In this document: positions 1 through 64,000 of the stretch, piece after piece
Numbering within the stretch: the first letter of the stretch is position 1
Layout of the letters: every line of letters begins with the position of its first letter
DNA from: Corynebacterium striatum ATCC 6940
GTDB taxonomy: Bacteria; Actinomycetota; Actinomycetes; Mycobacteriales; Mycobacteriaceae
Assembly: GCF_000159135.1 (NCBI RefSeq)
Contig: NZ_GG667531.1
Location: forward strand, 130,263-194,262
DNA length: 64,000 nucleotides
Reading direction: 5' to 3'
Position numbers and translations under genes: made by a program
Notes under the pieces: generated by a model
What the model was told of the DNA's origin: nothing
The model's database searches: none
What the model saw: the letters and a program-made list of their open reading frames with translations, nothing else

Positions 1-401
1 CCAAGGAGCTTTTGTTGGCTCAGGGGCTCAAAGTGGCGAGCCACGATGTCGTTGCGGAAGGCTACGCCCGCGTGGCCGAAGCACTGCGCGAGCAAGTACG
101 GGCCGGCGTCGACGTCATTGTGGTCATCGGAGGAACTGGCATCGGTCCCACCAACTACACACCTGAAGTAACCGAAGAGTTCATTGCTGCCCGCCTGCAC
201 GGGCTGGAAACCCAGGTGCTGATCAAAGGCCTAGAGGGTTCGCACAAGGCTGGCCTTTCCCGCGGGGTCATTGGCATGACTGACCGCGGCTGTGGCTCGC
301 TGATTATCAATTCCGCGTCCTCCCGCGGCGCAGTTGCTGACACCTTGGGTGTCGTTCTCCCTTTGCTCGGGGATATTTTTCGGGACGCGAAGGGTAACTG
401 A
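1..401 (+). CDS. moaB: MoaB/MogA-type molybdenum cofactor protein (5' end cut by window)
   Basis: C-terminal part of a MoaB/Mog family protein, which adenylylates molybdopterin before metal insertion. The reading frame is open back to the window edge, so the start lies outside. The hallmark GGTG-I-GPTN-x-TPE motif (about 129-170) is the molybdopterin-binding loop, and the rest is a short alpha/beta domain ending in TGA. It converges on mobA, with 16 bases between the stop codons, and so faces the moa cluster on the other strand. MoaB and MogA cannot be told apart from this fragment, so the symbol is a best guess. Confidence 0.85.
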   Translation, partial: KELLLAQGLKVASHDVVAEGYARVAEALREQVRAGVDVIVVIGGTGIGPTNYTPEVTEEFIAARLHGLETQVLIKGLEGSHKAGLSRGVIGMTDRGCGSLIINSASSRGAVADTLGVVLPLLGDIFRDAKGN

Positions 402-417
402 TAAGCGCGGTTACTTA

Positions 418-1020
418 TTAAGCTCGGCGGCGCTCCCACTCGGCGAGTTCAGCCAAAGTATCGTAGTCCATTTCCGCGCCTGTACCCGGCACCGCGATGA
501 GGCGGGGGACTGCGTGCAACAGCCTGCGGGCTGACTTGTTGTGCAGGCAGTCGAAGGAATCTACCGCTTGGCGCAGGCCGTCGTAGTGCCACAGTGCGCA
601 CAGCGGCTGAATAAAATCGCCGCTTAAAGCTGCCGCTACCGAGGGAATCGAGCTTTGCGCTCCGCAGGCGGCGAGTTTTTTCAACAACTTTGGCAGCATT
701 TGGGGCGAATCCGGCGCATCCACAGATAACACTGCGATATAGCGAAGTGGCGCTAAACTACGTGCTTCCAGGTTCTTCAGGCCTGCCGCGATGCCAGCTG
801 CAGGCCCACCAAAAAGCGGATTTTCGCATACCTGCGGCAGGCCCAGCGGAAACGGGGAAACCACGCAGACCGGCGCGCCATAAGGAAGCTGTCTGCGCAC
901 GACGTCGACAAGCCTTTCGCCCCGCACACGCACCGACCCCTTATCGCGCCCGCCCATCCTGGTGCCGCGGCCGCCTGCCAGGATGATGACTCCTAGCTCG
1001 TGCGGTTTGTAGTTCAGCAT
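418..1020 (-). CDS. mobA: Molybdenum cofactor guanylyltransferase-like nucleotidyltransferase
   Basis: MobA transfers GMP from GTP to molybdopterin to make the guanine-dinucleotide form of the cofactor in the cytoplasm. The 200-residue protein starts with the nucleotidyltransferase signature LAGGRGTRMGGRDKG (residues 14-28), which binds GTP. A conserved Asp follows in LSVDAPDSP, where MobA usually has DxP. It is the last gene of the moaA-moeA-moaC-mobA run; its ATG lies 3 bases after the moaC stop, so translation is probably coupled. The length is normal for MobA. A related cytidylyltransferase (MocA type) is less likely but not excluded. Confidence 0.85.
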   Translation of the reverse strand: MLNYKPHELGVIILAGGRGTRMGGRDKGSVRVRGERLVDVVRRQLPYGAPVCVVSPFPLGLPQVCENPLFGGPAAGIAAGLKNLEARSLAPLRYIAVLSVDAPDSPQMLPKLLKKLAACGAQSSIPSVAAALSGDFIQPLCALWHYDGLRQAVDSFDCLHNKSARRLLHAVPRLIAVPGTGAEMDYDTLAELAEWERRRA

Positions 1021-1023
1021 TGC

Positions 1024-1503
1024 CTAGGTTTTAGGAAGCTCGCGGCTCCAGTCGCCGGAACGGCCACCGGATTTTGCGGTGATCCCACAGCGGCGGATAA
1101 AAGCGGAGCGGTCGACGCCTTTGACCATATCGATGATGGACAGCGCCGCGACGTTGACCGCGGTAAGCGCCTCCATCTCCACACCGGTGCGATCGGCGGT
1201 TCGCACCGTTGCCTCGATGAAGACGTGGTCGTCTCGGATTTCTAGATCGACCGAGCAACCATGCACGCCGATGGTGTGGGCGAGAGGAAGCAGTTCCGGA
1301 ACCTTCTTGGCCGCCGAGATGCCGGCGATGCGCGCGACCGCTAGCACGTCGCCCTTGGGAACCGTGCCGTCGTGAAGCGCTGAAAGAACCTCACGAGAAC
1401 ATGCAACCTCGCCTTGCGCGGTAGCGGAGCGGACGGTGGGCTGCTTTTCTGTCACATCCACCATGTAGGCGGAGCCGGAGGAATTGAGATGGGTAAATTT
1501 CAT
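1024..1503 (-). CDS. moaC: Cyclic pyranopterin monophosphate synthase MoaC
   Basis: MoaC converts the MoaA product (3',8-cyclo-GTP) to cyclic pyranopterin monophosphate, the first stable cofactor precursor. The 159-residue protein keeps the family catalytic residues: KK at 66-67 in AAKKVPELLPLAH, His76, the GVEMEALTAV segment (Glu109, Glu111) and IIDMVKGVD (Asp125, Lys128). It is full length and lies between moeA (32-base gap) and mobA (3-base gap). MoaA and MoaC work in sequence and are encoded in the same run here. Confidence 0.95.
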   Translation of the reverse strand: MKFTHLNSSGSAYMVDVTEKQPTVRSATAQGEVACSREVLSALHDGTVPKGDVLAVARIAGISAAKKVPELLPLAHTIGVHGCSVDLEIRDDHVFIEATVRTADRTGVEMEALTAVNVAALSIIDMVKGVDRSAFIRRCGITAKSGGRSGDWSRELPKT

Positions 1504-1535
1504 GGGTTCTAGTCTAATTAAGGCCTAATCGAGAA

Positions 1536-2780
1536 TTAATAGATAACCACGCGGACTTCATCGCCAGCCTGAATTTCGGAGGTCACCTCAACCAGGCCGC
1601 ACGTGCCATGGAGCGAGGCCACGAAGTGGCTGCTCAACCCGCTGGCAAAAGGGTACGCCACGACGAATTCGCCGAACTCCAAGCGCGTGGGCACAAATGC
1701 CGTGCCGTGCTTGTGTGCCATGGGGAACTCCTCCCCGGCGCGCGCGACGATGGTGCGCCCGCTGCAGACCTTCGTGCGGGCAGGGCGCCCGCTCAAGGCC
1801 TCGAGGAAAGGCGAAACATACAGGTGATAGGAAACAAACGCCGCTACGGGATTGCCCGGCAGGGAGATAACCGGCAAACCTCCATAGAGGGAAAAACCTT
1901 GCGGCGTGCCCGGCTTTTGCTTGACCCCGCCAAACCAAGCCTCACAGTCCTCTGCGGCCTGGAGCGCGGTCTGCGTGACGTCGAAGGCGCCGGCGGAAAC
2001 ACCGCCCGTCGTGATTACTACTTCGTGGGAATGAAACAGCTGCTCAATCGTCTCGCGCAGCTGCTCCGGGGCGTCGGAAGAGCGCTTGTGCGTTACCACC
2101 GCGTGCGGGATAGTGGAGCGAATCAGCGACTCGATCATCGGCCCATTCGAATCGGGTAGCTGGCCCGGCTCGAGGCTTGAGCCCTCGACCAGTTCGTCGC
2201 CGGAGGAGACCACGCCTACGAGAATGGGGCGGTAGACGCGAACGTGCGTGATGCCAGCCGAAATCAGCGCGGCAATAAGGCCGGCATCGACCACGGTGCC
2301 CGGCTTGGCGATGGTCGCGCCCTCCCGAACGTTTTCTCCCTTCGGGCGGATGTGCGTGCGCCTGGGTGTCTCGTTGATGGTGACCTCACTCGGCAGCTCG
2401 TGTGGGCCGGCTGGAATATCGGTCAACTCCACCGGGACTACAACTAGGCCATCGTTGTCCTCCGGAACCGGCGCGCCGGTCATGATGCGCACCGCCTTGC
2501 CCGCTGGCACCTCCTTGGGGGCCTGGCCCGCCGGAACGTCGCCTGCGACGGGCAAACGCGCAGGCAGCTCAAGCAGATCCTTTACGTGTACCAAAAAGCC
2601 ATCCATCGCAGAGTTGCTAAACGGCGGCACCGCTAGGCGCGCAGTGACGTGTTCTGCAATAACGCGGCCCAAAAGTTTCTCGTTGACCGGCTGGACTTCC
2701 GGAAATACCTCTACCGGCACCGGCCGGGCGTGAGACATTATCGCATCGAAGTGTTCTTGTGGGGAGCGCATACTTTTCAA
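1536..2780 (-). CDS. moeA: Molybdopterin molybdenumtransferase MoeA
   Basis: MoeA inserts molybdate into adenylylated molybdopterin. The 414-residue protein has the N-terminal signature PPFSNSAMDGF (residues 52-62), the molybdopterin-binding TTGGVSAG loop near 255-265, and the conserved LPGNPVAAF segment near 305. I chose TTG at 2780 because AAGGAT lies 6 bases upstream; the in-frame ATG three codons later would be about 14 bases from that site. It begins 16 bases after the moaA stop and is presumably co-transcribed with it. Confidence 0.93.
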   Translation of the reverse strand: MKSMRSPQEHFDAIMSHARPVPVEVFPEVQPVNEKLLGRVIAEHVTARLAVPPFSNSAMDGFLVHVKDLLELPARLPVAGDVPAGQAPKEVPAGKAVRIMTGAPVPEDNDGLVVVPVELTDIPAGPHELPSEVTINETPRRTHIRPKGENVREGATIAKPGTVVDAGLIAALISAGITHVRVYRPILVGVVSSGDELVEGSSLEPGQLPDSNGPMIESLIRSTIPHAVVTHKRSSDAPEQLRETIEQLFHSHEVVITTGGVSAGAFDVTQTALQAAEDCEAWFGGVKQKPGTPQGFSLYGGLPVISLPGNPVAAFVSYHLYVSPFLEALSGRPARTKVCSGRTIVARAGEEFPMAHKHGTAFVPTRLEFGEFVVAYPFASGLSSHFVASLHGTCGLVEVTSEIQAGDEVRVVIY

Positions 2781-2796
2781 ACTATATCCTTAGCCT

Positions 2797-3813
2797 TTAG
2801 CCACCGATTGCTGCCATCAAGCGATCCGGCTGCAAGAAACCCTCGTCATTCACGCCGTGGCCGGGCAGCTTCGCCCACATTTCGGCGGCCCATGCCTCCA
2901 TGAGCTCTTCATCGCTGGCGCCCGCGCGCATGAGGTCGCGCAGCGAGGTTTCAGAGTTTCCAAACAAGCAGTTGCGCACTGCACCATCCGTGGTCAAACG
3001 TGTGCGATCGCAGGAACCGCAGAAGGAGTGGGTGACTGAGGCGATGACACCGATCTTGCCCACATGTTCGCCGCCTCGGTAGGCGTTCCACAATGCCGCG
3101 GGTGCGGAGCCGCGCGGTTCACTGGCTGGTTCAAGTTCAAAGGAAGCGCGCAGACGCTCCAAGATATCTTCTGCCGTCACCATGTTCTCGCGGCGCCACT
3201 TATCACGTGGCCCCAACGGCATCTGCTCGATGAAGCGCAGCTGCGTGCCCGCCTCGATGCAGTACTCGGCCAGCGGAACGATGGAGTCCTCGTTCACGCC
3301 GGGCATGACCACTGCATTGACCTTGACCGGGTGCAGCCCGGCGCGCGTTGCTGCCTCGATGGATGTGAAGACATCCTGGATGCGGTCGCGCCGGGTTAGC
3401 CGGGCATAAAGCTCGCGGTCGGTGGTATCGAGCGAGATGTTCACGCGGTCGAGGCCTGCTTCCACCAGTCCATCGATACGCCGGTCGAGGCCCAAGCCGT
3501 TCGTGGTCAGTGCGGTAGACGGTGATTTACCTTCGTCGGTGCGCAATTGCTTAGTGGCAGCGACAATCTTCTCCAAAGACTTGCGCAGGAGCGGTTCGCC
3601 GCCGGTGAACCGTACCTGGCGGATACCTAGTTTTTCGACGCCGATGCGGATTAGGCGGATCGTTTCATCATCGCTCAAGGTTTCTGTGGTGGGAAACCAC
3701 TCGAGACCTTCAGCCGGCATGCAATACGTGCAGCGGAGATTGCAGCGATCAGTAAGCGAAACGCGCAGGTCGCGGGCCCTGCGGCCGTATTTGTCTAGAA
3801 GCGGATAAGTCAT
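2797..3813 (-). CDS. moaA: GTP 3',8-cyclase MoaA (radical SAM)
   Basis: MoaA is a radical SAM enzyme that rearranges GTP to 3',8-cyclo-GTP, the first step of molybdenum cofactor synthesis. The N-terminal cluster motif is CNLRCTYC (Cys24, Cys28, Cys31). The second, GTP-binding iron-sulfur cluster is held by Cys265, Cys268 and Cys282 in FCGSCDRTRL and RNCLF. The chain ends in the conserved Gly-Gly (337-338) needed for activity in this family. It is the first gene of the minus-strand moa run. Its ATG has AGGA 6 bases upstream and a good -10 hexamer just before that. Confidence 0.96.
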   Translation of the reverse strand: MTYPLLDKYGRRARDLRVSLTDRCNLRCTYCMPAEGLEWFPTTETLSDDETIRLIRIGVEKLGIRQVRFTGGEPLLRKSLEKIVAATKQLRTDEGKSPSTALTTNGLGLDRRIDGLVEAGLDRVNISLDTTDRELYARLTRRDRIQDVFTSIEAATRAGLHPVKVNAVVMPGVNEDSIVPLAEYCIEAGTQLRFIEQMPLGPRDKWRRENMVTAEDILERLRASFELEPASEPRGSAPAALWNAYRGGEHVGKIGVIASVTHSFCGSCDRTRLTTDGAVRNCLFGNSETSLRDLMRAGASDEELMEAWAAEMWAKLPGHGVNDEGFLQPDRLMAAIGG

Positions 3814-3822
3814 TGTCGTCCT

Positions 3823-3828
3823 AGTCTA
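3823..3828 (-). promoter_or_regulatory. Candidate -10 box for the moaA operon
   Basis: The minus strand reads TATAGACTAGG here, with TAGACT ending 9 bases before the moaA ATG. No clear -35 is visible, which is common in corynebacteria. The transcript would have a very short leader. Confidence 0.4.
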
Positions 3829-3884
3829 TAGGCAGAGTGGTCTTATCCATATTAACCCGGAAATATTCGAGTTTAATCCGGGAG

Positions 3885-5729
3885 CTAATCACGGGGCGGA
3901 AAATGCTGCGGCAAGTCATCTAGGCGCTGTGACTCGCCAGGGCCTTTCAGTCGAATGATGTTGTATTCGCCTTCAGCCAAGTGTGAGCGCAGGTCCTTCT
4001 TATCGAACTTGCCCACCGAGGTTTTGTCGATGTTCTTTACGAAGGTCCAGTACTCCGGAAGCATCCAGGAAGGGAGCTCCTTGCGCATGCCTTCACGGAT
4101 GCGCTCGGCGGTTTCGATTGTTGGAGAAAACCCTGGTGCCAACACCGTTACCGCGAGAGGGCGTTCCACCCACTGTTTATCCGGATAACCGATGACCGCG
4201 GCTTCCACCACGACAGGGTTGGCCATGATGAGGTTCTCCAGCTGCACGGAATAGATCCACTCACCACCAGAGCGGATGACGTCGCGGGCGCGGTCCTCCA
4301 CAGTAAGGAAGCCATCTTCGGTGACGGAGCCGACGTCGCCAGTGCGCAGCCAGCCATCCGCGGTGAATTTGGATTCGGCATCCTCGACCTGCTTGCCGCG
4401 GAACTCTTCTGCTGAGCCGCCCGGCTCGGAGGTGGGTGAGTGGTAATAAGAGCCCGTGACCAGGTTGCCGCGCACCTGAATCTCGCCGGCGTTGCGGTCG
4501 GAACTGGGCACGACCACGCCGTCGTTGACCACGCGGTATTGCAGCGAGGCAGGAAAACGGCCTTGGGAGACGCGGTAGGCCCAGCGGGTATCGCCATCGG
4601 CGCCCTGGGGTGGACGGGCAACCGTGCCCACCGTGGTGGTCTCGGCCATGCCCCAGACGTGGACAACATCAACGCCGTATCGCTCCTCCCACATCTTGAT
4701 CAGTTGCGGCGGCACCGGCGAGCCGCCTGCGAAGATTTCCGTAAGCGTCATGCGGCTTGGCGGGTTCTTGAGGTAGTGAACGAAGAGCTGAATCCAAATC
4801 GTTGGCACGCCATGCGCCACGCGCGGCGACGTTGCCGCGATGATGCTGGCGAGCGTCGGTGCGGAAACATCGGCGTCGGGAAGCACCAACGGCGTACCCG
4901 TCATGAAAGCCGCAAACGGAACACCCCAGCTCAACACGTGATAGATAGGGATGCAGCACAGGAAGGTCTCGCCGTGGGTCACGCACAGTGAGTCGGATGC
5001 GCGCAGCTGCATGCTCTCAAGGTAGAGCGCGCGGTGGGAGTAGAGCACGGCCTTCGGTGCGCCGGTGGTGCCGGTGGAGTAACACAAGGCTGCCGCCGTA
5101 TGCTCTTCCAGCTCCGGCCAGTTGTATTCGGTGGAACGTCCGTCAAGCAGCGCCTCGTAGGAGTACACCTCGACGCCCCGTCCAAACTTTCCTGCGTGCG
5201 ACTGCGGATTGCTGGCCCCGATAAACAGCACGGCGCGCACGGATTCTGCTCCGGCTAGAACCTTAGCGAGCTGATCTGCCAGACGTGGGTCAGCGACGAT
5301 GACCTCCACCTCAGCATGGTTAATGATGTGCCGGATTTGGTCATTCATCAGCTGCTTGTTCAAGGGAGTAAAAACAGCGCCCTTGCAGGCTACGCCAAAC
5401 ATCACCTCGAGATGTTCCGCACAATTCCACATGAAGGATGCGACACGCTGATCCCCGGTAACTCCAAGTTCGTCGTGCAGCACGTGCGCGAAAGCTGCGG
5501 CTCGTGCGCCGATGGCGGAGAAGCTGGTCTTTTCCGGTTCCGAGTTGCTATGCCACGTGGTCACCTGTGTCTGCCCATGAACGGTGGACCCGTATTCCAG
5601 GATGCGTGTAAGGGAGAGCGGGATGTCCTGCATGGTGGAAAGCATGCTGTCTACTTTAGCGGTGTCACTTCCAGCTTGCGCGTACAATGCGTTATAGTTG
5701 ACAGCGACTGGTGCGGATTGGCTTGACAA
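3885..5729 (-). CDS. Fatty acyl-CoA synthetase / AMP-binding ligase
   Basis: Adenylate-forming enzyme that activates a carboxylic acid, probably a medium or long fatty acid, to its CoA thioester in the cytoplasm. The 614 residues carry the AMP motif YSTGTTGAPK (217-226), WGMAETT near 363, GWLRTGD near 455 and a C-terminal SVGKFDKK with the catalytic Lys. It resembles the AlkK/FadD group whose members start MLxxMQDxPL. That segment begins here at residue 29 (nucleotide 5645), so the true start may be there rather than TTG 5729. It is divergent from rho. The substrate cannot be read from the sequence. Confidence 0.87.
   Translation of the reverse strand: MSSQSAPVAVNYNALYAQAGSDTAKVDSMLSTMQDIPLSLTRILEYGSTVHGQTQVTTWHSNSEPEKTSFSAIGARAAAFAHVLHDELGVTGDQRVASFMWNCAEHLEVMFGVACKGAVFTPLNKQLMNDQIRHIINHAEVEVIVADPRLADQLAKVLAGAESVRAVLFIGASNPQSHAGKFGRGVEVYSYEALLDGRSTEYNWPELEEHTAAALCYSTGTTGAPKAVLYSHRALYLESMQLRASDSLCVTHGETFLCCIPIYHVLSWGVPFAAFMTGTPLVLPDADVSAPTLASIIAATSPRVAHGVPTIWIQLFVHYLKNPPSRMTLTEIFAGGSPVPPQLIKMWEERYGVDVVHVWGMAETTTVGTVARPPQGADGDTRWAYRVSQGRFPASLQYRVVNDGVVVPSSDRNAGEIQVRGNLVTGSYYHSPTSEPGGSAEEFRGKQVEDAESKFTADGWLRTGDVGSVTEDGFLTVEDRARDVIRSGGEWIYSVQLENLIMANPVVVEAAVIGYPDKQWVERPLAVTVLAPGFSPTIETAERIREGMRKELPSWMLPEYWTFVKNIDKTSVGKFDKKDLRSHLAEGEYNIIRLKGPGESQRLDDLPQHFPPRD
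5683..5699. promoter_or_regulatory. Candidate -10 elements between the acyl-CoA synthetase gene and rho
   Basis: The plus strand has TACAAT (5683-5688) and TATAGT (5694-5699). The complement of the second region reads TATAAC, so the same site could serve both directions. If the acyl-CoA synthetase starts at residue 29, its TATAAC box gives a leader of about 40 bases. For rho the leader would be about 310 bases. Two TTGACA hexamers lie just downstream (5698-5703 and 5723-5728) but have no well-placed -10. Confidence 0.3.
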
Positions 5730-6011
5730 GTGTTTCCGAGTCGCCGCGCAACCGAGTATTCCGAGGACGCAACCTCGTGTTACTTTCTCGCTCGCAGTCG
5801 CCTTCTACTAATTCTCCTCCGTGGCAATCCTTTTCCCAGGGGAGAGGCCTAGATATTTCACCGCCCGCGCAGTTAACCCGAATAATTCGTTACTTCGGAA
5901 CTTGCTTCGCTCGTGGCGGCATGCACCATAAAAATACAGATTGGCTTCCAGCGCGTAGGCCACATTTCAGGCTACGCAAATCAATGCTGGTGAAGCGACG
6001 AAAGGATATCC
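5730..6011 (+). promoter_or_regulatory. Long untranslated leader of rho with a stem-loop
   Basis: About 280 bases lie between the acyl-CoA synthetase start and the rho GTG. A stem-loop is visible at 5953-5977: GCGTAG pairs with CTACGC, extended by CC/GG after a one-base bulge, with an 8-base loop, ending 34 bases before the start codon. The ribosome site AAAGGAT is at 6002-6008. An open frame without a stop runs from about 5711 across the rho start to 6259, but it has no recognisable product. Autoregulated leaders are known for rho in other bacteria; that role here is inference. Confidence 0.4.
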
Positions 6012-8015
6012 GTGAGCAATACGGACAAAGCCGCAGCACAGGATTACGCATCCCTGAAGCTGCCGGAACTGCGCAAGCTTGCTGCAGAGCGCGGCCTTCG
6101 AGGCGTCTCTGGTTTGCGCAAGGGGGACCTCATCACTGCACTGACCACTGGCCAGGTTCCAGCCAAGGCCGCCAAAGCTGCCAAGGCCGCAAAGCCCGTA
6201 GCGGACGCTGCGCCTGGCGACGCCGCGGCGAAGCAGGAATCTGCAGCCGATGCAGCTGAATCGAAGAACGCTGGCGCAAACCCGCGCCGGGTTCGTAAGG
6301 CTACCCGCAAGGCTGGTGCTGCACACGACCACGCAGCGAACGACCACGCGGACAACGACAATTCCGCGAACTTCGCAAACGCCGCAAACGCCGCTGCCGC
6401 CGAGGCTCAGAACGAGAACAAGGGCGAGCAGAAAGGCGAGCAGAAGGGCGACGAGCAGCGCTATGAGTCCCGTTCCCAGGCCCGTCGTGCCCGCCGTAAC
6501 CGTGCTCGCCGCCAAGAGCGCGAGAACGCCGAGAACACCAAGTCTGACAACGATGCTGGCAATGGCGCTGCGAACGAGGGTTCCCAAGATTCCTCCAGCG
6601 AGCAGCAGGGCAACGAAGACAAGCGCGAGAACAACGACCGCGGCGACCGTGGCGACCGTGGCGATCGCAACGAGCGCAATGACCGCAATGACCGTGGTGG
6701 TCGCAACAATCGTCGCAACACCGATGATGACGATGACAACAACGGCGGACGTCGTAACCGCCGCAACCGTCGTAACCGCCGCAACCGTGGCGGCAACGAC
6801 AATAACGGCGGCGGCAATGACCTGCAGATCCGTGAGGGTGATGAGGTGCAGGCAGTCGGCGGCATCCTCGAGGTCGTGGACAACAACGTAGCTTTCCTGC
6901 GCACCACCGGTTACCGCGCGGCAAGCTCCGACGTCTTCGTGAACAACAACCTCGTTCGCCGCCTGGGCCTGCGCTCTGGCGACGCCCTGACCGGTAAGGT
7001 CAAGGTCTCCGGCCCAACGCACACCCACGGCAATGGCCGCAACCGCCGTAAGTACAACCAGTTGGTGCAGGTTGACACGGTTAACGGTGCGGATCCTTCG
7101 ACCGCGCAGAACCGCCCGCACTTCTCCAAGCTGACCCCGCTGTACCCGAACCAGCGCCTGCGTCTGGAGACCGATCCGAAGATCCTGACCACCCGCGTCA
7201 TCGACCTCATCATGCCGATCGGTAAGGGCCAGCGCGCGCTCATCGTCTCCCCGCCTAAGGCCGGTAAGACCACCATCCTGCAGAACATCGCCAACGCGAT
7301 CTCCGCAAATAACCCAGAGTGCTACCTCATGGTCGTCCTCGTCGACGAGCGCCCAGAAGAGGTCACCGACATGCAGCGCAGCGTCAAGGGCGAGGTCATT
7401 GCCTCCACCTTCGACCGCCCGCCATCAGAGCACACCTCCGTGGCCGAGCTCGCCATCGAGCGCGCAAAGCGTCTCGTGGAGCAGGGCAAGGACGTCGTCG
7501 TCCTGCTCGACTCCATCACCCGCCTGGGCCGTGCATACAACAACTCCTCGCCGGCTTCCGGCCGCATCCTCTCCGGCGGTGTGGACTCCAACGCCCTTTA
7601 CCCGCCGAAGCGTTTCCTCGGTGCTGCCCGCAACATCGAAGACGGCGGCTCCCTGACTATCATCGCTACCGCAATGGTCGAGACCGGCTCCACCGGTGAC
7701 ACCGTCATCTTCGAGGAGTTTAAGGGCACCGGTAACGCCGAGCTCAAGCTCGACCGCGCTATCTCCGAGCGCCGCATCTTCCCGGCTGTCGACGTTAACC
7801 CGTCTGGCACCCGTAAGGACGAGCTGCTGCTCGTTCCGGAAGAGGCACGCATCATGACCAAGCTGCGCCGCATCCTGTCCGGCCTAGACTCCTTCGCCGC
7901 GATCGACTTGCTCATCAAGCAGCTCAAGAAGACCCGCTCCAACGGCGAGTTCCTCATGCAGGTGGCAAGCTCTGCACCGATGGTTGCTGACAAGGAAGCT
8001 GAGGATTACATCTAA
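6012..8015 (+). CDS. rho: Transcription termination factor Rho
   Basis: Hexameric RNA-dependent ATPase that ends transcription at Rho-dependent sites. The 667 residues begin with a SAP-like Rho N-domain ([15 protein letters not shown], 17-31). A very long low-complexity insert follows, from about 50 to 275, first Ala/Lys-rich, then Asn/Arg/Asp/Gly-rich with [14 protein letters not shown]-type repeats. The OB-fold RNA-binding domain comes next (about 275-350). The ATPase core has Walker [10 protein letters not shown] near 412 and [13 protein letters not shown] near 500. Such inserts are typical of actinobacterial Rho proteins. The GTG start is supported by AAAGGAT. The stop overlaps the prfA ATG by one base (TAATG). 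Confidence 0.97.
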
Positions 8016-9091
8016 TGGCAAGCCAAGTTTCACTCGTTGACGACATCGTCTCCGAGTACCAGGGCATCGAAATGCAGATGGGCGACCCAGAGGTCGCCGG
8101 CGATCAGAAGCTCTTCCGCAAGCTTTCCAAGCGCTACGCGGAGCTGCGTCCTATCGTTGCCGTCAACAACGACCTGGTCCAGGCACGTCAGGACCTCGAG
8201 GACGCCAAGGAAATGGCATACGAGGACCATGACTTCCAGGACGAGGTCGATCGCCTTGAGCCGCTGGTAGTCGAGCTCGAAGAAAAGCTCGCCGACCTGC
8301 TCGCGCCGCGCGATGAGCACGACTCCGAGGACATCATCATGGAGATCAAGGCCGGTGCCGGTGGCGAAGAGGCAGCCCTTTTCGCAGGCGACTTGGCCCG
8401 TATGTACGAGCGCTTCGCCGACAAGGCTGGCTTCCAGTGGGAAGTCTTGGGACTCAACGAGTCCGACCTCGGCGGCGTGAAGGACATGTCCATCTCCTTC
8501 AAGTCCAAGACCCCGTCCCGCGACGGCGCTTGGTCCGTATTCAAGTTCGAGGGTGGCGTGCACCGCGTGCAGCGCGTCCCGGTCACCGAGTCCCAGGGGC
8601 GCATCCAAACCTCCGCCGCTGGCGTGCTGGTGTACCCAGAGCCGGACGAGGTCGAGTCCGTCAACATCGACGAGAAGGACCTGCGCGTTGACGTCTACCG
8701 TTCCTCCGGTAAGGGCGGCCAGGGCGTTAACACCACCGACTCCGCAGTGCGTATCACGCACCTTCCCACCGGCTTGGTGGTGACCTGTCAGAAGGAGCGT
8801 TCCCAGATTCAGAACAAGGCCCGTGCACTGCAGGTGCTGCAGGCCCGCCTGGATCAGATTGAGCGCGAAGCTCGCGAGGCTGAGGCCGGCGAGCAGCGTG
8901 CCTCCCAGGTCCGTACCCTGGACCGCTCGGAGCGCATCCGCACCTACAACTGGCCGGAGAACCGCATTACCGATCACCGCATTGGCTACAAGGCGAACAA
9001 CCTGGATGCCGTGCTCAACGGTGACATGCAGGATCTCATCACCGCCCTGCAGGCCCAAGAGCGAGCGGAGCGCTTGGAGGCGGAAGGCTAA
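8015..9091 (+). CDS. prfA: Peptide chain release factor 1
   Basis: RF1 recognises UAA and UAG stop codons and hydrolyses peptidyl-tRNA on the ribosome. The stop-codon recognition motif is PVT in [10 protein letters not shown] (about 188-191), the RF1 type (RF2 would have SPF). The catalytic GGQ is in [15 protein letters not shown] near residue 235. Its glutamine is the substrate of the methyltransferase encoded by the next gene, prmC, which starts 3 bases after this stop. The length of 358 residues is normal. Confidence 0.97.
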
Positions 9092-9093
9092 AG

Positions 9094-9984
9094 GTGGCTT
9101 TTCACACCTACGCAGAAGCGCTTCGCGACGCCGCGGAGCGCTTTCGCGCATCTGGAGTTCCCAGCCCCGAGTGGGATGCCCGTTTGTTGGCCGCCGAGCT
9201 CATCGGCTGCGGGCACATGGACATCGACCTTGACGCAGCTCCCATCCCGGGCTTCGACATCGCGTATGAGGGCTGGGCGGCGCGCCGTGCTGCGCGCGAG
9301 CCGCTGCAACACATCCTCGGTACTGCGTGGTTTGGCCCGCTTGAGCTCGAGGTCGGACCAGGCGTGTTCATCCCGCGCCCCGAGACTGAAGTCCTGGCGG
9401 ATTGGGGAGTGCGCATGCTTCGCGACGTCGCTAAGCACACAGCTCCTACAGCTCTTACAGTTCCCGCGTCGCCTCCGCGTGTCGTCGACCTGTGTACCGG
9501 TAGCGGCGCGCTGGCCGGCTACGTCAAGCACGAAATGCCGGAAGCCGAGGTGTACGCGGTCGAGCTCTCCGATGAGGCGTTTTCCTATGCGCAGCGCAAC
9601 CTCTCCCGCGTGGCCGGCGAGGGGCTGCGGCTTGTCCAGGGCGACGCGACTGCGCCTGCGACCTTGCGCAAGCTCGACGGCAGCGTCGACCTCGTGCTCA
9701 CCAACCCGCCCTATGTGCCGGAAACCCCAGATCTCGAGCCCGAGGTCTACCACGACCCACACATGGCAGTCTTTGGTGGGGAGGACGGTATGGCTATAAT
9801 CAACCGCCTCGTCCCGCGCATCGCGGAGCTGCTCAAGCCCGGCGGGAGAGTGGGCATCGAGCACGACGACGCCACCAGCGCTGCAGTGCAGGCTGTGCTC
9901 CACGCTGATGGACGGTTCACCGATATCGCCGTGCTGCGGGATCTGACAGGCACCGCCCGTTTCGTTACGGCGCGCAAAGTGTAA
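9094..9984 (+). CDS. prmC: Release factor glutamine methyltransferase PrmC
   Basis: PrmC (HemK) methylates the GGQ glutamine of release factors using S-adenosylmethionine. The 296-residue protein has an N-terminal helical domain, a SAM-binding loop [11 protein letters not shown] near 132-142, and the substrate glutamine motif NPPY (residues 204-207, followed by VPE). It uses a GTG start 3 bases after prfA, with the upstream GGAGGCGGAAGG (still in prfA) as a plausible ribosome site. Pairing with prfA is widely conserved. Confidence 0.95.
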
Positions 9985-10002
9985 GCGCCTACTCCGCAGG
10001 AG

Positions 10003-10008
10003 TACAGT
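10003..10008 (+). promoter_or_regulatory. Candidate -10 box for tsaC
   Basis: TACAGT lies in the 56-base gap after prmC, about 30 bases before the tsaC ATG. It allows transcription of tsaC-wecA independently of rho-prfA-prmC. Confidence 0.35.
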
Positions 10009-10040
10009 AGGTTGGTCTGTAAACATGAAGTGAGGAAAGC

Positions 10041-10709
10041 ATGCAGGGAAAGATTTATAACTGCGCCGACCAAGCAGAGCGCGAAGAGGGAATGGCACTC
10101 GCAGTAAAGGCTGCGAAGTCGGGCCGTCTGGTTGTGATGCCAACTGACACTCTTTACGGCCTGGGCTGCGATGCGTTTGACAACGACGCCGTGGCAAGCC
10201 TGCTGGCCACCAAACATCGCGGTCCTGACATGCCGGTCCCAGTATTAGTGGGATCGTGGGACACAATTCGCGGCCTGGTTGCCAGCTATACCGATACCGC
10301 ACGTACCTTGGTCGAGGCTTTCTGGCCGGGCGGCCTGTCCATCGTGGTGCCACAGGCTCCGTCTCTGCCCTGGAACCTCGGCGATACCCGCGGCACCGTG
10401 ATGCTGCGTATGCCGCTGCACCCGATCGCGATTGAACTGTTGCGCGAGGTAGGCCCCATGGCTGTGTCTTCCGCAAACATTTCCGGTCAGACCCCGCCGA
10501 CCACCGCCCTTGAGGCAAAGCAACAGCTGGGTAAAGCCGTGACCGTTTACCTCGATGGCGGCGAGACCGCAATTGGAAAGCCCTCCACCATCATCGACCT
10601 CTCCGGGGAGCGTCCGTACCTGCTGCGCGAGGGTGCGCTGTCCGCGGAGGAAATCGCTGCGGTTATTGGTGTGACCGCAGAGTCTCTGCGCACCCGTCCT
10701 GGCGCCTAG
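10041..10709 (+). CDS. L-threonylcarbamoyladenylate synthase (Sua5/YrdC/TsaC family)
   Basis: Makes threonylcarbamoyl-AMP from threonine, bicarbonate and ATP, the precursor of the t6A37 modification of ANN-decoding tRNAs. A YrdC fold fills most of the 222 residues: PTDTLYGLGCDAF near 35-47, the KHRGPDMPVPVLV segment, and SSANISGQTPPTTA near 149-162. It is shorter than full Sua5 (about 340 residues), so the C-terminal Sua5 domain is absent and the protein resembles TsaC. The ATG has GTGAGGAAAGC upstream. The stop codon lies inside a 23-base repeat. prmC-tsaC-wecA order is common in actinobacteria. Confidence 0.92.
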   Translation: MQGKIYNCADQAEREEGMALAVKAAKSGRLVVMPTDTLYGLGCDAFDNDAVASLLATKHRGPDMPVPVLVGSWDTIRGLVASYTDTARTLVEAFWPGGLSIVVPQAPSLPWNLGDTRGTVMLRMPLHPIAIELLREVGPMAVSSANISGQTPPTTALEAKQQLGKAVTVYLDGGETAIGKPSTIIDLSGERPYLLREGALSAEEIAAVIGVTAESLRTRPGA

Positions 10710-10750
10710 GCGCTGAGGCGTAGTAGTGCCTAGGCGCTGAGGCGCAGTAG
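10704..10750 (+). repeat. Tandem duplication of a 23-base unit between tsaC and wecA
   Basis: Two copies, 10704-10726 and 10728-10750, differ at one base and have a period of 24. The unit contains GCCTAGGCGCTGAGGCG. The first copy holds the TAG stop of tsaC, so the second copy is a recent duplication into the gap. The GCCTAGGC core is self-complementary. Confidence 0.85.
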
Positions 10751-10783
10751 CAAAGACAAGAACCCGAGCGAAAAGGAGAGTGT

Positions 10784-11959
10784 GTGGGCGGAACTGGAGT
10801 ACCGCTGCGCGAGATAGCCCTCGTTATTCTCGTCGCAGCGACCTTTACCTATCTTGCCACTGGCTTAGTTCGGAGCTTTTTGGTCCGCACTGGCCGAGTG
10901 GCAGAAATTCGCTTGCGAGATTCGCATTCTCAACCCACCCCGCAGATGGGCGGCGTGGCGATGTTTACCGGGTTTGCGGCCGCGGTATTCATTGCGGGTC
11001 AGTTTCCAGCATTGACTCGCGGCTTTATGCCCGTTACCCCGGAGATGAACGCGGTCTTATGGGCGGCGCTGGCCATAGTGCTTGTGGGTGTCATCGACGA
11101 TCTTGTTGAGCTCAGTGCGGTAGTCAAACTAGTGGGCCAATTACTGGCCGCTGGAATCATGAGCGGCCTCGGTCTGACGTGGACGTTGCTCTTCATCCCG
11201 CTGGGGGATGGAACTACGGTTCTTCTTGACCAAATCCAGGGCACGCTCTTGACTACATTCTTTACGGTGCTGCTGATTAACGCTATGAACTTCGTGGATG
11301 GCCTTGACGGTCTCGCCGCCGGCCTAGGCCTTATTGCAGGCGCCGCGATCCTGGTCTTCTCCCTGACCGTCTTGCATGATCAAGGTGGTGCGGTCTCCGC
11401 ATATCCGCCCGCAATCATCGCGGCAGCGCTGGTGGGTATATGTGCCGGATTCCTGCCCCACAACTTTGAGCCTTCTCGTATCTTCATGGGGGACAGTGGA
11501 TCGATGCTCATTGGCCTGCTGCTGGCGGCGGCTTCGACGTCTGCCTCGGGCAAGATCAATATGTCCTTGTACGGTACTGTCGACATGGTGGCTCTCGCTT
11601 CGCCGTTCATCGTCGTGGCCGCTGCTGTATTTATTCCAGTCCTGGACCTTGTCTGGGCGGTTATTCGCCGCCTCTCACAGGGGCGTTCGCCTTTCTCTGC
11701 GGACAAAGCGCACATCCACCACCGCCTCTTGTCCTTGGGTCATACTCACCGCCGAACCGTACTCGTCCTCTATTTGTGGGTATCCGCTGTAGCTTTTGGG
11801 GCGGTGTCTTTTTCCATAGTCCCGCCGGTTCTCGCAACGACTATTACGGTGCTGGCTTTGCTCTTTGCCTTCGGCGTCACGCTCATCCCACTTCGCCAGG
11901 GCAAGCTCGGACGCGCCAAGCCTGGCGCCACAGTAGTAGCCCATACGGATCCTTCATAG
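10784..11959 (+). CDS. wecA: Undecaprenyl-phosphate sugar-1-phosphate transferase (WecA/Rfe family)
   Basis: Membrane enzyme of the MraY/WecA family that moves a sugar phosphate, probably GlcNAc-1-P, from UDP-sugar to a polyprenyl phosphate. In corynebacteria this starts the linker joining arabinogalactan to peptidoglycan. The 391 residues hold about 11 membrane segments, the DDLVE motif near 105, NFVDGLDGLAAG near 170 and the C-terminal HIHHRLL near 309 typical of WecA rather than MraY. The GTG start is preceded by AAAAGGAGAG. It lies immediately upstream of atpI, as in other corynebacteria. The exact sugar is inferred. Confidence 0.88.
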   Translation: MGGTGVPLREIALVILVAATFTYLATGLVRSFLVRTGRVAEIRLRDSHSQPTPQMGGVAMFTGFAAAVFIAGQFPALTRGFMPVTPEMNAVLWAALAIVLVGVIDDLVELSAVVKLVGQLLAAGIMSGLGLTWTLLFIPLGDGTTVLLDQIQGTLLTTFFTVLLINAMNFVDGLDGLAAGLGLIAGAAILVFSLTVLHDQGGAVSAYPPAIIAAALVGICAGFLPHNFEPSRIFMGDSGSMLIGLLLAAASTSASGKINMSLYGTVDMVALASPFIVVAAAVFIPVLDLVWAVIRRLSQGRSPFSADKAHIHHRLLSLGHTHRRTVLVLYLWVSAVAFGAVSFSIVPPVLATTITVLALLFAFGVTLIPLRQGKLGRAKPGATVVAHTDPS

Positions 11960-11973
11960 ACGCGGGCGTGATG

Positions 11974-11979
11974 TAGGCT
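11974..11979 (+). promoter_or_regulatory. Candidate -10 box for a leaderless atpI transcript
   Basis: TAGGCT ends 8 bases before the ATG at 11988. No ribosome site is visible, which suggests a transcript starting at or near the start codon. Confidence 0.35.
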
Positions 11980-11987
11980 TTTTGCCT

Positions 11988-12434
11988 ATGACTAACAACG
12001 CCGCGAACGATGCGCCGATTAACAAGGTTGAAGACTTTGATGATCCAGTTTTGCCGCTCAAGCGTGCCTTAAACTTCGGCTCGATGGCACTGGTAGCGAT
12101 AACTATCTTGTCCCTGGCTGTCTGGGGAGGTATGCGCGGACTACCCGGCATTTGGGGCGTCGTAATTGGCGCCGGCATCGGCGGCGGCTTCGTACTGTTG
12201 ACTGTGGTGTCTGTGCTCGCTGCATCCAAGACTTCGCCGACCAATACCATCATCGTGGTGATGGGCAGCTGGCTGGTGAAGATCTTGGTCCTCATTATCA
12301 TCTTGGCCGTGATTCGCGACCTTGAGTTTTACGACAAGATGGCCATGTTCGTGACCGTAGTCCTGGCGCTCTTGGCGACTCTCGGCACAGAGGCATGGGG
12401 CGTAGTCAGTGCCCGCGTATCTTACGTGCATTAA
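11988..12434 (+). CDS. atpI: AtpI-like membrane protein at head of ATP synthase cluster
   Basis: Small membrane protein of 148 residues with four predicted membrane segments (about residues 24-45, 50-75, 85-110 and 118-138) after a polar N terminus. AtpI proteins help assemble the c-ring in other bacteria. The assignment here rests on position before atpB and on topology; sequence similarity within the family is weak. The ATG at 11988 is preferred to TTG 11982 because the -10 TAGGCT lies 8 bases upstream. A 540-base gap separates it from atpB, so it may not share all atp transcripts. Confidence 0.65.
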   Translation: MTNNAANDAPINKVEDFDDPVLPLKRALNFGSMALVAITILSLAVWGGMRGLPGIWGVVIGAGIGGGFVLLTVVSVLAASKTSPTNTIIVVMGSWLVKILVLIIILAVIRDLEFYDKMAMFVTVVLALLATLGTEAWGVVSARVSYVH

Positions 12435-12565
12435 ATTCTCGCGCTAACCCATTTTTGCCGAACTTATCGGCCTGTACCCCGTGGTGGGTGGACATTCGTT
12501 GTCTGCTTGCCCGGGGTGGCTTATGTTTTGCGCCATATAACCCGAATGTGGGGCAGGTACCTTCC

Positions 12566-12595
12566 TTGGGGGAACGTGTGAAAAGTGTGTAAATT
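12566..12595 (+). promoter_or_regulatory. Candidate promoter of the atp operon
   Basis: TTGGGG (12566-12571) and TAAATT (12590-12595) are separated by 18 bases. The -10 abuts the GC-rich palindrome at 12596-12610. A second possible -10, TATTAT at 12751-12756 with an upstream TG, could give a shorter leader of about 210 bases. Confidence 0.4.
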
Positions 12596-12687
12596 CCACC
12601 CCCGGGGTGGTGCATATTTCCTGTGTGTGACAAAGGCCATAAAAGGTCTTTTGCCTAGTCATAAGCCTTAAAAGTGGGAAATAGCGA

Positions 12688-12725
12688 AGCAGGGCGGGGT
12701 GGCGTCATTTCGGCTCCACCCTGCT
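12688..12725 (+). other. Stem-loop in the atp leader
   Basis: AGCAGGG (12688-12694) pairs with CCCTGCT (12719-12725), and the stem continues with GGGG/CTCC-type pairs after one mismatch. It contains the third CGGGGTGG copy. No U-tract follows, so it is not a classical terminator. Confidence 0.45.
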
Positions 12726-12974
12726 ACACGTCTCAAACGCGCTGAACTGATATTATTTCGTGCGGGTTACCGCGGAACCGAAATATTTTCCTTGCTAGCT
12801 GCGAGGTCATTGAAATTTCGGCTCCCGCGCGGTCAATCCCTGTCACTTCTTCGAAGATGTGCGACGGAGTCCGAAGTCGTGACAGAGAGCTTGAGACGTC
12901 CATCGCACCGTCCGCAATATCCAATTGCGGCGGCCCTAACACGGGAGAGAACGCTGAGCGTTACAACATTGGCC

Positions 12975-13775
12975 ATGAAAGGGCACTTCCACGCGCCTGA
13001 TCTGGGTGAAGAATTCTTCCCGGGGCAAGTAGATGCTGACCATCTGTTCTTCGGCGACTTTGCCGACGGATGGTTCGCGCTTGATCGCCTAATGCTGGTG
13101 CGCATCTTGATGACGCTGGTATTGGTGGTTCTTTTCATGTTGGCCTTTAAGAACCCCAAGTTGGTTCCAAAGGGTCTGCAGAATGTCGGCGAGCATGCGG
13201 TCGATTTTGTCCGCATCTACATCGCCGAAGACATCTTGGGTAAGAAGGAGGCGAAGCGATTCCTCCCGGTTATCGCGACGATCTTCTTCGCAGTCCTGTT
13301 TATGAACGTACCGACCATCATCCCGGGACTTAACGTCTCGCCGAATGGTCGTATCGGTATGCCTATCGTTCTTGCAGCGGTTTCGTACATCGCAATGATT
13401 TACGCCGGTGCAAAGCGCTACGGTTTCGGCAAGTTTGTTAAGTCCTCGGTGGTTATTCCTAACCTTCCGCCGGTCCTGCACTTGCTCGTTGTGCCGATCG
13501 AGTTCTTCTCGACCTTCATTCTGCGACCAGTTACCCTCGCCATTCGTCTCATGGCGAACTTCTTGGCTGGACACATCATTCTGGTCCTCCTGTTCTCTGC
13601 TTCGAACTTCTTCTTCTGGCAGCTGAACGGTTGGACGGCACTGTCTGGTTTGACCATTGTTCTGGGACTTGCATTCAGCTTGTTCGAGCTCCTGGTCATC
13701 TTCCTGCAGGCCTACATCTTTGCCCTTCTGACGGCGGTGTACATCGAACTGTCCCTCCACGCGGATTCGCACTAA
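12975..13775 (+). CDS. atpB: ATP synthase Fo subunit a
   Basis: Subunit a forms the proton half-channels next to the c-ring in the membrane. The protein is 266 residues from ATG 12975. I chose that start because family members begin with the MKGxFHAPxL-type sequence, and the open frame before it (from 12699) is not conserved-looking. The essential channel arginine is in RLMANFLAGH near residue 190. Five or six membrane segments are visible. It is the first structural gene of the ATP synthase cluster and is followed by a 105-base gap with a hairpin. Confidence 0.95.
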   Translation: MKGHFHAPDLGEEFFPGQVDADHLFFGDFADGWFALDRLMLVRILMTLVLVVLFMLAFKNPKLVPKGLQNVGEHAVDFVRIYIAEDILGKKEAKRFLPVIATIFFAVLFMNVPTIIPGLNVSPNGRIGMPIVLAAVSYIAMIYAGAKRYGFGKFVKSSVVIPNLPPVLHLLVVPIEFFSTFILRPVTLAIRLMANFLAGHIILVLLFSASNFFFWQLNGWTALSGLTIVLGLAFSLFELLVIFLQAYIFALLTAVYIELSLHADSH

Positions 13776-13830
13776 GGACGAGGTCGACGAGCGCGACCGA
13801 GAAAAATCTCAACTTCACAGAAACTATCTC

Positions 13831-14120
<290 letters not shown>

Positions 14121-14165
14121 AAAGTTCGCGTTTTCCTAAACCAACCTTTTAAGACTGGAGACCAC

Positions 14166-14732
14166 ATGAACAACGTCTTTTATACGCTTGCGGCGGGGGA
14201 GGAGAACCCGGGTTCCGGCAGCTTCTCCGTCCTTCTGCCCAAGAACTATGACATTTTCTGGTCTTTGATCTGTTTCGTTGTCATCTTGTGGCTGTTCTGG
14301 AAGTTCGTTCTTCCGGCATACAACAAGATGCTCCAGGAGCGCGAGGACCGAATCGAGGGTGGCATGAAGCGTGCTGAGGCTCAGCAGGCTGAAGCTAAGG
14401 CTGCTCTCGAGAAGTACAACGCACAGCTTGCTGACGCACGTGCAGAAGCTGCAGAGATCCGTGAGCAGGCGCGCGAGCGCGGCAAGCAGATCGAGGCTGA
14501 GGCTAAGAGCCAGGCTGAGGAAGAATCCCGCCGCATTGTCGCCTCTGGTGAGAAGCAGCTGCAGGCTTCCCGTGCACAGGTCATCTCCGAGCTGCGTTCC
14601 GAAATCGGACAGAACTCCATCAACTTGGCTGAGAAGCTGCTCGGCGGCGAGCTTTCGTCCGCTACCAAGCAGTCCTCCACGATTGACACCTTCCTGTCCG
14701 AGCTCGATTCTGTGGCACCGGCCGGAAAGTAG
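14166..14732 (+). CDS. atpF: ATP synthase Fo subunit b
   Basis: Peripheral stalk subunit with one membrane helix near residues 33-53 ([18 protein letters not shown]) and a long charged Ala/Glu/Gln-rich coiled coil (about 60-160) that reaches the F1 head. The 188-residue length is normal. The N-terminal extension of about 30 residues before the helix is usual in actinobacteria. AGACTGGAGACC precedes the ATG. It lies 45 bases after atpE and 6 bases before atpH. Confidence 0.95.
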
Positions 14733-14738
14733 GCAACT

Positions 14739-15554
14739 ATGAAGGCAGCTAGCCGCGAAGCTCTCGCGAGCGTTGAATTCAAGCTGGATCAGTTTCTGGC
14801 TTCGGACAACGCTGTTGCGAGCGCTGCACAGGCAGGTCTCGACCTCTTCGAGGTCGTCGATGTCCTTGATACAGACCGCGAACTGCGCGTTGCGCTAACC
14901 GACGCCGCCGTTCCGGCCGACACCCGCAAGTCTCTGGTGCAGAACCTCTTCGGCTCCAAGATTGCTCCGATCGCCGCTCAGGTCATCGAAGCAGCTGCAG
15001 CCGAGCAGTGGTCCTCCACTCGTGACTTGGTCAAGGGTCTCGTATCCCTTGGTCGCCGCGCACTCCTGCGTGGTGCTGAGGCTCAGGGCCAGTTGGGCCA
15101 GGTGGAAGACGAGCTCTTCCGTCTGTCCAGCATCCTGAAGAACGAGGCAGAGCTGACCCAGTTGCTTTCCGATCGAACTGCTACGTCCGCACGTAAGCGC
15201 GGATTGCTGGCAAGCGTGCTCTACGGCAAGGTAACGATGTTCTCTGAGGCGCTTGCGCTCCAGGCCATCGGCCGCCCTGAGCAGAACCCCATCGATGATG
15301 TCGCCGCTCTGGCCGACTACGCAGCGCAGCTGCAGGGTCGCACCATTGCACGCGTCACCACCGCGGGTGAGCTGAATGATAGCCAGCGTGCAGCACTCGC
15401 TGAGAAGCTGGGCAAAATTTATGGTCGTGCGATGTCCATTCACTCTGAGGTTGACACCAGCCTCCTCGGTGGTATGGCCATCCGCGTCGGCGATGAAGTT
15501 ATCGACGGTTCCACGGCAGGCAAGATTGCCCGCCTGCGTGCCAAGATGGCTTAG
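14739..15554 (+). CDS. atpH: ATP synthase F1 subunit delta
   Basis: Delta joins the peripheral stalk (subunit b) to the top of the alpha/beta head. At 271 residues it is longer than the roughly 180 of E. coli delta. The extra N-terminal part resembles the corynebacterial/mycobacterial long form, although b and delta are not fused into one chain in the mycobacterial manner. The C terminus, with GGMAIRVGDEVIDGSTAGKIARL, carries the conserved delta signature. The ATG lies 6 bases after atpF. Confidence 0.94.
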   Translation: MKAASREALASVEFKLDQFLASDNAVASAAQAGLDLFEVVDVLDTDRELRVALTDAAVPADTRKSLVQNLFGSKIAPIAAQVIEAAAAEQWSSTRDLVKGLVSLGRRALLRGAEAQGQLGQVEDELFRLSSILKNEAELTQLLSDRTATSARKRGLLASVLYGKVTMFSEALALQAIGRPEQNPIDDVAALADYAAQLQGRTIARVTTAGELNDSQRAALAEKLGKIYGRAMSIHSEVDTSLLGGMAIRVGDEVIDGSTAGKIARLRAKMA

Positions 15555-15613
15555 CCGAAACGACAGAAATGATTAAGTAATTGCTGGAAGATACTACCGA
15601 GAGCAGGAAGAAC

Positions 15614-17254
15614 ATGGCGGAGCTGACGATCTCCTCCGATGAGATTCGTAGCGCGATTGCGAACTACACCTCGAGCTACTCCGCGGAGGCCTCCCGTGAG
15701 GAGGTCGGCGTGGTCATTTCGGCAGCTGACGGTATTGCGCAGGTTTCGGGCCTGCCATCCGTTATGGCGAATGAGCTGCTCGAGTTCCCAGGCGGCGTTA
15801 TCGGCGTCGCACAGAACCTCGACACCAACTCCATCGGTGTCGTTGTCCTGGGCAACTTCGAGTCCCTCACCGAGGGCGACGAGGTCAAGAGGACTGGCGA
15901 AGTCCTTTCCATCCCTGTGGGCGAGGAATTCCTCGGCCGCGTTATCAACCCACTGGGCCAGCCGATCGACGGCCTGGGCCCAATCGCCGCTGAAGAGGAC
16001 CGCGTCCTCGAGTTGCAGGCACCGTCCGTGCTGCAGCGTCAGCCGGTTGAAGAGCCGATGCAGACCGGCATCAAGGCTATTGACGCAATGACCCCGATTG
16101 GTCGTGGTCAGCGTCAGTTGGTCATTGGTGACCGTAAGACTGGTAAGACCGCAGTCTGCATCGACACCATCTTGAACCAGAAGGCTAACTGGGAGTCTGG
16201 CGACAAGGACAAGCAGGTACGTTGTATCTACGTCGCTATCGGCCAGAAGGGCTCCACCATTGCTGGAGTCCGCCACACCCTGGAGCAGCACGGCGCACTG
16301 GAGTACACCACCATCGTGGCTGCTCCGGCTTCCGACGCTGCCGGCTTCAAGTGGCTCGCCCCGTTCTCCGGTGCGGCCCTGGGTCAGCACTGGATGTACC
16401 AGGGCAACCACGTCCTGGTTATTTACGATGATCTCACCAAGCAGGCTGAGGCTTACCGTGCGATTTCCCTTCTGCTGCGCCGTCCGCCGGGCCGCGAGGC
16501 ATACCCGGGCGACGTTTTCTACCTCCACTCCCGTCTGCTGGAGCGTGCTGCAAAGCTCTCCGACGACATGGGCGCAGGTTCCATGACCGCACTGCCGATC
16601 ATCGAGACCAAGGCGAACGACGTTTCTGCCTTCATCCCGACCAACGTTATTTCCATTACCGACGGCCAGGTCTTCCTGGAGTCCGACCTGTTCAACCAGG
16701 GCGTCCGTCCGGCAATTAACGTCGGTGTGTCCGTCTCCCGTGTGGGTGGCGCTGCGCAGACCAAGGGTATGAAGAAGGTCGCCGGTAACCTGCGTCTTGA
16801 GCTTGCTGCTTACCGTGACCTGCAGGCATTCGCTGCCTTCGCTTCCGACCTCGACCCGGCCTCCAAGGCACAGCTCGAGCGCGGTGAGCGTCTGGTCGAG
16901 CTGCTCAAGCAGGCAGAGTCCTCCCCACAGCCTGTCGAGTTCCAGATGGTTTCCATCTACTTGGCAGACCAGGGCATCTTCGACGTCGTTCCCGTCGAGG
17001 ATGTACGTCGCTTCGAAGCTGAAGTTCACGAGTACCTGCACTCCAACACCCCTCAGGTGTTCGAGCAGATCGCTGGTGGCCAGGCTCTGTCCGACGAGTC
17101 CAAGGATGCGCTCGTTAAGGCTGCAAAGGACTTCACCCCATCCTTCCGTACCTCTGAGGGCCACAACATTGGCTCCGAGGCACCGGTTGAGCCGCTCGAC
17201 GCGGCTGAGGTGAAGAAGACCGAGCTCAACGTCTCCCGCAAGACGGCTAACTAG
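15614..17254 (+). CDS. atpA: ATP synthase F1 subunit alpha
   Basis: Regulatory nucleotide-binding subunit of the F1 head. The protein is 546 residues from ATG 15614, which has AGGAAG just upstream; the frame is open to TTG 15581, but that would add residues not typical of the family. Walker A is GDRKTGKT near 173-180, and the conserved arginine finger region [16 protein letters not shown] is near 375. The antisense strand carries a 575-codon open frame that I regard as a shadow of this gene. Confidence 0.97.
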
Positions 17255-17311
17255 AGTCCGCACAGCTCTAAGAATCAACCGTCTAGATAAAAGAAGGGAG
17301 GAGCGAACACC

Positions 17312-18295
17312 ATGGCTAATCTTCGTGAACTGCGTGACCGCATCAGGTCCGTTAATTCCACCAAGAAGATCACCAAGGCACAGGAGCTCATTGCTACCTC
17401 GCGCATTACCAAGGCACAGGCAAGGGTTGAGGCATCACTGCCTTACGCACACGAGCTTGCGAATGTTATGAACAGGCTCGCAACGGCCAGCTCGCTGGAT
17501 CACCCCATGCTTCGTGAACGTGAAGATGGCAAGGTCGCCGCTATTCTCGTGGTCTCTTCTGACCGCGGCATGTGCGGTGGCTACAATAACAACATCTTCA
17601 AGAAGGCAGCCGAGCTCGAAGCACTGCTCAAGAAGCAGGGCTACGAGACCGTCCGCTACGTCACGGGTAATAAAGGCGTTGGCTTCTACAAGTTCCGTGA
17701 AGCTGACGTTGCAGGCAGCTGGGCTGGTTTCTCCCAGGATCCGTCCTGGGAAACCACCCACGATGTCCGTCGTCACATGATTGACGGATTCATTGCAGGT
17801 TCGAAGGGGACCGCTAAGTACCGCGAAGGCATCAACACCGAGGGCGAGGCCATCCGTGGCTTCGACCAGGTCCACGTTGTGTATACCGAGTTTGAGTCCA
17901 TGCTGACTCAGACCGCGCGTGCCCAGCAGTTGCTGCCAGTGGTTCCGGTCATCGAGGACGAGGAATTCCACCTCGGCGAGTCCGCGCTTTCCGACGCCGA
18001 GCCCGCTGATCAGGTCACCCCTGATTACGAGTTCGAGCCGGATGCGGACACGTTGATGGAGAGTCTGCTCCCGCAGTATGTCTCTCGCATCCTCTTCGCG
18101 ATGTTCTTGGAGGCTTCCGCTTCCGAGTCCGCCGCTCGCCGTACCGCAATGAAGTCTGCTACTGACAACGCTACCGAGCTGGTCAAGAACCTCTCGCGCG
18201 TGGCCAACCAGGCTCGTCAGGCACAGATTACCCAGGAAATTACAGAGATCGTCGGTGGCGCTGGTGCGCTCGCCGAAAGCGCAGAAAGTGACTAG
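17312..18295 (+). CDS. atpG: ATP synthase F1 subunit gamma
   Basis: Central rotor shaft. The 327 residues are longer than E. coli gamma (287). The excess lies mainly in an acidic segment around 215-250 (EDEEFHLGESALSDAE and following), in addition to the smaller loop known in actinobacterial gamma. N-terminal RDRIRSVNSTKKITKAQELI and C-terminal RQAQITQEITEIVGGA form the coiled coil that penetrates the head. AAGGGAGGAG precedes the ATG. Three bases separate it from atpD. Confidence 0.96.
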   Translation: MANLRELRDRIRSVNSTKKITKAQELIATSRITKAQARVEASLPYAHELANVMNRLATASSLDHPMLREREDGKVAAILVVSSDRGMCGGYNNNIFKKAAELEALLKKQGYETVRYVTGNKGVGFYKFREADVAGSWAGFSQDPSWETTHDVRRHMIDGFIAGSKGTAKYREGINTEGEAIRGFDQVHVVYTEFESMLTQTARAQQLLPVVPVIEDEEFHLGESALSDAEPADQVTPDYEFEPDADTLMESLLPQYVSRILFAMFLEASASESAARRTAMKSATDNATELVKNLSRVANQARQAQITQEITEIVGGAGALAESAESD

Positions 18296-19744
<1,449 letters not shown>

Positions 19745-19754
19745 GGAGTGGCAC

Positions 19755-20126
19755 ATGGCTGACATCACCGCTGAATTGGTATCCGTCGAGCGCATGCTGT
19801 GGTCTGGACAGGCCACGCTGGTTACGGCTGAGACCACCGAGGGTGAGATCGGCGTGCTTCCTGGTCACGAGCCATTGGTCGGCCAGCTGGCCGAGAACGG
19901 CGTCGTGACCATCCACCCAGTGGACGGCGAGCGCCTCGTCGCCGCTGTCCAGGGTGGCTTCCTCTCCGTGTCCAGGGACAAGATCACTGTCCTCGCCAAC
20001 TGGGCCACTTGGTCCACCGAAGTTGATGAGGCACAGGCTTCCGAAGACCAGAAGTCTGACGAAGCTCTCGTCCACAACCGCGGTGCAGCCGCACAGCGTG
20101 CTGTGCGCCGCGCCAACAAGGGCTAG
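19755..20126 (+). CDS. atpC: ATP synthase F1 subunit epsilon
   Basis: Rotor subunit that couples and can inhibit F1. It has 123 residues from ATG 19755, preceded by TAGGGAGTGG. The N-terminal beta-sandwich ([34 protein letters not shown]) is clear. The C-terminal helical region is short and polar, as in mycobacterial and corynebacterial forms. It is the last gene of the atp cluster; a strong terminator follows 35 bases later. Confidence 0.95.
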
Positions 20127-20160
20127 GAGAGTAACGGGCAGCAAAGCCCTTCCGCTCTCG

Positions 20161-20202
20161 AAGCGCTCCATTTCCTCCACACGAGGAGACGGAGCGCTTT
20201 TT
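20161..20202 (+). terminator. Rho-independent terminator of the atp operon
   Basis: AAGCGCTCC (20161-20169) pairs perfectly with GGAGCGCTT (20191-20199), with a smaller CCTC/GAGG stem inside, followed by TTT. It lies 35 bases after atpC. Confidence 0.85.
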
Positions 20203-20254
20203 CGATCTCGCCATTCATTAGCTCGATTAGTGGCATTTGGTGCAACTAAAGCGC

Positions 20255-20260
20255 TAGAAT
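20255..20260 (+). promoter_or_regulatory. Candidate -10 box for the DUF2550 gene
   Basis: TAGAAT lies 44 bases before the ATG at 20305; the best -35 is a weak TGGCAT 18 bases further upstream. Confidence 0.4.
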
Positions 20261-20304
20261 TCATTCATCAGCTACGGTTGCCTAGCAGTAAGGAGCACCT
20301 GAAT

Positions 20305-20784
20305 ATGAATTCATCAGTAATTGGTTTGTTCCTTATTGCGGTGGGGCTCATTGTGCTGGTCTGTTTGTTTCTCGCCGCACGCCGTTTCTTTATGCTGCGT
20401 GAGCGCGGGACCTCAGTACTGCTGCGTTCCCTGCCGGCTAAGGATTCCCACACTTGGCGCCATGGTGTGATGCGCTACAACGGCGAGTACGTTGAATATT
20501 TCAAGCTGCGCTCCGTTTCACTGCAAGCAGACCTGCGCTTTAATCGCCTCGACGTCGAACTAATTGGCACGCGCCCATTGGACGATGACGAGGCCGCTTT
20601 CATGTCTGAGGGGCAATCAGTGCTGCATTTCACCTTTGGCGGGCAGGAGTATGAGATCGCCTCGGATTCGCACGGCATCATGGGGCTTACGGCTTGGATT
20701 GAGGCTGCCCCATCGAAGCGTCAGGAGAGGCTGGATTACCGCCAGCTTCGGCAGCGGGCGACCCGCTTTGCTAAAGAACAGTAG
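20305..20784 (+). CDS. DUF2550 family membrane-anchored protein
   Basis: A 159-residue protein of the actinobacterial DUF2550 family, function unknown. One N-terminal membrane helix (about 5-27) is followed by a basic stretch and a soluble beta-rich domain of about 120 residues, probably cytoplasmic by the positive-inside rule (ARRFFMLRERG follows the helix). AAGGAGC is well placed before ATG 20305. In corynebacteria and mycobacteria it is found between atpC and nucS, as here. No catalytic motif is visible. Confidence 0.8.
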   Translation: MNSSVIGLFLIAVGLIVLVCLFLAARRFFMLRERGTSVLLRSLPAKDSHTWRHGVMRYNGEYVEYFKLRSVSLQADLRFNRLDVELIGTRPLDDDEAAFMSEGQSVLHFTFGGQEYEIASDSHGIMGLTAWIEAAPSKRQERLDYRQLRQRATRFAKEQ

Positions 20785-20792
20785 CCAACCTA

Positions 20793-20798
20793 TAGGGT
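20793..20798 (+). promoter_or_regulatory. Candidate -10 box for leaderless nucS
   Basis: TAGGGT, within CTATAGGGTAGAGGGC, ends 7 bases before the nucS ATG. Confidence 0.4.
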
Positions 20799-20805
20799 AG
20801 AGGGC

Positions 20806-21498
20806 ATGCGTTTAGTCATCGCCCGTTGCTCAGTAGATTATGTTGGCCGCTTGGATGCTCACCTGCCCATGGCGGACCGCCTTGTGCTAGTTAAGGCCGA
20901 TGGCTCCGTGTCCATTCATGCCGACGACCGCGCCTACAAGCCACTCAACTGGATGACCCCACCCTGCACGCTCGAAGAGTCCGCTATCACCGACATTGAC
21001 GGCGAGGACACCGGCGAGCAACTGTGGCTCGTAGAAAACCCCAAAGGTGAGCAGCTGCGCATAACAATCGCAGAGATTCATCAGGACATCTCCGTGGAGC
21101 TGGGTGAAGACCCCGGCCTGGTCAAAGACGGAGTCGAGGCTCACCTGCAGGAGCTCCTCGCTGAGCACATCGACACGCTCGGTGAGAATTATTCGCTGGT
21201 CCGTCGCGAATATCCCACCGCGATTGGCCCAGTAGACATAATGGCCAAGGACCAAGACAACAAGTTCGTGGCCATTGAGGTCAAGCGGCGCGGCGGTATC
21301 GACGGCGTCGAACAGCTCACCCGCTACCTTGAGCTGCTCAACCGCGATGAACTTCTTGCTCCTGTGCAGGGCGTGTTCGCGGCCCAAGAGATTAAGCCGC
21401 AGGCGCGCACACTCGCCGAAGACCGCGGTATCCGCTGTGTCATCCTGGACTACCAGGACCTCCGCGGGATTGAATCGAACGAACTGCGGTTGTTCTAG
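20806..21498 (+). CDS. nucS: Mismatch-specific endonuclease NucS/EndoMS
   Basis: NucS makes double-strand cuts at mismatches and carries out mismatch repair in actinobacteria that lack MutS and MutL. The 230 residues include an N-terminal DNA-binding domain and a RecB-like nuclease domain with the catalytic series GPVDIMAKD (Asp near 144), [12 protein letters not shown] (Glu-x-Lys near 158-160) and [12 protein letters not shown]. The chain ends in ELRLF; a hydrophobic C-terminal tail binds the sliding clamp in characterised NucS proteins, so this tail may do so (inference). Its stop overlaps the next gene. Confidence 0.94.
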
Positions 21499-21782
21499 TG
21501 CCACGTCGCAACCGCCGTAATCGCCCTGAACTGCGTCCTCTTCCTAAGGACGGATCCACCTTCTTCGGTTCCCAGACAGTCGAGGGCCCTAAACGGACCC
21601 ACGGCGAACCTTTCATTATGCGCCACATTGGCAGCGCCGCCGCCACGAAGTTTTATATCTGTCCGGGATGTAATCAAAACATCCCGCCACGCGTGGCTCA
21701 TATCGTGGCCTGGCCTCGCGATACCGGTGGTAGGGAAGAGGACCGTAGGCACTGGCACCGGCACTGTTGGGAGCGTAGGTAG
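21498..21782 (+). CDS. Small zinc-ribbon-like conserved actinobacterial protein
   Basis: A 94-residue basic protein starting at GTG 21498, which overlaps the last base of the nucS stop. CPGC (residues 55-58), followed by a VAHIVAWP segment and HWHRHCW (85-91), would hold one zinc ion, giving a zinc-ribbon or degenerate HNH-like fold. The N terminus is Arg/Pro-rich. Similar proteins sit beside nucS in other actinobacteria, as I recall. The function is unknown; a DNA- or RNA-binding role beside nucS is only a guess from context. Confidence 0.75.
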   Translation: MPRRNRRNRPELRPLPKDGSTFFGSQTVEGPKRTHGEPFIMRHIGSAAATKFYICPGCNQNIPPRVAHIVAWPRDTGGREEDRRHWHRHCWERR

Positions 21783-21785
21783 GAT
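21780..21785 (+). promoter_or_regulatory. Candidate -10 box for the thiamine-binding family gene
   Basis: TAGGAT ends 7 bases before ATG 21793 and overlaps the stop of the preceding gene; no ribosome site is present. Confidence 0.4.
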
Positions 21786-21792
21786 AGCGGGC

Positions 21793-22101
21793 ATGATTGT
21801 TGCATTTTCTGTAGCGCCAACCGTCGTTGGCGATGAAACCGCAGAGATGTCCGCGGCCGTAGCCGAGGCAGTGCGCGTCGTTCGCGCTTCTGGGCTCCCC
21901 AATGAAACAAATGCCATGTTCACCCTCGTGGAGGGAGAATGGGACCAGGTCTTCGCGGTCATCAAAGAGGCAACCGACGCCGTGCGCCAGGTTTCTCCCC
22001 GTACTTCCTTGGTCATCAAGGCCGATATCCGCGAAGGCGTGACCGGGCAACTCACACAAAAAGTAGACTCTGTTAATCGTCGTCTGGAGGAAAAGAAGTG
22101 A
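21793..22101 (+). CDS. MTH1187/YkoF-type thiamine-binding family protein
   Basis: A 102-residue protein of the UPF0045/DUF77 family, a ferredoxin-like fold that forms tetramers and in YkoF binds thiamine. It shows the family pattern AFSVAPTVVGDETAEMS, then NAMFTLVEGEWDQVF, then SLVIKADIREGVTG. The start ATG 21793 follows a -10-like TAGGAT and no ribosome site. The stop overlaps the GTG of the next gene (GTGA), so the two are translated together. Ligand binding is known for some relatives only. Confidence 0.82.
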   Translation: MIVAFSVAPTVVGDETAEMSAAVAEAVRVVRASGLPNETNAMFTLVEGEWDQVFAVIKEATDAVRQVSPRTSLVIKADIREGVTGQLTQKVDSVNRRLEEKK

Positions 22102-22988
22102 CCGGACCTTACGTAGGCGGTGCCCTCGACCTGGGCGCCTTGAAGCAGAAGGCAGAAGCGCCTAACGATGCCCCCGCAGGCATCGCGGCTTTCTTCGAGG
22201 TCACCGAGGAGAACTTCGAAGCAGACTTAATCCGCCGCTCCGCTGAGGTGCCTGTCATTGCACTCATCGGTTCCCCGCGCTCACCTGCTTCCGAGCAGCT
22301 CAAAGCTGATCTCAAGTCCCTGGCGGAGGCCGGTAACTTAAGCTTCATCGTCGGCTACATCAACGCCGACGTGGTGCCCCAGGTGGCTCAGGTCTTCGGT
22401 ATCCAGAACCTGCCGACCACCGTTGCCATCGCTGCGGGCCAGCCCGTCACCAACTTCGAGGGAGCCCAGCCCAAGGATGCCCTTGAGCAGTGGACTGGGA
22501 CCCTCGTTGAGAAACTCGGTCCGCAGCTGCGCGGCTTAAGCGGTGGGGAAGCACAAGAGGAATCTGAGGCGCCGGATTCCCGCCTGCACGTCGCTGAGGA
22601 AGCCTTGAATCGCGGCGACTTCGACGCCGCTATCGCCCAGTATGACGAAATCCTGGCTTCTGAACCCGACAACGTGGAGATCAAACAGGCGCGCAACACC
22701 ACGGTGCTGCTCAAGCGCCTCGACCCTGCCAATCGCAGTGAGGATCCAGTGGCGGCAGCGGACGCGGAACCGCAGGACGTCGCCAAGCAGCTCGATGCAG
22801 CCGACGCCGAGGTAGTCGCCGGCACTCCCGAAAAGGCGTTTGACCGCCTGATTGAGGGTATGAAACGTACCGCGGGTGACGAGAAGCAAACACTCAAGGA
22901 CCGTCTGCTGGAGCTGTTTGGACTCTTCGAGTCTTCGGACCCGCGTGTACTTAAGGCGCGCACCCAACTCGCCAGCGCCCTGTACTAG
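22098..22988 (+). CDS. CnoX/YbbN-like thioredoxin-fold plus TPR protein
   Basis: A 296-residue protein with a thioredoxin fold (about 30-145), a linker, and tetratricopeptide-type helices (about 155-290) containing RGDFDAAIAQYDEILASEP. The active-site position reads GSPRSPASEQLK, with no CxxC; the chain has no cysteine there, so it cannot act as a redox thioredoxin. This matches the YbbN/CnoX group, which hands unfolded proteins to chaperonins. GGAGGAAAAGAA precedes the GTG start, which overlaps the previous stop. A terminator follows. Confidence 0.85.
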   Translation: MTGPYVGGALDLGALKQKAEAPNDAPAGIAAFFEVTEENFEADLIRRSAEVPVIALIGSPRSPASEQLKADLKSLAEAGNLSFIVGYINADVVPQVAQVFGIQNLPTTVAIAAGQPVTNFEGAQPKDALEQWTGTLVEKLGPQLRGLSGGEAQEESEAPDSRLHVAEEALNRGDFDAAIAQYDEILASEPDNVEIKQARNTTVLLKRLDPANRSEDPVAAADAEPQDVAKQLDAADAEVVAGTPEKAFDRLIEGMKRTAGDEKQTLKDRLLELFGLFESSDPRVLKARTQLASALY

Positions 22989-23077
22989 GCAGGGGCAAGG
23001 GGTAGACAGCGCTCCTGCTTACCCCCATTCTGAAAAGTCCGATTCTCCCATTTTTCTGGACTTGGGGGACTGGCTAT

Positions 23078-23107
23078 TAACCCCGGCTATGGCCCGGGGT
23101 TATTTTT
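23078..23107 (+). terminator. Rho-independent terminator after the nucS-cnoX run
   Basis: TAACCCCGG (23078-23086) pairs with CCGGGGTTA (23094-23102), followed by five T (23103-23107). It closes the operon that ends at 22988. Confidence 0.85.
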
Positions 23108-23263
23108 CGTATACCCCCAGCGCAGGGCCAATTTCTAGATCCCAATAGGCGCGGTTTAATATCGCCTACATTAAGAATGCTGAGTGAGCCGTAGCACTTT
23201 GTTGGGCAAAGTTGTCGAGCAACTCTCAGTGCAGGTTTCTAGTTCCCCCTGAAGGGAGTGTCC

Positions 23264-24703
23264 ATGTCCACCCTCTCACCACAAGGTCCAAAGATTGCGG
23301 AGTCCAAGGCTCCGAAGAAGGACCGCACCCACTGGCTCTACATCGCGGTTATCATTGCCGTTCTCGGAGGTATTGCCTTCGGCCTGATCGCGCCTGATTC
23401 TGCGTCGAACATGAAGATCGTCGGCACGATGTTTGTCAGCCTCGTCAAGATGATCATCGCTCCGGTCATTTTCTGCACCATTGTCCTTGGCATTGGATCC
23501 GTTCGCGCTGCTGCCTCGGTGGGCAAGGCCGGCGGCATTGCCCTCATCTACTTCATCACGATGTCTACGTTTGCTCTCGCAATCGGCCTCATCGTTGGCA
23601 ACTTCATCGAGCCAGGCGCAGGCCTAAACATCCAGGCCACCGCGGGCGAAGCTGACAAGTACGTCAAGCAGGCTGAGGAAGGCGCTCACGGCCTTTCCGG
23701 TTTCGTGCAGTCCATCATTCCAGACACTCTGTTCTCGGCATTCACCTCCGGTTCTGTCCTCCAGGTTCTCTTTGTTGCTCTGCTCTTCGGCTTCGCCGTT
23801 CAGTCCATGGGCAAGTCCGGTGAGCCGATCCTGGCTTTTGTGGCCAACCTGCAGAAGGTCACCTTCAAGATCTTGACCATGATCCTCTGGGTTGCCCCGA
23901 TTGGTGCATTCGGCGCTATCGCTGGCGTCGTCGGCGCCACGGGCTTCGAGGCAGTCAAGTCTCTGGCAGTGCTCATGCTGGCCTTCTATATCACCTGCTT
24001 CCTCTTCGTTTTCGGTGTTCTCGGCCTAATTGCCCGCCTGCTCGGTGGCATCAGCATGTGGAAGCTGTGTAAGTACCTGGGGCGTGAGTTCCTTCTCATC
24101 GTCGCGACCTCGTCCTCTGAGTCTGCTCTGCCGAACCTCATGCGCAAGATGGAGCACCTGGGCGTCGCCAAGCCAACCGTGGGCATCGTCGTTCCGACGG
24201 GCTACTCCTTCAACCTGGACGGCACCGCTATCTACCTGACCATGGCGTCCATCTTCATCTCTGACGCCATGAATATGCCAATGCAGCTCGGTGAGCAGAT
24301 CGGTCTGCTGGTCTTCATGATCATCGCTTCCAAGGGTGCCGCGGGCGTCTCCGGTGCTGGCCTGGCTACGCTGGCTGCGGGTCTGCAGTCCCACCGCCCT
24401 GAGCTTCTCGACGGCGTGGGTGTCATCGTTGGTATCGACCGCTTCATGTCTGAGGCTCGTGCGCTGACCAACTTTGCGGGCAACGCTCTCGCCACCATTC
24501 TTGTTGGCCGCTGGACCAACTCCATCGATATGCCACGCGTGCGCGAGGTGCTCAATGGCAATCTTCCTTACGTGGAAACCGCGGACGACGCTGATGTTGA
24601 CCTCTCCAACCCAACCGTGGAGAATCCGGCAACCGCGCATCTGCAGCCAACTCCGCAGCTCGATATCGACAACTACCAGAAGGGCTCTGGCGCGCTCCAG
24701 TAG
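23264..24703 (+). CDS. dctA: C4-dicarboxylate/cation symporter, DctA type
   Basis: Sodium- or proton-coupled membrane transporter of the DAACS family, probably for succinate, fumarate and malate. The 479 residues show the signatures TGYSFNLDGTAIYLTMA (near 310-325) and SKGAAGVSGAGLATLAAGL (near 360), and a C-terminal segment with a conserved Asp/Arg (GIDRFMSEARALTNFAGN). These match DctA better than the glutamate carriers. GAAGGGAG precedes ATG 23264; a GTG two codons earlier lies inside that site. It is flanked by terminators on both sides, so it is monocistronic. Amino acid transport is the alternative. Confidence 0.85.
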   Translation: MSTLSPQGPKIAESKAPKKDRTHWLYIAVIIAVLGGIAFGLIAPDSASNMKIVGTMFVSLVKMIIAPVIFCTIVLGIGSVRAAASVGKAGGIALIYFITMSTFALAIGLIVGNFIEPGAGLNIQATAGEADKYVKQAEEGAHGLSGFVQSIIPDTLFSAFTSGSVLQVLFVALLFGFAVQSMGKSGEPILAFVANLQKVTFKILTMILWVAPIGAFGAIAGVVGATGFEAVKSLAVLMLAFYITCFLFVFGVLGLIARLLGGISMWKLCKYLGREFLLIVATSSSESALPNLMRKMEHLGVAKPTVGIVVPTGYSFNLDGTAIYLTMASIFISDAMNMPMQLGEQIGLLVFMIIASKGAAGVSGAGLATLAAGLQSHRPELLDGVGVIVGIDRFMSEARALTNFAGNALATILVGRWTNSIDMPRVREVLNGNLPYVETADDADVDLSNPTVENPATAHLQPTPQLDIDNYQKGSGALQ

Positions 24704-24724
24704 TGCGAACACTTAAGCTTCAAT

Positions 24725-24753
24725 AAATGACCGGAATATTTCCGGTCATTTTT
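24725..24753 (+). terminator. Rho-independent terminator after dctA
   Basis: AAATGACCGGAA (24725-24736) and TTCCGGTCATTT (24740-24751) form a perfect 12-base-pair stem with a 3-base loop, followed by further T. Confidence 0.93.
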
Positions 24754-24823
24754 GCTTTAAAAGTGATCTGCCGTGCTAGTTTTTCTCCAAGTGTTCTATC
24801 TCATATTCCACTGGAGGAAATAT

Positions 24824-26401
24824 ATGCGAAAGCTTTATGGCGTTTTGGCTGCCGGCGCCCTCGCCTTTGGTCTTGTTGCCTGCGGCAGCGATGCAGGCGA
24901 TGCGGCTAGCGACGCCAACTATGTCACCGTGCTCGGCACCGAGCCGCAGCAGGGACTCATTCCGGCCATGACCAACGAGAACGGCGGCGGCCGCGTGGTC
25001 GATATGCTTTACTCCGGCCTCATCTACTACGACGCAGAGGGCAAAGTCCACAACGAGATGGCCGAGTCCATCGAGCAAGAAGGGGATAAGACCTACAAGG
25101 TCACCCTCAAGCCGGACCTGAAGTTCTCCGACGGATCCCCGGTTACTTCCGCAACCTTCGTAGACACCTGGAATTATGCCGTGGCCAACGAGCAACTCAA
25201 CGAGAGCTTCTTTTCTTCCATTAAGGGCTATGAGCCAGGCGTCAAGGAGATGGAAGGGCTCAAGGTCATCGACGATCGCACCTTCACCATCGAACTGACA
25301 CAGCCGGAGTCCGACTTCCCGACTCGCCTGGGGTACAACGCCTACTTCCCGCTTCCTAAGGCCGGGCTTGACGACCCAGAAGGCTTCGGCGAGAACCCCG
25401 TCTCTAATGGCCCATACAAGTTTGTCTCGTGGAAACACAACCAGAGCCTCATCATCGAGCCGAACCCGGAGTACGGCGGCGAGCGCACCCCGCAGAACGA
25501 AGGTATCCAATACACCTTCTACAACGACACCGATGCGGCGTACATGGACCTGTTGGCCAACAACCTGGACGTCCTCGAGGCGATTCCTTCCTCGGCCTTC
25601 GGCAACTACGAGGCTGACCTAGCTGAGCGCAGCGAGACCAAGCCAGCGGCGACCTACCTCGAGATGTCCATCAATGAAGAGACCCCGCACTTCAAGGGTG
25701 AAGAGGGTGTTCTGCGCCGCCAGGCTATCTCCATGTCCATCAACCGTGCCGAAATCGCCGAGTCCATCTTCAAGGGCACTCGCACCCCGGCCCGCGACTT
25801 CACCTCGCCGGTCTTGGACGGCTACGACGACGATTTGCCGGGTTCCTCCAACCTTGACTACAACCCAGAAAAGGCGAAGCAGCTGTGGAAGAAGGCCGAC
25901 GAGAAGTACGGCAAGTTTGAAGGTCAGTTCCCGATCAACTACAACACCGACGGCGACAATAAGGATTGGGCCGACGCCGTAGCGAACAACATCAGCAACA
26001 CCTTAGGCATCGAGTCCGTGGGAAGCCCGTTCCCCGACTTCAAGTCCTTCCGCGACGCTTATCGCAAGGAGCGCATGGACGGCGCCTACCGCACTGCGTG
26101 GCTGGCCGACTACCCATCCATGGGCAACTTCCTCGGCCCGAACTTCACTAGCGACGTCGCCTCCAACGACGCTAAGTACTCCAACCCAGATTTCGACGAG
26201 CTCATCGTGAAGGCCAACGGCGCCAAGAGCTCTGAAGAGGCTGCCAAGCTCTACAACCAGGCCCAGGAGCTGCTGCTGCGCGACCTGCCTGCCATCCCGC
26301 TGTTCTACCCGAATGTTGTTGGTGGCTGGTCGCAGAACGTCGATAACGTCGAGTTTAGCTGGAAGTCCCTGCCGGTCTACTACGCCATTACTAAGAAGTA
26401 G
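24824..26401 (+). CDS. Oligopeptide-type ABC transporter substrate-binding lipoprotein
   Basis: Secreted lipoprotein of solute-binding family 5 (DppA/OppA), 525 residues from ATG 24824 with CTGGAGGAAA upstream. The signal peptide ends in the lipobox LVAC (Cys20). The mature part has the family segments DMLYSGLIYYD and YKVTLKPDLKFSDGSPVT, and VSNGPYKFVSW near 200. No permease or ATPase gene for it lies in the window, so it is an orphan that must share a transporter encoded elsewhere. Peptides are the likely ligand, by family. Confidence 0.9.
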   Translation: MRKLYGVLAAGALAFGLVACGSDAGDAASDANYVTVLGTEPQQGLIPAMTNENGGGRVVDMLYSGLIYYDAEGKVHNEMAESIEQEGDKTYKVTLKPDLKFSDGSPVTSATFVDTWNYAVANEQLNESFFSSIKGYEPGVKEMEGLKVIDDRTFTIELTQPESDFPTRLGYNAYFPLPKAGLDDPEGFGENPVSNGPYKFVSWKHNQSLIIEPNPEYGGERTPQNEGIQYTFYNDTDAAYMDLLANNLDVLEAIPSSAFGNYEADLAERSETKPAATYLEMSINEETPHFKGEEGVLRRQAISMSINRAEIAESIFKGTRTPARDFTSPVLDGYDDDLPGSSNLDYNPEKAKQLWKKADEKYGKFEGQFPINYNTDGDNKDWADAVANNISNTLGIESVGSPFPDFKSFRDAYRKERMDGAYRTAWLADYPSMGNFLGPNFTSDVASNDAKYSNPDFDELIVKANGAKSSEEAAKLYNQAQELLLRDLPAIPLFYPNVVGGWSQNVDNVEFSWKSLPVYYAITKK

Positions 26402-26434
26402 CGCTACAACTCATCGCGAGGCATAAAACACGGA

Positions 26435-26440
26435 TAAAGT
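26435..26440 (+). promoter_or_regulatory. Candidate -10 box for the arsC-like gene
   Basis: TAAAGT ends 8 bases before ATG 26449; a GGAG lies only 2 bases from the ATG, too close for a normal ribosome site. Confidence 0.4.
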
Positions 26441-26448
26441 ACGGAGTC

Positions 26449-26853
26449 ATGACCTCCGTACTTTTTCTTTGCAACAGCAACCGCGGCAAGTCCCAGATGG
26501 CTGCCGCTCTGGCCAAGCAGCACGCGCCCGAGTGGGACGTGTATTCCGCAGGCGTCCAGGTGTCAGAGCCAGGCATTGCCGGCGACATTAACCACGAGGC
26601 AGCGGAATCGCTTGCCGCGGTCGGTGCCGACATGGCGCAGGGCACTCCGAAGCCTGTGGACCCTGAGCTCGCCTCACAGGTCGAGCACGTCATCGTGGTA
26701 GGTGGCGCAGACTACGACGGTCCCGCTGAGCGCTGGGATATCGAAGACCCGTCCCTGCGCGGCGTCGAGGGCACCCAGCGCATGAACGAGCTGCGCGACG
26801 ACATCGACTCCCGCGTGCAGGAACTCATCGCGAGAGTCAACAAGCAGGCTTAA
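26449..26853 (+). CDS. ArsC-like arsenate reductase / low-molecular-weight phosphatase fold
   Basis: A 134-residue protein with the phosphatase-fold P-loop at the N terminus: CNSNRGKSQMAAAL (Cys8 to Leu21). Cys8 is the only cysteine, so it cannot form the internal disulfide relay of thioredoxin-linked ArsC. A single cysteine and the GKSQMA sequence fit the mycothiol-dependent arsenate reductases of C. glutamicum, in which mycothiol and mycoredoxin complete the cycle. The canonical CX5R arginine is replaced by Lys14. No ars operon genes are adjacent, so a phosphatase role is an alternative. Confidence 0.7.
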   Translation: MTSVLFLCNSNRGKSQMAAALAKQHAPEWDVYSAGVQVSEPGIAGDINHEAAESLAAVGADMAQGTPKPVDPELASQVEHVIVVGGADYDGPAERWDIEDPSLRGVEGTQRMNELRDDIDSRVQELIARVNKQA

Positions 26854-26879
26854 CGCGGGCCTGCCTCGGGGAGGGGAGC

Positions 26880-29000
26880 TTAGCCCCTGAACAGGTACCA
26901 CTGCACGGAGTTCGACGGCAAGTGGAGCTCCGTGTAGTTGCCCTGCGAGTGAATCCAGCGCGGCAGATCGTTGCCTGCTCCTTGGTAGACGGCGTCGTCA
27001 GTGTTGAGGATCATCTCCCACGCGCCGTCGCGCGGCAGCCACAGGTTATAGTTGGGCACCGAGCTGCCTGAGAAGTTGCACACCGCCAACAGCGCGGAGC
27101 CATCCGTGCCGTAGCGGACGTAGCCCAACATGTTGTTGTTCGAGTCGTCAGACTTGACCCATTGGAACCCTTCAGGTGCAAAGTCCTGCGACCACAGCGC
27201 CGGGGTGTCCTTGTACACCGCATTGATATCGCGCACCAAGCGCTTGATGCCGTGGTGCCACTCGTTGCCCCAGCCCTCCAGGTTGGACCAGTCAACCGAG
27301 TTGGACTCGTTCCACTCCGTGGTTTGGCCGAACTCCTGGCCCATGAAAAGCAAGTTCTTGCCAGGGTGGGAGAACATGTAGCCATAGAGCGCGCGCAGGC
27401 CGGCGGCCTTGTTCCAGTCATCGCCCGGCATGCGGGTCCAGAGCGAGCCCTTGCCGTGGACAACTTCGTCGTGGCTAAACGGCAGCACGTATCGCTCCGA
27501 GTAGGCGTAAATCATGGAGAAGGTCAGCTCACCATGGTGGTACTGGCGGTGGATGGGCTCGTGCTTGAAGTACTCCAAGGTGTCATTCATCCAACCCATG
27601 TTCCACTTCAGGGAGAAGCCCAGACCGCCCTGATCCGTCGGTGCAGTAACGCCTGGCCAGGAGGTGGACTCCTCAGCGATGGTCAAGACACCAGGATGGA
27701 CGCGATTCAGCGTGGCGTTGGTCTCCTGCAGGAACTGGACCGCCTCCAGGTACTCGCGGCCACCGTACTGGTTGGGAAGCCACTCGTCGCGGGAGTAGTC
27801 CAGGTAGAGCATAGAAGCCACCGCGTCGACGCGCAGGCCGTCAATGTGGAACTCCTCTGCCCAGTACAAAGCGTTGGCCACTAGGAAGTTGCGTACCTCG
27901 TTGCGGCCAAAGTCGAAGACGTAGGTGCCCCAGTCGGACTGCTCGCCGCGGCGCGGGTCCGGGTGCTCGTAGAGAGCCTGGCCATCGAAACGTCCCAGGG
28001 CGAAGTCATCCTTAGGGAAGTGCGCCGGGACCCAGTCGACGATGACGCCGATGCCGGCGCCGTGGAGGGCGTCGACAAGCGCGCGCAAGTCGTCCGGAGT
28101 ACCCCAACGCGCGGAAGGGGAATAGTAGCCCGACACCTGGTAGCCCCAAGAACCGCCGAATGGGTGCTCGGCAACAGGGAGCAGCTCGACATGAGTGAAG
28201 CCATGCTCCTGCAGGTACGGGATGAGCTCTTCGCGCAGGGAGTTGTAATTGGAACCAATCTTCCAGGAACCCACGTGCAGCTCATAGACGCTCATTGGCA
28301 CGTTAAGGTCACCAGTGCGCTGCTCTAACCACGCAGCATCGTTCCACTCGTAGCGATTAGCGGAGACCACCGAGGCAGTCTCCGGCGGGGCAATAGTGCG
28401 CTTGGCTAGCGGGTCCGCCTTATCGATACGGCGGCCGTCCCTGGTCTGGATGGCGAACTTGTAGTGCTCGCCCTCGCTAATGCCTGGGATGAAGACCTCC
28501 CAAACACCAGTTGAACCCAAGCTGCGCATCGGGTACTGGGTGGGATTCCAACCACAGAAGTCGCCTATTACCGCAACGCCTTCAGCGTTCGGCGCCCACA
28601 CGGCAAAGGCCACGCCGTCGACGGTGCCCAGGTCCGTGTCGTAGCTCTTCAGGTTCGCGCCCAACACATCCCACAGGCGCTCGTGGCGGCCCTCGGAAAT
28701 CAGGTGCAGGTCCAGCGTGCCCAAGGTGGGCAGGAAGTGATAGCCGTCGGCGACGTCGACAGGCGTCTGTCCCGGGTAGGTAACGCGCAGGCGGTAGTCC
28801 TGTTCCTGAGGCAGGGTTTCTTCCCACAAGTCGTGGCCCACCGGGGACATGTCTACAGCGCCAGCCGCGGTAACCAACTGGACTGCCTCAGCGCCAGGGC
28901 GGCGGGTGCGGACGAGACCTTCATGCCAGCCATAAAAGGCATGCGGCGCGTGGTGACGGCAATTATTAAGGCGGGAAAGGTCTGGTTCCGGAATGGTCAT
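26880..29000 (-). CDS. glgB: 1,4-alpha-glucan branching enzyme GlgB
   Basis: Introduces alpha-1,6 branches into glycogen. The 706 residues consist of an N-terminal CBM48 domain (about 120-215) preceded by an extra N-terminal module, then a GH13 barrel. The nucleophile is Asp392 in [14 protein letters not shown], the acid/base is Glu443 in [11 protein letters not shown], and the third acid is Asp near 511 in [13 protein letters not shown]. It lies 51 bases downstream of glgE on the same strand. Together GlgE and GlgB make branched alpha-glucan from maltose-1-phosphate. Confidence 0.96.
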
Positions 29001-29051
29001 GTGTCCAAGTTACCTAACTGTGTGCGGGTGCGGGGCTGGTTATGAAAGGCG

Positions 29052-31058
29052 TTATGCGCGGTAATCGTCAACGTCACGCCAGGCAAGGCGGTTCAACGAA
29101 TGGGAGTCTGCCTGTGGAAGGACGAACACGTGGGCCACATCGCGCATCGGTTCGAGGCGCACGAAGTTGCGGTTGGACCAGTTATAAGCCGCGCCAGTGA
29201 TCGCATCGTGCACGGTGTAGACGTCGCCGTCTGCGCGGCCGATGGCCTCCATGTCCACGGTCACGGTGGCCTCCTGGGCATTGCGCGGGTCTAGGTTCAC
29301 CACGGCGAGAACCACGTTGCCGGTGGCTGGGTCCGCCTTTGAGTAGGCGATGATGTTCTCGTTATCCGCATTGTGGAACTTGAGGTTGCGCAGCTGCTGC
29401 AGGGCCGGGTTCTCGCGGCGAATCAGATTCAGCAGGCGGATGTAAGCCTCAAGCGACGCCCCCTTCTTCAGCGCTGCCTGGAAGTCGCGCGGGCGCAGCT
29501 CGTACTTTTCGGAATCCAAGTACTCTTCACTACCCGGCGCAACAGCCTCGTGCTCGTAGAGCTCATAGCCGGAGTAGACGCCCCACAGCGGCGACAAGGT
29601 GGCCGCGAGAACCGCGCGGATGGCGAACATTGCGCGGCCGCCGGTCTGTAGGGACTCGTGCAGGATGTCCGGGGTATTCACGAACAAGTTCGGGCGGCAG
29701 ATATCAGCCTGTTCGACGTGCATCTTGGCAAACTCCGTCAACTCGTACTTGGAGGTCTGCCAGGTGAAGTAGGTATAAGACTGGGTAAAACCAGCCTTGG
29801 CCAGCCCAAACAGGCGCGGTGCGCGGGTGAAGGCCTCAGCCAAGAAGATGACCTCAGGATGGGTTACGTGGACCTTGGAGATGAGCCAGTTCCAGAAGTT
29901 TGCTGGCTTCGTGTGCGGGTTATCTACGCGGAAGGTGGTCACACCCGCATCGACCCACAGCATGATCACGCGGAAAATCTCGTTGTAGATGCCGTCAGGA
30001 TCATTATCGAAGTTGAGTGGGTAGATGTCCTGGTACTTCTTTGGCGGGTTTTCCGCGTAGGCGATGGTGCCGTCCGGCAGCACCGTGAAAAACTCTGGAT
30101 TGGTTTGCGCCCATGGGTGATCCGGCGAAGCCTGAAGGGCCAAGTCCAAGGCCACCTCGAGACCCAGCTCCTTTGCGCGGGCCACCAGCTCCTTGAAGTC
30201 TTCCATCGTGCCCAGTTGCGGGTGCGTGGCGGAGTGGTCTTGAATAGCCCACGGGGAGCCGACGTCGCCTGGCTCTGCTACCACGGAGTTGTTCTTGCCC
30301 TTGCGGTGTACCTCGCCAATCGGGTGAATCGGCGGGAAGTAGACGGTATCGAAGCCCATATCCGCGACGCGTTCCAAAGCCTTCTGCGTGGTTTTGAACG
30401 TGCCATGCACCGGCTGGCCGTTCTCGTCCCAACCGCCCGTGGAGCGAGGGAACAACTCGTACCAAGAGTTGAATAACGCTTCGCGACGCTCAACTAATAC
30501 CTCGTGGATTTCGCCCTCTACGAGGAGATCGCGCAGCGGGTGGGTGTGCAAAAGCTTCGTAGTCTCTTCAGACAGCGCCAGTTGCACTCGCTCGGCGGGG
30601 TCCAAGGATTCGTCGCTCAGCGCACGGGCGGCGTCGATAAGCAGCGCTGCCTTATCCGTTGGGGACTGAAGGGATGCACGCTCGAAGAGCTCCGTGCCGT
30701 GGAGCAAGTCATTGGACAGTTCCTGCGCTGACTGGCCGGCCTCCATCTTCTTGGTAATGGCGTTACGCCACGTCGCCATCGGATCTGACCACGCGTCTAC
30801 ACGGAAGAACCAGCGGCCGGGGGTCGCCGGAGTAAACACGCCATGCACTCGGTCGGGATTGACGGCATCGAAGTCCATCGTCACGGAAGAAACCGCGGGG
30901 GAGTCCGAGTTCCACACCGACAACGTTGCGGCGACTGCGTCGTGGCCCTCCCGCCACACCAGCGCAGTTACTGGAATTACCTCGTCCACCACTGCTTTAG
31001 AAGGGACAGAACCGGACAAGCTTGGGCGAACGTCATCGATAGCAAGGCGTGTAGTCAT
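29052..31058 (-). CDS. glgE: Alpha-1,4-glucan:maltose-1-phosphate maltosyltransferase GlgE
   Basis: GlgE extends alpha-glucan with maltosyl units from maltose-1-phosphate, a route found in actinobacteria and linked to trehalose use. The 668 residues have an N-terminal beta domain, a helical insert and a GH13_3 barrel. The nucleophile is Asp379 in FRVDNPHTKP and the acid/base is Glu408 in FLAEAFTRAP. KYQDIYPLNFDND near 341-353 is also typical of the family. Its ATG lies 7 bases after a -10-like TAATCT, so the transcript may be leaderless. It is divergent from the ABC ATPase gene and upstream of glgB. Confidence 0.96.
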   Translation of the reverse strand: MTTRLAIDDVRPSLSGSVPSKAVVDEVIPVTALVWREGHDAVAATLSVWNSDSPAVSSVTMDFDAVNPDRVHGVFTPATPGRWFFRVDAWSDPMATWRNAITKKMEAGQSAQELSNDLLHGTELFERASLQSPTDKAALLIDAARALSDESLDPAERVQLALSEETTKLLHTHPLRDLLVEGEIHEVLVERREALFNSWYELFPRSTGGWDENGQPVHGTFKTTQKALERVADMGFDTVYFPPIHPIGEVHRKGKNNSVVAEPGDVGSPWAIQDHSATHPQLGTMEDFKELVARAKELGLEVALDLALQASPDHPWAQTNPEFFTVLPDGTIAYAENPPKKYQDIYPLNFDNDPDGIYNEIFRVIMLWVDAGVTTFRVDNPHTKPANFWNWLISKVHVTHPEVIFLAEAFTRAPRLFGLAKAGFTQSYTYFTWQTSKYELTEFAKMHVEQADICRPNLFVNTPDILHESLQTGGRAMFAIRAVLAATLSPLWGVYSGYELYEHEAVAPGSEEYLDSEKYELRPRDFQAALKKGASLEAYIRLLNLIRRENPALQQLRNLKFHNADNENIIAYSKADPATGNVVLAVVNLDPRNAQEATVTVDMEAIGRADGDVYTVHDAITGAAYNWSNRNFVRLEPMRDVAHVFVLPQADSHSLNRLAWRDVDDYRA

Positions 31059-31065
31059 GCCCTTA

Positions 31066-31071
31066 AGATTA
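31066..31071 (-). promoter_or_regulatory. Candidate -10 box for glgE
   Basis: On the minus strand TAATCT ends 7 bases before the glgE ATG; a possible AAGGG also lies within those 7 bases. Confidence 0.4.
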
Positions 31072-31112
31072 ATGCAGCTGTGTCACTTTCACCGGCCAAC
31101 AGAAATATCCGC

Positions 31113-31118
31113 CACAAT
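31113..31118 (+). promoter_or_regulatory. Candidate -10 box for the ABC ATPase gene
   Basis: CACAAT ends 7 bases before the GTG at 31126 and is divergent from the glgE promoter; no ribosome site is seen. Confidence 0.35.
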
Positions 31119-31125
31119 AGAACCT

Positions 31126-31968
<843 letters not shown>

Positions 31969-31980
31969 ACGGAAAGATGC

Positions 31981-32808
31981 ATGACCCAGCCCATCCATGA
32001 CCGCCTTGACGCGATCGACCATAACGAAACCACCGGGTTCAATGGTGGACGCTTGGCGGCGACTGTCTTGCTTCTTAGAGACGGCGAAGAAGGGCTCGAG
32101 GTATGGATTCAGGAGCGCGTGTCCACCATGCGCAACTATCCAGGGCACGCGGTGTTCCCAGGCGGAGGAGTCGACCCACGTGACTTCCCGCCCCGCATGT
32201 GGGACTCAGGCGATCTGTGGACAGGCCGCTCCGTTATCTCCCTGGCACGGCGCATGGGAGTAACCAAGTACAAAGCACATGCCTTGGTGTTTGCAGCGAT
32301 CCGCGAACTGTTCGAGGAATCCGGCACGCTGCTCGCCATTCGCGACGACGGCATTGTCTCCGACGCATCGCGTTATCACCGCGAGCGCGTCCTCCTCGAA
32401 TCCCATGACATCTCTTTTACCGAGTTTCTCAGCAACAACGGCATGCGCGCCGATTCCGACATGCTCCGCCCGTGGTCCCGTTGGGCAGGCGAAGACGGGG
32501 GACAGTGGTTCGACACCTTCTTTTTCATTGGGGTACTGCCCGAGGGCCAGGAGCCGGACGGTCACACCATGGAGGCCGACGACGCCGGTTGGTTTCCACC
32601 GCAGCTCGTCCTCGACGGTTGGCGCGCCGGGCTGGTGCGCCTTGCGCTGCCCACGTGGGCACAGATGCTGCGGCTATCCAGCTATTCCACGGTGCAAGAA
32701 GCGCTTGACGACGCCTCCTTCTCCGACCTTCGCCCCATCATCGGCGATCCCAAAGACGACCCGCGCTACCGCGAGTACTTTACGACTTTCCCAGTAGACA
32801 GAATATGA
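31981..32808 (+). CDS. Nudix hydrolase with a split Nudix box
   Basis: A 275-residue protein. The Nudix box is interrupted: FPGGGVDPRDF near 59-69 is separated by some 35 residues from AAIRELFEESGTLL near 105-118. Such an insertion is seen in the NUDT7/8/19-like group, whose members act on CoA or other nucleotide diphosphates. The REXXEE core with its metal-binding Glu residues is intact. The substrate is not predictable. The ATG has GGAAAG 4 bases upstream. The stop overlaps the ATG of the next gene by 4 bases (ATGA). Confidence 0.85.
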   Translation: MTQPIHDRLDAIDHNETTGFNGGRLAATVLLLRDGEEGLEVWIQERVSTMRNYPGHAVFPGGGVDPRDFPPRMWDSGDLWTGRSVISLARRMGVTKYKAHALVFAAIRELFEESGTLLAIRDDGIVSDASRYHRERVLLESHDISFTEFLSNNGMRADSDMLRPWSRWAGEDGGQWFDTFFFIGVLPEGQEPDGHTMEADDAGWFPPQLVLDGWRAGLVRLALPTWAQMLRLSSYSTVQEALDDASFSDLRPIIGDPKDDPRYREYFTTFPVDRI

Positions 32809-33998
32809 GTTATACCCTCGCTGAGGTCGATTTCCTCACCCAGCATCTGCCCGAAATCGCGGGCCTAAACCTTGAGTTCAGCAAAGCCTCGCAGCTGAGC
32901 GACGTCGCCAAGCTCCAGCAGCTCTACGGTGAGAACTATCGCTGCGTGGCCGAACTGATCAAAGCCCGGCGCAGCGGCAAGCTACCAGCCGACTGGCTCA
33001 TGGATTCCGACTCTGCGCAGCAGGCCACGCCTTTGGTGCTGGCGCAGTACCGACGCCGCTTTCTGCAAGGCCTGGGCGTGGAACTTGTCCACGATGTCAC
33101 CTGTTCCATCGGCACCGAAGGGCACGCCTGGAACAAGGGCACCTACATCGGCTCCGACCTGGATGCTTCCCGCATCAAAATGGCCCAGCACAACGTGGCC
33201 CACCCCTTCTTCCGCGCCGATGCGCTGACCCAAACCTCCACTGCACGGGTACTCATCGCTGACCCCGCGCGCCGCAAGGACGGCAAGCGGATCACCGATC
33301 CCGCCAAGCTTTTGCCGCCTCTGCCGGACCTAGTTGCTGCGCACAGTGCTGACAGTTCGCGCATTGCGCACAGTGCCGAGCTGGCCGTGAAGTGCGCGCC
33401 CGGCCTCGACTTCTCGCAGTGGCCGGGACTGGTCTCTGTGGCCAGCGTGAACGGCAACGTCAAGGAAGCGTGTCTCTATACCCCGGGCTTGGCCACCGGC
33501 CGCCAGGCTGTGTTGCTCAAAGACGGCACGGAAGACACTGAAGGCACGGATGGCGCCGCAGACATCCTCGACAGCAACGACTTTGACGAGGACAACCTGC
33601 CCGAGGCCGGCGACATCGGCAGCTACATCATCGACCCCGATGGCGCCGTGGTCCGCGCGGGTCTGGTGCGCCACTACGCGGCCCGGGAGGGCCTGCACCA
33701 GCTCGATCCGCGTATCGCGTACCTCACCGGGGAACGCATCCCGGCAGGCACGTCCGGATTTCCATTCATTGAGGCCGTGCCCGTCAAGCGGCTTAAGGCT
33801 GCGCTGCAGGCGCACGGCGCGGGCTCGCTCGAAATACTGGTCCGCGGTCTAAACGTCGATCCGGATCAGCTGCGCAAGAAGCTCAAGCTCAAGGGCAAAC
33901 GTTCCATGGCGATTGTGATGACACGCATTGGCACGCAGGGAATCGCGTTGCTGTGCGGACCGCGAGTAGTATCGTCCGAGGATAATTACGCAACATAA
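32805..33998 (+). CDS. Class I SAM-dependent methyltransferase with THUMP-like C-terminal domain
   Basis: A 397-residue protein. Residues 95-160 form a SAM-binding Rossmann core (DVTCSIGTEGHAW, GSDLDASRIKMAQHN), with DPARR (153-157) at the place of the usual catalytic NPPY/DPPY motif. The C-terminal 140 residues match the THUMP-like domain of actinobacterial proteins and are rich in Lys/Leu (LRKKLKLKGKR), suggesting RNA binding. An acidic linker (about 235-265) joins the parts. It overlaps the Nudix gene by 4 bases. An RNA methyltransferase role is likely but the target is unknown. Confidence 0.78.
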   Translation: MSYTLAEVDFLTQHLPEIAGLNLEFSKASQLSDVAKLQQLYGENYRCVAELIKARRSGKLPADWLMDSDSAQQATPLVLAQYRRRFLQGLGVELVHDVTCSIGTEGHAWNKGTYIGSDLDASRIKMAQHNVAHPFFRADALTQTSTARVLIADPARRKDGKRITDPAKLLPPLPDLVAAHSADSSRIAHSAELAVKCAPGLDFSQWPGLVSVASVNGNVKEACLYTPGLATGRQAVLLKDGTEDTEGTDGAADILDSNDFDEDNLPEAGDIGSYIIDPDGAVVRAGLVRHYAAREGLHQLDPRIAYLTGERIPAGTSGFPFIEAVPVKRLKAALQAHGAGSLEILVRGLNVDPDQLRKKLKLKGKRSMAIVMTRIGTQGIALLCGPRVVSSEDNYAT

Positions 33999-34022
33999 AT
34001 CTATCGGAAAGGGAAGTGTCCA

Positions 34023-34799
34023 ATGCCCGCAATCGTGGCTCTGGTCAAACACGTACCGGATACCTGGTCCACCAAGTCCCTCGAGGAAGACCACACCCTC
34101 GACCGCACCAGCGTCGACAACGTCATCGACGAGATTAACGAGTACTCCGTCGAGCAGGCCCTGCGCCTGAAGGAGGCTAACCCCGAGTTCAAGGTCGTAG
34201 CACTAACCATGGGTCCAGCCGCCGCCGACGAGGCGCTGCGCAAGGCTCTTGCCATGGGCGCGGACGAGGCAGTGCACGTGCTTGATGACGCCCTCTCCGG
34301 CGCCGACGCGCTGTCCACCGCATGGACCCTGAACGCGGCCATCAACACTATTGAGGACGTGCAGGTTATTACCCTCGGCAACTCCTCTTCGGACGCATCC
34401 ACCGGCCTGCTCGCAGGTCTGCTCGCCGAGTACCGCCAGCTGCCTGCGCTTACCGATCTGAAGTCCCTGAGCCTAGATGGCGGCGTCCTGCGCGGCGTCC
34501 GCGAGGATGCCCGCGGTCACTGGGAGCTCGAGGCGCCTGTGCCTGCGATCGTCTCCTTTACCGACAAGGCCGATAAGCCGCGTTTCCCCAACTTCAAGGG
34601 CCTCATGGCCGCGAAGAAGGCAGAGGTTAGCACCCTCGACGTCGCCAAGCTCGGCATCGAGGCAGTGGCGCCGACCACCACCGTTACGGCCTCTGCTCAG
34701 CGCCCAGCCCGTACCGCCGGCGAGGTCATTACCGAGCCGAACCCACAAGAAGCCGCCAAGCAGATCGCCGACTTCCTCGCCGCGAAGAACCTTATCTAG
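34023..34799 (+). CDS. etfB: Electron transfer flavoprotein beta subunit
   Basis: EtfB binds AMP and pairs with EtfA to carry electrons from acyl-CoA and similar dehydrogenases to the membrane chain. The 258 residues show LVKHVPDTW at the N terminus, NEYSVEQALRLKE near 40-52, and TMGPAAADEALRKALAMGADEAVHV near 61-85. GGAAAGGGAAG precedes the ATG. It is the first gene of an etfB-etfA-cysteine desulfurase run; 8 bases separate it from etfA. Confidence 0.95.
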   Translation: MPAIVALVKHVPDTWSTKSLEEDHTLDRTSVDNVIDEINEYSVEQALRLKEANPEFKVVALTMGPAAADEALRKALAMGADEAVHVLDDALSGADALSTAWTLNAAINTIEDVQVITLGNSSSDASTGLLAGLLAEYRQLPALTDLKSLSLDGGVLRGVREDARGHWELEAPVPAIVSFTDKADKPRFPNFKGLMAAKKAEVSTLDVAKLGIEAVAPTTTVTASAQRPARTAGEVITEPNPQEAAKQIADFLAAKNLI

Positions 34800-34807
34800 G
34801 AGAATAA

Positions 34808-35749
34808 ATGTCTCACGTATACGTACTTGTAGAACACGAAGATAACGTCCTGAATCCTGTCACCGGCGAGCTCATTACCGCCGCTCGTGCCCTGGGCACC
34901 GTTTCTGCGGTCGTCGTCGGCAAGCAGGCCGATGCCTTCGATTCCGAGCTCGCAGCACTGGGTGCCGCCCAGATCGTCCAGGCGACCGCCGAGGACTACG
35001 ACAAGCGCATCATTCTGCCCGAGGTCGATGCCCTGCACGCCCTCGCCGCCGCGAACCCAGCCCCAATCGTGCTGGCAGCCACCCCGACCAACAACGAGAT
35101 CGCCGGCCGCCTTTCTGCGCGTTTGGCGGCTGGCGCCTTGGTCAACGTCGACGGCATCAACGCCGATAGTTCCGCACACCTGACCATCTTCGGCGGCTCC
35201 TACGAGACCACCGCCACCGCAGCCGGTGCCACCCCGATTTACACTCTGCGCCCTGGCGCCGTGACCGTTGATCCGCAGCCGGCTGCCGTCGCTCCCGCAC
35301 CGATGCCGCTGCCCGCCGCCACCGCGAAGGACGTCACCGTTGCTTCCTTCACCCCGCACGAGAAGTCGGCTCGCCCAGAGCTGACCGCAGCGAAGGTCGT
35401 CGTCTCCGGCGGCCGCGGCGTTGAAGACAACTTCTCCACCATCGTGGAGCCGCTGGCTGACGCCCTCGGCGGCGCCGTCGGCGCCACCCGCGACGCTGTT
35501 GACCAGGGCTTCTACGACCCAGCACATCAAGTAGGCCAGACTGGCGTCACCGTGTCACCCGATCTCTACATCGCCCTCGGAATCTCCGGTGCCATCCAGC
35601 ACACTTCCGGTATGCAGACCTCCGGCACCATCGTCGTGGTCAACCAGGACCAAGACGAGCCCTTTTTCCAGATCGCCGACCTCGGCGTCGTGGGCGACGT
35701 GCACGAGATCGCCCCGGCACTCGTTGCTGAGTTGGAGTCCCGCAAGTAA
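34808..35749 (+). CDS. etfA: Electron transfer flavoprotein alpha subunit
   Basis: EtfA carries the FAD of the electron transfer flavoprotein. The 313 residues end in the FAD domain: [20 protein letters not shown], then [11 protein letters not shown], then [18 protein letters not shown]. The last matches the conserved GxSGAxQHxxGM FAD-binding motif. AGGAGAATAA precedes the ATG. The stop overlaps the next ATG by one base (TAATG). The partner dehydrogenases and quinone reductase are not in the window. Confidence 0.95.
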
Positions 35750-36858
35750 TGTCTCGCTACTTCGACTATGCGGCCACCCAACCCATGCGCCAGGTGGCCA
35801 TCGATGCTTGGGTTGCCGCCTCCGGGGCCGTTAACTCGGGAGCCCAGTATGCCTCTGGCAGGCGCGCTCGCTCCGTGCTTGACGACGCCCGCGAGAAAGT
35901 CGCCGAGCTCCTTGGCTGCGAACCCATCGAAGTGATCTTCACTTCTTCTGGAACTGAAGCAGACAACATCGCTATCCAGGGCCTTTACAAGGCTGGCAAC
36001 ACGAACCGCGTCATCTCGACGCCCATCGAGCATCCCGCTGTCCGCGACACCGTCGCACAGTTGAAGGGCGCGCAGGTGGATCTGCTGCCTGTCGACAGAC
36101 ACTCCCACGTCAGCGACCTCTCGCTGCTGGATACCCCGGCCGACGTCGCCACTTGCATGTGGGCCAACAACGAGACCGGTGCTATCCAGCCCATCGCTGA
36201 GTTCGCGGCGCGCGCGCAAGCTGCCGGGACGCCCGTTCACGTGGATGCGGTCCAGGTGGCAGGTAAGTTGCCCATTAACTTCCACGAGCTGGGGCTGACC
36301 ACTCTGGCTGCGAGTGCCCACAAGTTCGGCGGCCCGCGCGGCATCGGACTCCTGCTGGCCAAGCGCAGCCCGGCACCGCAGCCCATCGCCTATGGCGGCG
36401 GCCAGGAACGTGGAATCCGCCCTGGCACAGTCGACGTCGCCAGTGCCTCGGCTCTAGCCGCAGCTCTCGAGGAGTCCATCGCCGAGATTCCTTCCGAGTC
36501 CCAGCGCGTGGGCCGGCTTCGCGACACCCTCCGCGCAGGCATCGTATCCAGCATTGACAACGTGGTGCTCAACTCCTCCGAGCCGATGCTTCCTTCGCAC
36601 CTGCACGTTTCTTTCCCCGGAACTGATGGCGACAGCCTCATCATGCTGCTCGACTCGTTGGGCATCGAGGCGTCGACAGGCAGTGCATGCCATTCCGGTG
36701 TGAATCGCATGTCACACGTGCTGGAAGCAATGAATGTTTCCGAGGCCGATGGAATTGGTTCGCTACGCTTTACCCTCGGACGCAACACCACCCAAGAGGA
36801 CGTTGACTTCGTGCTCCAGGAGCTGCCCGCAGTGGTAGCGCGTGCCCGCAGCGTTTAG
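35749..36858 (+). CDS. Cysteine desulfurase (NifS/IscS family)
   Basis: PLP enzyme that removes sulfur from cysteine to supply thiolation and iron-sulfur synthesis. The 369 residues have the PLP-binding lysine Lys192 in SAHKFGGPRG, the PLP-phosphate region SSGTEADN near 66-73, and the sulfur-carrying Cys314 in TGSACHSGVNRMS. It is translationally coupled to etfA. In actinobacteria a copy beside etfBA and near mnmA is thought to feed sulfur to the tRNA 2-thiouridylase; mnmA lies 7 kb downstream here. The separate SUF-type enzyme would be elsewhere. Confidence 0.92.
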   Translation: MSRYFDYAATQPMRQVAIDAWVAASGAVNSGAQYASGRRARSVLDDAREKVAELLGCEPIEVIFTSSGTEADNIAIQGLYKAGNTNRVISTPIEHPAVRDTVAQLKGAQVDLLPVDRHSHVSDLSLLDTPADVATCMWANNETGAIQPIAEFAARAQAAGTPVHVDAVQVAGKLPINFHELGLTTLAASAHKFGGPRGIGLLLAKRSPAPQPIAYGGGQERGIRPGTVDVASASALAAALEESIAEIPSESQRVGRLRDTLRAGIVSSIDNVVLNSSEPMLPSHLHVSFPGTDGDSLIMLLDSLGIEASTGSACHSGVNRMSHVLEAMNVSEADGIGSLRFTLGRNTTQEDVDFVLQELPAVVARARSV

Positions 36859-36916
36859 GTAGCGATTCAGTACCAACCTCGCAGCCTTCTCACAGCGTAT
36901 TCAGCCAGCGCAGGAC

Positions 36917-36922
36917 TAGTGT
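36917..36922 (+). promoter_or_regulatory. Candidate -10 box for the esterase gene
   Basis: TAGTGT ends 6 bases before GTG 36929, so the transcript would be leaderless. AGGA directly touches the start and cannot serve as a normal ribosome site. Confidence 0.4.
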
Positions 36923-36928
36923 TTAGGA

Positions 36929-38137
36929 GTGAATTTTTTCCTAGACCTTCCGCTGGCTGATCCTGTTAATGGCATCATTTACGTGGTCATCCTCGTGGGC
37001 GCAGTTGGCTTGATTGCATGGACCCGCAAGATAAAGCCGGTCTTGTTCGCCGTTGCTGCCGCGATCATCGCGTGGCTTTTCCTTCGGCACTGGGACGTTC
37101 CCGTCTACATTCTGATCGCGGGTGCCATTGCTATCGCTGCGTTGCTTCGCAAACCTAAGACTTCGACCGTGATCGCTGGGCTGTTGTCCTTGATCGCACT
37201 GGCCGGTTTGGTGAATTTGGAGTACCAAACGTACCCGACCGTCGGTTCCCTCGACCCTAGGCCCGTGGCCCAAGAGATCTCACCTTGGCAGTTGCCTACC
37301 TACAAGGGCCAAGGCGCTGCGACGGTGCATTTGAACCTGCAAGGGGAGAAGTCAGGCTTTAAGGCGCGGGAGGCCATCGCTTACCTGCCACCTGCTTATT
37401 TCCGCGGACAACGACTGCCAGTGATGGTGCTTCTCCACGGCAACCCGGGTGGACCTGAACAATGGTTTGGTTCAGGAGGCGCCGCGCAGACCGCGGACCA
37501 GTTCCAAGCAGCAAACGGAGGAGTTTCGCCAATCGTTATCGCGGTGGATGCGACTGGCTCGGAAACTGGAAATCCCGTATGCGCCGACTCTGCCCGTGCC
37601 AAGGTCATGACCTATCTCTCGCAGGACGTGCCCGCTGCAATCAAAAAGCAGCTGCGCGTAGACGAGGATCAGTCGCACTGGTCACTTGCAGGCTTGTCCT
37701 ATGGCGGTACGTGTTCGCTGCAAGTGGCCACGAACCATCCCGCAAGTTACGGCAGTTACATGGACTTTTCCGGTCAAGCTGAGCCCACCCTGGGCAATCA
37801 CTCGGACACCGTGACGAAGCTCTTCGAAGGCGACGAGCGCGCCTTCCAAGCACAAAATCCTGCGCACCTGCTTCAGAACAAGAAATATCCCAATCTTGCG
37901 GTGGCGTTCATTTCCGGCGATAAGGATAAAGATGCCCAGAGCGCGCAGAACGATCTCGCCGAGATGCTCCGGCAGGCAGGCGCTAAGAGCTACGTTGCCA
38001 CGCTGCCCGGCGGCCATTCCTTCGGGGTTTGGCGGCCCGCGCTTAGACAAACCTTCGCGTGGGCTGCAGCCCGCGGAGGAATCCAAGTAGAACGAGACCC
38101 ATTCGACGGAATTAAGGAATCCGATGTCCACGCTTAA
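36929..38137 (+). CDS. Membrane-anchored alpha/beta-hydrolase esterase of the aminoacyl-lipid pair
   Basis: A 402-residue protein with about four N-terminal membrane helices (residues 14-97) and an alpha/beta-hydrolase domain of the esterase-D/mycolyltransferase superfamily. The nucleophile elbow is GLSYGG (Ser near 257), the oxyanion region VMVLLHGNPGGPEQW and the catalytic His in GGHSFGVW near 365. It overlaps the next gene by 14 bases. In C. glutamicum a putative esterase encoded upstream of the aminoacyl-lipid synthase was reported to be needed for alanyl-phosphatidylglycerol formation. The gene order here is the same, so I infer the same role. Confidence 0.8.
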   Translation: MNFFLDLPLADPVNGIIYVVILVGAVGLIAWTRKIKPVLFAVAAAIIAWLFLRHWDVPVYILIAGAIAIAALLRKPKTSTVIAGLLSLIALAGLVNLEYQTYPTVGSLDPRPVAQEISPWQLPTYKGQGAATVHLNLQGEKSGFKAREAIAYLPPAYFRGQRLPVMVLLHGNPGGPEQWFGSGGAAQTADQFQAANGGVSPIVIAVDATGSETGNPVCADSARAKVMTYLSQDVPAAIKKQLRVDEDQSHWSLAGLSYGGTCSLQVATNHPASYGSYMDFSGQAEPTLGNHSDTVTKLFEGDERAFQAQNPAHLLQNKKYPNLAVAFISGDKDKDAQSAQNDLAEMLRQAGAKSYVATLPGGHSFGVWRPALRQTFAWAAARGGIQVERDPFDGIKESDVHA

Positions 38138-40439
38138 GAAGCTCAAGTTCTTCCCAGTTACCGCAGCTCTTATCGCGGTGATGTGGGCTTTGCATCTGCT
38201 TGACTACGAATGGGTCGTCACCTCTGGGTTGAGTACCGTCACCATTGGTGGCTCGATAGTCGTGACCTTCTTTGCGCTCGTCTTTGGCATCCCCACAGAA
38301 AAGGTTTTGGGCAGCAAGAAATACTTCGTCGTTGGCCTTCTGGCACAAATGGTTTCGGCACCGCTCGCTCTTGTTATTGCCCGTGGAATTGAGATCACCG
38401 GCTTGAATCGATGGGGCGACGACTTGCTCCACAACTTCTTGTTTACGCCGGTTGGCTGGATCTTTGGCGCAGCCATGTATGCCTCAGCGATTATGCCCCG
38501 CCTGTGGAAGCGCCGCTTCCGAGTACTCATCATGGTGCTGGCCTTGACCAACGTCTTTTACGCCGGCTCTCTTGCAGATGTGCTTGGCCTTACCGCTGCG
38601 CTGCTTGGGCTTTTCTTGGGCATGTGGAGGCATCCTCAATCGCGTGCGACGCCCTCACTTCGCGAGCGGCGCGTCCTCGTTGCCCTGATTTTGGGCGCGG
38701 TTGCCATCAGCCCCGTCCTCGTGGCAATCAATCCCACCGCCGAAGGGCCCTTTTCTGACCTCACCCGACTCATGTGGGGGCCTGTGCTTTCCGACGTCTC
38801 CGTCGAAGTTCTGTGCACACTCGATTCCACGTCCGATGCGTGCATCTCGGCAGCTGACATTGCTCGCATGCATGGCTTTGGGCCCATGTTGGCCAACCTG
38901 ATGCCGCTTCTTCTTCAGCTTGTATTGTGCTTTGGCTTGGTGCGCGGCCGGCGTGTTGCTTGGTCTCTTTCCTTGGTCGTCCAGCTCGCGTCCTTGGGCT
39001 TCCTCCTGATTCAGCTTTGGGATCTTGACCAAGATGGCTTCTTTTTGTATGGGGTTAATCTGTTTGAAGCGCTGCTTCCTTGGCTGTTCTGCATTGCTGT
39101 GTTGCTCTACTCGCACAAGCTTTTTAGCGTTCACGAATCCCCGCGCATGCTTAAGAAATACGCGGGCATCCTGGCCATTGTGGCTGCTTCCTGCTCGGCT
39201 GCGTGGCTGCTCGGAACGCTGCTGGTTAAGTCGGCGTTTGTAGGCGGGGCGTCGTTAAGCACTGCTCTTGCTGAGTGGCCGTTGCGATTCCTTCCTGCAG
39301 TGATCACACTGGTCGCTCCACACGAGCTGATCCCCGCCAGCGGTTTCGGCTGGTTCCTTTACGAATGGGTGGGCAACGTATGGTGGCTCGCAGTGATTTG
39401 GGCCCTGTGGCGCTGCTTTGCCGCCCCTTCGGATCCTCAGCAGGAGGCCGACCGTGTCAAGGCGCGCGAAATCCTGGAACGACGTTCTGGCGACCACCTC
39501 TCTTTCATGACTTTATGGCAGGGCAACCGATATTTCTTCGAGCGAGATTCCTACGTGGCCTACCGTGCTTCCAACGGAATTGCCCTGACTCTGGGCGGAC
39601 CGGTCGGCGACGATATTTCGCGTGAGTTTGAAGACTTTGTCAGGACCGAAGGCATGACACCGGCGTGGTATTCCGTGAATGCTGACTTTGCTAATAACCA
39701 CCCAGATTTTAAGCGTCTCGAGGTCGCCGAGGAAGCGGTGCTGAGCTGTGAGAACACCGAATTTAAGGGTAAGAAATTCCAGAACATCCGCACCGCGCGT
39801 AACAAGGCGGTCAAGGAAGGCGTCACAACTGTCTGGACCACTTGGGACGAACTCGACGTCGGTGTGGCATCCGCCCTCGTGGCACTGAGTGAGGAATGGG
39901 TGAGCGAGAAAGCGCTCCCAGAGATGGGGTTCACCTTGGGTGGTATCGAAGAAATGAAGGTGGCTGGCACGCGGCTCCTCCTAGCAATTGGTGATGATGG
40001 CATGATTCATGGCATGACCAGCTGGATGCCGGTCCGCCGTGATGGGCAACTTGTGGGGTATACGCTCGACGTGATGCGCCGCAATGATCAAGGTTTTAAG
40101 GGCGTGATGGAACTGCTCATCTCGGAGGCGCTTGTGATTGCGGCAGGAGAAGGCTGCGAGTGGATTTCGCTTTCTGGTGCGCCGTTGGCAGGATCAGCCG
40201 AGAAGCCATCCACACTTGATACTTTGCTCGCCAAAATAGGAGAGCAGATGGAACCTCTCTATGGATTCCGTTCTCTGGCTGCCAGTAAGAGGAAGTTTCA
40301 GCCTGAAGAGCACAAGTGGTTCCTTTGCTACGAGGACGAGCTATCGCTTCCTTCGATCGGTCTGGCAGTTGTTCACGCATACCTGCCCAACTTGAAAGCA
40401 TCCGAGGCGCTTAACGCTCTTCGTCTTTCAAACAGTTAG
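38124..40439 (+). CDS. Aminoacyl-phosphatidylglycerol/diacylglycerol synthase (MprF-like)
   Basis: A 771-residue membrane enzyme. The N-terminal 430 residues carry around a dozen hydrophobic segments. The cytoplasmic C-terminal half (about 455-760) is the DUF2156/MprF acyltransferase domain with tandem GNAT folds, which moves an amino acid from charged tRNA to a membrane lipid: SFMTLWQGNRYFF, FQNIRTARNKAVKEG and LDVMRRNDQGFKGVMELL are visible. The C. glutamicum homologue makes alanyl-diacylglycerol alone and alanyl-phosphatidylglycerol with the upstream esterase. AAGGAAT precedes the ATG. The 3' end overlaps the HNH gene on the other strand by 29 bases. Confidence 0.85.
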   Translation: MSTLKKLKFFPVTAALIAVMWALHLLDYEWVVTSGLSTVTIGGSIVVTFFALVFGIPTEKVLGSKKYFVVGLLAQMVSAPLALVIARGIEITGLNRWGDDLLHNFLFTPVGWIFGAAMYASAIMPRLWKRRFRVLIMVLALTNVFYAGSLADVLGLTAALLGLFLGMWRHPQSRATPSLRERRVLVALILGAVAISPVLVAINPTAEGPFSDLTRLMWGPVLSDVSVEVLCTLDSTSDACISAADIARMHGFGPMLANLMPLLLQLVLCFGLVRGRRVAWSLSLVVQLASLGFLLIQLWDLDQDGFFLYGVNLFEALLPWLFCIAVLLYSHKLFSVHESPRMLKKYAGILAIVAASCSAAWLLGTLLVKSAFVGGASLSTALAEWPLRFLPAVITLVAPHELIPASGFGWFLYEWVGNVWWLAVIWALWRCFAAPSDPQQEADRVKAREILERRSGDHLSFMTLWQGNRYFFERDSYVAYRASNGIALTLGGPVGDDISREFEDFVRTEGMTPAWYSVNADFANNHPDFKRLEVAEEAVLSCENTEFKGKKFQNIRTARNKAVKEGVTTVWTTWDELDVGVASALVALSEEWVSEKALPEMGFTLGGIEEMKVAGTRLLLAIGDDGMIHGMTSWMPVRRDGQLVGYTLDVMRRNDQGFKGVMELLISEALVIAAGEGCEWISLSGAPLAGSAEKPSTLDTLLAKIGEQMEPLYGFRSLAASKRKFQPEEHKWFLCYEDELSLPSIGLAVVHAYLPNLKASEALNALRLSNS

Positions 40440-41595
40440 CTCGGGCCTCCCTTCTTCTTGCTGCCACGGCCTCCATGAAAGTTCGCAACCAGTTGCGTTT
40501 CTTCGGAGCGAGGGGGCCTTCGGCTCGGGAGAATTCGTAGTGGCCATCGTCGAAGAGCCAGATGATGTCATTGGTTTCTTCGTCCATGATGTACCAGACG
40601 CGGCCGTCGGTCTTGAGGTTGTGGTGAGGCTGGCATAGACTCACCAAATTCGATGCTGTGGTTTGGCCTCCGTCTGCGAAGTTTATGCGGTGGTCCATCT
40701 GGCATTCCCAGGCTGGGCGGTCACAACCAGGGATGCGGCAGGTGAGGTCGCGCCCTTCGACGTACGCACGGATCGTGGCCGGTGTGGTGTAACTGCTGCT
40801 CACCGCGGTCTCGGCCTTTTCCATGTCACGAACGACAGTGGGTTCCAGTGTGTCCGCTACCTCAGCGGATACCCAGCCGACGTCTTGAATGAACGCAGGC
40901 GCATCCTTGAGGTCGCTAGCGCGGTACATGTTGAGGATGACTGTGGCTTGGGAATTAGCTTCTCCGCGAATGAGTGTTTCGAGGGCCTCGGCCGGAGTGA
41001 TCTCTAGCTTTTCGGCGGTGTCTTTGATGTGTTTGTCTAGTTCGAATGCTGTGGCGGCGTCGTATTCGGCGCTGATGGCCTCTCGGCCGCCCGGTACTGG
41101 GTAGGTGGAGTAGGAATCATTTCGCTTTTCCTCTTCCTTTGATTCTGGCTCGATGTTGTCATCAAGTAGGCGGAGGAGGTCGTAGATGAATTTGGTGATG
41201 GCGCGGTTGGATGGAAGAACCTGCCGCGGCTTAGTGGGAGTGAAAAACTCGCACAACGCCGCGTCAATTTGCTCGAGAGCTTCCGGTGAAGGCGCGCCGA
41301 GTTTGTTGAGAGCGAGGTCGATGGCAGTGAGCCTGGATATGTCGAGGAAGTATGACTCATGTTGCAACGCAAGCAATTGAGGCAATTCGTGGATGCGGTA
41401 TAGAGCGAAGAGAATCTTCTTTGTTTGGTAGGTACCGCGGCCTGTTGTGGTGGCTAGATTTTGGATAACTAGTTCGATATCTGCGTCGTGCTCTGGAATG
41501 CATTCGGCCCAGAGCTCGAACTCAAGCTTTCTTACTTCCCTGGCGGCAGTGGCTACAGGGCATGAGGTGTCATTGACCAAGTAGTATCCGTTCAT
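40411..41595 (-). CDS. HNH endonuclease domain protein (13E12/DUF222-like group)
   Basis: A 394-residue protein of a type found in many copies in actinobacterial genomes. The N-terminal 280 residues are helical and of unknown function. The HNH domain at 286-328 is intact: CRIPGC, DH (301-302), the central Asn316 and HH (324-325), with two Cys pairs for structural zinc. A basic tail follows. It ends 29 bases inside the 3' end of the aminoacyl-lipid synthase gene and has no visible terminator. The target is unknown; such copies may be mobile or phage-derived, which the sequence alone cannot show. Confidence 0.8.
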   Translation of the reverse strand: MNGYYLVNDTSCPVATAAREVRKLEFELWAECIPEHDADIELVIQNLATTTGRGTYQTKKILFALYRIHELPQLLALQHESYFLDISRLTAIDLALNKLGAPSPEALEQIDAALCEFFTPTKPRQVLPSNRAITKFIYDLLRLLDDNIEPESKEEEKRNDSYSTYPVPGGREAISAEYDAATAFELDKHIKDTAEKLEITPAEALETLIRGEANSQATVILNMYRASDLKDAPAFIQDVGWVSAEVADTLEPTVVRDMEKAETAVSSSYTTPATIRAYVEGRDLTCRIPGCDRPAWECQMDHRINFADGGQTTASNLVSLCQPHHNLKTDGRVWYIMDEETNDIIWLFDDGHYEFSRAEGPLAPKKRNWLRTFMEAVAARRREARANCLKDEER

Positions 41596-41776
41596 TCCCC
41601 CAGGCCCCCGCCGTTAGAATATCTGTTTGTATGTTCATGCCCCTCATTCTAAACATGCACGGAGTTAAACTCAAGGGAAAATCGAAAATATGTACGAAAG
41701 AAGTGAAAGAGGTAAAAGTGGAAAAATATTATAAAAGATACGCGTGTTAATAAAGGGATAATTGGGTTTGTCTCGG

Positions 41777-41782
41777 TACAGT
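41777..41782 (+). promoter_or_regulatory. Candidate -10 box for the GH25 lysozyme gene
   Basis: TACAGT ends 7 bases before ATG 41790 in an AT-rich gap (41596-41789) that also holds the divergent HNH gene promoter; no ribosome site is present. Confidence 0.45.
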
Positions 41783-41789
41783 TACGCGC

Positions 41790-42890
41790 ATGACTTCAAA
41801 TAAGGGAATGCGCAAGGCCATCGTTGCTGTTGTTGGATCCGTTGCTCTAGCTATCGCAGGAACGATGACCGCCGGCGCTTGGACCTCGAGTGCCCCTTCG
41901 GGAATTGACATCGCAGCACACCAGCATCCAGGTGGAGCGCTGATTAATTGGAGTGACGTCAAGACTGACGGTCAGTCCTTCGCCTTCGTCAAGGCAAGTG
42001 AGGGCAGCGACTGGACAAACTCTTATTTTGTTGCTGATGCCAACGCAGCCTCTGCTGCGGGCCTCAAGGTTGGTGCTTATCACTACGCGCGCCCGGCGTC
42101 GTCAGCTTCAGCGCAGGCTGCCCACTTTGCGGCGCAGCTGGCGCTCGTGCCAGGTCAGACCCTGCCTCCTGTTCTTGACATTGAGGTAGACGAGGGCTTG
42201 TCACCGGTGCAACTAGCCAATTGGATTCGCCAATTCACCACCGAACTGCGCGCGCTTACCGGCCGTACCCCGATGATCTACACCTACAAGTACTTCTGGA
42301 TGGGGCAGATGGGTAACACCAAGGAATTCTCCGATATGCCGCTCTGGCTCGCCGCATACCAGGATAAGGCCCCGGAACCAGTGGGTGGCTGGGACAAGAT
42401 CTCCTTCTGGCAACGTTCCGGCTCCGGCCGCGTTAACGGCATTACCGGTCCGGTGGACATGAACCTGTTTAACGGTAGCGAGGGGCAGCTCGAGTCCTTC
42501 AGCAACGGCAACTACCTCGACATCGGCGGAATCCTTGAGGGGCTTGTGCTCGGCGACGCCGCACCAGACCTCAGCTCCAACAGTGGTCCGCTGATCGGAG
42601 CCATCCTCGCGTTGGCGGCAGGCATTATCGCGACGCCGCAGCTTGTCGACGCCGCCGAGCAGGCAGGTCTTGGCGGGAACGCTGCGGGCGTGTTCACGGA
42701 CTTCGTCAAGCAGCTCACCCAGAATGGAACGCTGCCTATCGATGACCTCGTAGAAATGGCAACTGGCGACTTCACAGTCGGCGACTTGGCCATCCTTCTG
42801 GACAACGCGGGCCATATCGCTACGAAAAACGGCGTCAATCCAGACCAAGTAGAGCAGGCACAGGAAGCAGTTAATCAGCTCGCGCAGTAG
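41790..42890 (+). CDS. Secreted GH25 lysozyme (muramidase)
   Basis: Exported glycoside hydrolase family 25 protein that cleaves peptidoglycan glycan strands. Signal peptide: basic MRK, hydrophobic core, cleavage near AGA-W (residues 28-31). The catalytic domain spans about 36-235 with GIDIAAHQ (Asp40), FVKASEG (Glu71) and LDIEVDEG (Asp130 and the acid Glu132); WQRSGSGRV is near 208. The C-terminal 120 residues are unrelated to known wall-binding repeats and look helical. Its 3' end overlaps the next gene, on the other strand, by 20 bases. Confidence 0.9.
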   Translation: MTSNKGMRKAIVAVVGSVALAIAGTMTAGAWTSSAPSGIDIAAHQHPGGALINWSDVKTDGQSFAFVKASEGSDWTNSYFVADANAASAAGLKVGAYHYARPASSASAQAAHFAAQLALVPGQTLPPVLDIEVDEGLSPVQLANWIRQFTTELRALTGRTPMIYTYKYFWMGQMGNTKEFSDMPLWLAAYQDKAPEPVGGWDKISFWQRSGSGRVNGITGPVDMNLFNGSEGQLESFSNGNYLDIGGILEGLVLGDAAPDLSSNSGPLIGAILALAAGIIATPQLVDAAEQAGLGGNAAGVFTDFVKQLTQNGTLPIDDLVEMATGDFTVGDLAILLDNAGHIATKNGVNPDQVEQAQEAVNQLAQ

Positions 42891-43692
42891 CGCCCTGCAT
42901 GTGCTTTTTGGTCCACTTCTCGTCTTTGTAATGGGCGGGGACAGCGCCACCTAACAGCAACTTTGACAGTTGTGCGGCTGCAACGGAGCCCGCAGCTGGC
43001 ATTTCGCGATCAGAGCCCAAGAGGATGATGTTGCCGTAACGCCTGCCTTTGAGCATTGGTGGATCGGCAATAACGGAGATGTGTTCAAAGACCTGCGACA
43101 TTCCCTGCAGCTCAGCTTTGGCGATAGACAAGTCGTGGTGATCGCCGCAGTTAGCTACGTAGAGGCCTCCGGGAGCGAGGGCGTCGTGAGCCGCACGGAA
43201 GAATTCAACCGTGGTGAGGGGATATGGCGTCGTGTCGCCTGCAAAGACGTCACGGATGATGACGTCGCGGCTGGCAGGGGCGAAACTGTCTGTAACCGCG
43301 CGGGCCTCGCCGGCGCGAATCTTTACGGTGGGCGAGCGGGGGACGTCGAAAAGCGTACGCACAAGCTCGCCCAGCTTTGCATCGAGCTCGACCACTGTGT
43401 GCCGTGATTTGGGCCAGATACTGGCGAAATAGCGGGGAAGGGAGCAGCCCGCGCCGCCCAAGTGGGTCATGCGCAGCGAAGCTGGATCGACTGGCAGAAG
43501 CGTTTCTACCGCCGCGGCAATCCACCGCATGTACTCGAACTCGAGGACTTCCGGGGAACCAATCACGATGTGGCTCGATGGCACACCATTGACCATGAGG
43601 ATGTAACCATTGTCGTGATATTCGTCTGCGAGTACCTCAGCCGTGCCTGTGGAAATCTCGTAAGTGCCAACCAACTCATCCGTTTTGCGCAT
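42871..43692 (-). CDS. Spermidine synthase-like methyltransferase-fold protein
   Basis: A 273-residue protein of the spermidine synthase superfamily. The nucleotide loop is HLGGAGCSLPRYFAS near 94-108 and the acidic ribose-binding residue is in VVELDAKLGELV. The polyamine-site DxxD of true synthases is replaced by RDVFAGDTTPYPL, so the real substrate is uncertain. Many actinobacterial members of this group are annotated spermidine synthase without proof. A -10-like TAGGCT ends 7 bases before the ATG. It converges with the lysozyme gene with a 20-base overlap. Confidence 0.75.
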   Translation of the reverse strand: MRKTDELVGTYEISTGTAEVLADEYHDNGYILMVNGVPSSHIVIGSPEVLEFEYMRWIAAAVETLLPVDPASLRMTHLGGAGCSLPRYFASIWPKSRHTVVELDAKLGELVRTLFDVPRSPTVKIRAGEARAVTDSFAPASRDVIIRDVFAGDTTPYPLTTVEFFRAAHDALAPGGLYVANCGDHHDLSIAKAELQGMSQVFEHISVIADPPMLKGRRYGNIILLGSDREMPAAGSVAAAQLSKLLLGGAVPAHYKDEKWTKKHMQGATARAD

Positions 43693-43699
43693 GTCTTTA

Positions 43700-43705
43700 A
43701 GCCTA
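43700..43705 (-). promoter_or_regulatory. Candidate -10 box for the spermidine synthase-like gene
   Basis: On the minus strand TAGGCT ends 7 bases before the ATG at 43692. Confidence 0.4.
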
Positions 43706-43785
43706 GGGAATGTAGGAGCTGCGATTGTCGTTGGGCCTAAAAGGAGAAAAAGAGTAACGTATTCGGCCGAAGTAAAGGAGTATGT

Positions 43786-44871
43786 GTGCGAGTTCTCGTT
43801 GCGATGTCAGGTGGCGTCGATTCCTCGGTGGCTGCAGCCCGAGCGGTGGAGGCAGGCCACGACGTCGTGGGCGTGCACTTGGCCCTACATAAGGATGCTC
43901 AGCAGACCCGTGAGAAGGCGCGAGGCTGCTGCTCCTTGGAGGACTCTGCAGACGCGCGTCGCATCTGTGACAAGCTGGGCATTCCTTTCTACGTGTGGGA
44001 TTTTTCCGAGCAGTTTAAAGAGGAGGTCATCGGGGACTTCGTGGATTCTTATGCCCGGGGCGAGACGCCGAATCCTTGTCTGCGGTGCAACGAGAAGATC
44101 AAGTTCCGGGCGCTGCTCCAAAAGGGCATGGCGCTCGGCTTCGATGCCGTAGCCACGGGCCATTACGCCACGCTTGACGACGCCGGCTACATGCGCCGTT
44201 CCAAGGACGAGAACAAGGATCAGTCCTATGTTCTCGGCGTGATTTCCGCAGAAGAGCTCGAGCATTGCTACTTCCCGATTGGTGATACCCCAAAGCCGCA
44301 GATTCGCGAGGAAGCGGCGCGGCATGGCTTTTCCACAGCGAAGAAGCCTGATTCCTACGACATCTGTTTCATCCCTGACGGCAATACCCAGGCTTTCTTG
44401 GGCTCGCGAATCGGATTGCGTCCGGGCATGATCGTGGACCAAGAGGGCCAGGAGCTCAAGCAACATGATGGTGCGTGGAACTACACTATTGGTCAGCGCA
44501 AGGGCCTTGACATCAAGGAGCCTACGGCGGATGGTCGCCCGCGCTACGTCACCGACATCGATGCAGCGAGCGGCACTGTGACCGTGGGGTCGCGCGAGGA
44601 TTTGGCGGTTTCAACGATTCAGGCAGATCGCCTGAAGTATCTGCACCCGGCCATGGACGGCGAGCTGGAGTGCGAGGTTCAGGTTCGCGCGCACGGGTCG
44701 GTTGTGCCTTGCAAGGCATACGTGGATCGCGATGGCGACAAGATGACGCTGGAGCTGAAAGAACCGCTCTCCGGTGTTGCACGCGGCCAAGCCGCAGTGC
44801 TGTACCTGCCAAGCCCCGATGAGCTGGGCGACATCGTCTTGGGTTCCGGCACCATCTGCGGGACGGCATAG
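43786..44871 (+). CDS. mnmA: tRNA-specific 2-thiouridylase MnmA
   Basis: MnmA adds sulfur to U34 of tRNAs for Lys, Glu and Gln. The 361 residues start with the ATP-PPase loop [11 protein letters not shown] (8-18). The catalytic cysteines are Cys98 in NPCLRCNEK and Cys194 in [13 protein letters not shown] 43786 has AAAGGAG 5 bases upstream. Sulfur would come from a cysteine desulfurase, for which the copy at 35749-36858 is a candidate. It overlaps the next gene's GTG by one base (TAGTG). Confidence 0.96.
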
Positions 44872-45782
44872 TGACGGGCTTTTCGCTGGGGCCGATGCGT
44901 GGGGTTTCCATGACGGAGGCTGCCGACATCGTGATGGGCGAGTCTGGGCATCTGCCGGCGATTCCGCAGCTTCCCGAGCGCGGGCTTGGTGCGGATGCCG
45001 TGGGCTCTACGGCCGCGCTTTTAGAAGCGGTCAACGTTGACCGCGGCCCACGCGCGTGGCAGATGACCCAGCGCCCACAGCTGATGATGCGACGCACCTG
45101 GGATCTGTGGGAGCGTGATTTGGACGCCATCCAAGAGGTATGGGGCGAGTCTGTTCCCGTCTTAAAGATGCAGGTTTTGGGGCCGTGGAGCTTAGCAGCG
45201 GCGGTGGAGCTTTCGAATGGACACCGCGTGCTTTCCGACGCCGGCGCTACCCGCGATCTGCATGAAGCCCTGCAGATGGGCATCGCGGATCACGTGGCTA
45301 AGTTGCAGCGGCGTTTTCACGGTCAGGTGCGGGTGCAGGTGGATGAGCCTTTGCTTGGCGACGTCCTTACTGGAAAGGTCCCCGGGACCACCGACTTTGA
45401 CGAGATTCGCGCGGTCCCAGCGGAAGTTGCTCGGGAGAAGCTCAAGGAGTTGGGTGCGGACTATCTCGTTTCGGGGACGCATTGGGAAATCGCCGATGCC
45501 GCGGAAACATTCGTGACTGACTTCGTTGGGCTTGACACGGCAAAGAACATCGATGGCCTTGGCGAGTTCTTAAGCGAAGGCAAGCGAATCGGTTTCGCAA
45601 TCGCGGGTGTCGATGCGCGGGCAGAAGCAGTGGCTGTGGCCCGGCACTTTGACCGCATGGGTATGCCACGTGAGCTGCTGGTGGATGCGGTGGACGTGGT
45701 GCCAAGGGAGGCGTCGGCAAGCACGCTGCGCTCGGTCGTGGAGACGGCGGGCATGTTGGTGCGCGACGCCGGTGATCTCTAG
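44871..45782 (+). CDS. MetE/UROD-like barrel protein (cobalamin-independent methionine synthase family)
   Basis: A 303-residue protein resembling the C-terminal barrel of MetE, but less than half the length of MetE. LKMQVLGPWSLAAAVEL near 100 and RVQVDEPLLGDVLTG near 155 match the barrel core of the superfamily. The zinc-binding His-x-Cys of MetE is not visible, so methionine synthase activity is doubtful. It is coupled to mnmA (TAGTG) and precedes ligA in actinobacterial gene order. Its stop abuts the stop of the convergent ATPase gene with no base between. The function is unknown. Confidence 0.7.
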   Translation: MTGFSLGPMRGVSMTEAADIVMGESGHLPAIPQLPERGLGADAVGSTAALLEAVNVDRGPRAWQMTQRPQLMMRRTWDLWERDLDAIQEVWGESVPVLKMQVLGPWSLAAAVELSNGHRVLSDAGATRDLHEALQMGIADHVAKLQRRFHGQVRVQVDEPLLGDVLTGKVPGTTDFDEIRAVPAEVAREKLKELGADYLVSGTHWEIADAAETFVTDFVGLDTAKNIDGLGEFLSEGKRIGFAIAGVDARAEAVAVARHFDRMGMPRELLVDAVDVVPREASASTLRSVVETAGMLVRDAGDL

Positions 45783-46820
45783 CTAGTCGACCCTGCCGAG
45801 TTTGTCGGTGGAGTTGAAGAAGCGCTCCATGTAGGGGATGACGAATTGCAGCTCGCCGTGGGCGGCGGGCTCGATGAGGTCGGCGTCGATAAGCCTTTGG
45901 CGCGTTGCCGAAAGCGAGCGGACCGTGCGGCCTTGGCTTTCTGCAATCTCCGTAATCGTGGCGATGCCATCAACGGAAGCACTAGACATCGAGTCAAGGA
46001 ACTGGCGCTGAGCAGGAGGCAGCGAAGACGCGGCGGGCAAGTGCACTTGAGTGCACAGGATGGAAATGGCTTCGTCGGCAATGCTGTCTACGTCTGAAGC
46101 TTCAATCTGGGTCTCGTCGCGGGCGTATGCGCGCTCCCAAGCCAAGGAACCCACCAGCTGAACGAGGTATGGGTAGCCCTTCGACAGCTCGACGGCCTTG
46201 CTGATTGCCTCCGATGAGAAATTAAGGCCCGAGTCAGCTGCGGTGGCAGTAAAGGCTTCGGAGGCGTTGCCTGCAGAAAGCGGACCCAGAACGAATCTTT
46301 GGGCGCGGCGTAAGAAAGTAACGCCTGGGAGATCGAGCAGGCGGTTGACGCCTTGCGGCAATCCGGCGGCGACAAAGGAAATGTCGAGCTCATAGCGCAG
46401 GAGATCCTGGTAGGCCACTGCGATAGAAGTGAGGTCTTCTACTGAGGCGTCTTGAACTTCGTCGATGCTGAGCAGAATTCCGACCCCGCCGATTCCGATG
46501 CGGTTGATTTTCCGCTTATCTCGGGGCGCGAGTTGCTCGATCAACCGCGGAATGGTGGTCTCGACGAGCTCCTCGACCATGTTGGTGCGCCCAGAAGCTC
46601 GAATGCATATCCAGCCTTGTGCTTTCGCAGAATCCTCCAGTTCATTGAGCAGAACCGTCTTTCCGATACCGCGTGCACCGCTGACGATCATCGTGCGAGC
46701 GGAGGCGCCGGCTGGGGACTACAGGGCATTGCGGAATGCATCGAGCACAGCAGTGCGGCCCACCCAATAAAGAGGCGGGACTCCGAAGGTGGGGCGGAAA
46801 GGATTACTGCGGGTGCTCAT
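45783..46820 (-). pseudogene. ATPase gene (AAA/STAND-like) interrupted by an in-frame stop near the N terminus
   Basis: The intact frame from ATG 46820 would encode about 345 residues: an N-terminal segment MSTRSNPFRPTFGVPP followed by YWVGRTAVLDAFRNAL, then a P-loop ATPase with Walker A SGARGIGKT and Walker B-like GILLSIDEVQDA, and a C-terminal winged-helix-type region. Codon 34 is TAG (46719-46721), splitting it. The upstream ATG has a good -10 (TAGCCT) 8 bases away. Codon 44 is an ATG (46691) just before Walker A, so a truncated ATPase of 302 residues could still be made, but it has no ribosome site. Function unknown. Confidence 0.75.
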
Positions 46821-46828
46821 AGACGGCA

Positions 46829-46834
46829 AGGCTA
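46829..46834 (-). promoter_or_regulatory. Candidate -10 box of the interrupted ATPase gene
   Basis: On the minus strand TAGCCT ends 8 bases before the original ATG at 46820, supporting that start over the internal ATG. Confidence 0.4.
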
Positions 46835-46851
46835 CCTCAAGATGGGAGATT

Positions 46852-46897
46852 TTGGAGATTTGGGAGACTTTTCGGAGGTTGGAGATTTGGGAGACTT
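46852..46897 (-). repeat. 19-base direct repeat downstream of the exonuclease gene
   Basis: TTGGAGATTTGGGAGACTT occurs at 46852-46870 and again, unchanged, at 46879-46897; shorter pieces (GGGAGAT, GGAGGTTGGAG) lie nearby. The second copy overlaps the stop codon of the exonuclease gene. On that gene's strand the array is pyrimidine-rich. Confidence 0.85.
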
Positions 46898-47567
46898 AGC
46901 TAATCATCGGCCACGCAGTGGAGACGTCGTTTGCGTCCTTACCTTGGCCTTCCAAGTACTTCTTGAAGGACTCGCGGTCCTTGTACCACTCGACGGCCTG
47001 GTACTCCATGAGCTCGGTGGTGTCCATTTGGGCCAGTTCTGGGAAGTGCTGACGCACCTGCATCCAGGCGATGCGAGCTGCGGCGAGTGCGTCCGAGGTT
47101 GCTTCGTGAGCGTTTTCGAGGGTGACGCCGTAGTGTGCAGAAACGTCGCCAAGCGTGCGCTTGCCCTTGCGCCACTTGTCCTTGACGCGGTCGATGACGA
47201 AGGGATCGAAAACCGGACCGTCAACCGTGAAATCGCCCGTGAGTGCGCGCAAAACGGAGAGGTCATAGGCGGCGTTGTAGACGATGAGCGTCAGACCGTC
47301 GTCCCACGCCTGACGGATGGAGCGGACCGTCTGGGCTAGGACTTCGTCGTGTGGCTGACCCTCCGCGCGTGCCTTTTCAGTGGTGATGCCATGGATCTTG
47401 GCGGCTGCCTCGGGGATTTCCACGCCGGGGTCTGCGAGCATTTCGCGTTTGTCGACGTCGCGTCCATCAATGCGCACCAACGCAGAGGTAACGATGCGCG
47501 CTTCTTTGGGGTTGACGGAGGTGGTTTCGAGGTCGAAGGAGAGCATGCGGGTGGCGTCGAAGTTCAT
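46896..47567 (-). CDS. DnaQ-like DEDD 3'-5' exonuclease
   Basis: A 223-residue exonuclease of the DnaQ/RNase T superfamily. Exo I is SFDLETTS (Asp10, Glu12), exo II is VYNAAYDLSVL near 99-109, and exo III is the DEDDh form HEATSDALAAA with His and Asp near 160-165. It acts on DNA or RNA 3' ends; it is not fused to a polymerase. I chose ATG 47567 because -10-like TAGAGT lies 7 bases upstream; the frame stays open further 5' without support. It is divergent from ligA, with which it shares a short promoter region. Confidence 0.88.
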   Translation of the reverse strand: MNFDATRMLSFDLETTSVNPKEARIVTSALVRIDGRDVDKREMLADPGVEIPEAAAKIHGITTEKARAEGQPHDEVLAQTVRSIRQAWDDGLTLIVYNAAYDLSVLRALTGDFTVDGPVFDPFVIDRVKDKWRKGKRTLGDVSAHYGVTLENAHEATSDALAAARIAWMQVRQHFPELAQMDTTELMEYQAVEWYKDRESFKKYLEGQGKDANDVSTAWPMIS

Positions 47568-47574
47568 GTGAAAC

Positions 47575-47580
47575 ACTCTA
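47575..47580 (-). promoter_or_regulatory. Candidate -10 box for the exonuclease gene
   Basis: On the minus strand TAGAGT ends 7 bases before ATG 47567; no ribosome site is present. Confidence 0.45.
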
Positions 47581-47628
47581 GCGCTTGGATCGGACACGGA
47601 CTGAGGCACTCGGTGTCGGAGGTGATGA

Positions 47629-49680
<2,052 letters not shown>

Positions 49681-49683
49681 GCG

Positions 49684-50445
49684 ATGAAGCTGGCGGCCTT
49701 TGACCTGGATGGCACCGTCTACTTCGACGGAAGTGTGCCTGATGGCATTGCGGAGGAAATCGCTGCTTGGCGTGCCGCCGGCAACTTAGCGGTGGTGGCC
49801 ACGGGCAAGTCTGCATTCTCTGCGCGCCGCGACTTGCGTGGCTCGGGGCTCGAATTTGATTACTACCTGCTGTGTAACGGGACCGTCATCATGGACGGTG
49901 AGTGGAACCTGCTCTATGAAAGCCACGTGTCACCGGAGGTGGTCGAAGCGGTTTATACCAAGCTTCACGACGTCCCGGCTATCGACCTGTATTGCACGCG
50001 GCTGCGTGAGCGTGACGGGGCGCTGCTGCGCAAGGTAGAAGGGTTGCACAACCCGATTATTAAAGACCCAGTTCCGGTTGAGCTTAACGCTGGTGTCTTT
50101 CCGTTGGTGGCGGTGTGGACGCCGGGGCAGAAGAACCTGCAGCTGGAGATCGCCTCGTGGGTGCGGCAGCGCTTCGACGTTGGTACGGCGATGAACCGGA
50201 ATTTCTTCGATATCACGCCGCCGGGCCATGACAAGGGGTTCGCTATCAACTGGTTGCTCGAGTACCTGCACCGCCCCCGTGCCGAGATGCAGGTGATCAC
50301 CTTTGGCGATGGACACAACGACCTGCCCATGCATGCGCTTGCCGACGTCTCGGTAACCTTTCCGTGGGCCGCGCCTGAGGTGCAGGCGGCATGCGATGTT
50401 GTTGCCGAAGACGTGATCACGGCCTTGAGGGGCCTAGAAAACTAA
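49684..50445 (+). CDS. HAD-superfamily phosphatase (Cof-like, subfamily IIB)
   Basis: A 253-residue haloacid-dehalogenase hydrolase. Motif I is FDLDGTVYFDG (Asp7 nucleophile, Asp9 acid), motif II is VATGKS near 39, and motif IV is TFGDGHNDLPMHA near 205-217, with the conserved Lys in PPGHDKGFAINWLLEY. A subfamily IIB cap lies between them. Relatives dephosphorylate sugar phosphates or nucleotides; the substrate is unknown. It starts 3 bases after ligA and is probably co-transcribed. Confidence 0.85.
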   Translation: MKLAAFDLDGTVYFDGSVPDGIAEEIAAWRAAGNLAVVATGKSAFSARRDLRGSGLEFDYYLLCNGTVIMDGEWNLLYESHVSPEVVEAVYTKLHDVPAIDLYCTRLRERDGALLRKVEGLHNPIIKDPVPVELNAGVFPLVAVWTPGQKNLQLEIASWVRQRFDVGTAMNRNFFDITPPGHDKGFAINWLLEYLHRPRAEMQVITFGDGHNDLPMHALADVSVTFPWAAPEVQAACDVVAEDVITALRGLEN

Positions 50446-50462
50446 TGCGGCTCTTTGCGCAA

Positions 50463-51122
50463 CTAGCGCAGGAATGCCCCCAAGATAGTTCCCAAGTGTC
50501 CAAGGTGCTCGACCTCTGATGCGAGGTAGTCAGGTCCACCGACGCGGCCCATTACGATGACGTAGTTGGTGCCAACGAGGGGGGCAGCGGCTAGTGCAGA
50601 ATCAAGGAGTGCCCAGGACTCAGGGATCCAGTGCTCGCGCTCAGGGTGAAGGACTCGGGCGGTGTCTACGGCGATGCTAGTGGGGATGGAGCCGTCATCT
50701 TCTGGTGCGGCATCGGAGCCAGCCACGCGGCTGATGGGGGCATTGTTGTTGATTACGATGGCCCAGTTAGAGGTAAGTGCCTTCGGGATTGCGGCGCATA
50801 CTTCCTGCATAGCGGCGGTGACGTTGTTCTTGGAAGCGACGTCGGCAAGCAAGCTAATCTGGCCGCGGCGGTCGACGCGGCCACTAAATGGTCGGATGGA
50901 GTCGATCTCTACGCCGTCGACGCCTTGCGCGGCTGTAATAATCTCATCCGCCATGGTCCCTTGCGGAAGTTCGATGACAATGTCATCCATGACAGTTCCG
51001 TCGGGGAAGTTTTCCACGATGTCTACCGATTGAATATTGGCATTGACGTTGCCTAACGCGTCCGCCAGCAAGCCTAAACTGCCAGGTGTGTCTGGAATGA
51101 GGACGCGTACGAGGAAGGACAT
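50463..51122 (-). CDS. ACT domain-containing protein
   Basis: A 219-residue protein with an N-terminal ACT domain (about 4-75: VRVLIPDTPGSLGLLADALG, then IQSVDIVENFPDG), the fold that binds amino acids in metabolic regulators. The remaining part, including SNWAIVINNNAPISRVAGS and LVGTNYVIVMGRVGGPDYLAS, resembles no enzyme I can name. ATG 51122 fits the start of the ACT fold; the frame extends upstream to 51491 without support. It is divergent from gatC. A regulatory role in amino acid metabolism is possible but unproven. Confidence 0.78.
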   Translation of the reverse strand: MSFLVRVLIPDTPGSLGLLADALGNVNANIQSVDIVENFPDGTVMDDIVIELPQGTMADEIITAAQGVDGVEIDSIRPFSGRVDRRGQISLLADVASKNNVTAAMQEVCAAIPKALTSNWAIVINNNAPISRVAGSDAAPEDDGSIPTSIAVDTARVLHPEREHWIPESWALLDSALAAAPLVGTNYVIVMGRVGGPDYLASEVEHLGHLGTILGAFLR

Positions 51123-51320
51123 GGCTAACTTTCGGTAGGAGGAATAGTTTTTACCATCGTACAAGCCGCAATTGACGCTGTTCAATAAAGACGCGGGTGT
51201 ATCCATATCGTTACCTGCAGGTGGGACTGGTGCTGTGGTGCCCGGTTGGGTGCAGTAACATGGAGCGATAGCTACAAGCATGTAACCAATCACGTCTGTG
51301 AATAAAAGGATGGAGAACGC

Positions 51321-51623
51321 GTGTCTGAGATTTCGCGTGAAGAGGTCGCGCACCTGGCTAAGCTGTCGCGCCTCGCGCTGAGCGACGAAGAGCTGGAGCA
51401 GTTTGCGACGCAGATCGACAAGATTGTCGATTCCGTGTCTGCCGTGGGCAAGGTCGATGCCGAGGGTGTTGAGCCGATGTCCCACCCGCACTCCGTTGTT
51501 GCCCCAATGCGTGAGGACGTCATTGTTCGCACGCTGACCGCCGAGCAGGCTCTGGACCAGGCTCCGGCTGCAGAGGATGAGCGTTTCGTAGTACCGCAGA
51601 TTCTGGGTGGAGGAGACGAATAA
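51321..51623 (+). CDS. gatC: Asp/Glu-tRNA amidotransferase subunit C
   Basis: GatC stabilises GatA and GatB in the enzyme that converts Glu-tRNA(Gln) and Asp-tRNA(Asn) to their amides. The 100 residues have the family pattern [20 protein letters not shown] and a C-terminal LREDxx-like region ([12 protein letters not shown]). GTG 51321 has GGATGGAG upstream. The stop overlaps the gatA ATG by one base (TAATG). gatB is 3.9 kb downstream, beyond pfkA. Confidence 0.95.
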
Positions 51624-53107
51624 TGGCTACTTTTATTGCTCCAACCGAGGGAATTTTGTCCATGACCGCTGCGGAGCTGGCGGAGAAGATTCACTCCCGC
51701 GAGCTGACTTCGCGCGAGGTTACCCAGGGTTTCTTGGACCGCATCGAGGAGACCGATGGCGAGCTCAACGCGTTCCTGTACGTCGGCGCAGAGCAGGCGC
51801 TCGCTACCGCCGACGCTGTCGATAAGGCACTCGACGCGGGTGAGAAGCCGGCATCAGCTCTAGCTGGCGTGCCATTGGCACTTAAGGACCTTCTGGTTAC
51901 CACCGACGCACCGACCACCGCAGCATCCAAGATGCTCGAAGGCTGGATGTCTCCTTATGACGCCACACTGGTCACCAAGCTGCGCGAGGCAGGCATCCCG
52001 ATCCTGGGCAAGACGAACCTGGACGAGTTCGCCATGGGTTCTTCCAATGAGAACTCCGCTTATGGCCCAGTCCATAACCCGTACGACACTGACCGCACCC
52101 CGGGCGGTTCTGGCGGCGGCACCGCCGCTGCACTGGCTGCGGGCCAGGCACCGCTGGGCATTGGTACCGATACCGGTGGATCCATTCGTCAGCCGGCCGC
52201 CCTGACCAACACCGTTGGCGTGAAGCCGACCTACGGCACCGTGTCCCGTTACGGCCTGATCGCCGCCGCATCTTCGCTGGACCAGGCTGGTCCGACCGCT
52301 CGCACGGTTCTGGATACTGCACTGCTGCACGAGATCATCGCGGGCCACGATTCCTTCGATGCCACCTCGGTGGACAAGCCGGTTGCTCCGGTTGTCGCTG
52401 CTGCCCGCGAGGGTGCTAACGGCGACCTCTCGGGCGTGAAGGTTGGCCTCATCAAGCAGTTCGAGCGCGATGGCTGGCAGCCGGGCGTCATGGAGGCTTA
52501 CCACGCCGCGGTAGAGCAGCTCAAGGCGCAGGGCGCGGAGATTGTCGAGGTGGACTGCCCACACTTTGATGATGCGCTGGCCGCTTACTACCTGATCATG
52601 CCGTGCGAGGTTTCCTCGAATCTCGCTCGCTTCGATGGCATGCGTTACGGCCTGCGTGAAGGCGACGACGGCACGCACTCTGCTGAAGAGGTCATGTCCC
52701 TCTCGCGTGCTAAGGGCTTTGGTCCCGAGGTCAAGCGCCGCATCATGCTGGGCACCTACGCGCTGTCCGTGGGTTACTACGACGCGTACTACCTGCAGGC
52801 ACAGCGTGTGCGTACCCTCATTGCGCAGGACTTTACCAAGGCATTTGAGCAGGTTGACGTCCTAGTTTCCCCAACCACTCCGACCACGGCCTTCAAGCTG
52901 GGCGAGAAGGTTGAGGATCCGATGGCGATGTACAACTTCGACCTGTGCACCCTGCCACTGAACCTGGCTGGCGTGTGCGGCATGTCCGTTCCTTCCGGCT
53001 TGGCGTCGGACACGAACCTGCCCACCGGTCTGCAGATCATGGCGCCAGCGTTTGCCGACGATCGCCTCTACAAGGTTGGCGCGGCATACGAGGCTGGCCG
53101 AAAGTAG
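51623..53107 (+). CDS. gatA: Asp/Glu-tRNA amidotransferase subunit A
   Basis: GatA is the glutaminase/amidase subunit that releases ammonia from glutamine. The 494 residues have the amidase-signature triad: Lys88 in LALKDLL, Ser163 in [10 protein letters not shown] and the nucleophile Ser187 in [11 protein letters not shown]. The length is normal. It is coupled to gatC. The siderophore-interacting protein gene starts 5 bases after the stop and may be read from the same transcript. Confidence 0.97.
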
Positions 53108-53112
53108 CGGCG

Positions 53113-53922
53113 ATGCCTGAGCAAGACTGGACCGAGGGCTTCCGGGCAGGTTATGCCGCCGGATTCTCTGATGGGTTCCGTGCGGCACGTGAGGCTCTTT
53201 CTTCTGGCGAGCTAGCCCCCGCTGCGGTGCCACACAAGCATGTTGCTAAGAAGCGGTATGGCACCGCCACCGTGACAGGCAAGCAGCAGCTTTCAGTCGA
53301 TATGATTCGGGTCTTTGCTCAGGCGCCCGATATGGTCGGTCTTTCCTTAGACAAGACGGATCACTACATCAAGATTTTCTTCGGTGAGCAGACGCGTTCG
53401 TACACGTTGCGCAAGGTGGACACCGCCACCGGAGAGATCGCGATCGACTTCTTCTTCCACGGTGATGTTGGGGTGGCAGGACCGTGGGCGCGTGATGTGC
53501 ACGTGGGGGAAACGTTTTCTTATAAGGGGCCAGGCGGCAAGTGGTCACCGACGACACCGCTGCCCGGGGTTCAAGAGTTTGTGTTTGCTGGCGACGAGTC
53601 GGCGGCACCAGCGATTGCTTGTGGCCTGGAGAGGATTCCGGCTGGGGCGAGCGCAACTGCCTACGTGGAGGTCGCAGCACCGGGCCACGAGATTCCGATG
53701 CCGGAGGGCTCGTCGGTGGTGTGGCTGTACCGGGAGGGTAAGCCGGCAGGGCAGGCGCTTGTCGACGCCCTGCGTGAACACAACGTAAAGCACGCGCGTA
53801 CGGCCTGGTTCGTGCGTGGGCCGTCGAGCATAGTGAAGGATGCGCGGCGCTACCTGTTCCGGGAGAGGGGCGTCGCTAAGCAGGATGCGTCGATCTCTGG
53901 ATACTGGAAGAACCGGCGATAG
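53113..53922 (+). CDS. Siderophore-interacting protein (ferric-siderophore reductase, SIP family)
   Basis: Flavoprotein of 269 residues that reduces ferric siderophores with NAD(P)H to release iron in the cytoplasm. The FAD motif is RSYTLRKVD near 95-103, FHGDVGVAGPWA near 115-126 covers the conserved HG...GP-A segment, and the C-terminal ARTAWFVRGPSSIV...ARRYLFRERG matches the SIP signature. The N-terminal 30 residues (GFRAGYAAGFSDGFRAA) are an unusual Gly/Ala/Phe amphipathic repeat. It begins 5 bases after gatA. A bidirectional terminator follows. Confidence 0.88.
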   Translation: MPEQDWTEGFRAGYAAGFSDGFRAAREALSSGELAPAAVPHKHVAKKRYGTATVTGKQQLSVDMIRVFAQAPDMVGLSLDKTDHYIKIFFGEQTRSYTLRKVDTATGEIAIDFFFHGDVGVAGPWARDVHVGETFSYKGPGGKWSPTTPLPGVQEFVFAGDESAAPAIACGLERIPAGASATAYVEVAAPGHEIPMPEGSSVVWLYREGKPAGQALVDALREHNVKHARTAWFVRGPSSIVKDARRYLFRERGVAKQDASISGYWKNRR

Positions 53923-53973
53923 GGTTTTGAGCGCACGCGTTGTTTGAGGGTGGGGCACACTGTAAGAGAGATG

Positions 53974-54039
53974 AATAAGGCGCCCTCGGCCACCCTCGCT
54001 ACTTTAAGGGTGGCTGACAGGGCGCCTTATTTGGTTTTT
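53974..54039. terminator. Long bidirectional terminator hairpin
   Basis: AATAAGGCGCCCT (53974-53986) pairs perfectly with AGGGCGCCTTATT (54019-54031), and inside it GCCACCCT pairs with AGGGTGGC, giving about 21 base pairs. TTTTT follows at 54035-54039. It lies between the convergent siderophore-interacting protein gene and the small membrane protein gene. Confidence 0.92.
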
Positions 54040-54067
54040 CTACTTAACTCCTAGGCTGTCGCCGCAC

Positions 54068-54391
54068 CTACTTTGCATCTGAAAGGAAGTATGCAGCGCC
54101 CGCAGAGGCTGCAGTCACGGTAAGGACAGACGGCCACGCTCCGATCTTCTTAGCGAGGGGGTGGGAAGCGCCGAATGCGCCGAGGTAGAGCGCAGACAGA
54201 GCGGCAGTGGTGGCAGGATTGGTCTTGTCGAGCCAGGAACGGCCGGCCCAGATGCCTGCCGCGCCGAGGATTACGCCACCGAGAGGGCGGATACCCGTTT
54301 CTTTGGCGGTTACCCAGCCTCCGATGAGGCCAAGGGCAACGGTGGTTGCGGTGGATACTTGCTTTGGTTTCTTTACATCAATCATGGACAT
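54068..54391 (-). CDS. Small membrane protein of unknown function
   Basis: A 107-residue protein with about three hydrophobic segments (residues 18-30, 35-50 and 60-103) after a Lys-rich N terminus. I do not recognise the family. Similar short proteins lie between gatA and pfkA in other corynebacteria, as I recall. A -10-like TAAACT ends 6 bases before the ATG, giving a leaderless transcript. It converges on the terminator at 53974-54039. Confidence 0.65.
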   Translation of the reverse strand: MSMIDVKKPKQVSTATTVALGLIGGWVTAKETGIRPLGGVILGAAGIWAGRSWLDKTNPATTAALSALYLGAFGASHPLAKKIGAWPSVLTVTAASAGAAYFLSDAK

Positions 54392-54397
54392 GGGGTC

Positions 54398-54403
54398 AGT
54401 TTA
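54398..54403 (-). promoter_or_regulatory. Candidate -10 box for the small membrane protein gene
   Basis: On the minus strand TAAACT ends 6 bases before ATG 54391. Confidence 0.4.
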
Positions 54404-54425
54404 GGCTTCCTTTTGGGGAGATGGC

Positions 54426-54431
54426 TAGACT
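54426..54431 (+). promoter_or_regulatory. Candidate -10 box for the MFS transporter gene
   Basis: TAGACT ends 7 bases before ATG 54439, favouring that start over ATG 54421, whose GGGGAG directly touches the start codon. Confidence 0.4.
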
Positions 54432-54438
54432 TCCGGGC

Positions 54439-55839
54439 ATGACAGTGCCCACTTTTGCAGCCGTCTCAGAGGTGCCACCGGAACGCGATGCGTGGCGCGC
54501 GATGTTCGCGCTTTCCCTGGGATTTTTCGTCTCCCTGTTGGATCAATCGATGATTGCGGTGGCCCTCCCTCGCATTCAGGCTGATTTGTCAGCCAACGTC
54601 AATGAGGTTCTGTGGGTCTCAGCCATTTACTTGCTAGCGGTGGTCGTGCCACTGTTGTTCACGGGTCGCTTGGGAGACATCTTCGGACAAAAGAAGATGT
54701 TCCAGTGTGGAGTGAGTTTGTTTGGTATCGGCGCGCTGATGTGCGCGCTGGCGCCAAATATTCAGATATTGATTGCAGCCCGTGCGGTGCAGGGTATTGG
54801 TGCTTCGTTGCAGATGCCGCAGACGATGGCGGTTATTAATCGCGTGTTCGCGCGTGAACGCCGCGGCCGCGCGCTGGGCGCCTGGGGTGTTATTGGTTCG
54901 GTTGCTTCGCTGACTGGACCATTGCTGGGTGGCTTTTTGGTCGGTGCATTCGGCTGGCAGGCGGTCTTTTGGGTGCACATGCCTTTCGTTATCGCTGCCG
55001 TGGTGCTTTCGGCAATTTGGGTACCCGTGCTCCAGACGACGTCTCGCAAGATTGATGTGCTCTCAGTATTTGTTTCCTTCCTCGCCCTGACGGCGCTGGT
55101 GTTTGGAATACAGCAGGGGCCGGCAACGGGATGGCCGGTGTGGATTTGGGCGCTGCTAGCGTTTGGGTGCCTCGCGTTGGCGGGGTTCATGTGCTTGCAG
55201 GCAACAGCAGCTGCGCGAGGAACAGAGCCGCTAGTGCCATTGCAGCTCTTTGCAGATAGGAATTACTCGGTAGGCAGCGTGGCCATCGTGACAATGGGCT
55301 TTATGGCGGCCTCGATGATGTTGCCCATCATGCTCTGGCTGCAGAACGAAAAGGGTATGCCGGCGGGGACAGCGGGAATCATCGTCGCTCCAATGGCGAT
55401 TGTTTCGCTGGTGGTCTCGCCATTGGCGGGCATCTTGGCTGACCGCTTGGACCCGCGGCGCTTGGCGATGACCGGATTTAGCATCCTGGTGGCGTCGTTT
55501 GGCGCGGCGTTTGCGGTCATCATCAGTGACGTTTCTGCGTGGTGGATGTGTGCTCCTATCGCCTTGCTTGGTTTCGGGCAGTCCTTCATCTGGGGCTCGA
55601 ATGCTGCGACGACCATGCGCGACGTTGCGCCGGAACTCATGGGCGCTGCTTCGGGCGTGTACAACACTTCGCGCCAAGTGGGCTCGGTGCTCGGCGTTGC
55701 TGCGGTGTCTGCGGCGCTGCAAGCGGCGGGGATTGCCACATCGTTGTGGGTGATTGTCGCGGTGCTTGCCGTGGGACTATGCGCCTCGCTCTTCTTCAGA
55801 GACACCCTGCACGGTGCGGGCGCGGCCCATCGGGGGTAA
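54439..55839 (+). CDS. MFS multidrug-type exporter (DHA2, 14-helix)
   Basis: A 466-residue drug:H+ antiporter of the EmrB/QacA type. It has about 14 membrane segments, motif D1 at the first helix ([19 protein letters not shown]), the motif A-like [13 protein letters not shown] near 77-89 and motif C-like GPLLGGFL near 155. The substrate is unknown; relatives export dyes, biocides or peptides. The pfkA start follows the stop by 10 bases, and the pfkA -10 box overlaps the stop codon of this gene. Confidence 0.88.
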
Positions 55840-55842
55840 GTT
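55837..55842 (+). promoter_or_regulatory. Candidate -10 box for pfkA
   Basis: TAAGTT ends 7 bases before ATG 55850 and overlaps the stop of the MFS gene. A GGAG ribosome site is also present, so both leaderless and normal initiation are possible. Confidence 0.35.
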
Positions 55843-55849
55843 GGAGAAC

Positions 55850-56881
55850 ATGCGCCTTGCTGTACTTACCTCCGGCGGCGACTGCCCCGGACTGAATGCT
55901 GTTATCCGCGCGGTCGTTCGCACCGCTTCCAACGAATTTGGCTCCACCGTCGTGGGCTACGAGGACGGATGGGTAGGCCTCATGGAGGACCGCCGTCGCG
56001 ATCTTTACGACGATGCCGAGATCGACCGTATCCTCCTGCGAGGCGGTACCATCCTCGGCACGGGTCGCCTGCACCCAGACAAGTTCAAGGCTGGGCTGGA
56101 CACCATCAAGACCAACATGGCGGATGCGGGTGTTGACGCATTGGTCGCCATCGGTGGCGAGGGAACGCTCAAGGGCGCCAAGTGGCTGTCCGACAACGGA
56201 ATCCCGGTTATCGGCGTTCCGAAGACCATTGATAACGACGTTAACGCTACGGACTACACCTTTGGTTTCGATACCGCAGTATCCGTGGCTACTGACGCTA
56301 TCGACCGCCTGCACACCACTGCTGAGTCCCATGACCGTATCCTCATCGTCGAGGTCATGGGCCGTCACGTGGGTTGGATCGCATTGCATGCCGGCATGGC
56401 TGGTGGCGCTCATTACACGGTTATCCCAGAGGTTCCATTTGACATCGCTGAGATCACCAAAGCTATGGAGCGCCGCTTCCAGATGGGCGAGAAGTACGGA
56501 ATCATCTGCGTGGCTGAGGGTGCGCTGCCGAAGGAAGGCACCATGGAGTTCGAGGAAGGCGGGGTAGACCAGTTCGGTCACCAGACCTTCAACGGCATTG
56601 GCCAAGTCATCGGCGATGAAATCAAGAAGCGTACGGGCTACGACGTTCGTACCACCGTTCTTGGCCACATCCAGCGTGGCGGTACGCCGACTGCCTACGA
56701 CCGCGTTCTGGCTACCCGTTACGGCGTGCACGCCGCTCGTGCCGCTCACGAGGGCAAGTCCGGTATGTGTGTCGCTTTGCATGGCGAGAACATCGATCTT
56801 GTTCCGCTCGAAGAGGCAGTGGGCAAGCTTAAGACGGTTCCGCCAAAGCGTTATGCCAATGCCCAAGCGTTGTTTGGCTAG
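55850..56881 (+). CDS. pfkA: 6-phosphofructokinase
   Basis: Phosphorylates fructose-6-phosphate, the committed step of glycolysis. The 343 residues have [13 protein letters not shown] at the N terminus, GGEGTLKGA (102-110), the catalytic [11 protein letters not shown] (124-134) and EVMGRHVGW. Gly105 corresponds to Gly104 of E. coli PFK, which favours ATP as donor (pyrophosphate enzymes have Asp). Lys125 is seen in both classes. It is followed by a terminator with a duplicated arm. Confidence 0.95.
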
Positions 56882-56891
56882 ATAGGACGCA

Positions 56892-56925
56892 TATAAAAAT
56901 GTCACCGCTATAAAAATGTCACCGC
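56892..56925 (+). repeat. 17-base perfect tandem repeat that duplicates a terminator arm
   Basis: TATAAAAATGTCACCGC occurs back to back at 56892-56908 and 56909-56925. Either copy can pair with the single complementary arm GCGGTGACATTTTT at 56932-56945. Confidence 0.93.
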
Positions 56926-56945
56926 GCCTGTGCGGTGACATTTTT
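56912..56945 (+). terminator. Rho-independent terminator after pfkA
   Basis: AAAAATGTCACCGC (56912-56925) and GCGGTGACATTTTT (56932-56945) form a perfect 14-base-pair stem with loop GCCTGT. The U-tract is the 3' part of the stem itself. Because it is A-rich on the left, it could also work on the other strand. Confidence 0.9.
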
Positions 56946-57032
56946 CGTTTTGCCTAGAAGCGGAATCGAGGTAGTGCACGGGCAGCTTATCGGCCACCCT
57001 AGGGGAATGCATGCGCGTTCGTGGCTTCATAC

Positions 57033-57038
57033 TAAGAT
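57033..57038 (+). promoter_or_regulatory. Candidate -10 box for gatB
   Basis: TAAGAT ends 7 bases before ATG 57046; no ribosome site is seen before that codon. Confidence 0.45.
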
Positions 57039-57045
57039 GGCACCC

Positions 57046-58551
57046 ATGACTGCTGCGATGTATGACCTGATGGACTACGACGAGGTCCTTGAAAAGTTTG
57101 AACCCGTGATGGGTATGGAAGTTCACGTGGAGCTCAACACGGAGACCAAGATGTTTTCGACATCGCCGACGAACTTCAATGCGGCTCCTAACTCCAACGT
57201 AGACCCAGTTTCCTTGGGTCTGCCGGGCGCACTGCCGGTTGTGAACTCTAAGGGCGTCGAAGGCGCTATCAAGATTGGTCTCGCGCTCAACTGCAAGATT
57301 GCTGAATCTTCGCGCTTTGCTCGTAAGAACTACTTCTACCCGGACCAGCCAAAGAACTACCAGATTTCCCAGTACGATGAGCCTATCGCGTACGACGGTT
57401 ACCTAGACGTCGTGCTGGAGGATGGCACTGAGTGGCGTGTGGAGATCGAGCGCGCACACATGGAGGAAGATACCGGCAAGCTGACCCACATCGGTGGCGC
57501 TACCGGCCGTATCCATGGTGCGACGAGCTCCCTGGTTGACTGCAACCGTGCAGGCATCCCGCTTATTGAGATCGTCACCAAGCCGATCATTGGTGCGGGC
57601 GAGCGCGCCCCAGAGGTAGCCAAGGCATATGTTTCTGCACTTCGCGAGCTCGTCGCAGCGCTCGGCGTTTCTGACGCGCGCATGGACCAGGGCTCGATGC
57701 GTGTGGACTCCAACCTTTCCCTGCGCCCGATTGGCCAGGAGGAGTTTGGTACCCGTACCGAGACCAAGAACATCAACTCGCTGAAGTCCGTCGAGCAGGC
57801 AGTGCGCTTCGAGATGCAGCGCCAGGCTCAGGTCATCACCGACGGCGGCAAGATCGTGCAGGAGACCCGCCACTACCAAGAAGCTGACGGATCCACCTCT
57901 AAGGGCCGTCCGAAGGAGACCGCTGAGGACTACCGCTACTTCAACGATCCGGATCTTCCGCCGGTTATTGTCTCCCGTGACTGGGTCGAAGAGATCCGCA
58001 AGACCCTTCCGGAGATGCCGTGGATTCGCCGCGCCCGTATTCAAGAGGAGTGGGGCCTTAAGGATGAGGAGATGCGCGACCTGGTAAACGCCGGTGCGCT
58101 TGACCTTATCGTCGCTACTGCCGAAGCCGGTGCAAAGCCGGACGAGGCTCGTTCTTGGTGGGTTTCTTACCTGACCGGTAAGGCGAACGAGGCCGGTATC
58201 GAGCTGGCCGAGCTCGCAATCACCCCGGAGCAGGTCGCACGCGTTGTGGCTTTGGTTAACGAGGGCAAGCTGACGAATAAGCTTGCTCGCCAGGCTGTCG
58301 ACGGCGTCTTGGCAGGCGAGGGTGACGTTGACGAGGTCGTCGCAAAGCGCGGGCTCGAGGTCGTGCGTGACGACGGTGCCATCGAGGCAGCCGTGGACGA
58401 GGCACTTGCCGCTAACCCAGACATCGTTGAGAAGTACAAGGCCGGCAACACCAAGGTCACCGGCGCAATCGTGGGTGCAGTCATGAAGGCCACCCGCGGT
58501 AAGGCTGACCCGGCACAGGTCAACAAGCTGATTGCGGAGAAGCTTAAGTAA
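57046..58551 (+). CDS. gatB: Asp/Glu-tRNA amidotransferase subunit B
   Basis: GatB binds the misacylated tRNA and phosphorylates its side chain for transamidation with ammonia from GatA. The 501 residues have the cradle domain signature [13 protein letters not shown] near 24-36, [19 protein letters not shown] near 85, [16 protein letters not shown] near 165, and a helical YqeY-like tail. Start ATG 57046 follows TAAGAT by 7 bases; the frame is open upstream. It has its own promoter, 3.9 kb from gatCA. Confidence 0.96.
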
Positions 58552-58580
58552 ATAACTGGGTGCCTTTGCACCGTCGCTAC

Positions 58581-58637
58581 ATGGGGACGATTTCCATTAA
58601 GCGCCGATAATGAAAATTGGCGTAGGATCGTCCCCAT
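58581..58637. promoter_or_regulatory. 11-base perfect inverted repeat around the alcohol dehydrogenase promoter
   Basis: ATGGGGACGAT (58581-58591) and ATCGTCCCCAT (58627-58637) are exact reverse complements with 35 bases between. The right arm overlaps the -10 (TAGGAT, 58623-58628) and reaches the first two bases of the start codon. If transcription starts near the ATG, the left arm is not in the RNA, so the repeat would act in DNA, as an operator pair. Confidence 0.6.
58623..58628 (+). promoter_or_regulatory. Candidate -10 box for the alcohol dehydrogenase gene
   Basis: TAGGAT ends 7 bases before ATG 58636; there is no ribosome site (TCGTCCCC precedes the ATG). Confidence 0.5.
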
Positions 58638-59688
58638 GCCTATTAAGACAAAAGCTCTGCAAAAGACCGCGCCCGATGCGCCTTTCAAGGTAGTAGATAT
58701 CGAGCGCCGCGATCCTCGTGAAGACGACGTTGTCATCGATATCAAGGCTGCTGGCATCTGTCACTCCGATATCCACACCATTCGCAACGAGTGGGGAGAG
58801 GCCCACTTTCCGCTGACGGTGGGCCATGAAATCGCGGGCGTAGTTTCCGCAGTCGGAGATAAGGTCACCAAGTTTAAGGTCGGCGACCGTGTGGGCGTTG
58901 GCTGCCTCGTGAACTCCTGCGGCGAGTGCGAGCAGTGCCAGGCCGGAATGGAACAAAACTGCCTTAATGGTGGCGTCGGAACGTATAACTCTAAGGACGT
59001 GGACGGCACCATCACTCAAGGTGGTTACGCCCAGAAAGTCGTGGTTAATGAGAACTTCGTCCTGAACATCCCTGACTCCCTTGACTTCGACGTCGCGGCA
59101 CCTTTGCTGTGCGCAGGTATTACTACGTATTCGCCGCTGGCTCGCTGGAACGTGCAGGAAGGCGACAAGGTCGCGATTGTGGGCCTTGGCGGTTTGGGCC
59201 ACATGGGCGTCCAGATTGCTGTAGCCAAGGGTGCTGACGTAACTGTTCTTTCTCGTACCTCCCGAAAGGAGAAGGAAGCAAAGGAACTTGGTGCGGCGCG
59301 CATTCTTGCGACGAATGAAGAGGAAGACTTCTTCAAGAACCATCGCGGCGAGTTCGACTTCATCCTGTCTACGATTTCTGCGCAATACGACCTAGAGGCT
59401 TACCTAGGGTTGCTGAAACCACGCGGCATCATGTCCGTTGTTGGCTTGCCACCAGAGGCGCTGTCGCTGCGTATGAACCGCATCATTAGCGGCGGCAAGG
59501 TGCTCACCGGTAACAACATCGGCGGCATTGCGGAAACCCAGGAGATGCTGGATTTCTGTGCCGAACACGGCTTTGGCGCAGTGATTGAAAAGGTCAGCGT
59601 CGACGAGGTCGATGCGGCGTATGACCGCGTGGTCGCGGGTGATGTGAAGTTCCGGTTCGTTATCGATACGGAGACTTTCCCGGAGTAG
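58636..59688 (+). CDS. Zinc-dependent alcohol dehydrogenase (cinnamyl alcohol dehydrogenase/YahK type)
   Basis: A 350-residue medium-chain dehydrogenase/reductase. The catalytic zinc ligands are Cys42 in GICHSD, His64-Glu65 in VGHEIAG and Cys159. The structural zinc is held by Cys95, Cys98, Cys101 and Cys109. The nucleotide loop is GLGGLGHMG (183-191); SRTSRK after the second strand suggests NADPH. The family reduces aldehydes broadly. It is a single gene with its own promoter inside a large inverted repeat, so it is probably induced, perhaps by aldehydes (inference). Confidence 0.92.
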   Translation: MPIKTKALQKTAPDAPFKVVDIERRDPREDDVVIDIKAAGICHSDIHTIRNEWGEAHFPLTVGHEIAGVVSAVGDKVTKFKVGDRVGVGCLVNSCGECEQCQAGMEQNCLNGGVGTYNSKDVDGTITQGGYAQKVVVNENFVLNIPDSLDFDVAAPLLCAGITTYSPLARWNVQEGDKVAIVGLGGLGHMGVQIAVAKGADVTVLSRTSRKEKEAKELGAARILATNEEEDFFKNHRGEFDFILSTISAQYDLEAYLGLLKPRGIMSVVGLPPEALSLRMNRIISGGKVLTGNNIGGIAETQEMLDFCAEHGFGAVIEKVSVDEVDAAYDRVVAGDVKFRFVIDTETFPE

Positions 59689-59840
59689 GAGCTGGCCTTG
59701 GTGCATTCCCCACGGGGTGAGGTACGTCATGCTTTTTATGGAAACGGCGTAATCTCACCTCGTTCTTTAACGTCATAACGTGCGGCTTTCCGTATCCTGG
59801 AAAGGGACTATCGTCTATCAAGTAAGGCATTGAGACACCC

Positions 59841-61271
59841 GTGTCTTTGAAAAATATCCTGTCCATTTCTTTGTCCTTCGTTGGACTCCTTGTCGGTGCT
59901 GGTTTTGCCACTGGCCAGGAAGTCGTGCAGTACTTCACGTCCTTTGGCCTGTCCGGCGTGTGGGGAATTGTTGTCGCCGGCATCGTTATGACGCTTGCGG
60001 GCACCGTGTTCCTTCAGCTGGGAAGCTACTTCCATGCTTCTGAGCACAATCAGGTCTTCCGCGAGGTAACTCACCCATTCATCTCGCGAATCCTTGACGT
60101 GGCTGTCATTTTGACGCTCTTTGCCGTGGGCTTCGTGATGCTCGCCGGCGCGGGTTCCAACATGGAACAACAATTCGGCTGGCCTGCTTGGGTTGGTTCT
60201 TTGCTGATGCTGGTCATGGTGATTGCCGTGGGCATGATGGACGTCAGCAAGGTTTCCCAGGTGATTAGCTTGCTGACTCCGACCATCATCATTGCGGTCC
60301 TCGGTGTTGGTATCTATACAGCGCTGAATATGCCGGCAGACCCGAGCGCGGCCATCGCTGCATCCGCAGAAATCGAGTCACCGATCTCTAACTGGCTGGT
60401 ATCCGCGCTCAACTACAACGGTCTGGCTCTGATTCTGGCCGTGTCCATGTCCCTTGTTATTGGCGGCGACAATATTAGCCCGCGTGAGGCCGGCTGGGGC
60501 GGCGTCGTCGGCGGCGCTCTCTATTCGGTACTCATGGGCGTTGCCGGGTTTGCATTGCTCATGAACTCCCGAATGCTTGGGGATTCTGATATTCCGATGT
60601 TGACCTTGGTGGATTCCATTCACCCAGTGCTCGGCGTGATCATGGCGGTCATCATTTATCTGATGATCTTTAATACCGCGATCGGAATGTTCTACGCCCT
60701 GGGTAAGCGCCTTTCCTCCGGACATGAAGCCCGCTACCGCATCATCTTTAGCGTTGGTTGTGTTGCTGGTTTCGCGGTGTCCTTCGCCGGCTTTAAGACG
60801 CTGATGCAATACGTGTACCCGGTTCTTGGTTACATGGGCATTGTCCTAGTCTTCATCTTGGCGGTGGCGTGGCTCAAGTCGCTCGGCCAGATTAAGGATG
60901 AGGGCATACGTCGTGAGCGAATCCGCGCACTGCTGCACCTGAAGCTGCACCCGGACAAGGAATATGATGCGGAGCGCTTTGACGACGAGCTCGGCCAGCA
61001 CATCGTTGACTCCAACATGGAGGATGAGGCGCTTTTCGACGACCTTGCTTACGAGGTCGCCGAGTCTCTCGACAGCGATGACGACGTTGATTTCGATAAG
61101 GAAGTGTGGGAGGAAAACCGCAACGATGCTTCCTTCTATACCGAGCGTGACGCTGTAGAAACAGATCGCACGGAGGAAGAGATCAAGGCCTGGATCGAAG
61201 AAACGGGCGCATCCGGAGACCCGGAGGAACCCGTTGAAGAAGCTACCGAAGGGGAAGAAGTCGCGAAATAG
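59841..61271 (+). CDS. YkvI-family membrane protein with acidic C-terminal tail
   Basis: A 476-residue protein. The first 340 residues hold about 10 membrane helices and match the YkvI family, distant relatives of LeuT-fold transporters: LLVGAGFATGQEVVQYF near 16-32 is the broken first helix, and SLVIGGDNISPREAGWGG lies near 210. The C-terminal 130 residues are soluble and strongly acidic (Asp/Glu-rich from about 365), which is unusual for the family. GTG 59841 has no clear ribosome site. The substrate is unknown. Its stop is 5 bases from the stop of the Nramp-like gene on the other strand. Confidence 0.75.
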   Translation: MSLKNILSISLSFVGLLVGAGFATGQEVVQYFTSFGLSGVWGIVVAGIVMTLAGTVFLQLGSYFHASEHNQVFREVTHPFISRILDVAVILTLFAVGFVMLAGAGSNMEQQFGWPAWVGSLLMLVMVIAVGMMDVSKVSQVISLLTPTIIIAVLGVGIYTALNMPADPSAAIAASAEIESPISNWLVSALNYNGLALILAVSMSLVIGGDNISPREAGWGGVVGGALYSVLMGVAGFALLMNSRMLGDSDIPMLTLVDSIHPVLGVIMAVIIYLMIFNTAIGMFYALGKRLSSGHEARYRIIFSVGCVAGFAVSFAGFKTLMQYVYPVLGYMGIVLVFILAVAWLKSLGQIKDEGIRRERIRALLHLKLHPDKEYDAERFDDELGQHIVDSNMEDEALFDDLAYEVAESLDSDDDVDFDKEVWEENRNDASFYTERDAVETDRTEEEIKAWIEETGASGDPEEPVEEATEGEEVAK

Positions 61272-61276
61272 CTTAA

Positions 61277-62551
61277 CTAGCCGCCAACGAAGATCTTGAT
61301 GAGCTCGTTGACGCAGATATATACAAACGCCGCCGAGATAATGGCCATCAACGTGTTGACGAACCAACCGTTGCGCCACTCGCGCGGCGTGTGCCTTGTG
61401 TTGAGCAATATCAATAGGGTGAGGCCGAGGAATGGCATGAAGAATGCGCCGAGGACACCGTAGGCAATAACGAGTGCCGTGGGCTTGCCCAGGAAGAGCA
61501 GCAGCATCGGTGGGAAGGTAAGCCACAAGACGAACCAGCGGTAGTACTTGCCACCCATCTGCGTATCGGGGTGTTCCTGGGGCAGCTTTTTGATGTGCCC
61601 GACGTAGTCGGCGAACATCATGGAAACGCCGTTCCACACGCCAAGAACGGAAGACAGCGCGGCGGCCCAGAATCCAATCAAGAAGACCGGTGCCATGAAG
61701 CTGCCATAGCGGTCACGGAGCACGTCAGCGAGATCAATCAGTCCCTTATCGCCCTTGGAAACAGCGATGTTGGCCGAGTAAAGCAAGTCGCCGCCGATGA
61801 TGAGCATTGCAGCAACAAAGATGCCGGTGACCACGTAAGCCACGGTGTTGTCGAGGCGCATGACGCGCATCCACGGAGGGGAGTCCCATCCTTTCTCATG
61901 CAGCCAATAGCCATAAGCGGCAAGTGTGATTGTGCCACCCACACCACCGGCAAGAGAGAGCACATAAACGAATGAGCCCTCTGGCAGCGTTGGTACCAAG
62001 CCCTTGAGGATTTCTCCGATGTTGCTTAGCGATAGGCAGGCGATTCCCACCACGGTGAGGAACATGATGCCCACCAAGACGGCGATGGTCTTCTCGAACA
62101 TTCGGTATTGGCCGGCCCAGGTTAATCCGAAGCCGATGAGGCCGGAGATGACGGCCCAGGCTACGAGTGGGACTTGCGGGATGAGCGCGTGGAGAGCCAT
62201 GCCGGTGGCGCTCATGGCGGCGGCACCGTACACAAATCCCCAGATGATGATGTAAGGGGCGAAGTACCAGGAGGTCCATTTACCGAGGGATGACCAACCA
62301 TGGAACATGGTGTTGCCGGTGGCCAGGGTGTAGCGCCCGACGCCCTCGACCAAGACGATCTTCATGATGGTGCCCGCGATGCAGGCCCAGAGAAGCGCGA
62401 AGCCGTACTTCTGACCGGCGATGAGCGTGGCGACCAAGTCACCAGAACCAACGCCGGTAGCGGCGGCGACGAGGCCAGGTCCGATTACTTTCCACTTCGG
62501 TACGTCCATATGCCCACTAGCGGGAGGTGATGAGGATGCGGGGGTGCTCAT
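61277..62551 (-). CDS. Nramp-like transporter lacking the canonical metal-site motifs
   Basis: A 424-residue protein with 11 membrane segments and the overall Nramp fold. The TM1 metal motif DPGN is replaced by GSGD (35-38, in TGVGSGDLVATLIAG), and the TM6 MPH motif is missing (GGTITLAAYGYWLHE near 208-222). Transport of manganese or iron in the usual way is therefore doubtful; magnesium-type or non-metal substrates are alternatives. CAGGAAGG precedes the ATG, partly inside an inverted repeat. It is convergent with the YkvI-like gene. Confidence 0.7.
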   Translation of the reverse strand: MSTPASSSPPASGHMDVPKWKVIGPGLVAAATGVGSGDLVATLIAGQKYGFALLWACIAGTIMKIVLVEGVGRYTLATGNTMFHGWSSLGKWTSWYFAPYIIIWGFVYGAAAMSATGMALHALIPQVPLVAWAVISGLIGFGLTWAGQYRMFEKTIAVLVGIMFLTVVGIACLSLSNIGEILKGLVPTLPEGSFVYVLSLAGGVGGTITLAAYGYWLHEKGWDSPPWMRVMRLDNTVAYVVTGIFVAAMLIIGGDLLYSANIAVSKGDKGLIDLADVLRDRYGSFMAPVFLIGFWAAALSSVLGVWNGVSMMFADYVGHIKKLPQEHPDTQMGGKYYRWFVLWLTFPPMLLLFLGKPTALVIAYGVLGAFFMPFLGLTLLILLNTRHTPREWRNGWFVNTLMAIISAAFVYICVNELIKIFVGG

Positions 62552-62562
62552 GGGTGCGCCTT

Positions 62563-62587
62563 CCTGTAAATCGAAATGTTTTACAGG
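62563..62587 (-). promoter_or_regulatory. Inverted repeat between promoter and start of the Nramp-like gene
   Basis: CCTGTAAA (62563-62570) and TTTACAGG (62580-62587) are perfect 8-base arms with a 9-base spacer, just upstream of the gene. The arm nearer the gene overlaps the ribosome site. A -10-like TATTGT (minus strand, 62590-62595) lies immediately beyond. It could be an operator or an RNA hairpin hiding the ribosome site. Confidence 0.5.
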
Positions 62588-62666
62588 TCACAATAGAGTA
62601 GCGCCCGGCGCTCTGGTGTGGTTTTGAGCACTCGACTTTGTAACCGGGCGGCTTTGGCGCCGCTGA

Positions 62667-62711
62667 GTGCGACTAGTGAAGGCACGACTGGTGAAGGCGC
62701 GATTAGTGGAG
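62667..62711 (-). repeat. Three imperfect 15-base tandem repeats at the 3' end of lysE
   Basis: Units begin at 62667, 62682 and 62697 and share the pattern G-x-G/A-CGA-C/T-T-x-GTG-A/G-AG. The last unit contains the lysE stop codon, so the array is partly coding. Confidence 0.6.
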
Positions 62712-63371
62712 CAGGAGCTTGGCTGTCAGCAGCATCATGACGCAGCCGATGGCGAAGTTGACGTAGCGCCAGGTAGTGGGCTTTGCCAGGACGTGGGACA
62801 GTTTGAAGGCGCCATAACCCACGGTGGGGAACCAGACTGCGCTCGCCATGATTGCGCCTGCAGCGAAGACCCAGCGTTGATCGCCGTAATGCTGGGCGAT
62901 ACCGCCGAGCATCACCAGGACGTCGACGTAGGCGAGTGGGTTGAGCCAGGTTAGAGCCATGGCGCCCATGACTGGCTTGACCCAGGTGCGCGACTTGGTG
63001 CGCTGCTTGGTCATGACGGTGGTGGCGCCGCCAAGCTCTGTTTCATTAGGGGCAGACGGGGGCGTGCTTGAAACGACGAGTGCTTCCTGTTCCTTTTTGA
63101 ATGCATCCCGGAAACAGGTAAAGCCAAAGTAAATCAGGTAAGCCGCGCCGAGGTACTTCATGATGATCAGGCCGGTGGGGAACTTCTCCACGAGCACGCC
63201 CATGCCGCCTACGCCGGCGTTGATGAGGATGACGTCGCTAAGCAAGCAGGCAAGGATTATGGCACCGATGTGGTCGCGTTTGACGCCCATCTTGATGATG
63301 TAGGCATTTTGGGGGCCGATAGCGACGATGAGGGAGAGGCCAAGGAGGAAGCCTGCGAGCAAAACTGACAT
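62703..63371 (-). CDS. lysE: LysE-family basic amino acid exporter
   Basis: Exports lysine and arginine in C. glutamicum. The 222 residues from ATG 63371 have about six membrane segments, the family signature LIVAIGPQNAYIIKMGVKR near 14-32, and the conserved MALTWLNPLAYVDVLVMLGG near 138-157. A polar loop with VMTKQRTKSRTWVKP lies in the middle. TTG 63395 is an alternative start; neither has a good ribosome site. It is divergent from lysG, as in C. glutamicum, where LysG activates lysE when basic amino acids accumulate. Confidence 0.93.
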   Translation of the reverse strand: MSVLLAGFLLGLSLIVAIGPQNAYIIKMGVKRDHIGAIILACLLSDVILINAGVGGMGVLVEKFPTGLIIMKYLGAAYLIYFGFTCFRDAFKKEQEALVVSSTPPSAPNETELGGATTVMTKQRTKSRTWVKPVMGAMALTWLNPLAYVDVLVMLGGIAQHYGDQRWVFAAGAIMASAVWFPTVGYGAFKLSHVLAKPTTWRYVNFAIGCVMMLLTAKLLLH

Positions 63372-63416
63372 GCTTTTAGTGTGCCCACGCTGCAAGCTGA
63401 AGTCCAGTTAAAGAAA

Positions 63417-63431
63417 CTAAACCTAGTTTAG
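63417..63431. promoter_or_regulatory. Palindrome in the lysE-lysG intergenic region
   Basis: CTAAAC, a CTA spacer and GTTTAG form a 6-3-6 dyad that overlaps the lysG -10 box. LysR-type regulators bind such dyads and repress their own gene, so this is a candidate LysG site. Confidence 0.5.
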
Positions 63432-63434
63432 AAT
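63429..63434 (+). promoter_or_regulatory. Candidate -10 box for leaderless lysG
   Basis: TAGAAT ends 6 bases before the lysG ATG and overlaps the palindrome at 63417-63431. Confidence 0.5.
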
Positions 63435-63440
63435 AGCTTC

Positions 63441-64000
63441 ATGAACCCAGTCCATTTGGAAACTTTGCTGGCCATTGTTGAGGAAGGCAGTTTTGAGGAT
63501 GCCGCCGCTGTGTTAGGAATCACTCCTTCGGCGGTGAGCCAGCGTATCAAGGCGCTCGAGCACAACACCGGTCGCGTGCTCTTGCATCGCGCCACTCCGG
63601 TCACTGCCACGGAGGCAGGAGAGATTCTTGTGCAATCTGCCCGGCGCATGGCGCTGGTGCAGGCGGAGACCGATGCACGCTTGCAGACGAGGCTTTCCCG
63701 TGTGCCCTTGACGGTTGCAGTGAACTCGGACTCCCTGGCCACCTGGTTCAAGGAGGTGGTGCGTGATGTCGCGACGCGCGGCGAGGTGGCCCTGCGTATC
63801 CGTATTGAGGACGAAGCTCGTACGTTGGCGATGCTGCGTAGGGGAGACGTGCTTGGTGCGATTACGCGCGAGCACACTCCCGTTTCAGGTTGTGAGTCGA
63901 CGTACCTCGGCACCATGCGCTATTTCGCGGTGGCGGCGCCCTGGCTGGCGGAAGGCTTTGATAGTTGGGAGACGCTGCCGCTGGTGGGCTATGGTCCCAA
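63441..64000 (+). CDS. lysG: LysR-type regulator LysG (3' end cut by window)
   Basis: Activator of lysE, of the ArgP/LysG group. The visible 186 residues have the N-terminal winged helix-turn-helix (LETLLAIVEEGSFEDAAAVL, then ITPSAVSQRIKALE, residues 5-39) and the first part of the ligand-binding domain (LTVAVNSDSLATWF near 90). The gene continues past the window. Its ATG follows a -10 TAGAAT by 6 bases. Divergence from lysE with a 69-base gap matches the known C. glutamicum arrangement. Confidence 0.93.
   Translation, partial: MNPVHLETLLAIVEEGSFEDAAAVLGITPSAVSQRIKALEHNTGRVLLHRATPVTATEAGEILVQSARRMALVQAETDARLQTRLSRVPLTVAVNSDSLATWFKEVVRDVATRGEVALRIRIEDEARTLAMLRRGDVLGAITREHTPVSGCESTYLGTMRYFAVAAPWLAEGFDSWETLPLVGYGP

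Follow-up and report, generated by a model that had tools for sequence, protein, structure and literature searches.

A perfect inverted repeat enclosing the -10 box and start codon of a putatively leaderless alcohol dehydrogenase gene in Corynebacterium striatum may form an RNA hairpin that silences read-through transcripts

In Corynebacterium striatum ATCC 6940, a perfect inverted repeat surrounds the promoter of a gene encoding a zinc-dependent alcohol dehydrogenase (ADH), which lies 84 bases behind the stop codon of the codirectional gene gatB. We give roughly even chances to the interpretation that this repeat acts as an RNA hairpin insulating a leaderless gene from transcription that enters from gatB. 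RNA polymerase starting at the ADH gene's own promoter, whose -10 box lies inside the hairpin, would produce an mRNA that begins at the A of the ATG, carries the right arm alone, and is open to translation. RNA polymerase arriving from gatB would copy both arms, and the resulting RNA would fold (about -32 kcal/mol), lock the AUG and the bases preceding it, and leave the read-through untranslated. The fold would also pair an AGGA in the -10 box, a possible Shine-Dalgarno sequence 8 bases away, and the hairpin may contribute to ending or protecting the gatB message. Zur, acting at a predicted overlapping site, probably tunes initiation at the ADH gene's own promoter. We infer the start site, the read-through, the silencing, and the Zur binding from the repeat, its predicted fold, compensatory changes in related species, a conserved leaderless motif, and the recurrence of the layout at other genes. 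Even in the absence of a hairpin, translation from a leaderless AUG embedded in a long RNA may be inefficient.

Table 1. Features around the ADH promoter, in positions of the analyzed 64,000-nucleotide stretch
Feature	Position	Strand	Sequence	Basis and remarks
gatB, codirectional upstream gene	56935..58551	+		ORF list, profile match
Weak small hairpin after gatB	58559..58572	+		Fold; no T-run in + direction
Predicted Zur-type 21-bp site	58579..58599	+	ACATGGGGACGATTTCCATTA	Matrix score 13.6 bits; center -47 from A of ATG
Left arm	58580..58591	+	CATGGGGACGAT	Repeat search, RNA fold; overlaps Zur-type site
Nested inner stem, 5' side	58601..58608	+	GCGCCGAT	RNA fold
Extra Zur-like half site	58608..58617	+	TAATGAAAAT	Read from sequence, no separate score; G036 has TAATGAAAAC
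Nested inner stem, 3' side	58616..58623	+	ATTGGCGT	RNA fold
Likely -10 hexamer	58623..58628	+	TAGGAT	7 bases before ATG; leaderless layout conserved in orthologues
Right arm	58627..58638	+	ATCGTCCCCATG	Repeat search, RNA fold; includes whole ATG (58636-58638)
ADH, zinc-dependent alcohol dehydrogenase / aldehyde reductase family gene	58636..59688	+		ORF list, profile matches

The repeat, which a sequence-only reading of the whole 64,000-nucleotide stretch (the window) had described as a perfect 11-base repeat, is one base pair longer, being perfect over 12 bases with 35 bases between the arms (Table 1). The right arm, said there to cover the -10 box and touch the start codon, overlaps only the last two bases of TAGGAT, and the whole ATG lies inside it. 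When positions 58575-58645 were folded as RNA, the structure reached -32.4 kcal/mol (z = -5.66), a stability equaled by 0 of 200 dinucleotide shuffles, and contained a second, nested stem. The predicted pairing probability is 1.00 for the AUG and for the 7 bases before it. Among 104 leaderless-like starts lying at least 25 bases from a neighbor in 864 kb of the genome (two 400-kb stretches and the window), the ADH hairpin has the third most stable fold and ranks second among strong hairpins with a paired start codon. The position of the hairpin is therefore unusual. Its length by itself is not decisive: perfect repeat pairs with arms of at least 11 bases and loops of 3-60 bases number six in the window (two share one arm), compared with 3 altogether in six first-order Markov copies of the window (0.5 per 64 kb), so that long perfect repeats are enriched in the window and the one studied here is not alone. 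Rfam gave 0 matches in 58300-58900 up to an E-value of 5. Elsewhere in the window, a perfect 13-base inverted repeat with a 32-base interior (53974-54031) has a layout like that of the ADH repeat, and two direct copies and one inverted copy of AAAAATGTCACCGC (56895-56945) form a terminator-like structure after the stop, at 56881, of the ORF preceding gatB.

The ADH product has 350 amino acids and is a zinc-binding alcohol dehydrogenase whose nearest NCBIfam model is the aldehyde reductase Ahr, matched below the cut-off of that model. We take its probable orthologue in C. glutamicum to be FudC (NCgl0324). FudC is an aldehyde reductase (PMC9133326). The loci of two large genomes, G178 and G089 (78-79% matches), differ from the window locus: they start with GTG, their best Zur-type site is not near -47, and gatB is not a neighbor. 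The gatB profile match begins at residue 41, and the true start of gatB may lie further in. As the sequence-only reading had stated, no regulator gene is adjacent: gatB is the upstream neighbor, and the ADH gene is followed by a 476-aa ORF without a Pfam match, an Nramp-type gene, and a LysE-type gene. The Nramp-type metal transporter gene (61277-62551) is two genes downstream of the ADH gene.

We identified ADH orthologues by a protein search over 151 genomes of the genus and a DNA search over 242, and used 63 orthologous loci; orthologues in genomes covered by the DNA search alone may be missed. One further protein, in G026 (75% identity), was kept outside the 63, as were the results of a related-locus search of genome contigs (80 loci, one of them Corynebacterium). 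At the aligned place, G032 has no start codon and G212, G115, and G030 read TTG. Two loci were aligned by hand shifts of 3 bases (G153) and 1 base (G205), and the protein tree has 61 rows, without G205 and G115. In G205 (L060), the frame at the ADH start is shifted by one base relative to the rest of the gene. The ADH gene of G036 (L010) has an in-frame TAG at codon 4 in an otherwise 92% identical ADH, which could reflect a pseudogene, another start, or a sequencing error.

The promoter layout of these orthologues is that of a leaderless gene. TANNNT occurs 6-7 bases before the start codon in 55 of the 63 loci, compared with a rate of 0.029 at offsets further up, and in 33 of 34 gatB-linked loci. 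Because the conserved layout is leaderless, the ADH gene's own mRNA should, by its sequence, begin at the A of the ATG and lack the left arm. The sequence-only reading had also considered an RNA hairpin hiding the start codon. This second reading is supported with one modification: the predicted fold pairs the AUG, but the folding RNA would be the gatB read-through and not the ADH gene's own message, for the same reason. Leaderless transcripts are common in C. glutamicum, where 707 of 2,147 mRNAs, about a third, are of this kind (PMC3890552). A second, leadered promoter (GATAAT, 58606-58611) was considered and rejected: G036 reads GGTAAT, and no such hexamer was seen by eye at that place in the other gatB-linked loci.

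Comparison with orthologues shows that pairing is retained while the arms change. The nearest relative, G036 (92% ADH protein identity), has the arms GGGAGCCAT and GTGGTTCCC, where the window counterparts are GGGGACGAT and ATCGTCCCC. Across 22 predicted pairs compared between the C. striatum genome (G000) and G036, 13 are identical, 3 carry compensating changes on both sides, 4 have a change on one side that preserves pairing, and 2 are broken; in the inner stem, one pair is compensated and one is broken. Slid controls for the same two genomes had zero pairs changed on both sides. A column-shuffle test of their covariation, which with two sequences has little power, reached the observed score in 78 of 500 shuffles. 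Nine further species, with spacers of 55-68 bases between gatB and the ADH gene, have another hairpin that spans the -10 region and the ATG. All 15 of its pairs form in each of 5 distinct sequences, one pair appearing as C-G, G-U, or A-U, and its covariation score was reached in 53 of 500 column shuffles. The shuffle controls for the ADH hairpin itself are not decisive. When right arms were dealt among the 11 distinct short-spacer loci, the loci's own arms together scored 83 against a mean of 72.7, a value reached in 2 of 2,000 deals; the right arm of G014 pairs no better than shuffles. The sequence-only reading had looked to conservation of the arms upstream of the orthologue to decide its case. 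What is conserved is the pairing, whereas the arm sequences already differ in G036 and differ again in the 55-68-base group. An invertible promoter was also considered and rejected, since the interior is colinear in G036, the one relative compared, and no recombinase was noticed among the neighboring genes.

Leaderless-like starts were also sought in 864 kb of C. striatum sequence and 400 kb from G012. Two further strong masking hairpins were found behind codirectional genes, one at a TIGR03085 gene and one at a COG0523-type GTPase gene. This layout is rare and not general. Masking hairpins of -22 kcal/mol or below occur at 3 of 72 starts behind codirectional neighbors and 2 of 75 behind divergent ones; at -30 kcal/mol or below, a cut chosen after looking, the counts are 3 of 72 and 0 of 75 (P = 0.115). 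A general excess behind codirectional genes is not significant among the sampled starts.

The TIGR03085 hairpin (L195, 13844-13893; G000 C84:393844-393893) has the -10 hexamer TATGCT inside it and the leaderless ATG (start 13880) in its right arm. We examined 30 loci, the 30 best of 97 matched genomes among 111. RNase J is upstream in 30 of 30, and the fold reaches z = -2.5 or below in 28, the exceptions being G086 and G097. The right arm is typically TATGCTGGGG followed by three variable bases before the ATG. Nine kinds of right arm occur, each with a matching left arm at a varying distance, and own arms scored 251 against a mean of 205.8 and a maximum of 221 for dealt arms (0 of 2,000). In most of these loci, codons 2-4 contain a T-run, so this hairpin also resembles a terminator for the RNase J gene. 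No Zur-type site was seen by eye at this hairpin.

The product of the COG0523-type gene matches the CobW and ZigA models, below the cut-off for both. Its hairpin (L247, 1460-1510, G000 C73:4936; L236, G012 C2:145757) covers the start codon and codon 2, reaches into codons 2-3, and wraps a Zur-type site that forms its middle (21.2-28.4 bits in 14 loci, center -15 or -16). Among 30 loci (the 30 best of 43 matched genomes among 111), the hairpin (z = -2.5 or below) is present in 12 of the 14 with a close codirectional neighbor, this genome included, and in 0 of the 16 others (Fisher P = 1e-6, ignoring relatedness). Five of the 30 loci lack a start codon at the aligned place but were folded at that position as well, G043 (z = -2.3) is borderline, and in G000 and G036 the codirectional neighbor is low-scoring and was accepted from reading the G000 frames. 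That upstream gene in this genome (L247, 300-1460) appears split over several frames and is perhaps decayed. In 11 sequences, 92.0% of cells are paired and 3 pairs are changed on both sides. The own-arm test over 14 loci gave 147 of 182 against a mean of 129.7 (0 of 2,000). One slid control scored 0.153 in covariation compared with 0.148 for the hairpin, with far fewer pairs. No T-run follows the hairpin.

The distance between gatB and the ADH gene bears on what the hairpin does. In 13 of the 34 gatB-linked loci, the spacer is 55-91 bases and the part before the operator has weak folds or no room; in the window, the 27 bases after gatB, upstream of the Zur-type site, fold at -7.8 kcal/mol. The promoter hairpin is present in most of these short-spacer loci, with a mean fold over promoter and ATG of -27.5 kcal/mol (n = 13). 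This mean includes G142 and G014 (-13.1 and -15.4 for the promoter part), where the strong hairpin lies over the operator and not the ATG. In these two loci (L029 and L031), this hairpin between gatB and the ADH gene is formed by a long palindrome centered on the Zur-type site, roughly 30-65 bases ahead of the ADH start. In 20 of the 34 loci, where the spacer is 100-160 bases, the part between gatB and the operator folds at -20.8 to -46.1 kcal/mol, with a T-run in most (by eye), and the promoter-region fold is weak (mean -13.0 kcal/mol, n = 20). G052, in the long class, has stable folds without a T-run, and G169, whose spacer is 20 bases long, lacks both hairpin and terminator. We judged spacer structure by folding the spacer, as a simple terminator finder misses imperfect stems. 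The contrast between short and long spacers is clear but counts as few events, because in the protein tree the classes largely follow two clades (support 98/95 for G000, G036, and the nine species, with G169 inside, and 99/97 for the long-spacer clade). G045 falls outside both clades and carries an ATG-masking hairpin of its own, located behind a codirectional gene other than gatB.

The main rival to read-through silencing, and one compatible with it, is that gatB transcription terminates at the hairpin. The hairpin would then be mainly a terminator or 3'-end protector of the gatB message that has been squeezed onto the next promoter, with masking of the ATG as a by-product. We give this explanation a modest chance of being the better account. 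The separate terminator-like folds after gatB in long-spacer orthologues, which short-spacer ones lack, point toward it, as does the TIGR03085 counterpart, with its constant RNase J neighbor and its T-run. In C. glutamicum, among 320 predicted terminators with a clear 3' end, 231 (72.2%) had that end within the first stem (PMC3890552). However, the ADH hairpin is followed by CCTATTAAGAC without a T-run, a terminator scan of 58300-59900 on the + strand found no site, and the COG0523 hairpin likewise lacks a T-run.

A second alternative is that the selected element is DNA, namely a Zur operator with extra symmetry, and that the RNA fold is a by-product. We scored Zur-type sites with a matrix made from four C. 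glutamicum sites that are bound by Zur in vitro (PMC2823685, Table 1). In 33 of 34 gatB-linked loci, and in 35 of all 63 loci, the best Zur-type site has its center at -47; centers from -45 to -47 occur in 41 of 63. This constancy of place favors the operator explanation, as do the strong site in the middle of the COG0523 hairpin and the single Fur-family match in the genome. The best Zur-like box that a pattern search gave for the genome overlaps a ZnuA-family gene in its start region. Several observations argue against the operator explanation. The outer arms vary freely among species with pairing kept, G-U pairs included. The ADH arms are asymmetric about the Zur-type site, and this site is weak in the window, scoring 13.6 bits compared with 16.6-24.1 for the known sites left out in turn; the right half is good and the left half, formed by the hairpin's left arm, is poor. 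The TIGR03085 hairpin has no such site (by eye). Finally, the matrix gives 25.7 bits to the C. glutamicum adhA site, which Zur did not bind in vitro (PMC2823685). We regard it as unlikely that the operator alone accounts for the repeat.

Zur is nevertheless our candidate regulator of the ADH gene. The tight control that the sequence-only reading predicted is plausible, and the putative site overlapping the left arm would be where it is exerted. Judging by sequence and locus order, the adhA of known Corynebacterium Zur regulons apparently belongs to another ADH subfamily than the window gene. Zur together with zinc activates a gene called adhA in C. diphtheriae (PMC6711530), and the COG0523 gene cg0794 is a Zur target in C. 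glutamicum (PMC2823685). The Zur regulons of these two species likewise have 21-bp sites of a 10-1-10 pattern near leaderless promoters, and the window ADH is not among the regulon genes given there (PMC2823685, PMC6711530).

The repeat could also be a product of chance or of mutation, without function, which we consider quite unlikely. Perfect repeats of at least 11 bases are not rare in the window. Template-switch repair perfects imperfect palindromes and would likewise change both arms together. Against this, G-U pairs are retained, and co-varying arms recur at two other leaderless starts. The exact 11-mer of the sequence-only reading occurs 6 times in the genome; 2 of these are the ADH arms, and the other four have no second arm within about 150 bases (by eye). 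Looping out of the promoter by one regulator bound to both arms, which that reading had favored, is highly implausible: the perfect arms do flank the promoter, 47 bases center to center as 12-mers, but arm sequences change between species and the four further 11-mers lack paired arms.

Read-through silencing, the explanation that we prefer, may extend beyond the ADH gene. More tentatively, and with doubts that outweigh our confidence, we suggest that a compact module recurs in corynebacteria and perhaps throughout the actinobacteria. In this module, an upstream hairpin or terminator would overlap with the promoter, the operator, and the leaderless start codon to form a single element, and translation would be confined to internally initiated RNA. 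If this is true, leaderless genes can sit close behind others without leaking. Zur-type sites are found at two of the three hairpin genes (ADH and COG0523 GTPase), and the module would thus guard zinc-responsive genes. The conserved Zur-type site also suggests a possible link between zinc and an aldehyde-reductase-like enzyme. The question of how leaderless genes are kept silent in read-through RNA is rarely raised, and a promoter and start codon enclosed by a hairpin would solve this problem in a few dozen bases. The layout also gives a rule for annotating overlapping starts and terminators. In the titles and abstract openings among the matches listed for leaderless starts, read-through, terminators, hairpins, and known analogues (a search with most subscription journals outside it), we saw no description of a hairpin of this kind that encloses a leaderless promoter and start.

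Related arrangements are known. In IS10 and IS50, read-through RNA folds into a hairpin that covers the initiation region of the transposase gene, and the element's own transcript starts inside the hairpin and lacks one arm. The ADH gene would share both the hairpin in RNA from outside and the own RNA that starts inside without one arm. The difference is that IS10 and IS50 are mobile elements with terminal repeats, and no mobile element is apparent at the ADH gene. Intrinsic terminators of Corynebacterium (PMC3890552) are similar in having a GC-rich hairpin past the stop codon of a gene, whereas the ADH hairpin has no T-run and encloses the -10 box and start codon of the next gene. In phage T4, long early transcripts from upstream hide the start of gene e, and also of soc, 49, and I-TevI, in a helix (PMC3014915). 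A late promoter in the 5' strand of the gene e structure yields RNA without that strand, which is translated, an effect of about 100-fold (PMC3014915). The ADH gene resembles gene e in that the start codon lies in a predicted RNA helix in long transcripts and the putative promoter, as suggested by the conserved TANNNT, would likewise lie inside the structure. In contrast, gene e belongs to a phage early/late switch with Shine-Dalgarno starts, while the ADH gene is on a bacterial chromosome with a putatively leaderless start, a Zur-type site is present at two of the three genes described here, and the silencing is predicted from sequence.
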